Virus record (IMG/VR): IMGVR_UViG_3300008113_010014
Coordinates: 1-22,071 of that record
Reading direction: 5' to 3' (one strand)
Source of the DNA: a virus
Length of the DNA: 22,071 bases
The stretch's first letter is position 1; every line of letters starts with the position of its first letter. Below the pieces are notes generated by a model. The model ran no database searches. It had not been told where the DNA came from and saw only the letters and a list, made by a program, of their open reading frames with translations. A program made the translations under genes and the position numbers. Below are positions 1 through 22,071 of this stretch, in pieces.

Positions 1-330
1 ACAACTGCAACTGAAACGCCAACCAATACTCCAACTAACACTCCAACAGGAACTCCGGCTGTAACTACAACTGCAACTGAAACGCCAACCAATACTCCAA
101 CTAACACTCCAACAGGAACTCCGGCTGTAACTACAACTGCAACTGAAACGCCAACCAACACACCAACACAAACTCCAACAGGAACTCCGGCAGTAACTAC
201 AACTCCAACTGAAACGCCAACCAATACTCCAACTAACACTCCAACAGGAACTCCGGCTGTAACTACAACTCCAACTGAAACACCAACCAACACACCAACA
301 CAAACTCCAACTAATACCCCAACTTATACA
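1..330 (+). repeat. 66-bp in-frame tandem repeat encoding a Thr-Pro stalk
   Basis: Four full copies of a 66-bp unit lie at 1-66, 67-132, 133-198 and 199-264, followed by a degenerate fifth from 265 to about 330. A unit-end remnant reappears near 358-387. Each unit encodes 22 residues of the type TTATETPTNTPTNTPTGTPA followed by VT, so the repeat is exactly in frame. Copies 1 and 2 are identical and the others differ by a few substitutions, including silent ones (cca/acg third positions). The array probably extends left of the window. Such arrays change length readily by slippage or recombination, and would alter stalk length without a frameshift. Confidence 0.95.
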
Positions 331-1542
331 CCTACATCAACTGTAACAATAACTCCTACAGGAACTCCGGCAGTAACCACAACACCAGCATCTACCGTCA
401 CACCAACTGTGACTGAAACACCTGTTCCAACACCGGCAGCAACATCAACACCAACATTAACACCAACAGAAACTACAATAGTTTACTTGTACAAAGCAAC
501 TTTAACGGCGTGTTGTGATGGTGATACTCAACTCCCATTTTTTGCGTCAGTAGGTATGCCAGTGAATGCTGGAGATACAATCATAATTGATGTGGGTAAA
601 GGTGAACAATGTTATACTGTTGGTGAAAACTTAGAACCATCGGTCACATTTGATTGGTCCGTTACACAAGTATTAAGTGGTGACAATTGTGGAACACCAA
701 TCTGTGATGCTTATTGTCCAACACCAACACCAACAGTAACACCAACTAAAACACCAACACCAACACCAACAGAAACCACCGTGTACAGTGAATTATTATT
801 TATTTCTTGTTGTGATGTCAACGAATATGTGATTTACGATAATGGTAGTGCACCGGTGTTTACACCAGGAATGGTTTACAATATTGTTGGTCAGAGTGGA
901 ATGCCTAATGGTTGTTATACCGCAGTTAATTCGGTCGAAAGACCTAATTATATTGGATTATGGAACGGTTCTACAAACGGTATTTATGATGATTGTTCGA
1001 CGTGTATTCTTGAAAACCCATGTCCTGCTCAACCAACACCACAAGCAACTACTACCCCAACTTTAACAAGAACTCCAACAGTAACACCAACTAGAACTAC
1101 GACTCCAACAGTAACACCAACTAGAACTTTCACACCAACACCAACTAGAACTTTCACACCAACACCAAGTGTTTGCACAACTCAAATTACTATAAATTGG
1201 GCAATTCAAACATGTGCTAGAGGTACGTTCTCAATCTTAGTTAATGGAAGTACTGTTTATACTAAAAATGCGTTGGGAATTGCGGGTAGTGGTACTGATA
1301 CAATCACCGTACCATACAATTCAACAATCACATTAAATGGTACTGCAATAAACGTTGCAGGTGGTGGATGTGTTGGTATTTACGATACTTCAGCAATTAA
1401 TATGACACCAGTAGGTGGTGGTGCTAATGGTGTTAGTATTGTCAGAGTTAGTGATGGAACACCAAACAACTTCTCATATAGTTACACTAAAACTTGCCCA
1501 ACTACGGTTATTACATTGGACTACGTTCCAAACCCAATATAA
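1..1542 (+). CDS. Thr-Pro-rich multidomain phage adhesin or fibre protein (5' partial)
   Basis: The frame is open from the first base, so the gene begins upstream of the window; the GTG at 409 is only an internal codon. Order of parts: a Thr-Pro stalk (1-480) built on 66-bp repeats; a cysteine-rich domain (about 481-720); a short Thr-Pro linker; a second cysteine-rich domain (about 781-1030); another Thr-Pro linker to 1167; and a beta-rich C-terminal domain with N/G/T-rich strands (1168-1542). The two cysteine-rich domains share one pattern: a CC pair, then CYT, then a DxC...C...C cluster ending in CP, so they look like paralogous copies. No catalytic motif was recognised. Such modular, linker-rich proteins are typical of surface-exposed virion or secreted adhesins; role in receptor or glycan binding is inferred. 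Thr-rich linkers are plausible O-glycosylation targets for the operon just downstream. Confidence 0.8.
   Translation, partial: TTATETPTNTPTNTPTGTPAVTTTATETPTNTPTNTPTGTPAVTTTATETPTNTPTQTPTGTPAVTTTPTETPTNTPTNTPTGTPAVTTTPTETPTNTPTQTPTNTPTYTPTSTVTITPTGTPAVTTTPASTVTPTVTETPVPTPAATSTPTLTPTETTIVYLYKATLTACCDGDTQLPFFASVGMPVNAGDTIIIDVGKGEQCYTVGENLEPSVTFDWSVTQVLSGDNCGTPICDAYCPTPTPTVTPTKTPTPTPTETTVYSELLFISCCDVNEYVIYDNGSAPVFTPGMVYNIVGQSGMPNGCYTAVNSVERPNYIGLWNGSTNGIYDDCSTCILENPCPAQPTPQATTTPTLTRTPTVTPTRTTTPTVTPTRTFTPTPTRTFTPTPSVCTTQITINWAIQTCARGTFSILVNGSTVYTKNALGIAGSGTDTITVPYNSTITLNGTAINVAGGGCVGIYDTSAINMTPVGGGANGVSIVRVSDGTPNNFSYSYTKTCPTTVITLDYVPNPI
1072..1164 (+). repeat. Short in-frame Thr-Pro linker repeats (30-bp and 24-bp units)
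   Basis: Within the linker before the C-terminal domain, a 30-bp unit starting at 1072 is repeated from 1102. A 24-bp unit is then repeated exactly at 1117-1140 and 1141-1164, encoding PTRTFTPT twice. All unit lengths are multiples of three, so the frame is kept. These are independent of the 66-bp array at the left edge. Confidence 0.85.
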
Positions 1543-1552
1543 TTAATATAAT

Positions 1553-1711
1553 ATGAACGTTAACTTTTCAGGAATTTGGAACTCAGGTACGGCATACAGC
1601 CAAGGAAATTTTGTTGTATATCAAAATGTAATGTATATTGCATTAGAAAATGTACCTTCAGGTCAATTACCTCCTGATATCAATTTATCTTGGGAATTAG
1701 TTGTGAATTAG
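1553..1711 (+). CDS. Chitin-binding-like (CBM5/12-type) module, truncated by frameshift
   Basis: Starts with ATG 10 bases after the preceding stop and encodes only 52 residues before TAG at 1709. The sequence has the spacing of small type 3 chitin-binding modules (CBM5/12): a W near residue 9, AYSQGNFVVYQNVMYIA at about 14-30, a P..GQLPPD turn, and a C-terminal W (residue 47). The module would bind a carbohydrate through its exposed aromatics; this is family knowledge, not shown here. The stop is caused by an 11-bp tandem duplication at 1694-1715. Removing one copy joins this frame to the Thr-Pro protein downstream as one 238-residue protein (1553-2280 minus 11 bases). It is therefore probably the N-terminal piece of a broken or switchable gene rather than a complete protein. 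Confidence 0.6.
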   Translation: MNVNFSGIWNSGTAYSQGNFVVYQNVMYIALENVPSGQLPPDINLSWELVVN

Positions 1712-2280
1712 TTGTCTATGGTGCTCAGTTGGGTCCTGTGACACCAACACCAACCGTAACGTCATCTCTAACACCTACACCAACTAACACCGAAACACCG
1801 ACAAGTACACCGACACCTACACCAACTCCTTCATCAGGAGCGTCAGGTAATTTTAATGTAACAATTACACAAGTAGGTCCTGATGTTGTTTGGTCAGGTT
1901 CAGGTAGTTTTAATTTAACCGCTCTGACATCAAGCGGGCCTGGGTCAGTAAGTTCAGGATTTAATGCCGGTCAAGCTATTTGGGCTATTGGGGTAAGTGG
2001 ATTGACAGATACATATAGTGGTGTAACCACGTACCCAACAACTTTTGGTATTGGTGGTGTTGGAGTAACATCATCATTAGGTTCAATATTTGGTATTCTT
2101 CCAGGTCCTAGTGGACGTTCATTATATGTTCCTTCAGGATACGTTTCAAATACAACTATTAGCGGAAGTGCAACTTATGCATCACAAACAATTGCGGGTA
2201 TGGGACTAACTTCAGGAACATACACTTGGAGTTGGGGTTCGGGAGGAAATACAAGTACATTAGTGATGATAATCGGGTAA
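1690..2280 (+). CDS. C-terminal part of Thr-Pro-linked surface protein (frame-shifted from 1553)
   Basis: The open frame could start at a TTG (1690), but that start is poor and the first residues repeat the ELVV end of the upstream piece, so this is best read as the continuation of the gene at 1553 after an 11-bp duplication. It holds a Thr-Pro linker (about 1738-1835) and a Gly/Ser/Thr-rich beta domain of about 150 residues. That domain begins NFNVTITQVGPDVVWSGSG and ends with a YVSNTTISGSAT ... GTYTWSWGSG stretch. From memory it resembles a domain found in secreted bacterial proteins, often those with PEP-CTERM sorting tails; no sorting tail or membrane segment is present here, as the protein stops right after the domain. 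Likely a surface or virion-attached adhesin piece; function unproven. Confidence 0.6.
   Translation: MGISCELVVYGAQLGPVTPTPTVTSSLTPTPTNTETPTSTPTPTPTPSSGASGNFNVTITQVGPDVVWSGSGSFNLTALTSSGPGSVSSGFNAGQAIWAIGVSGLTDTYSGVTTYPTTFGIGGVGVTSSLGSIFGILPGPSGRSLYVPSGYVSNTTISGSATYASQTIAGMGLTSGTYTWSWGSGGNTSTLVMIIG
1694..1715 (+). repeat. Exact 11-bp tandem duplication causing a frameshift
   Basis: GAATTAGTTGT occurs twice back to back at 1694-1704 and 1705-1715. Because 11 is not a multiple of three, the second copy shifts the frame and produces TAG at 1709-1711. With a single copy the reading is W-E-L-V-V-Y-G-A-Q followed by the Thr-Pro linker, without interruption. This is seen directly in the sequence; whether it is a real allele, a phase-variation state or a sequencing/assembly error cannot be decided here. 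Confidence 0.95.
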
Positions 2281-2313
2281 TAGTTATTACCACTTAAAAT
2301 TAATTAACTGTTT

Positions 2314-2334
2314 AAGAGTTATTACAAAACTCTT
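2314..2334 (+). terminator. Possible weak hairpin terminator after the adhesin genes
   Basis: AAGAGTT (2314-2320), a 7-base loop and AACTCTT (2328-2334) form a perfect 7-bp stem about 35 bases after the stop at 2280. It is AT-rich and lacks a strong U-tract, so it is only a weak candidate. Its place in the sole untranscribed-looking gap before the glycan operon favours some boundary role. Confidence 0.3.
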
Positions 2335-2342
2335 TATAAATT
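2335..2342 (+). promoter_or_regulatory. Possible T4-late-like promoter box before the glycan operon
   Basis: TATAAATT matches seven of eight bases of the T4 late promoter octamer TATAAATA, in sense orientation, 38 bases before the ATG at 2381. In such AT-rich DNA one near match is weak evidence. The rest of the 100-base gap (2281-2380) shows nothing else clear. Confidence 0.25.
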
Positions 2343-2380
2343 GATTATTGCACATATTTTTTCTGTAAAAATTTGTTTAC

Positions 2381-3628
2381 ATGAAAATATTTGTTCAGAT
2401 TGCGGCTTATCGTGACCCCCAACTTATCCCAACAATTAAAAATATGTTGGAGAATGCTAAAAGACCTAAAAATTTAAGATTGGCAATTGCCAGACAATTT
2501 CATCCTGACGATAAGTTTGATGATTTAACTGAATATGAAAATGATTCAAGATTCAGAATCTTGAGTATCCCTCATGAAGAATCTCAAGGAGTTTGTTGGG
2601 CAAGAAATCTTACACAACAACTCTATGATGGTGAAGAGTATACTCTTCAAATCGATTCTCACATGAGGTTTGCCCCAAATTGGGATGACGAAATGATTAA
2701 GATGATTAAACAACTTCAAAAGAAGGGACATAAGAAACCTCTTTTGACTGCCTATGTTTCATCATTTGACCCTGAAAATGACCCTGCAGGACGTATACAA
2801 GAGCCGTGGAGAATGGCGTTTGATAGATTTATCCCTGAAGGTGCGGTATTCTTTTTACCCGAAACAATACCAGGTTGGCAACAACTAAAAGAACCTGTAC
2901 CCGCAAGATTCTATTCGGCACACTATTGTTTTACTTTGGGTGCATTTTCACACGAGGTTCAACACAACCCTGAATATTATTTCCACGGTGAAGAAATTTC
3001 AATCGCCGCACGTGCATACACTTGGGGATATGATTTGTTTCACCCACATAAAGTTTTGATTTGGCACGAATACACTCGTAAAGGAAGAACGAAGCAATGG
3101 GATGACGACAAAGAGTGGGTAAGAAAAAATAATCACTCACACCTTACCAATCGTCAATTATTTGGTATGGATGGTGAAGAACAAAAGGGGCACGATGGTC
3201 CTTATGGTTTTGGTAGTGTTAGAGAGTTAAGGGATTATGAAAAATATTCTGGTCTCTTGTTTGAAAAACGAGCGGTTCAACAATACACTTTGGATAAAAA
3301 TTATCCACCAAATCCTTATAATTATGAATCTGAAGAAGAATGGAAAAAGAATTTTGCTTCTATCTATAAACATTGTATTGATGTAAATTACGCATCCGTA
3401 CCTGAAAAAGATTATGATTTTTGGGTGGTTGCATTCCACGGTCCTAATGATGAGACATTATACAGAAAAGATGCTGATAAATCCGAAATTCAACGTATAA
3501 TGAATGACTCTGATGGGTATGGTAAAGTATGGAGAGAATTCCAAACAGAAATTAAACCATCTTACTGGGTTGTTTGGCCATTCTCAATTTCAAAAGGATG
3601 GTGTGAAAGATTGACAGGAACTTTGTAA
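2381..3628 (+). CDS. GlcNAc-transferase-like glycosyltransferase (GT60/PF11397 type)
   Basis: The 415-residue protein opens with KIFVQIAAYRDPQLIPTI, the signature start of the GlcNAc-transferase family that includes the Dictyostelium Skp1 hydroxyproline GlcNAc-transferase. Further family features are QGVCWARNLTQQLYDGEEY (69-87), the DxH-type metal site D92-S-H94, and FHGEEISIAARAYTWGYDL (201-219), which holds the likely catalytic acidic pair E204/E205. The last 70 residues (about 343-415) look like an appended domain. There is no signal peptide or membrane segment, so it should act in the cytoplasm, transferring a sugar from a nucleotide donor. It is first in a five-gene operon and its TAA shares one base with the next ATG (TAATG). 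No Shine-Dalgarno is seen. The acceptor could be a protein (Thr/Pro-rich neighbours) or a surface glycan; this is inference. Confidence 0.75.
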   Translation: MKIFVQIAAYRDPQLIPTIKNMLENAKRPKNLRLAIARQFHPDDKFDDLTEYENDSRFRILSIPHEESQGVCWARNLTQQLYDGEEYTLQIDSHMRFAPNWDDEMIKMIKQLQKKGHKKPLLTAYVSSFDPENDPAGRIQEPWRMAFDRFIPEGAVFFLPETIPGWQQLKEPVPARFYSAHYCFTLGAFSHEVQHNPEYYFHGEEISIAARAYTWGYDLFHPHKVLIWHEYTRKGRTKQWDDDKEWVRKNNHSHLTNRQLFGMDGEEQKGHDGPYGFGSVRELRDYEKYSGLLFEKRAVQQYTLDKNYPPNPYNYESEEEWKKNFASIYKHCIDVNYASVPEKDYDFWVVAFHGPNDETLYRKDADKSEIQRIMNDSDGYGKVWREFQTEIKPSYWVVWPFSISKGWCERLTGTL

Positions 3629-4218
3629 TGAGGGACGTATATTTTGTAATATCTCTTCCAAGGACAGGAACTAAGTCATTATGTAAAATGGCAAATACTT
3701 GTGGGTATGAATTTAAACACGCACCAATTAATTTGTTCAAAAAAGAGTTAGATTCAGGTAAAAACTTTTTTGCTGACACACCTTGTTTTGTACCTTCATT
3801 TATTGAAAAAATTTTTAATATAGAAAACATAAATCCAAAATTTATTTATATTGAAAAAGATTATAATAATCTGTTTAGTTCATGGGAAAAAGTCAATCTT
3901 TATTTGAACTATACAAGAATGTTTAAACAATATCAAAATGAAGAGACACGACAATCAATGAATCCAAATGCAGTTACAGATTTTCTTTCTCTTCACGAAA
4001 GTTTTTCTGAAACATATTTGGATAAAATTAATTATGCTTATCTGTTTGAATTACACAAACAAAAAATTGTTTCTATAATTAATAAAAATAATAAAGAATT
4101 ATTGATGTATAAATTTGAAGATGGTTGGGAACCATTTTGTAATTTTTTGGGTTGTGAAATACCATTTACAGAACTACCTCATTTAAACATCGATACAATG
4201 TTCGAAAAAATAATTTAA
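3628..4218 (+). CDS. Sulfotransferase-like protein
   Basis: The 196-residue protein begins VYFVISLPRTGTKSLCKMA; SLPRTGTKSL (9-18) matches the 5'-phosphosulfate-binding loop of PAPS-dependent sulfotransferases. FIYIEKDYNNLFSSW (72-86) fits the second strand-helix element that contacts the 3'-phosphate of PAPS, though the usual R-D-P residues are replaced by E-K-D. The length is short for the family, with a compact C-terminal half. Predicted reaction: transfer of sulfate from PAPS to a hydroxyl, probably of a sugar. It overlaps both neighbours by one base (TAATG at each end), indicating translational coupling. The coding sequence is visibly very AT-rich, more than the polymerase gene. The overall assignment is good; the acceptor is unknown, and a non-catalytic or other P-loop role cannot be excluded. 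Confidence 0.65.
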   Translation: MRDVYFVISLPRTGTKSLCKMANTCGYEFKHAPINLFKKELDSGKNFFADTPCFVPSFIEKIFNIENINPKFIYIEKDYNNLFSSWEKVNLYLNYTRMFKQYQNEETRQSMNPNAVTDFLSLHESFSETYLDKINYAYLFELHKQKIVSIINKNNKELLMYKFEDGWEPFCNFLGCEIPFTELPHLNIDTMFEKII

Positions 4219-5792
4219 TGGCTAATATATCTTTTTATGGTTCACATAACGCTGCTGTTGTGGTAGAAGAGAATGGTAAAATTCTCTGCGTTATCGAAGT
4301 TGAACGTTTTTTAAATGTTAAAAATGCGGGTTATGCTCAATACTTGGTATCCCATACAAGACCTTTTTTGTTAAAAGAAATTTGTAATTGGATTGAAAAA
4401 AAGTTTGGTATTTCAGAATACGAAAATTGTTACTTTTTAAATACTGATACTATTGAGGGTCCTACAAAGGTACACTACGAAAGATTGATACCTGCAAAAA
4501 ATTACGAACAACTTTTACACCATGGGTCTCACGCAGCTTGTGGATTTTACCAAACCGATTATACTGAGGCTCTTATCGTGTCATTTGATGGTGGAGGTAA
4601 TGATGGATTTTTCAATGTATATCACGCACCTGATAGAAACAATATTAACGAGATTAAAAGACTTGGAATTGATATGGGATTCCCATATATGTCTTTTGGA
4701 GATTATTTAAAAGATATTAAATTAGAGCCAGCGTTGAATATTGGTAATTTGGTTTATTCAGGTAAAATCATGGGTCTATGTTCGTATGGTACGTTAAGAG
4801 AAGAATGGTTACAACCTATGAAAGAATATTATTTGGCAAAACCAGATGGTAACAATTATTTAGGATTACTAAAAATTCTTAGTGAGAAAACGGGATTAGT
4901 TTTTGACAAGTCAAACAGATTAGAAGGTCAAGAAGCTTGGGATTTGGCTAAAACATCTCAAATTGCGTTTGAAGAAATTACACTTGAATTAATTAAACCA
5001 TTTTTGGATGAATATCCAAACATACCATTAATTATGGTTGGAGGTTGTGCTTTGAACATTTTATTTAACACAAGATTAAAAGAAGAACTTGATAGGCCGG
5101 TATTTGTACCACCCAATCCAAATGATTGTGGTATTGCATCAGGACTTTTGTTATCAAAAATGAAACCTGAAAGGGCAATAGATTTGACATATGCGGGTAT
5201 ACCAATTCTTGACGAGGAAAACTTATGGTCTGTTTTGGAACATAATTGGAGAAGTGAACCACTTAATATCGACAATTTGGTTGATTTCATAATCAGTGGA
5301 AAAATTGTTGGTGTTGCTCGTGGAAACTCAGAACACGGTCCAAGAGCTCTTGGTAATCGTAGTATTATTTGTGACCCAACTAAACCTGATATGAAAGATA
5401 TCTTAAATGCAAAAGTTAAACACAGAGAATGGTATAGACCGTTTGCACCTGTTGTAAGATTAGAAGACGTTTCAAAATATTTTGAATTTGAAGGTGAAAG
5501 TAGATGGATGGGATTTTGTCCTAAAGTAAGAGAAGAATGGAGAGAAACTTTAGTATCCATAACTCACGTAGATGGTACTGCAAGAGTTCAAACAGTCACA
5601 AAAGAACAGAATCCTTGGTTATATGATTTATTAACTAAATTTGAAGAAAAAACCGGTGTCGGGGTTTTACTTAATACATCTTTCAATGTTGATGGTAAAC
5701 CAATTCTTTCTACGTTAAGAGACGCTTTAGAGGTTTATAATAAAACTGAATTGGATGCCTTGGTACTTCAAAATTATTTTATACGTAAATGA
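4218..5792 (+). CDS. Carbamoyltransferase (NodU/CmcH/TobZ family)
   Basis: At 524 residues it has both domains of the family. The N-terminal HUJ/Kae1-like half carries SHNAA (9-13), ER (29-30), HHGSHAACGF (101-110) with metal-binding histidines, and FDGGGNDG (123-130). The YrdC-like C-terminal half carries SEHGPRALGNRSI (371-383), REWYRPFAP (403-411) and LLNTSFNVDGKPI (484-496). Family members make carbamoyl-AMP from carbamoyl phosphate and ATP and pass the carbamoyl group to a hydroxyl of a sugar or antibiotic. Within this operon a sugar acceptor is likeliest. A DNA-modifying role is also possible, since phage members of this superfamily carbamoylate 5-hydroxymethylcytosine; no hydroxymethylase is visible in this window. 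It starts in TAATG with the preceding gene and its TGA overlaps the next ATG by four bases. Confidence 0.9.
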   Translation: MANISFYGSHNAAVVVEENGKILCVIEVERFLNVKNAGYAQYLVSHTRPFLLKEICNWIEKKFGISEYENCYFLNTDTIEGPTKVHYERLIPAKNYEQLLHHGSHAACGFYQTDYTEALIVSFDGGGNDGFFNVYHAPDRNNINEIKRLGIDMGFPYMSFGDYLKDIKLEPALNIGNLVYSGKIMGLCSYGTLREEWLQPMKEYYLAKPDGNNYLGLLKILSEKTGLVFDKSNRLEGQEAWDLAKTSQIAFEEITLELIKPFLDEYPNIPLIMVGGCALNILFNTRLKEELDRPVFVPPNPNDCGIASGLLLSKMKPERAIDLTYAGIPILDEENLWSVLEHNWRSEPLNIDNLVDFIISGKIVGVARGNSEHGPRALGNRSIICDPTKPDMKDILNAKVKHREWYRPFAPVVRLEDVSKYFEFEGESRWMGFCPKVREEWRETLVSITHVDGTARVQTVTKEQNPWLYDLLTKFEEKTGVGVLLNTSFNVDGKPILSTLRDALEVYNKTELDALVLQNYFIRK

Positions 5793-6676
5793 AAACAAAA
5801 TTTGTAACGGCATTTTATACAGACATTAAAGGGTTTCCTTTTTTTGGACATGAGGCGTTTGCCAGACATGAACGATATCTACATTCATTACGAACAATTG
5901 CAAACACAAAATGTGAGATTGTTTTGTATTGTAATGAAGACCAAGTTGAATTATTAAAAGAATATTGTTCTAAGTTTGAATTATCTAATGTGATAATAAA
6001 AATTTCAAATTTGAAAGATTATCCAAAGGCTGAAAGAATGAAAGAAATTAAAGCTAAAACGGATAGTTTTAAAATGTATCATGAAATTGATTGGAATAAA
6101 TTTTATCTTTTGGAAAAAGAATATGACGAGTCCTACGATTACATTTATTGGATTGATTGTGGGTTATCTCATCCAGGTCTATTTTTAGACCGATATAATC
6201 CATATGTTGATAAAGTTGATGGTTTATCTAAAACATGGGAAAACTATTCATACGTAGGATTATTTAATGAGAATTTTGTACCTAAATTGAACGAATGGGT
6301 TAATCACAAATTAATTAATTGTTCAACCACAATATTCTTTCATGACATGAGATATGCCAACACAATTTTGGAAAAGACTTATACTGGTAGGTCAATTTCT
6401 GTTGGTGGTATTTTGGGAGGTTCTGTAAAACTATTAAAATGGTACTTCAACGAATTTAATAAATTGGCGGAATTAAGTTTAAATAAGGATTCAATCCTTA
6501 ATCATGAGGCGATGGTTTCTTACATGGTTTTAGAGAATCCTAATAATTTTACGACATGGGAATTTGATACTTGGTATCACGATGACTATTGGAAAAAAAC
6601 ACCACAATTCAATGTGGATTCAATAAAAGGGGTGAGACATTTTGTTCACCTATTTGATAAAGTTCTTGGTTTATGA
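5789..6676 (+). CDS. HtrL/YibB-type putative glycosyltransferase
   Basis: A 295-residue protein starting KFVTAFYTDIKGFPFFG, followed by a CEIVLYCNED strand (42-51) and the motif YIYWIDCGLSHPG (118-130), whose D123 replaces the DxD metal site. This layout matches the HtrL_YibB family (PF09612), members of which are GT-A-fold glycosyltransferases of surface polysaccharide loci. The same WIDxGL motif appears in the middle domain of the next gene, so the two are paralogous. No signal or membrane segment is seen. Coupled by 4-base ATGA overlaps on both sides. Donor and acceptor sugars cannot be told from sequence. Confidence 0.65.
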   Translation: MKTKFVTAFYTDIKGFPFFGHEAFARHERYLHSLRTIANTKCEIVLYCNEDQVELLKEYCSKFELSNVIIKISNLKDYPKAERMKEIKAKTDSFKMYHEIDWNKFYLLEKEYDESYDYIYWIDCGLSHPGLFLDRYNPYVDKVDGLSKTWENYSYVGLFNENFVPKLNEWVNHKLINCSTTIFFHDMRYANTILEKTYTGRSISVGGILGGSVKLLKWYFNEFNKLAELSLNKDSILNHEAMVSYMVLENPNNFTTWEFDTWYHDDYWKKTPQFNVDSIKGVRHFVHLFDKVLGL

Positions 6677-9045
6677 CAGATATTTTTGATAGGGTTCTCC
6701 ACCATTATGGGAGAAAAGGTGAAAAACTTTTTAGTTTGAACATCGGTGCAATGGACGGTGTATTATTTGATGAGTTAATTGGTTATACAACATCGTATAA
6801 CTTTAAAGGTTTGTATGTTGAACCAATTCCATATTTGTTCGAAAGACTAAAAAAGAACATAGGTGAGAACGGTAATTTGTTTGAAAATGCCGCAATTTCT
6901 GATGAGAATGGTACTATTAAAATGATGACCATTGACCAAGAGGCAATTGATAATGGTGAAGTACATTCTTGTTTCTATGGAATGAGTGCGGTTTACCCAC
7001 CCAAAAATGGTTTGGGTAGTGAGGGTGATAAAGAAGTTGTTGAGAAATACGGAAAAATTGTTGAGGTACCTTGTATTACATTAGAAACATTGTTTAAAAA
7101 ACATAACATTACTTCTTTTGATGTATTAAAAATCGACGCTGAAGGACATGATTATCAGATTTTTAAACAATTAGATTTGAATACCTACAGACCTAAAGTA
7201 ATAAGATTGGAGTGGGTAAACTTAGATAAGGAACAACAAAAAAATATTTTAGATATATTCACAAATAATAATTATAGATACGAATTTTTAGAACAAGATA
7301 TTATTGCAGCCCCTATAGAAATCTATGAAGAACTTGAAGAACCTGTTCAATCTAAACCAAAACCTGATAGTAACTCGGGTATTACTTTAGTAACAGGATT
7401 ATGGAACATCAGAAGAGATTCACTCTCTGAAGGTTGGTCTCGTTCATATCAACATTATTTGGATAAATTCCAACAATTACTACAGGTGGAAAATAATATG
7501 ATTATTTTCGGGGACTCAGAATTAGAATCTTTTGTATGGGCACACAGGGATAAAAAAAATACTATTTTTATTAATAGACCCCAAGAATGGTTTAAGGGTG
7601 AATTTTATGATAAAATTCAGGAAATCAGAAGAAATCCTGATTGGTATTCTCAAGCTGGTTGGTTACAGGAATCTACACAAGCTAAGTTAGATATGTACAA
7701 CCCACTTGTAATGTCTAAAATGTTCTTACTTCATGATGCAAAAATTTTGGATTCGTTTGATTCAAAATATATGTTTTGGATTGATGCTGGATTAACAAAC
7801 ACGGTACACCCTGGTTATTTTACTCATGATAAAGTTATCGATAAACTTACCAAATACGTAAGTAAGTTTTCATTTGTTTGTTTCCCTTACGAAGCAAACA
7901 CTGAAATTCACGGATTTAGATTTGATGAAATTAATAAAATAACAGGACAAAAAGTTGAATTAGTTGGTCGTGGTGGATTTTTTGGTGGACCTAAAAACTC
8001 AATAGGTGATATTAATTCAATATACTACAATCTTTTACAATCAACACTAAACAAAGGTTTGATGGGTACTGAGGAAAGTATTTTTTCAATCATGGTCTAT
8101 AAACATGCCGATTTGGTTGATTATTTTGAGATTGAATCAAATGGATTGTTTGGTAAGTTCTTTGAAGATTTAAAGAACGATAGGTTGGTTAGAAAGAACA
8201 AACAAAATTTACTTTCACCAAGTGATGATTTAGACACTTCTAATTCGGCGTTATATGTTATTACATTCAATAGTCCAAAACAATTTGAAACACTTATTGA
8301 ATCGATGATTCAATACGACAGAAACTTTTTGGACAAACCAAAAAAATACCTTTTAGATAATTCTTCAGACTTATCAACTACCGAGAAATACTCGGAACTA
8401 TGTAACCAACATGGGTTTGAACACATCAAAAAAGATAACTTAGGTATTTGTGGGGGTAGACAATGGATTGCAGAACATGCCGAAGAAAATGATTTTGATT
8501 TTTATTTCTTTTTTGAAGATGATATGTTTTTCTATCCAAAAGAAGGAAGTGTTTGTAAAAATGGATTTAATCGATATGTAGAAGATTTTTATAATAAATC
8601 TTTGATGATTACTAAAAAATATCATTATGATTTTTTGAAATTCAATTACACCGAGTTTTATGGTGATAATGGGATTCAATGGTCTTGGTATAATGTTCCA
8701 CAATCTTTTAGAGAAAAACATTGGCCAAACAAATCACAACTTCCTGTACAAGGAACTGACCCTAATGCACCAAGAACTAAATTCAACAATATTAGAAGTT
8801 ATCAAGGAATTCCTTTTGTTGATGGAGAAATTTATTATTGCAATTGGCCTCAAGTAGTGACAAAACACGGTAATAGAAAAATGTTCTTAACAGAAAAATG
8901 GGCACATCCCTTTGAACAAACTTGGATGAGTTATATGTTCCAACAAACAATTAAGGGTGATATTAAACCCTCAATGTTGTTAATGACACCAACCGAACAC
9001 GATAGATTTGATTTCTATGATGGAAAATTGAGAAAAGAGTCCTAA
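6673..9045 (+). CDS. Three-domain fusion: FkbM methyltransferase, HtrL/YibB domain and GT-A glycosyltransferase
   Basis: A 790-residue protein with three recognisable enzymes. Residues 1-215 are an FkbM-type SAM methyltransferase: NIGAMDGVLFDE (23-34) for SAM binding, YVEPIP (48-53), and DVLKIDAEGHD (150-160). After a Pro/Glu/Lys-rich linker (about 217-235), residues 236-500 form an HtrL/YibB domain with TLVTGLWNIRRDS and YMFWIDAGLTNTVHPG (366-381). Residues about 525-790 form a GT-A-like glycosyltransferase: ALYVITFNSPKQFETLIES start, NLGICGGRQW (589-598) and the acidic metal motif FFFEDDMFF (612-620). The predicted product could both extend and O-methylate one glycan. It ends the operon; the stop is followed 18 bases later by a structural-type gene. 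The domain calls are by motif; the third is the least certain. Confidence 0.75.
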   Translation: MTDIFDRVLHHYGRKGEKLFSLNIGAMDGVLFDELIGYTTSYNFKGLYVEPIPYLFERLKKNIGENGNLFENAAISDENGTIKMMTIDQEAIDNGEVHSCFYGMSAVYPPKNGLGSEGDKEVVEKYGKIVEVPCITLETLFKKHNITSFDVLKIDAEGHDYQIFKQLDLNTYRPKVIRLEWVNLDKEQQKNILDIFTNNNYRYEFLEQDIIAAPIEIYEELEEPVQSKPKPDSNSGITLVTGLWNIRRDSLSEGWSRSYQHYLDKFQQLLQVENNMIIFGDSELESFVWAHRDKKNTIFINRPQEWFKGEFYDKIQEIRRNPDWYSQAGWLQESTQAKLDMYNPLVMSKMFLLHDAKILDSFDSKYMFWIDAGLTNTVHPGYFTHDKVIDKLTKYVSKFSFVCFPYEANTEIHGFRFDEINKITGQKVELVGRGGFFGGPKNSIGDINSIYYNLLQSTLNKGLMGTEESIFSIMVYKHADLVDYFEIESNGLFGKFFEDLKNDRLVRKNKQNLLSPSDDLDTSNSALYVITFNSPKQFETLIESMIQYDRNFLDKPKKYLLDNSSDLSTTEKYSELCNQHGFEHIKKDNLGICGGRQWIAEHAEENDFDFYFFFEDDMFFYPKEGSVCKNGFNRYVEDFYNKSLMITKKYHYDFLKFNYTEFYGDNGIQWSWYNVPQSFREKHWPNKSQLPVQGTDPNAPRTKFNNIRSYQGIPFVDGEIYYCNWPQVVTKHGNRKMFLTEKWAHPFEQTWMSYMFQQTIKGDIKPSMLLMTPTEHDRFDFYDGKLRKES

Positions 9046-9063
9046 CAAAGTATTTATCTTTGT
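9045..9063 (+). promoter_or_regulatory. AGTATTTAT motif inside a small hairpin touching the 9064 start
   Basis: ACAAAG (9045-9050) and CTTTGT (9058-9063) are perfect inverted repeats enclosing TATTTAT, and the second arm ends directly at the ATG. AGTATTTAT (9049-9057) recurs before other structural genes in this window. TATCTTTG here also resembles the Bacteroidota -7 box TAnnTTTG. It may be a promoter element, or a structure limiting start access; neither is shown. Confidence 0.3.
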
Positions 9064-9441
9064 ATGGAATTTTTTATCAGGAAAAATGCAACTTTACCGC
9101 TTTTGAAAATGCAAGTGGTTAAAGATGGTCGAAGTGGTTATCTTGAATTGATGGACAATTTAGAAACCGCAACGATTTACTTTACCATGATAAATGTTGC
9201 TACGGGTATTCCTAAGATAGTGTCAGCCCCTTGTCAAATTGTTAGTTTGATTTTAGCAGATGGTGCAACTACGGAATATTATATCTATTATAGGTTTACT
9301 TCAAGAGACACAAACACACCAGGTCGTTATCAAGGACAATTCTTAATTAAGAACGAACAAGGAAATCTAATCGTTCCAATCAGAGAAGATTTGTTTGTTA
9401 ACGTAGAAGATAGTTTTATTTCAGAAACCGCTTGTTGTTAA
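9064..9441 (+). CDS. Small beta-rich structural-type protein (BppU_N-like)
   Basis: The 125-residue protein has alternating hydrophobic strands typical of an Ig-like or beta-sandwich fold: a start FFIRKNATLPLLKMQVV, a strand pair around TIYFTMINVATG (38-49), a Y-rich strand YYIYYRF, then GRYQGQFLIKNEQG (87-100) and a final VNVEDSFI strand. This order resembles the N-terminal domain of phage baseplate upper proteins (BppU_N) that anchors receptor-binding parts. No signal peptide. It sits 18 bases after the glycan operon and 100 bases before the polymerase gene, so it may be cotranscribed with the operon. It ends in a CC pair. Likely a virion baseplate or fibre adaptor; the family link is by pattern only. 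Confidence 0.5.
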   Translation: MEFFIRKNATLPLLKMQVVKDGRSGYLELMDNLETATIYFTMINVATGIPKIVSAPCQIVSLILADGATTEYYIYYRFTSRDTNTPGRYQGQFLIKNEQGNLIVPIREDLFVNVEDSFISETACC

Positions 9442-9479
9442 TTTTGACAAAGAGGTTTTGTTTTGTATATTTACATTTG
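9442..9479 (+). promoter_or_regulatory. Candidate Bacteroidota-type promoter before DNA polymerase
   Basis: TACATTTG (9472-9479) matches the -7 consensus TAnnTTTG of Bacteroidota sigma-ABfr promoters. TTTTG (9442-9446) is a possible -33 box, with a 25-base gap, longer than the usual about 17-23. Transcription would begin near 9486 and give a leader of about 55 bases including a hairpin. The region lies in the 100-base gap before the polymerase. Confidence 0.35.
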
Positions 9480-9495
9480 AATGAGTAAGACAAAC

Positions 9496-9510
9496 TCCAC
9501 ATAGTGTGGA
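9496..9510 (+). promoter_or_regulatory. Leader hairpin upstream of DNA polymerase, possible translational operator
   Basis: TCCACA (9496-9501), loop TAG, and TGTGGA (9505-9510) form a perfect 6-bp stem 31 bases before the polymerase ATG at 9542. In T4 and RB69 the polymerase represses its own translation by binding a hairpin in its leader. The analogy in position and size is suggestive, but the loop here is shorter and no Shine-Dalgarno is covered. Confidence 0.35.
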
Positions 9511-9541
9511 AGAAAATGTGTCCCTCGGTAAATTGTAACTT

Positions 9542-12352
9542 ATGATTGATGCAAACGAAATTAAAACTTTCTTAGAAGGTAATGACCCTGAAGAGTTTAT
9601 TGTTGCGTGTGAATTTGACTACGCTTCAGACTCTGTCTACAAAATTAAAGAGATACCCGGTAAGGGTAAAGAAATCCGTAAAGACACCTTCATACCATTT
9701 TGTTGGGTGGGTGATTTACGTGATTTAGGATTCTACAACAATTCCAAAGGAGCCCAAAAAGAGGCAATGTCCAAACATGGAATTATAATTGAAAAACTTG
9801 AGACCCGTGGTGACGAACGAATGGAGAATGGTTTAACCTTTATGGTTAAGTCACTTAAAGGTTACCGTAGTCTTATACAGTTTTTCCGTGAAGGTGGGGG
9901 AGACCCGTGGAGTGAAAAATACAAAGATAAGATTCTTATCTTACCACCTGTAGAACAATATTTTATATCAAAAGAGAAACGATTGTTCAAGGGATATGAA
10001 GATTATGATGAGGTAACCCGAATGGTATATGACTTGGAGACGACCTCACTTGAACCCAAGGATGGTCGTATATTCATGATAGGTATTCGTACAAACAAAG
10101 GATACAACAAGATTATTGAGTGTATTAATGAAGAAGACGAAAAGAAAGGTATCTTAGAGTTTTTTGACGTAATCAATAAACTTAAACCAAGTATTATCGG
10201 TGGTTATAACTCAGCAAACTTTGACTGGTATTGGATTTTTGAAAGATGTAAAATCTTGGGTATCGATATCCGTAAGGTTTGTAAATCACTACACCCTGAA
10301 CATTCAATTTCTCAAAAGAAGAATATTCTAAAACTTGCTAACGAGGTTGAGGACTTTATGCAAACCTCAATTTGGGGTTATAACGTAATTGATATTATCC
10401 ACGCTGTTAGACGTGCACAAGCAATCAACTCGTCCATCAAAGCTGCGGGTTTGAAATATATTGCCGAATATATTAACGCCAAAGAACCAGACCGTGTATA
10501 CATTAACCACGATAGTATTGGTAAGATGTACACCGAAAACAAGGAGTATTGGTTGAACATCAAAAACGGTGAATACAGGAAAAAAGGTGACTTTGTTGAT
10601 TTAGATAAAAAGTTTCCCGACACCTATCTATTAACCACAGGTTCTGAGATTGTAGAACGATATCTTCAAGATGACTTGGAAGAAACTTTAAAGGTTGATA
10701 AAGAATTTAACCAAGCATCTTTCTTACTTGCATCCATGATTCCAACAACATACGAGAGAGTATCTACTATGGGTACTGCAACTCTATGGAAGATGTTAAT
10801 GTTAGCTTGGTCTTACAAACACAATTTGGCAATTCCTGCTAAACAAAGTAAGACCGACTTTGTTGGTGGTCTTTCACGTTTGTTGAAGGTTGGTTATTCA
10901 AAAGACGTACTCAAACTCGACTTCTCGTCACTATACCCTTCTATTCAGTTGGTACACGATGTATTTCCCCAATGTGATGTGACAGGTGCAATGAAAGGAA
11001 TGTTGAAGTACTTCCGTGACACTCGTATTATGTACAAACAGTTGGCGGAACAAAATGAAAAAACAAACCCCCAATTAGCTGCAACATACAATAACAAACA
11101 GTTACCGATTAAAATCTTTATTAACTCGATGTTCGGTGCGTTGTCGGCTCCTCAGGTATTTGCTTGGGGTGACATGTATATGGGTGAACAGATTACCTGT
11201 ACGGGTCGTCAGTATCTACGTCAGATGATTAAGTTCTTTATGTCTCGTGGATATACTCCCCTTGTAATGGATACGGACGGTGTGAACTTTTCACTACCTG
11301 AGGGTGCAAATGAAAGAAAGTATGTGGGTCGTGGATTGAACTGGAAAGTAAAACTTGATAAAGTTTACGAGGGTGCTGAGGCGGACGTTGCTGAATACAA
11401 CGACATATTCATGAGGGGGGAAATGGCTCTTGATACTGATGGGGTTTGGCCTTCGTGTATTAACCTCGCCCGTAAGAACTATGCGGTTATGGATTACAAG
11501 GGTAAGATTAAACTAACGGGTAACTCAATCAAATCAAAGAAACTTCCTGGTTACATTGAGAAGTTCTTGGATAAAGGTATTAAGATGTTATTAGAGGGTA
11601 AGGGTCCTGAGTTTGTTGAGTATTATTATGAATACCTCCAAAAGATTTACGACAAACAAATTCCACTTGCTCAGATTGCACAAAAGGCGAGAATTAAACA
11701 AACCCTTGCAGAATACAAATATCGTTGTACACAGAAGACCAAAGCGGGTTCTTTGATGTCTCGACAAGCTCACATGGAGTTGGCAATTGCACACAAAATG
11801 AATGTCAATTTGGGTGATACGATTATGTATGTTAACAACGGAACCAAGTCTTCTCAAGGTGATGTTCAAAAAGTTGGTAAATTAAAGAGTGGTTGGAGAA
11901 AAGAAGATTCAGAATACTATGTGAACTTACACGGTCATTTACCTCCCGATAGTTTAGATTCAATCATCAAATTGAATTGTTACATTTTGGACCCAGCCGA
12001 CCTTGAGAACAATCCCGATATGACAGGTGAATATAACGTACCTCGTGCAATTACAACTTTTAACAAACGAATTGAACCTTTAATGGTATGTTTTAAAGAA
12101 GAGGTACGTAACAATCTTATTGTTGATAAACCTGAAGACAGAGGGATATTTACAAAGTCTCAGTGTGAACTGATTAACGGTTTACCTATGGGACCTGGTG
12201 ACCAAGATGATTTGGACGAGGTTATGACTATGTCAGATGGTGAGATTAAATATTGGGAAAAACGAGGACTACCGTCAAATTATATGTATGGTTTGGCAGA
12301 AGAAGGGTGGGAGCAGTATATTTACCAATATGAAACTGAAACAATTGGTTGA
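9542..12352 (+). CDS. 43: Family B DNA polymerase (gp43-type)
   Basis: The 936-residue replicative polymerase has a complete 3'-5' proofreading site: Exo I MVYDLETTS with D164/E166, Exo II GYNSANFDWYW with D228, and Exo III YLQDD with Y374 and D378. The polymerase site has motif A LKLDFSSLYPSIQLV (D460), motif B K524...NSMFGALSAP (528-537) and motif C VMDTDGVNF (D577/D579). Motif C has G where most family B enzymes have S. A lysine-rich KSKKLPGY stretch follows in the palm. The length is close to T4 gp43 (about 900). ATG at 9542 follows an A/T tract with no Shine-Dalgarno; a hairpin lies in the leader. The 3' end overlaps the next gene by 23 bases. The gene looks less AT-rich than the glycan operon, with more CGT arginine codons. 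Confidence 0.95.
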   Translation: MIDANEIKTFLEGNDPEEFIVACEFDYASDSVYKIKEIPGKGKEIRKDTFIPFCWVGDLRDLGFYNNSKGAQKEAMSKHGIIIEKLETRGDERMENGLTFMVKSLKGYRSLIQFFREGGGDPWSEKYKDKILILPPVEQYFISKEKRLFKGYEDYDEVTRMVYDLETTSLEPKDGRIFMIGIRTNKGYNKIIECINEEDEKKGILEFFDVINKLKPSIIGGYNSANFDWYWIFERCKILGIDIRKVCKSLHPEHSISQKKNILKLANEVEDFMQTSIWGYNVIDIIHAVRRAQAINSSIKAAGLKYIAEYINAKEPDRVYINHDSIGKMYTENKEYWLNIKNGEYRKKGDFVDLDKKFPDTYLLTTGSEIVERYLQDDLEETLKVDKEFNQASFLLASMIPTTYERVSTMGTATLWKMLMLAWSYKHNLAIPAKQSKTDFVGGLSRLLKVGYSKDVLKLDFSSLYPSIQLVHDVFPQCDVTGAMKGMLKYFRDTRIMYKQLAEQNEKTNPQLAATYNNKQLPIKIFINSMFGALSAPQVFAWGDMYMGEQITCTGRQYLRQMIKFFMSRGYTPLVMDTDGVNFSLPEGANERKYVGRGLNWKVKLDKVYEGAEADVAEYNDIFMRGEMALDTDGVWPSCINLARKNYAVMDYKGKIKLTGNSIKSKKLPGYIEKFLDKGIKMLLEGKGPEFVEYYYEYLQKIYDKQIPLAQIAQKARIKQTLAEYKYRCTQKTKAGSLMSRQAHMELAIAHKMNVNLGDTIMYVNNGTKSSQGDVQKVGKLKSGWRKEDSEYYVNLHGHLPPDSLDSIIKLNCYILDPADLENNPDMTGEYNVPRAITTFNKRIEPLMVCFKEEVRNNLIVDKPEDRGIFTKSQCELINGLPMGPGDQDDLDEVMTMSDGEIKYWEKRGLPSNYMYGLAEEGWEQYIYQYETETIG

Positions 12353-12617
12353 TTTCTCAGTCAACAATCCTGAGGCAGACTTTTGGTTAATTCGTAAGGG
12401 TGATGAGTCTACTGTTGGTTCTCCAACTAAAACTTTTTCACCTGAACACATTGGAGTTACGGTAACTCGTAGAGACTTGGTACTTCCCGAGTATCTATTT
12501 TATGTGTTCCAATATTTGGTTATGAATGGTACAATCAAAAGTTTGTCACACGGAACTACCCGTTTGAAAAACATTAGAACAAGTGATATTGGTAATATTA
12601 CCGTTACGACTGCTTAA
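12330..12617 (+). CDS. Orphan HsdS target-recognition-domain-like protein
   Basis: The start chosen is ATG 12330, inside the end of the polymerase gene (23-base overlap), because upstream residues in this frame do not fit. The 95 residues contain WLIRKGDESTVGSPTK (19-34), FSPEHIGVTV, then LPEYLFYVFQYLVMNGTIKS (about 52-71) and LSHGTTRLKNIRTSDIGNIT. The last part follows the pattern of the closing portion of a type I restriction specificity (HsdS) target-recognition domain, where a tyrosine-rich helix is followed by a G-T/S-T turn and a short strand. There is only one half-domain and no HsdS coiled-coil helix, and no HsdR/HsdM is nearby. Similar small proteins are, from memory, found in other marine T4-like phages. 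Its role is unknown; DNA binding or an effect on host type I systems is conjecture. Confidence 0.55.
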   Translation: MKLKQLVDFSVNNPEADFWLIRKGDESTVGSPTKTFSPEHIGVTVTRRDLVLPEYLFYVFQYLVMNGTIKSLSHGTTRLKNIRTSDIGNITVTTA

Positions 12618-12939
12618 GTCCGTCTGAAGATATAATATACCAAGTACCGGCACAGAAACGGAACTCAACACAAGCTCCTTTACCGATTACTATTTCATCA
12701 TATTCTTCATCAATCCATCCTCTATCAGGAACGATTGTGACATTTGTCATTGCTTTAATTACTGTGTGGTCAGTTGTTGTGGCGTTGAGTTTTATTTTAC
12801 ATTGGTCAACACCACGGATGACAATACAGGCTTCTCCGTTTGTATCATAAGTTGGTTCTGAAACCACGGATACTTCGGAGGTTGTTATTAATTTACCATT
12901 AATTACTCTTTGAGCTGGTGTACTTTTTATAATTGACAT
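12604..12939 (-). CDS. Small beta-rich phage protein, function unknown
   Basis: The 111-residue protein is the last gene of the leftward operon, starting 3 bases after the stop of the gp13-like gene. It overlaps the convergent HsdS-like gene tail to tail by 14 bases. It has many short beta strands: an IVIRGVDQCKIKLNATTTDH segment (about 39-58), a VTIVPD turn, VIGKGACVEFRF, and a C-terminal GTWYIISSDG. The G-x-W-x-I end is common in trimeric fibre and capsid-decoration proteins. I do not recognise a named family. By context it is probably a minor virion protein. Confidence 0.6.
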   Translation of the reverse strand: MSIIKSTPAQRVINGKLITTSEVSVVSEPTYDTNGEACIVIRGVDQCKIKLNATTTDHTVIKAMTNVTIVPDRGWIDEEYDEIVIGKGACVEFRFCAGTWYIISSDGLKQS

Positions 12940-12942
12940 AAA

Positions 12943-14061
12943 TTACATTACATAGATTTGTCTTGGAGCCGCACGGAATTTCATTTGCTTATTTAGATTT
13001 TCAGCAATTTCTGCCTCTTTCTTCATTTGATTCTCGGGACGCAATCTCTCAAGTCTTAACTTAAGTTCTTCTTCTAACTTAGATTTCTCGTCTTTAGATT
13101 CGGTCAACAACGAAGTGTAATCCATTATTAACTCACTATCAGGAGTTTTTAAATTACCTGAATACTTACCCCTAACTCTTGCCAAGGTTTCTTTAGCGTA
13201 GGCGGTAAACCATCTTCTAACCCATTGTTGTGCGGGTGCGTTTAAGTCTTCCCATGTAAGGTCTTGAATAGGTACATCAGAAGGTAATTTGATAACATCA
13301 GGGTTGTCTCTTAAACAATCTGCTCTTGAGTCGGGTGTGGAGTCATAATACCAATACCACACAGCTTTACCCTCATATTCCGAATAATTATTCCAGTTAA
13401 ATCTACCACCAGGTGTGTTCTGAAGATGAACTAATTTTTTTCCATCAGGCAATGCGGTGATTCGGTAAGCCAAATAACCACCCAAGATTCTATTCAAAAT
13501 GTTTGCTTCTTGTGCTCTTAGTAGATAATCAAAACCACTCAACATAAAGTATGAACCTGCGTTACCAAACTGAGCATAACCCGCTTGGTTAGCACCCAAT
13601 CCCATACCACCAAATCCATAATCAGAAGTACCCCACAAAGCCATATTTTGAAATGGTTGGTTTGAAAACCATAATAGTTCGTTTACTTCCCTACCTGCAG
13701 GTATCTCATAGGTTTGAACATTCTTTTCAAGAATAAAGTAATCTTTCTTTAATACCCAAGGACCTTTTGTTTGTAAACCAACAATTTTTGAATATGAATA
13801 TGAGTATTGGTCCTCAAGATTCATTGTTCTTGTTATCAAAGCTTGAGCTACTGATTTTTCACTCATATTCAAATTGACCAAGTTCACCCAACTGGATTCT
13901 ATCAACCAATCCAGGGTGTACTGTTCATAATCTTGGATGGAAAGTTCCATCAAAGAATCTAGCATTTCATCCTCGAGTTCAACACTTCTTAGTGGTGCAC
14001 CAAGTTGGTGTTTAATCCTCGTATAGATTTTACTCCTTTCGGGTTCTGGTATTACTGGCAT
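12943..14061 (-). CDS. Neck (head-completion) protein, gp13-like
   Basis: The 372-residue protein starts IYTRIKHQLGAPLRSVELED (11-30), with helices following that contain EQYTLDWL. T4 gp13 has an equivalent N-terminal pattern of LGAP, then VEL, then helices with a tyrosine-rich end. Central residues (about 125-260) are rich in aromatics and Gly, and about residues 310-350 form a Lys/Glu-rich, probably coiled helix (EEELKLRLERLRPENQ). Function by family: joins the filled head to the tail. It lies third in a leftward operon, 19 bases after the SOD-nuclease gene. The TATAAATACT box (on the + strand) is 3 bases before its ATG. The gp14-like and gp15-like genes are on the opposite strand to the right. 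Confidence 0.55.
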   Translation of the reverse strand: MPVIPEPERSKIYTRIKHQLGAPLRSVELEDEMLDSLMELSIQDYEQYTLDWLIESSWVNLVNLNMSEKSVAQALITRTMNLEDQYSYSYSKIVGLQTKGPWVLKKDYFILEKNVQTYEIPAGREVNELLWFSNQPFQNMALWGTSDYGFGGMGLGANQAGYAQFGNAGSYFMLSGFDYLLRAQEANILNRILGGYLAYRITALPDGKKLVHLQNTPGGRFNWNNYSEYEGKAVWYWYYDSTPDSRADCLRDNPDVIKLPSDVPIQDLTWEDLNAPAQQWVRRWFTAYAKETLARVRGKYSGNLKTPDSELIMDYTSLLTESKDEKSKLEEELKLRLERLRPENQMKKEAEIAENLNKQMKFRAAPRQIYVM

Positions 14062-14064
14062 ACC

Positions 14065-14074
14065 TATAAATACT
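14065..14074. promoter_or_regulatory. T4-late-like octamer / AGTATTTAT motif at the gp13-like start
   Basis: On the + strand this reads TATAAATACT, an exact TATAAATA late-promoter core, but that orientation would transcribe antisense into the SOD-nuclease gene. On the coding (-) strand it reads AGTATTTATA and stands 4 bases before the ATG of the gp13-like gene. Which reading matters is open. Confidence 0.3.
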
Positions 14075-14080
14075 TCGTTT

Positions 14081-15607
14081 TTATTTTAAGTGGTATAACA
14101 AATCGTTCCTATCAAAAACATATTGTCCTAAAACAATTTCAGGATTGTTTTTGAAAATTAAAACTTGTCTACCTCTGATGAAAACCATCCAATTAACTTT
14201 ATAGTTGTCAATTTCTCCGGTTTTAGTAATAACTAACTTATCCTCCTCAGGAATCATTTCATCATAACCTTTAACCTGTGCGGTGATTTTTCTACCCTTA
14301 TGAAAAATTTCTAAATCAATTTTTTTGTAGGCATCTTTTTCTTTACCCGCACCCGCAATAACAATTACCTTAGTTTCGGGAATTTTGGTTTCAATTATTT
14401 TTTTGGCGGTTTGTTCTCTCTTACTTCCAATAGAATCTTTTTCTTTAAGAGTTGCCATAATGTTTTTGAATGTGTGACTTGTTTTTGAAAAAATTCTTGA
14501 TGCAAATTTTTCAATGTAATTACACATTCTTTTCATTTCTCTAATCTGTTCTGCGGGAGTTTTATCGTCAAAATTAATTGCTTCTTCGTTTAATTGACCG
14601 ACAATAACTTTGTTCAAATCATTTACCATAATACAAAAAACTGAATAGTTTGTATTCATGTAGTTAATAACAGAACGACCTGGTTTTTCTAAATTGTAGA
14701 TACCGGGTATTTCACCATCTTCAGTTTTATCGTGATACTTGTCGGCAAAAAGGTTTTTCAAAACACTATTAATTGTGTTCTTATAAATGTTTCTTGCTTG
14801 TTTGTTTACATTGAATAAAATTCTGTAGAATTCCACATCTTCTCTTGAACAACCTTCTGATTTCGCTTCGTGTAATAATTGACCCATTTCTACTGATTCT
14901 AAAAGTGACGTTTCTGTTTTCATTTTATACAAATTACCAACAAAGTCCCAATTGACTGCGGTCCAAAAGTTTTTGATATATTCATCTCTTTTGTTTTTGT
15001 ATTTGAGGTAATATGCATGTTCCCACAAATCTAAGCCTAAAAGTGGATATCCGCCGCCTTCTATAACATTCATTAATGGATTATCTTGGTTTGGAGTTGA
15101 CATAATTTTTAATGTCCCTTTGTTTGTTAGAACTAACCAAACCCATCCCGAACCAAATCTTTCTTTGGCAATTTTTTCAAACTCTTGTTTGAATTTTATA
15201 AACGTTCCAAATTCCTTGATAATTTTTTCTTCAATCTCTTTGGTAACTCTCATTGGTTTTGGAGATAACATGTTCCAAAAAAGAGCGTGATTGAATGCCC
15301 CACCAGCGTTGTCTCTTACACCTTTTGGATAACGTGAAATGTTTCTAATAATTTTCTCAAGGTCCTCATCTTTTTTTCTTTTTTTGAGAAGACCATTAAG
15401 TTTATCAACGTATCCTTTGTAGTGTTTATTGTAGTGAACGTTCATTGTCTCAGGGTCAATAAAACGTTGCAGGGCTGAATAGGCGTAAGGGAGTTTTTCT
15501 ATCCCTATTTTTTTCATTTCTTGAATTAGAACCTTTACCTCTTCTTTTTTCTCTTCTTGTAGAATTTTCTTTTCCAAAATTTCTACCGATTCTTGTAGTT
15601 GTTGCAT
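14081..15607 (-). CDS. Mn-superoxide dismutase fused to a PD-(D/E)XK-like nuclease domain
   Basis: The 508 residues carry a full Fe/Mn superoxide dismutase at about 38-228: LPYAYSAL, then HYNKHYKGYV with ligand H58 and gateway Y66, AGGAFNHALFW with ligand H107, RFGSGWVWLVL, and GLDLWEHAYYL with ligands D193 and H197. G103 and Q174 (STPNQDNPLM) occupy the positions typical of Mn rather than Fe enzymes. A helical middle region (230-390) is unassigned. The C-terminus (about 395-508) has KKIDLEIFHKGRKITAQVKG (428-447): D431, E433 and Q444-V-K446, an acidic residue plus QxK core as in Mrr-type and related nucleases. All SOD ligands are kept, so dismutation of superoxide is plausible. It lies between the SNF2 helicase (38 bases upstream) and the gp13-like gene. 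The nuclease call is less sure than the SOD call. Confidence 0.8.
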   Translation of the reverse strand: MQQLQESVEILEKKILQEEKKEEVKVLIQEMKKIGIEKLPYAYSALQRFIDPETMNVHYNKHYKGYVDKLNGLLKKRKKDEDLEKIIRNISRYPKGVRDNAGGAFNHALFWNMLSPKPMRVTKEIEEKIIKEFGTFIKFKQEFEKIAKERFGSGWVWLVLTNKGTLKIMSTPNQDNPLMNVIEGGGYPLLGLDLWEHAYYLKYKNKRDEYIKNFWTAVNWDFVGNLYKMKTETSLLESVEMGQLLHEAKSEGCSREDVEFYRILFNVNKQARNIYKNTINSVLKNLFADKYHDKTEDGEIPGIYNLEKPGRSVINYMNTNYSVFCIMVNDLNKVIVGQLNEEAINFDDKTPAEQIREMKRMCNYIEKFASRIFSKTSHTFKNIMATLKEKDSIGSKREQTAKKIIETKIPETKVIVIAGAGKEKDAYKKIDLEIFHKGRKITAQVKGYDEMIPEEDKLVITKTGEIDNYKVNWMVFIRGRQVLIFKNNPEIVLGQYVFDRNDLLYHLK

Positions 15608-15620
15608 TGTAAGGTTTTAT

Positions 15621-15630
15621 CTATAAATAA
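15621..15630. promoter_or_regulatory. TATAAATAAT box upstream of the SOD-nuclease start
   Basis: The + strand contains an exact TATAAATA (15621-15628), again opposite to the leftward gene it precedes. The coding strand reads ATTATTTATA, close to the AGTATTTAT motif of other starts. It lies in the 38-base gap after the helicase stop. Confidence 0.25.
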
Positions 15631-15645
15631 TAGAAAGATGTGCTT

Positions 15646-17403
15646 TTACCTCCTTTGACTGATACTCTTTAGGATTTCTTCAACAATATTTGTATCATCT
15701 TGTTGGATATCACCCATAACAGTCCCAATAATACGTTTTTTCATATTAAGGATATCATAAATAATTCCTTCAATTGTGTTTTCAAAAATTGGATAATATA
15801 CGAGTACGTTATTTTTTTGTCCGTATCGATAAGCTCGGTCTTCGGCTTGTGAGTGGTCAGATGGAAGGAATGATAAGTCATTCATAATCACCGCTTCAGC
15901 GGCAGTTAATGTAATACCAACACCAGCAGCTTTGATGTTTCCGACAAATACTTTTACCTTTTCATCCTCTTGGAATCTATCTACAGCATCTTGTCTTTGA
16001 ATTTTTGACATTTGTCCATCAAGACGAACCGCAACCTTTCCAAAGTGTTCAACAATGGTTTCTAAAGATTTTGTAAAATTACAAAAAATAATAACTTTTT
16101 TGTCTTGTTCGATGAAGTTTTCTGCCAATTCAATTGTGTGTTGAGTTTTTTCCTCGGCAATTACTTGTCTCACTTCTGTTAGTTTAGTAAACTGAATTGA
16201 AAGGTTTTTACTTTCCTCAGGGTTTCGTTCGTACCAATTATAGTAATCACCCATAACCTCCTCGTATTTTTTTGAACGAAGTCTTAGATATACAGGGGTG
16301 ATGATTTTTTCAGGTAAATCCAAAACATCTTCTTTTAATCTTCTCAAAACAGTTGGAGATGTTCTGTCTCTCAACTCTTCCAAGTTTGATGCCCCCATGA
16401 CATTCCAAACCTTCCTTTGTCCAACTTTAAATTGATAACCCGAACAATAACGGATAACATACGCCATCCAATTTTTGGCAACGGGTGAATCAACTAACGA
16501 TAACAAATTGAAATAGTTAATTGGTCGTGATGTCATTGGTGTACCTGTCAACAACCAAAGTCTTTCAATATTCTTAACCAAGTCATTAATTAGTTTGGTT
16601 CTTTGAGCTTGAACATTTTGAATGTAGTGAGCTTCATCAATGATAACCAAATCAAATCCTGAGTTTAAAATTTGAGATTCATTTGGTTTTTTTGAATCAT
16701 GAAAGTTTTTAATAATATCATAGTTCATGATTACAAAATCGGCATCACCTGTAAAGTTTTTTCCTTCACAAATGTATGTGGTCTTTTTTGAATAAAGTTG
16801 TATTTCTCTTTCCCAGTTAATCTTCAAAGTTGCTGGACAAATAATTAAAACTTTTTTTGACCCCGTTTCCAAAGCGGCAATGATTGTGGATGTGGTTTTA
16901 CCCAAACCCATATCATCAGCCAAAATATATTTTTTATTTTTTAACAGAGATTCAATAGCAATTTTCTGATGTTCCAAAGGTGGACGGTGTCCATACTTAG
17001 AATAATCAATTTCTTTAATCTCAACTTTATTGTCTTTAATAATTGAAACTTTGGGAACCCAAAAATCTGTTAGTTGGTCCGTCTCAAAAAATCTCCCCCA
17101 AACATGATATGCTTTATCTTTCTCGGCTAAAAGTTTTTCAATCCACAATCTCTCAGGAACTTCCATCAAAAATTTATCGTTAGCCAACTTGTTTGCAAAA
17201 TAAGAATCTAACACAACCCACTTTTTAGCAACCTTGGGGGTTTTATCTTTATTTGTCAGAATATATTCTGCTTGTGACCTTGTAGGGTAAAACTTAGAAT
17301 TAACTGAAAGTTTCTGTTTTAAGTTTAGGATATAGTTATTTGCACCCTCGTATTGTTCAAGTGCGGAAATAGCTTTGGATTCTATTGTTAAGTCTATACC
17401 CAT
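15646..17403 (-). CDS. SNF2-family DNA translocase/helicase
   Basis: The 585-residue protein has the standard two RecA-like lobes of the Snf2 superfamily. Motif I is LADDMGLGKTTS (161-172), Ia ICPATLKINWERE (188-200), motif II DEAH (256-259), motif III LLTGTP (284-289). In the second lobe: VIIFCNFTKS (437-446), GVGITLTAAEAVI (494-506) and motif VI QAEDRAYRYGQ (519-529). About 145 N-terminal residues form an extra domain. The SNF2 core differs from T4 UvsW, though a similar role in fork remodelling, recombination or repair is possible; gene-neighbour context also allows it to work with the nuclease domain in the next gene. It leads the leftward operon; its ATG is followed 92 bases to the right by the divergent gp14-like gene. 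Confidence 0.9.
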   Translation of the reverse strand: MGIDLTIESKAISALEQYEGANNYILNLKQKLSVNSKFYPTRSQAEYILTNKDKTPKVAKKWVVLDSYFANKLANDKFLMEVPERLWIEKLLAEKDKAYHVWGRFFETDQLTDFWVPKVSIIKDNKVEIKEIDYSKYGHRPPLEHQKIAIESLLKNKKYILADDMGLGKTTSTIIAALETGSKKVLIICPATLKINWEREIQLYSKKTTYICEGKNFTGDADFVIMNYDIIKNFHDSKKPNESQILNSGFDLVIIDEAHYIQNVQAQRTKLINDLVKNIERLWLLTGTPMTSRPINYFNLLSLVDSPVAKNWMAYVIRYCSGYQFKVGQRKVWNVMGASNLEELRDRTSPTVLRRLKEDVLDLPEKIITPVYLRLRSKKYEEVMGDYYNWYERNPEESKNLSIQFTKLTEVRQVIAEEKTQHTIELAENFIEQDKKVIIFCNFTKSLETIVEHFGKVAVRLDGQMSKIQRQDAVDRFQEDEKVKVFVGNIKAAGVGITLTAAEAVIMNDLSFLPSDHSQAEDRAYRYGQKNNVLVYYPIFENTIEGIIYDILNMKKRIIGTVMGDIQQDDTNIVEEILKSISQRR

Positions 17404-17495
17404 ATATTAGTTAGGTGGACAATAGTGTATTTTTTTTGTTTACTAAATATAAGTGACAATAAAGTATTTATCAAATAGGTAAATACATAAGAGTG
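17404..17495. promoter_or_regulatory. Divergent promoter region between helicase and gp14-like genes
   Basis: This 92-base AT-rich gap must drive both directions. It has a T8 tract near 17430 and AGTATTTAT at 17463-17471, 25 bases before the rightward ATG at 17496; the opposite strand reads ATAAATACT, 60 bases before the helicase ATG. No clear Bacteroidota or sigma-70 promoter pair is seen. Confidence 0.4.
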
Positions 17496-18011
17496 ATGTC
17501 ACAAAAATTAGTCCCGATTACAAGATTAGGTAAGTTCTTTGGTGGTGAAGATTATGCGTTGGATATTGCCATGGGTTCTGAATGGCTTGAGGGGGATATG
17601 AACTTTACAGTTGTATTGTATAGAATTGACAGATACAAAACCTTACAAGATGATGTTTATGGTGAAGTACCTGAAGGTGGTATACAATTTTTAGCACCCG
17701 TTGAGGTTAAAGGTTTGGTTCAGATTTTTGCACCGGCAGCTCAGAGATATGGTAATAGTAGAGTAGAACAAACCGAACCAGGTAATATGAAATTTTCTGT
17801 TTATCAATCTTACTTAGACGAGTTAGGAGTTGAGATAATGATGGGGGATTATATTGGATATTACGAAACTGAAAGTAAGGTTAGATACTATGTTGTGGCG
17901 GATGATGGAAGGGTTGTATCGGACAATAAACATACTTATGGTGGTTATAAACCATTCTACAGGTCAATCATTGCTGCACCTGTTTCTCAAAACGAATTTT
18001 TCGGCACATAA
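17496..18011 (+). CDS. Neck protein, gp14-like
   Basis: ATG 17496 is chosen over a GTG one codon earlier. The 171-residue protein begins KLVPITRLGKFFGGEDYALD and ends with a MMGDYIGYYETESKVRYYVV strand pair and a YKPFYRSIIAAPV stretch. T4 gp14 has a like-placed GDxIYFP, then strand, then PFYQLG pattern, and the position (two genes before the sheath, next to a gp15-like gene) fits. The protein is shorter than T4 gp14 (256 residues). Expected role: sealing the head after packaging and joining it to the tail. TAATG overlap (one base) couples it to the next gene. No Shine-Dalgarno except a weak GAG. Assignment by pattern and order only. Confidence 0.5.
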   Translation: MSQKLVPITRLGKFFGGEDYALDIAMGSEWLEGDMNFTVVLYRIDRYKTLQDDVYGEVPEGGIQFLAPVEVKGLVQIFAPAAQRYGNSRVEQTEPGNMKFSVYQSYLDELGVEIMMGDYIGYYETESKVRYYVVADDGRVVSDNKHTYGGYKPFYRSIIAAPVSQNEFFGT

Positions 18012-19057
18012 TGGCATTCCCAAAACAAGTTAAACCAACAATTGATTTAGTTCCACCGAAAACACTTTCGGCTAGAAGAGAACAGCTTTTAGAATACATC
18101 AATAAAGACGGAACATATCTTCCTCAAAGTGTTCTACATGCCGATTTAGATTTAGGTATGTTGGAGTTTGTGAAGAGTGAGTTAAAGACTACTGTTTCAG
18201 GTAAGGATATTAATGTAATAAATAAGATTATTACAAACCAAAGATGGTCACAGTTTACTGAAACGTGGAATTTTAAAGACCCTGACTTTAACGTACAACT
18301 ACCGTTCATTACGGTTGTCCGTTCTCCTGAGGTAAAATATGGTACCAATCCTTCTCTTCAATATACAATTCCTGTAAGAAAACAATTTTATTATGCCACG
18401 GTTCCTACTTGGAATGGTAATCAAAAAGGGTTTGATGTTTACACTATACCACAGCCAGTACCTGTTGATATAAATTATCAGGTAAAAATTATTTGTAATA
18501 GAATGCGTGAACTTAACACATTCAACAAAAATGTTTTACAAACTTTTTCATCTCGTCAGGCGTATACTTTTATCAAAGGACAATACGTACCAATCATTAT
18601 GAATAACTTAACAGATGAGTCTGTTATGGACATTGATAAAAGACAATTCTATATGCAAAGTTATGACTTTACTATGTTAGGTTATTTGATTGATGAAGAG
18701 GAGTTTGAAGTAAAACCCGCTGTTGCTCGTGTTGTTGAATTGTTTGAAACCGATGTAAAAGTTGCCACAGGTAGAAGAGCGGAAATTATGCCACCAAACC
18801 CGAATCAATTTGAATATAGATTATTTTACACTTCAGGTAACACATCTTTACTTGATGACCAAGTAGACTATAGAATTGATTTGAATTTAACATCGTCTGA
18901 CAACGTTGAGAGTTGGGATGTCACAATTAATGGTGATTATTATGGTTCAGATTTGGAAACAATTCAACTTAATACAAACGACATATTACAAGTCAGTATT
19001 ACAAAAACAACACCTGGTCAAGAGGCACTATTGTTGTTTGATGCTAAGTTGGTTTAA
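18011..19057 (+). CDS. Tail sheath stabilizer/completion protein, gp15-like
   Basis: A 348-residue protein. The segment from about 150 to 235 (VDINYQVKIICNRMRELNTF, a QTFSSRQAY helix, QYVPI, then RQFYMQSYDFTMLGYLIDEE) follows the order of T4 gp15: a Tyr-rich strand, R/N helix, F and G...P loop, then a closing strand with a G-Y turn. T4 gp15 caps the sheath end proximal to the head. It is longer than T4 gp15 (272), with extra beta-rich residues at 250-348. The gene shares one base with the gp14-like gene and overlaps a small opposite-strand gene by 4 bases at its end. Context just before the sheath gene supports the call; sequence likeness is moderate. Confidence 0.5.
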   Translation: MAFPKQVKPTIDLVPPKTLSARREQLLEYINKDGTYLPQSVLHADLDLGMLEFVKSELKTTVSGKDINVINKIITNQRWSQFTETWNFKDPDFNVQLPFITVVRSPEVKYGTNPSLQYTIPVRKQFYYATVPTWNGNQKGFDVYTIPQPVPVDINYQVKIICNRMRELNTFNKNVLQTFSSRQAYTFIKGQYVPIIMNNLTDESVMDIDKRQFYMQSYDFTMLGYLIDEEEFEVKPAVARVVELFETDVKVATGRRAEIMPPNPNQFEYRLFYTSGNTSLLDDQVDYRIDLNLTSSDNVESWDVTINGDYYGSDLETIQLNTNDILQVSITKTTPGQEALLLFDAKLV

Positions 19058-19218
19058 TCCTCACCATAGATATCTTTCTTACTGGTACAATTTTCGTAAA
19101 TAAGTTTTTCAACAAACTTGTGAATTTTCAAACCATTTTCTTGGCAGTACTTTTTTAGAACCTCATGGGCTCTCTCAGATATTTTAAGGTTCTTGATATT
19201 CTCGTGGGTATTTTTCAT
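19054..19218 (-). CDS. Ribbon-helix-helix-like small DNA-binding protein
   Basis: A 54-residue open frame: ATG at 19218-19216 (read leftward), TAA at 19056-19054. It begins MKNTHENIKNLKISERAHEV; the beta-like NLKIS strand (10-14) is followed by two helices (ERAHEVLKKYCQENG at about 15-29, and IHKFVEKLIYENC at about 32-44). This strand-helix-helix order and the K-F-V-E-K-L-I helix fit the Arc/MetJ/CopG fold, used as a dimer to bind operators. Its stop lies within the end of the gp15-like gene. It faces away from the sheath gene, sharing an AT-rich gap where it might bind. Whether it is expressed is unproven, but the composition is protein-like and it fills an otherwise empty stretch. Confidence 0.55.
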   Translation of the reverse strand: MKNTHENIKNLKISERAHEVLKKYCQENGLKIHKFVEKLIYENCTSKKDIYGED

Positions 19219-19341
19219 AAAGTAAGAAAAAAGGTAGAAAATAATCTGCCAGTTTATTAATACATATTGTAAAGTAAAGTTTTTTGTATTTTAAATGAAT
19301 ATTTATGTATAAAATAAAACTGAATAAGAAAAAATTAATCA
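19219..19341. promoter_or_regulatory. AT-rich divergent gap before the tail sheath gene
   Basis: The 123-base gap separates the leftward small gene from the rightward sheath gene. It contains AATATTTAT (19298-19306), one base away from the AGTATTTAT motif, and TATAAAAT (19308-19315), a 6/8 match to the late-promoter octamer, 27 bases before the ATG. A promoter is expected for a highly expressed sheath; the boxes are weak evidence. Confidence 0.35.
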
Positions 19342-22071
19342 ATGGCAACAGCACAAGCTAATCAGAAAGTATTTGTATCTCCCGGTGTCTATACTTCAGA
19401 AACAGACTTATCTTTCGTAGCTCAAAGTGTAGGTGTAACTACTTTGGGTTTAGTTGGTGAAACATTAAAGGGTCCAGCATTTGAACCTATTTTCATTACC
19501 AACTACGATGAGTATCAGACATTCTTCGGAGGTACAGTTCCTGAAAAATTTATTGGAACTCAAATCCCTAAATACGAAGCCGCATATATTGCAAAGGCTT
19601 ACTTACAACAATCCAATCAACTTTTTGTAACAAGAGTGTTGGGACTGTCAGGTTATGATGCAGGTCCTTCTTGGACTATCAGAGCAACAGCTAACGTTGA
19701 TGGAACAACTGTAGGTATTGATACAGGTATTGCAGAGGTTACATTCACTGCAATTATCACAGGAAATACTAGTGTTAATAACACTCTTACATTTGTTACA
19801 CCATTACCTGATGTGGTAAATGATAGTCTAAATATCCAGTATTTGTTGAACAACGGTTCAACTAGTACTTACACTCAAGACTTATTCAGTTTTGTTAAGG
19901 CGGTTTCGGGTAACACTTCGATATCTGCAAACACGTTGAATTTTTATGGTTCGGTACCTGAGTCTGATTATAACTCACAAGCTAGTTTGTTTCCAAACTT
20001 AACTAACATATATGGTGTTGACAGTTTAAATTTAGAATTCAACGATTTGACAGATGGTGTAAATGACCCTTGGTTTTATGCCAATTTTAACAACTACACG
20101 GCAAATGAATACTCAGGATACTCTTGGTATTACGGATTTTCTGATTTTGTTACAGGTTCAACAGGAGCGTTTACGGCAACTACTTCAGGTACTGTTTATT
20201 ACTACAGTGGTACTGCTTACAGTGAATATAATAATTTAGTAATTGCAACTTTACGTTCTCGTGGTATTTCGCTTTACGATGCTAATAATCATGGACCCGC
20301 ATATCAAGTAACAGGTTTAACTGATTTGGATATGATTTGTACAGGGGCATACTCTGGAGTTAGTAAAAATCCATTTTCAACTTTCTTACTTAGTGGTATT
20401 ACATATGAAAATAAAACTTTCCAATTTGAAACTTCATTTGGAAGTATTGATTCAAACTATATTACTAAAGTTTTAGGATTAACTAACTTTTCTAAATCAA
20501 GGACAGAAGTTCCTATTTATGTTGAGGAATCTTATCCAGGTCTATTAAATTACCTTTACAATAAAGGATTTATTAAAGGTTTAAATTGTGAGCTTATTGC
20601 ATTACCCGAAGCAAGGGACAAGAATTCAACAACAACAATTGCTTGGTTTTTGGACCAATACCAAACACCAAAAACCCCATATGTTGTTTCTGAATTAAGA
20701 GGTAATAAAGTTTATAACCTTTTCAAATTTATATCAATTTCTGACGGTAATTCGGCAAATACAGAAGTTAAAATTTCAATCGCAAATATTTCATTCTCTA
20801 ATATGACATTTGATGTCTTAGTTAGAGATTTCTTTGACACAGATGCAAATCCTGTTGTTTATGAAAAATACACCAATTGTACTATGGACCCGGGTTCTAA
20901 TAGTTTTGTTGCTAAGAAAATTGGTTCATCCAATGGAGAGTTCCCATTAGTATCAACTTTTATTATGGTTGAACTTTCTGATGAGGCTCCTGTAGATGCG
21001 GTTCCTTGTGGATTCCGTGGTTATGAAGAAAGAGTTTACGATAGTGTTTCTAACCCTTCTCCATTCCCAGTAATTAAAAACAAATATTACTTCCCAGGTG
21101 AAACTATTTACGACCCCCCATTTGGAAGTACTTATGGTGGAGTAAACACAGTATCATCATCTGGTGATGTTGTGAGAAGAACTTACTTAGGTATGTCATC
21201 TCAATTTGGTGTTGATTCTGACTTATTACAATACAAGGGTAAAAAGAATCCTGTTGTTGGTTGGAATACTGCAACCGAATCAGAACCTTGGAATTACCAA
21301 ACTCAAGGTTTCCACATGGACTCAGGTGCAACAGTTGTTACTATTAGTAATTCACAAGTTACGAGTGGAACACCAGCATTCGTTTGTGGTGTTGCAAGTT
21401 TTGATGGAGAACCTTCAACTCAGGATAACCCATACTACTTCTTGTATTCAAGAAAATATACATTCTGTTTCCAAGGTGGATTTGATGGTTGGGACATCTA
21501 TAGAGAGTTTAGAACTAACCAAGATAGATTTATGTTGGGAGCTTCGGGTTACTTACAAGGTGCGACAGAAACACAAAGATACCCAACGGCATCAGGTGAT
21601 GGTACGTTTAAGAGAATTGTTGTTGCAAATAACACTCAGGACTTTGCAAACACTGACTACTACGCTTACTTACTTGGTATCTTGTCATTTGCTAACCCTG
21701 AATCAACAAACATAAATGTATTTGCAACCGCAAGTATTGATTATGTGAACAACTCTAATTTGTGTGAAACTGCGATTGGTTTAGTAGAAAACGAAAGAGC
21801 TGACTCAGTATACATCGTAACAACTCCTGATTACAATATGTATACTCCTGATGGTGGTTCACAATATGAAATCATTTACCCAACACAGGCGGTTGATAAC
21901 TTGGATAACACAGGAATCGATTCATCTTATACTGCTACTTACTACCCATGGATTTTGGAAAGAGATACTGTTAACAACACTCAAATCTACTTACCACCAA
22001 CAGGTCAAGTTTGTAGAAACTTAGCGTTGACTGATAACATTTCATTCCCATGGTTCGCATCAGCGGGTTAC
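19342..22071 (+). CDS. 18: Contractile tail sheath protein, gp18-like (3' partial)
   Basis: The frame is open from ATG 19342 to the window end: 910 residues with no stop. The N-terminus has the sheath signature VFVSPGVYTSETDLSF (about 10-25), then GLVGETLKGPAFEP and a TNYDEYQTFFGG segment. The C-terminal part has DYYAYLLGILSFANPE, then TATYYPWILERD and LPPTGQVCRNLALTDN ahead of FPWFASAGY at the very end, matching the conserved C-terminal core of sheath proteins. T4 gp18 has 659 residues, so this one is at least 250 longer, with Gly/Ser/Thr-rich insertions after about residue 110 that probably form extra surface domains. The product polymerises around the tube and contracts at infection. It follows gp14- and gp15-like genes as in T4. 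Confidence 0.95.
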   Translation, partial: MATAQANQKVFVSPGVYTSETDLSFVAQSVGVTTLGLVGETLKGPAFEPIFITNYDEYQTFFGGTVPEKFIGTQIPKYEAAYIAKAYLQQSNQLFVTRVLGLSGYDAGPSWTIRATANVDGTTVGIDTGIAEVTFTAIITGNTSVNNTLTFVTPLPDVVNDSLNIQYLLNNGSTSTYTQDLFSFVKAVSGNTSISANTLNFYGSVPESDYNSQASLFPNLTNIYGVDSLNLEFNDLTDGVNDPWFYANFNNYTANEYSGYSWYYGFSDFVTGSTGAFTATTSGTVYYYSGTAYSEYNNLVIATLRSRGISLYDANNHGPAYQVTGLTDLDMICTGAYSGVSKNPFSTFLLSGITYENKTFQFETSFGSIDSNYITKVLGLTNFSKSRTEVPIYVEESYPGLLNYLYNKGFIKGLNCELIALPEARDKNSTTTIAWFLDQYQTPKTPYVVSELRGNKVYNLFKFISISDGNSANTEVKISIANISFSNMTFDVLVRDFFDTDANPVVYEKYTNCTMDPGSNSFVAKKIGSSNGEFPLVSTFIMVELSDEAPVDAVPCGFRGYEERVYDSVSNPSPFPVIKNKYYFPGETIYDPPFGSTYGGVNTVSSSGDVVRRTYLGMSSQFGVDSDLLQYKGKKNPVVGWNTATESEPWNYQTQGFHMDSGATVVTISNSQVTSGTPAFVCGVASFDGEPSTQDNPYYFLYSRKYTFCFQGGFDGWDIYREFRTNQDRFMLGASGYLQGATETQRYPTASGDGTFKRIVVANNTQDFANTDYYAYLLGILSFANPESTNINVFATASIDYVNNSNLCETAIGLVENERADSVYIVTTPDYNMYTPDGGSQYEIIYPTQAVDNLDNTGIDSSYTATYYPWILERDTVNNTQIYLPPTGQVCRNLALTDNISFPWFASAGY

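Follow-up and report, generated by a model that had tools for sequence, protein, structure and literature searches.

A perfect 11-bp tandem duplication, private to one assembled sequence, interrupts a modular adhesin-like gene in a fragment of an uncultured phage

The window, by which we mean the whole stretch of DNA analysed (22,071 bases), is a complete IMG/VR virus record. Both of its outermost ORFs are open at the window ends, and the record is therefore a fragment. The genes encoded on it include a tail sheath (phrog_23, E 6.8e-13), a family B DNA polymerase, an SNF2-type helicase and a superoxide dismutase domain, and this combination indicates that the source is an uncultured contractile-tailed phage, probably a large one. 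Isolated-phage matches of the polymerase and glycosyltransferase genes were distant (<60% identity). The superoxide dismutase (14081–15607, minus strand) is of the Fe/Mn type, with both Pfam domains, and is joined in one ORF to about 280 further residues in which no domain was recognised. A run of glycan-related genes at 2381–9045 encodes a GlcNAc transferase, a sulfotransferase, a carbamoyltransferase and a 790-aa protein with FkbM methyltransferase, HtrL_YibB-like and TET-associated glycosyltransferase-like regions.

The gene under study (1553–2280) lies between a long adhesin-like ORF and the GlcNAc transferase-family gene (Table 1). Judged from its domain resemblances, it encodes a modular adhesin in which a CBM5/12-like module, a Thr-Pro linker and an exchangeable beta module follow one another. 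The product is probably borne on the virion, presumably on the tail.

Table 1. Features of the adhesin locus, in window coordinates
Feature	Position	Strand	Remarks
Upstream Thr-Pro-rich multi-domain adhesin-like ORF	1..1542	+	Runs off the window's left end
ORF of the N-terminal CBM5/12-like module	1553..1711	+	52 aa, ATG start, premature TAG
Downstream open frame	1690..2280	+	In the -1 frame with respect to the first ORF; lacks an early ATG
GAATTAGTTGT, copy 1	1694..1704	+	
GAATTAGTTGT, copy 2	1705..1715	+	Aligned homologues have one copy-equivalent only
Premature TAG made by the duplication	1709..1711	+	Within the second copy; next in-frame stop is a TGA nine codons on
Thr-Pro linker	1738..1845	+	Out of frame with the first ORF; placed from the translation of 1690–2280 and the module start
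All-beta module	1846..2277	+	144 aa; homologous to other Thr-Pro adhesin modules and to a bacterial PEP-CTERM core
GlcNAc transferase-family gene (PF11397)	2381..3628	+	Pfam E 1.4e-65; syntenic anchor in relatives

The 11-mer GAATTAGTTGT is present twice, head to tail, in identical copies. The identity run at a lag of 11 is exactly 11 bases long with zero extra matching bases on either side, which bears out the exact back-to-back repeat reported in the preliminary description. The tract consists of two units of 11 bp (TRF gives 2.4 copies). A first-order Markov model of the sequence leads one to expect about 0.06 perfect tandem duplications of period at least 10 per 20.6 kb, and the duplication is thus beyond chance. 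Since 11 is not a multiple of three, gain or loss of a single unit shifts the reading frame. No stop interrupts the -1 frame between the TGA at 1675 and the TAA at 2278–2280 (open from 1678), and this stretch codes for the last part of the first module, the Thr-Pro linker and the beta module. The only early start candidates in this frame are TTG at 1690, TTG at 1729 and GTG at 1738.

For the N-terminal module, Pfam CBM_5_12 (PF02839) matched residues 9–31 of the window ORF with E 4.7e-5 and 23.8 bits, below the cut-off of 26.2. The orthologues described below scored 25.2, 21.7 and 20.7 bits against the same gathering score, and those in L009 and L012 cover profile positions 1–43, nearly the whole profile. 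The window module also matched a tail fiber family (phrog_5073, E 5.8e-5), and the L012 orthologue matched a virion structural protein family through its own beta module (phrog_19691, E 1.4e-9). Beyond one weak CBM-like match to Escherichia phage KIT01 (35%, E 5e-3), no relatives of the CBM part were found among isolated phages. Its dN/dS, at 0.21–0.27 for comparisons with the window, slightly exceeds the 0.09 of L009 versus L012, but these values cover only 51 codons and date nothing. The earlier assignment of a CBM5/12-like module, a Thr-Pro linker and a beta domain was thus roughly right, with CBM5/12 below the Pfam threshold and the beta module confidently predicted.

Syntenic viral loci (n = 80) were fetched with the downstream glycosyltransferase gene. 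Two records have an orthologue of the interrupted gene at the corresponding place, flanked upstream by the same adhesin domain and downstream by the GlcNAc transferase gene: L009/L011 (IMGVR 3300042449_001680) and L012 (3300015244_003330). The glycosyltransferase gene is 95% identical to that of the window in L011 and 94% identical in L012, and the last 124 aa of the upstream adhesin-like ORF are 93.5% identical in L009. L034 provided a third, more diverged homologue. In all three the frame runs from W-D-[LI]-V-V-Y-G directly into their own Thr-Pro linkers, and their aligned DNA is gapped by exactly 11 columns where the window carries its duplication. The extra copy is hence an insertion that only the window sequence has, and copy number at the site does not vary among the three aligned homologues. 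The preliminary description had proposed that the duplication splits one continuous protein, with the CBM5/12-like module on one side of the break and the linker and beta domain on the other. It had also suggested comparison with homologous phages, which might end naturally at the TAG; instead, the three homologues, each with one copy-equivalent, continue in frame, which upholds the proposal. The same read-through rules out two natural genes. A chimera of unrelated contigs was likewise ruled out, because both flanks share their nearest relatives and synteny and because homology spans the site: DNA homology to L011 runs from 1033 to 1755, across the duplication, and again from 2296 into the same next gene. 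Homology to the close relatives ends near the exchangeable module, at 1755 for L011 and 1708 for L012, and only the linker and C-terminal module differ from them, which indicates module exchange between close relatives.

The AlphaFold2 model of the beta module has an all-beta fold with a mean pLDDT of 94.7. There was no clear structural match in PDB or BFVD (best Foldseek E 0.036, VIA Z 3.1), no sequence match in PDB and no relative among isolated phages. Profile searches placed the module in about 30 other viral contigs, nearly always after Thr-Pro linkers; the exceptions are L118 and L122, whose ORFs begin with the module, and L004, which has other linkers. All full-length viral copies lie in ORFs that have an upstream Met or run off a contig edge, except that of the window. 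The window module has no internal stop and a dN/dS below 1 against relatives (0.24/1.01 against L004), which is consistent with recent loss. Relaxed selection was dropped as evidence of age, since dS is near saturation and the alignments are short. In L007 (4487–4741), half a beta module, 82% identical to that of the window and startless, directly follows the stop codon that ends an intact Thr-Pro adhesin ORF. This half-module is probably a displaced remnant of module replacement, and stranded pieces of module thus do occur among these adhesins.

A homologous beta module of 140–150 aa is present in 24 bacterial genome contigs (L130–L153; E to 2e-21), and a profile of the phage modules matched bacterial PEP-CTERM contigs with iE to 6e-39. 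Most of the bacterial proteins carry an apparent export signal before the module and a PEP-CTERM-like tail behind it, the signals and most of the tails being judged by eye; Pfam and NCBIfam PEP-CTERM matches in the tested proteins were weak or near the cut-off. The window module has neither a signal peptide nor a PEP-CTERM sorting tail, and its protein ends one residue after the module. The homology suggests that phages and bacterial surface proteins have exchanged modules.

Of 76 related loci (L011–L090), 62 have a Thr-Pro-rich ORF upstream of the adjacent PF11397 gene, and 49 of these ORFs end within 150 bp of it; none of the 76 has a Thr-Pro-rich ORF downstream of the gene within about 4 kb. 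These loci are related, not independent. The founding member of PF11397 is the Skp1 polypeptide GlcNAc transferase, and the enzyme may therefore glycosylate the mucin-like Thr-Pro linkers. Large aquatic phages with mostly predicted Bacteroidota hosts, a lineage to which the window may or may not belong, are reported to carry four core groups of putative glycosyltransferases, for which virion glycosylation has been discussed as one possible role (PMC12619734).

The reading we prefer, to which we give about an even chance, is that of a single, recent and private 11-bp tandem duplication, real and truncating, which makes this copy of the adhesin gene a loss-of-function allele. The duplication, presumed present in real molecules, would have arisen once, right at the CBM module's C-terminal boundary, and the shifted frame would cut the adhesin to a 52-residue stub. 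Loss of the linker and beta module would then change the surface to which the phage adheres; that the break alters host attachment is suggested by domain resemblance. Against this reading, identity over exactly one unit is also expected of an unmerged assembly overlap of 11 bases. It is quite possible, then, that two contig ends sharing 11 bases were placed end to end and the overlap never collapsed, or that two strain variants were stitched at the variable, repeat-rich edge of the adhesin, and that the true gene is intact. The site lies just upstream of the Thr-Pro linker and the exchangeable module, where homology to close relatives stops, but homology to L011 extends about 40 bases beyond the duplication. 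The sister contig L110 has a comparable defect: its conserved glycosyltransferase gene (664–1756) is broken by a frame-shifting deletion relative to the 98%-identical L111, through assembly error or mutation, so private frame-breaking indels do occur in these assemblies. Across 111 related viral loci (819,674 bases) there were 103 in-frame perfect tandem duplications of period at least 10, presumably mostly in Thr-Pro repeats, whereas the out-of-frame kind was limited to 3 distinct cases, each of period 10; no other perfect out-of-frame duplication of period at least 11 was found in these bases. That uniqueness fits an artefact, but such rarity in 820 kb of similar assemblies means that artefacts of this kind are not common either.

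The preliminary description had read the repeat as a slip-strand on/off switch, in which slippage or recombination between the copies would make the gene alternate between coding for a stub with the CBM module alone and for the whole adhesin. A change in copy number does toggle the frame, and the gene encodes a surface adhesin; phase variation of receptor-binding proteins is known from Campylobacter phages with polyG tracts, according to PMC11868660. As marks of a contingency locus we took a hypermutable tract, variation among relatives, or recurrence. There are only two units here, with no multi-copy repeat or hypermutable tract and no copy-number variation among the homologues, and the base rate given above speaks against a recurrent switching device among the related phages. 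A junction search allowing 0 to 11 bases between the flanks returned no other record among the searchable IMG/VR contigs, near-identical records possibly lying outside the search. Within the literature library searched, nothing directly relevant to tandem-duplication phase variation of tail fibres was found. Nothing marks the 11-bp pair as an evolved contingency locus, although loss of one copy could in principle revert it, as with any tandem duplication. We consider a switch very unlikely, and it is slightly harder still to believe that one- and two-copy forms coexist in the population and yield some virions with the CBM stub alone and others with the complete adhesin and its bacterial-type beta module. 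The null allele and the assembly error, both named as alternatives in the preliminary description, fit better. Translation of both halves by -1 frameshifting, stop-codon recoding or reinitiation is the least credible of the readings. The frames do overlap from about 1678 to 1711, and the TTG at 1690 lies 19 bases upstream of the TAG, but a restart would have to use TTG or GTG in place of ATG, and the orthologues need no recoding. Programmed -1 frameshifting was rejected because the overlap contains no X XXY YYZ slippery heptamer, and readthrough or recoding of the TAG because the frame meets the TGA soon after. Loss of function by duplication is thus our first choice, with an assembly artefact close behind; an evolved switch is unlikely, and translation of both halves more unlikely still.

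If the duplication is real, an accessory adhesin has here been knocked out naturally in its distal module while the rest of the phage fragment is intact, and the allele would be useful for asking whether distal modules are dispensable. In metagenomic viral contigs, frame-breaking tandem duplications are easily mistaken for switches, and a claim of switching first needs orthologues, a base rate and reads. The surrounding locus is of greater importance, as it joins a module common to phage adhesins and exported bacterial PEP-CTERM proteins to a neighbouring conserved glycosyltransferase gene. We regard the PEP-CTERM-core homology and the GlcNAc-transferase linkage as more interesting than the duplication itself.

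The closest systems for comparison are the adhesin genes of L009/L011 and L012, which share the N-terminal module and the gene neighbourhood of the window but have one equivalent of the 11-mer, a continuous frame and C-terminal modules unrelated to that of the window. The secreted, exosortase-sorted PEP-CTERM proteins of bacteria have a homologous core beta module; most of them combine it with a hydrophobic, signal-like N terminus and a PEP-CTERM-like tail, whereas the phage copy sits on a Thr-Pro linker. The receptor-binding protein genes of Campylobacter phages are phase-variable via polyG tracts (Sorensen et al. 2021, cited by PMC11868660), and there, as here, a change in repeat length shifts the frame of a phage adhesion gene. 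In those genes the repeats are hypermutable homopolymers and switching has been shown, whereas the window has two 11-bp units in one sequence.

Follow-up and report, generated by a model that had tools for sequence, protein, structure and literature searches.

Superoxide dismutases (SODs) of freshwater phages have been read as host-protecting genes (PMC6802176), and SOD is packaged in the virions of giant viruses of eukaryotes (PMC9405923). Stand-alone SODs are also found in the jumbo phages PA5oct and Vibrio phage 2.275.O, and the record of the PA5oct SOD-like protein bears the note 'ESI-MS/MS', which hints at a virion location. In phage T4, the prohead protease gp21 cleaves after L/I-X-E (PMC9026906). 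Fusion of a phage SOD to a nuclease, swappable partners of such a SOD and protease sites at its joints were not found in the open-access literature searched.

The window analysed here is a stretch of 22,071 nucleotides from the virus record IMGVR_UViG_3300008113_010014. An earlier note, made from the sequence of the window alone, had described a Mn-SOD fused to a nuclease-like domain at 14081..15607. This fusion is real. The gene lies on the minus strand and encodes 508 amino acids from an ATG start; the open reading frame supports this, and hundreds of viral contigs encode homologues of full length. One scan of IMG/VR gave 348 encoding relatives, and the best 80 of these 348 are mostly full length. 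The presence of the same architecture in hundreds of contigs excludes chance or an assembly artefact. The note's authors knew of no SOD-nuclease fusion, which was not quite right: UniProt A0A6J5L953 (uncultured Caudovirales phage, 501 amino acids) has the same full-length architecture and 46% identity over its length, but it was deposited as a plain 'superoxide dismutase' with the nuclease part absent from the name. No SOD-nuclease fusion was seen among 45 bacterial SOD loci from a genome scan, and the nuclease module was absent from 297 Bacteroidota genomes in a search run without a positive control.

The gene belongs to a run of four on the minus strand. Upstream is a SNF2-type helicase gene (15646..17403), a constant neighbour recognised by family matches and locus comparison. 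Downstream are a neck or head-tail connector gene (12943..14061; PHROG 211), which is also constant, and a 111-amino-acid gene of unknown function (12604..12939), the last in the run, placed by the ORF list and locus comparison. The order helicase, SOD-nuclease, neck and small gene is conserved among relatives. Elsewhere in the window, a gene run at 2381-9045 resembles, by reading, glycosyltransferases, a carbamoyltransferase and an FkbM-type methyltransferase, and two ORFs with Thr/Pro-rich repeats at 409-2280 look tail-fibre-like. Long relatives reach 171 kb in this set and 322 kb in a wider set. Where checked, they encode gp23, the S77 protease, a T4-type terminase, sheath, gp19 and baseplate, so that in these relatives the claimed T4-type identity of the virus is confirmed. 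Shine-Dalgarno motifs are almost missing (10/147 ORFs) and the neck gene has a weak match to the 'head completion protein' of Flavobacterium phage immuto, which together suggest that the hosts are Bacteroidota.

The octamer TATTTATA is present on the minus strand at 15622..15629, 15-22 bases 5' of the ATG, and nearly all of the loci shown have it directly 5' of their SOD gene. It is about 11-fold enriched just 5' of ORFs, many of which are structural, including those for portal, core, tail-tube and neck proteins, and it is the reverse complement of the T4 late octamer TATAAATA. The T4 late promoter TATAAATA itself, tried as the promoter motif, showed slight enrichment only. The enrichment and conservation of TATTTATA make it late-promoter-like, and it may act as a late promoter. 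In G002 and G001 the same octamer is strongly concentrated just before the start codons of many ORFs.

The SOD domain comprises residues 36-228 (14924..15502, minus strand), as delimited by Pfam, PDB matches and alignments. Sod_Fe_N (PF00081) matches residues 36-115 (7e-21) and Sod_Fe_C (PF02777) matches residues 123-224 (1.5e-38), both well over the Pfam cut-offs. The best PDB matches are bacterial Mn-SODs (E 3e-59), with those of the Bacillus group and Clostridioides the nearest solved structures. The phage protein has the same two Pfam domains as the bacterial Fe/Mn-SODs (PF00081/PF02777), the four ligands, the Mn-type Gly/Gln pair and the gateway His/Tyr, but unlike them the phage SODs are fused and are flanked by [LI]xE motifs. 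The four metal ligands H58, H107, D193 and H197 and the Mn-type pair G103/Q174 are as the earlier note stated. They are invariant in 35 full-length homologues and again in 101 nonredundant proteins, with no ligand-less homologue in the nonredundant set. Judged by these residues, the SOD part looks competent as a Mn/Fe-SOD, and activity is predicted. The stand-alone SODs of PA5oct and Vibrio phage 2.275.O also keep the four ligands, but they have no partner domain, their Mn-type Gln and gateway His are replaced and their identity is about 24-26%.

A tree groups the phage fusion SODs in a single clade (100/100) with a long stem and puts the sampled bacterial Mn-SODs outside it. The simplest reading is one old capture. 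Contamination by a host SOD is ruled out at the studied locus by the flanking phage genes and by the single clade of fusion SODs. Several named phage records, most of them unannotated (OR850395, OR846594, OR846937, OR845917 and others), contain SODs 45-53% identical to the query, and these look like host DNA contamination.

The C-terminal part of the protein (residues 229-508) gave no clear family match in Pfam, NCBIfam or PHROG, and at the sequence level no solved structure was significantly similar to it. MC4, tried as its family, reached E 2e-4 in one member only, below the MC4 cut-off. An AlphaFold model of residues 229-508 had a pLDDT of 86 and a pTM of 0.77. The leading PDB neighbours of this model are all PD-(D/E)XK proteins (I-Ssp6803I, Hjc and RecU), with E values of 0.008-0.4 and none below 0.001. 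In a viral library, the nearest neighbours of the model were two long relatives; next came small proteins from phages, and several of these carry the name PD-(D/E)XK endonuclease or Holliday resolvase. The structural matches are singly weak yet consistent in kind, and the model suggests a PD-(D/E)XK-like fold.

Three segments can be distinguished in this part. A linker of low model confidence (residues 229-250; 14858..14923, minus strand) leads into the added helical middle mentioned in the earlier note, which predicted structures place at residues 251-390 (14438..14857, minus strand). This is followed by the PD-(D/E)XK-like domain (residues 391-508; 14084..14437, minus strand). The D/E...QxK signature of a nuclease-like domain, described in the earlier note, is borne out by alignment and model: an alpha-beta core is predicted, with an acidic residue and a (D/E/Q)xK pair in register. 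None of the putative active-site residues E398, D431, Q444 and K446 varies among the 35 full-length homologues. I-Ssp6803I, Hjc and RecU share the fold and the E...D...QxK arrangement, but the helical middle domain is the phage protein's own. A SOD-less relative of 290 amino acids in a 735-kb megaphage keeps both the helical middle and the E...D...QxK set, and a search started from it gave no further relatives. By reading, SET-domain-like genes adjoin the nuclease module in the megaphage (L085:4275-4712) and the helicase and SOD-nuclease genes in G002 (G002:53414-53809).

To examine the constancy of the SOD, loci were sampled through the neck gene, a choice that is blind to the presence of SOD; this gave 226 loci, with some contigs sampled twice. 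SOD was present in 204 of the 222 testable loci and absent from 18, most of which still hold a nuclease in the slot; the remaining 4 had too little sequence. On the 308-kb contig of L359, SOD was found nowhere. The partners of the SOD, by contrast, change. The 193 distinct complete SOD proteins include five C-terminal clusters of 130 (the window type), 14, 5, 3 and 2 members and 39 proteins without a partner, though these counts reflect the choice of sampled neighbours and should not be read as frequencies. Similarity between the five clusters is undetectable. Partner families B to E are represented by the C-terminal parts of L295, L331, L279 and L337. Family B has PyDv...SCK and family C has GQD...QVKP, and from these motifs both look like PD-(D/E)XK variants. 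At the other end of the chain, 34 SOD proteins carry an N-terminal domain of 160 amino acids in which HExxH is invariant and an EDEANA motif is conserved. It stands before the SOD in L279, L287, L292, L331, L337, L416 and others, with conserved IGG.nEDEANa.AG. This domain has no clear Pfam match and is probably a minimal zinc metallopeptidase. The SOD-nuclease fusion of the earlier note exists, but as one case in a modular series: the SOD core is constant, and the nuclease is just one of several alternatives that can be joined to it.

This variation bears on two other explanations of the gene. The SOD-nuclease gene adjoins the neck gene, as would suit a portal or neck nuclease for head completion or DNA-end trimming, a stand-in for T4 gp4 with the SOD as its oligomerising or Mn-holding base. 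Also in favour of this, no match to phrog_218, the gp4 family, was found anywhere in eight long relative contigs with the SOD-nuclease gene, and T4 gp4 itself does match. A diverged gp4 could, however, escape the phrog_218 search. Since the slot holds SOD alone or SOD with another partner in many of these phages, the nuclease is not essential there, and we regard this explanation as improbable. Alternatively, the SOD could have a purely structural role, as a scaffold through which variable cargo is packaged or dimerised, and its catalysis would be irrelevant. Fe/Mn-SODs are dimers or tetramers, and this oligomeric nature, like the constancy of the SOD while its cargo varies, would suit such a role. 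A scaffold would not need the catalytic residues, however, and all checked ligands and second-sphere residues are kept in 101/101 nonredundant proteins. A purely structural SOD therefore seems very improbable.

The joints between the modules share a short motif. The N-terminal arm (residues 1-30; 15518..15607, minus strand) ends at a conserved [LI]xE30 and, from the motif counts, is a putative head-targeting propeptide. Two motifs in the linker, LLE237|S and LHE247|A, are of the prohead-protease type. Across 52 nonredundant homologues, 90% or more of the rows have [LI]xE in four columns only: E30 (51/52 rows), E237, E247 and LWE196H, which lies within the SOD itself. Apart from C253 just behind the linker, E237 and E247 show the strongest conservation there, in surroundings that are otherwise variable, predicted to be disordered and of low model confidence. 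In a wider set, [LI]xE precedes the SOD in 96/97 proteins against 9.1 in shuffles, and in 28/28 where the extra 160-amino-acid domain stands in front. It follows the SOD in 77/79 over six partner classes with a linker, namely 51/52 for partner A (11.0 shuffled), 11/12 for B (2.2 shuffled), 5/5 for C, 2/2 each for D and E, and 6/6 for short tails. The counts against shuffles overstate significance because the test takes related sequences as independent. In several SOD-less nuclease proteins the arm joins LSE|S directly.

As controls, [LI]xE followed by a small residue is well kept at 1 place in the helicase and at 2 in PolB, but at none in the neck protein, so a single motif means little. The weight comes from the position of the motif at every joint, with changing partners. 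The S77 protease gene was found in 7/8 and 9/10 long contigs of two sets. The gp23 protein has a conserved LINE|A at residue 60, near T4's 65, and two putative core genes adjoining the protease rank high for the [LI]xE motif. Unrelated ORFs (G002 ORFs 84, 107 and 109; L339 1493-3984) open with similar peptides, e.g. MKKIVKLTESDLTRIIERVISEQ and MGKFIITESEKTRILSL; these contain LTE|S or ITE|S and are possibly head-targeting propeptides of further internal proteins.

The joint motifs must also be set against an uncut, bifunctional enzyme acting inside the cell, whose SOD shields the infected cell and replicating DNA against superoxide while the tethered nuclease processes DNA, the Glu residues being features of the linker. 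Retention of the uncut fusion across wide divergence, the adjoining helicase gene and the host-protecting role read for freshwater phage SODs (PMC6802176) would all fit. Such an enzyme does not, however, account well for [LI]xE motifs which flank the SOD regardless of partner and stand out from a variable, predictedly disordered linker, and partners that are swapped or missing do not suggest a coupled two-step activity. We consider it rather unlikely.

Given the domain identities, the intact active-site residues, the joint motifs, the protease in the same genomes and the constancy of the SOD, all computed here, we lean slightly towards a late gene for a head-internal modular precursor, with its joints cut by the prohead protease and its SOD and nuclease ejected with the DNA. 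The N-terminal arm would direct the precursor into the prohead core, by analogy with the short propeptides of T4 internal proteins. The S77 protease would cut after E30, E237 and E247 during head maturation and so free an active Mn/Fe-SOD (about 31-237) and a PD-(D/E)XK nuclease (about 248-508), both of which would stay in the head and leave with the DNA. The SOD could then remove superoxide early in infection and the nuclease could act on host or competitor DNA. With sites of the prohead-protease type at its joints, the fusion may not be a working bifunctional enzyme but a precursor from which separate enzymes are cut. The earlier note had suggested injection with the genome; the circumstantial evidence points to a head-internal, possibly injected protein, and the injection itself we infer.

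T4 Alt and IPI-III are the precedent for such a protein. These share with the phage SOD protein a putative short N-terminal propeptide ending in L/I-x-E and the setting of an S77 protease and gp23 in the genome and a late-promoter-like octamer. Unlike them, the SOD protein is a multi-enzyme chain that cleavage at its several sites would divide, and its packaging is a proposal. No sequence kinship to T4 Alt or the IPs was seen. The two marks of a T4-type internal head protein, L/I-x-E after an N-terminal propeptide and an S77 protease, are both found, though the motif is short. Indeed, [LI]xE is three residues only and is also conserved in neighbours not expected to be cut, and one would not expect the product of the adjoining helicase gene in the virion. 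The residue after E30 is mostly Met, E30 could be conserved for the SOD fold and the tails of some SOD-only forms are too short to hold the second site. If the nuclease shares the head with phage DNA, it would also have to be kept inactive.

More broadly, and tentatively, the heads of a lineage of T4-type and jumbo phages may contain a modular 'enzyme package', in which a constant, active SOD is linked through prohead-protease sites to interchangeable nucleases, other domains and sometimes a metallopeptidase, and all are cut apart in the head and co-delivered with the genome. If this is true, phages pre-load an antioxidant enzyme together with DNA-acting enzymes in the virion, which implies that superoxide is of consequence within minutes of the start of infection. 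The T4 internal-protein principle would then extend to multi-enzyme precursors, with one core protein bringing changing cargo, and the SOD/neck locus would be a place to look for more virion-delivered enzymes.
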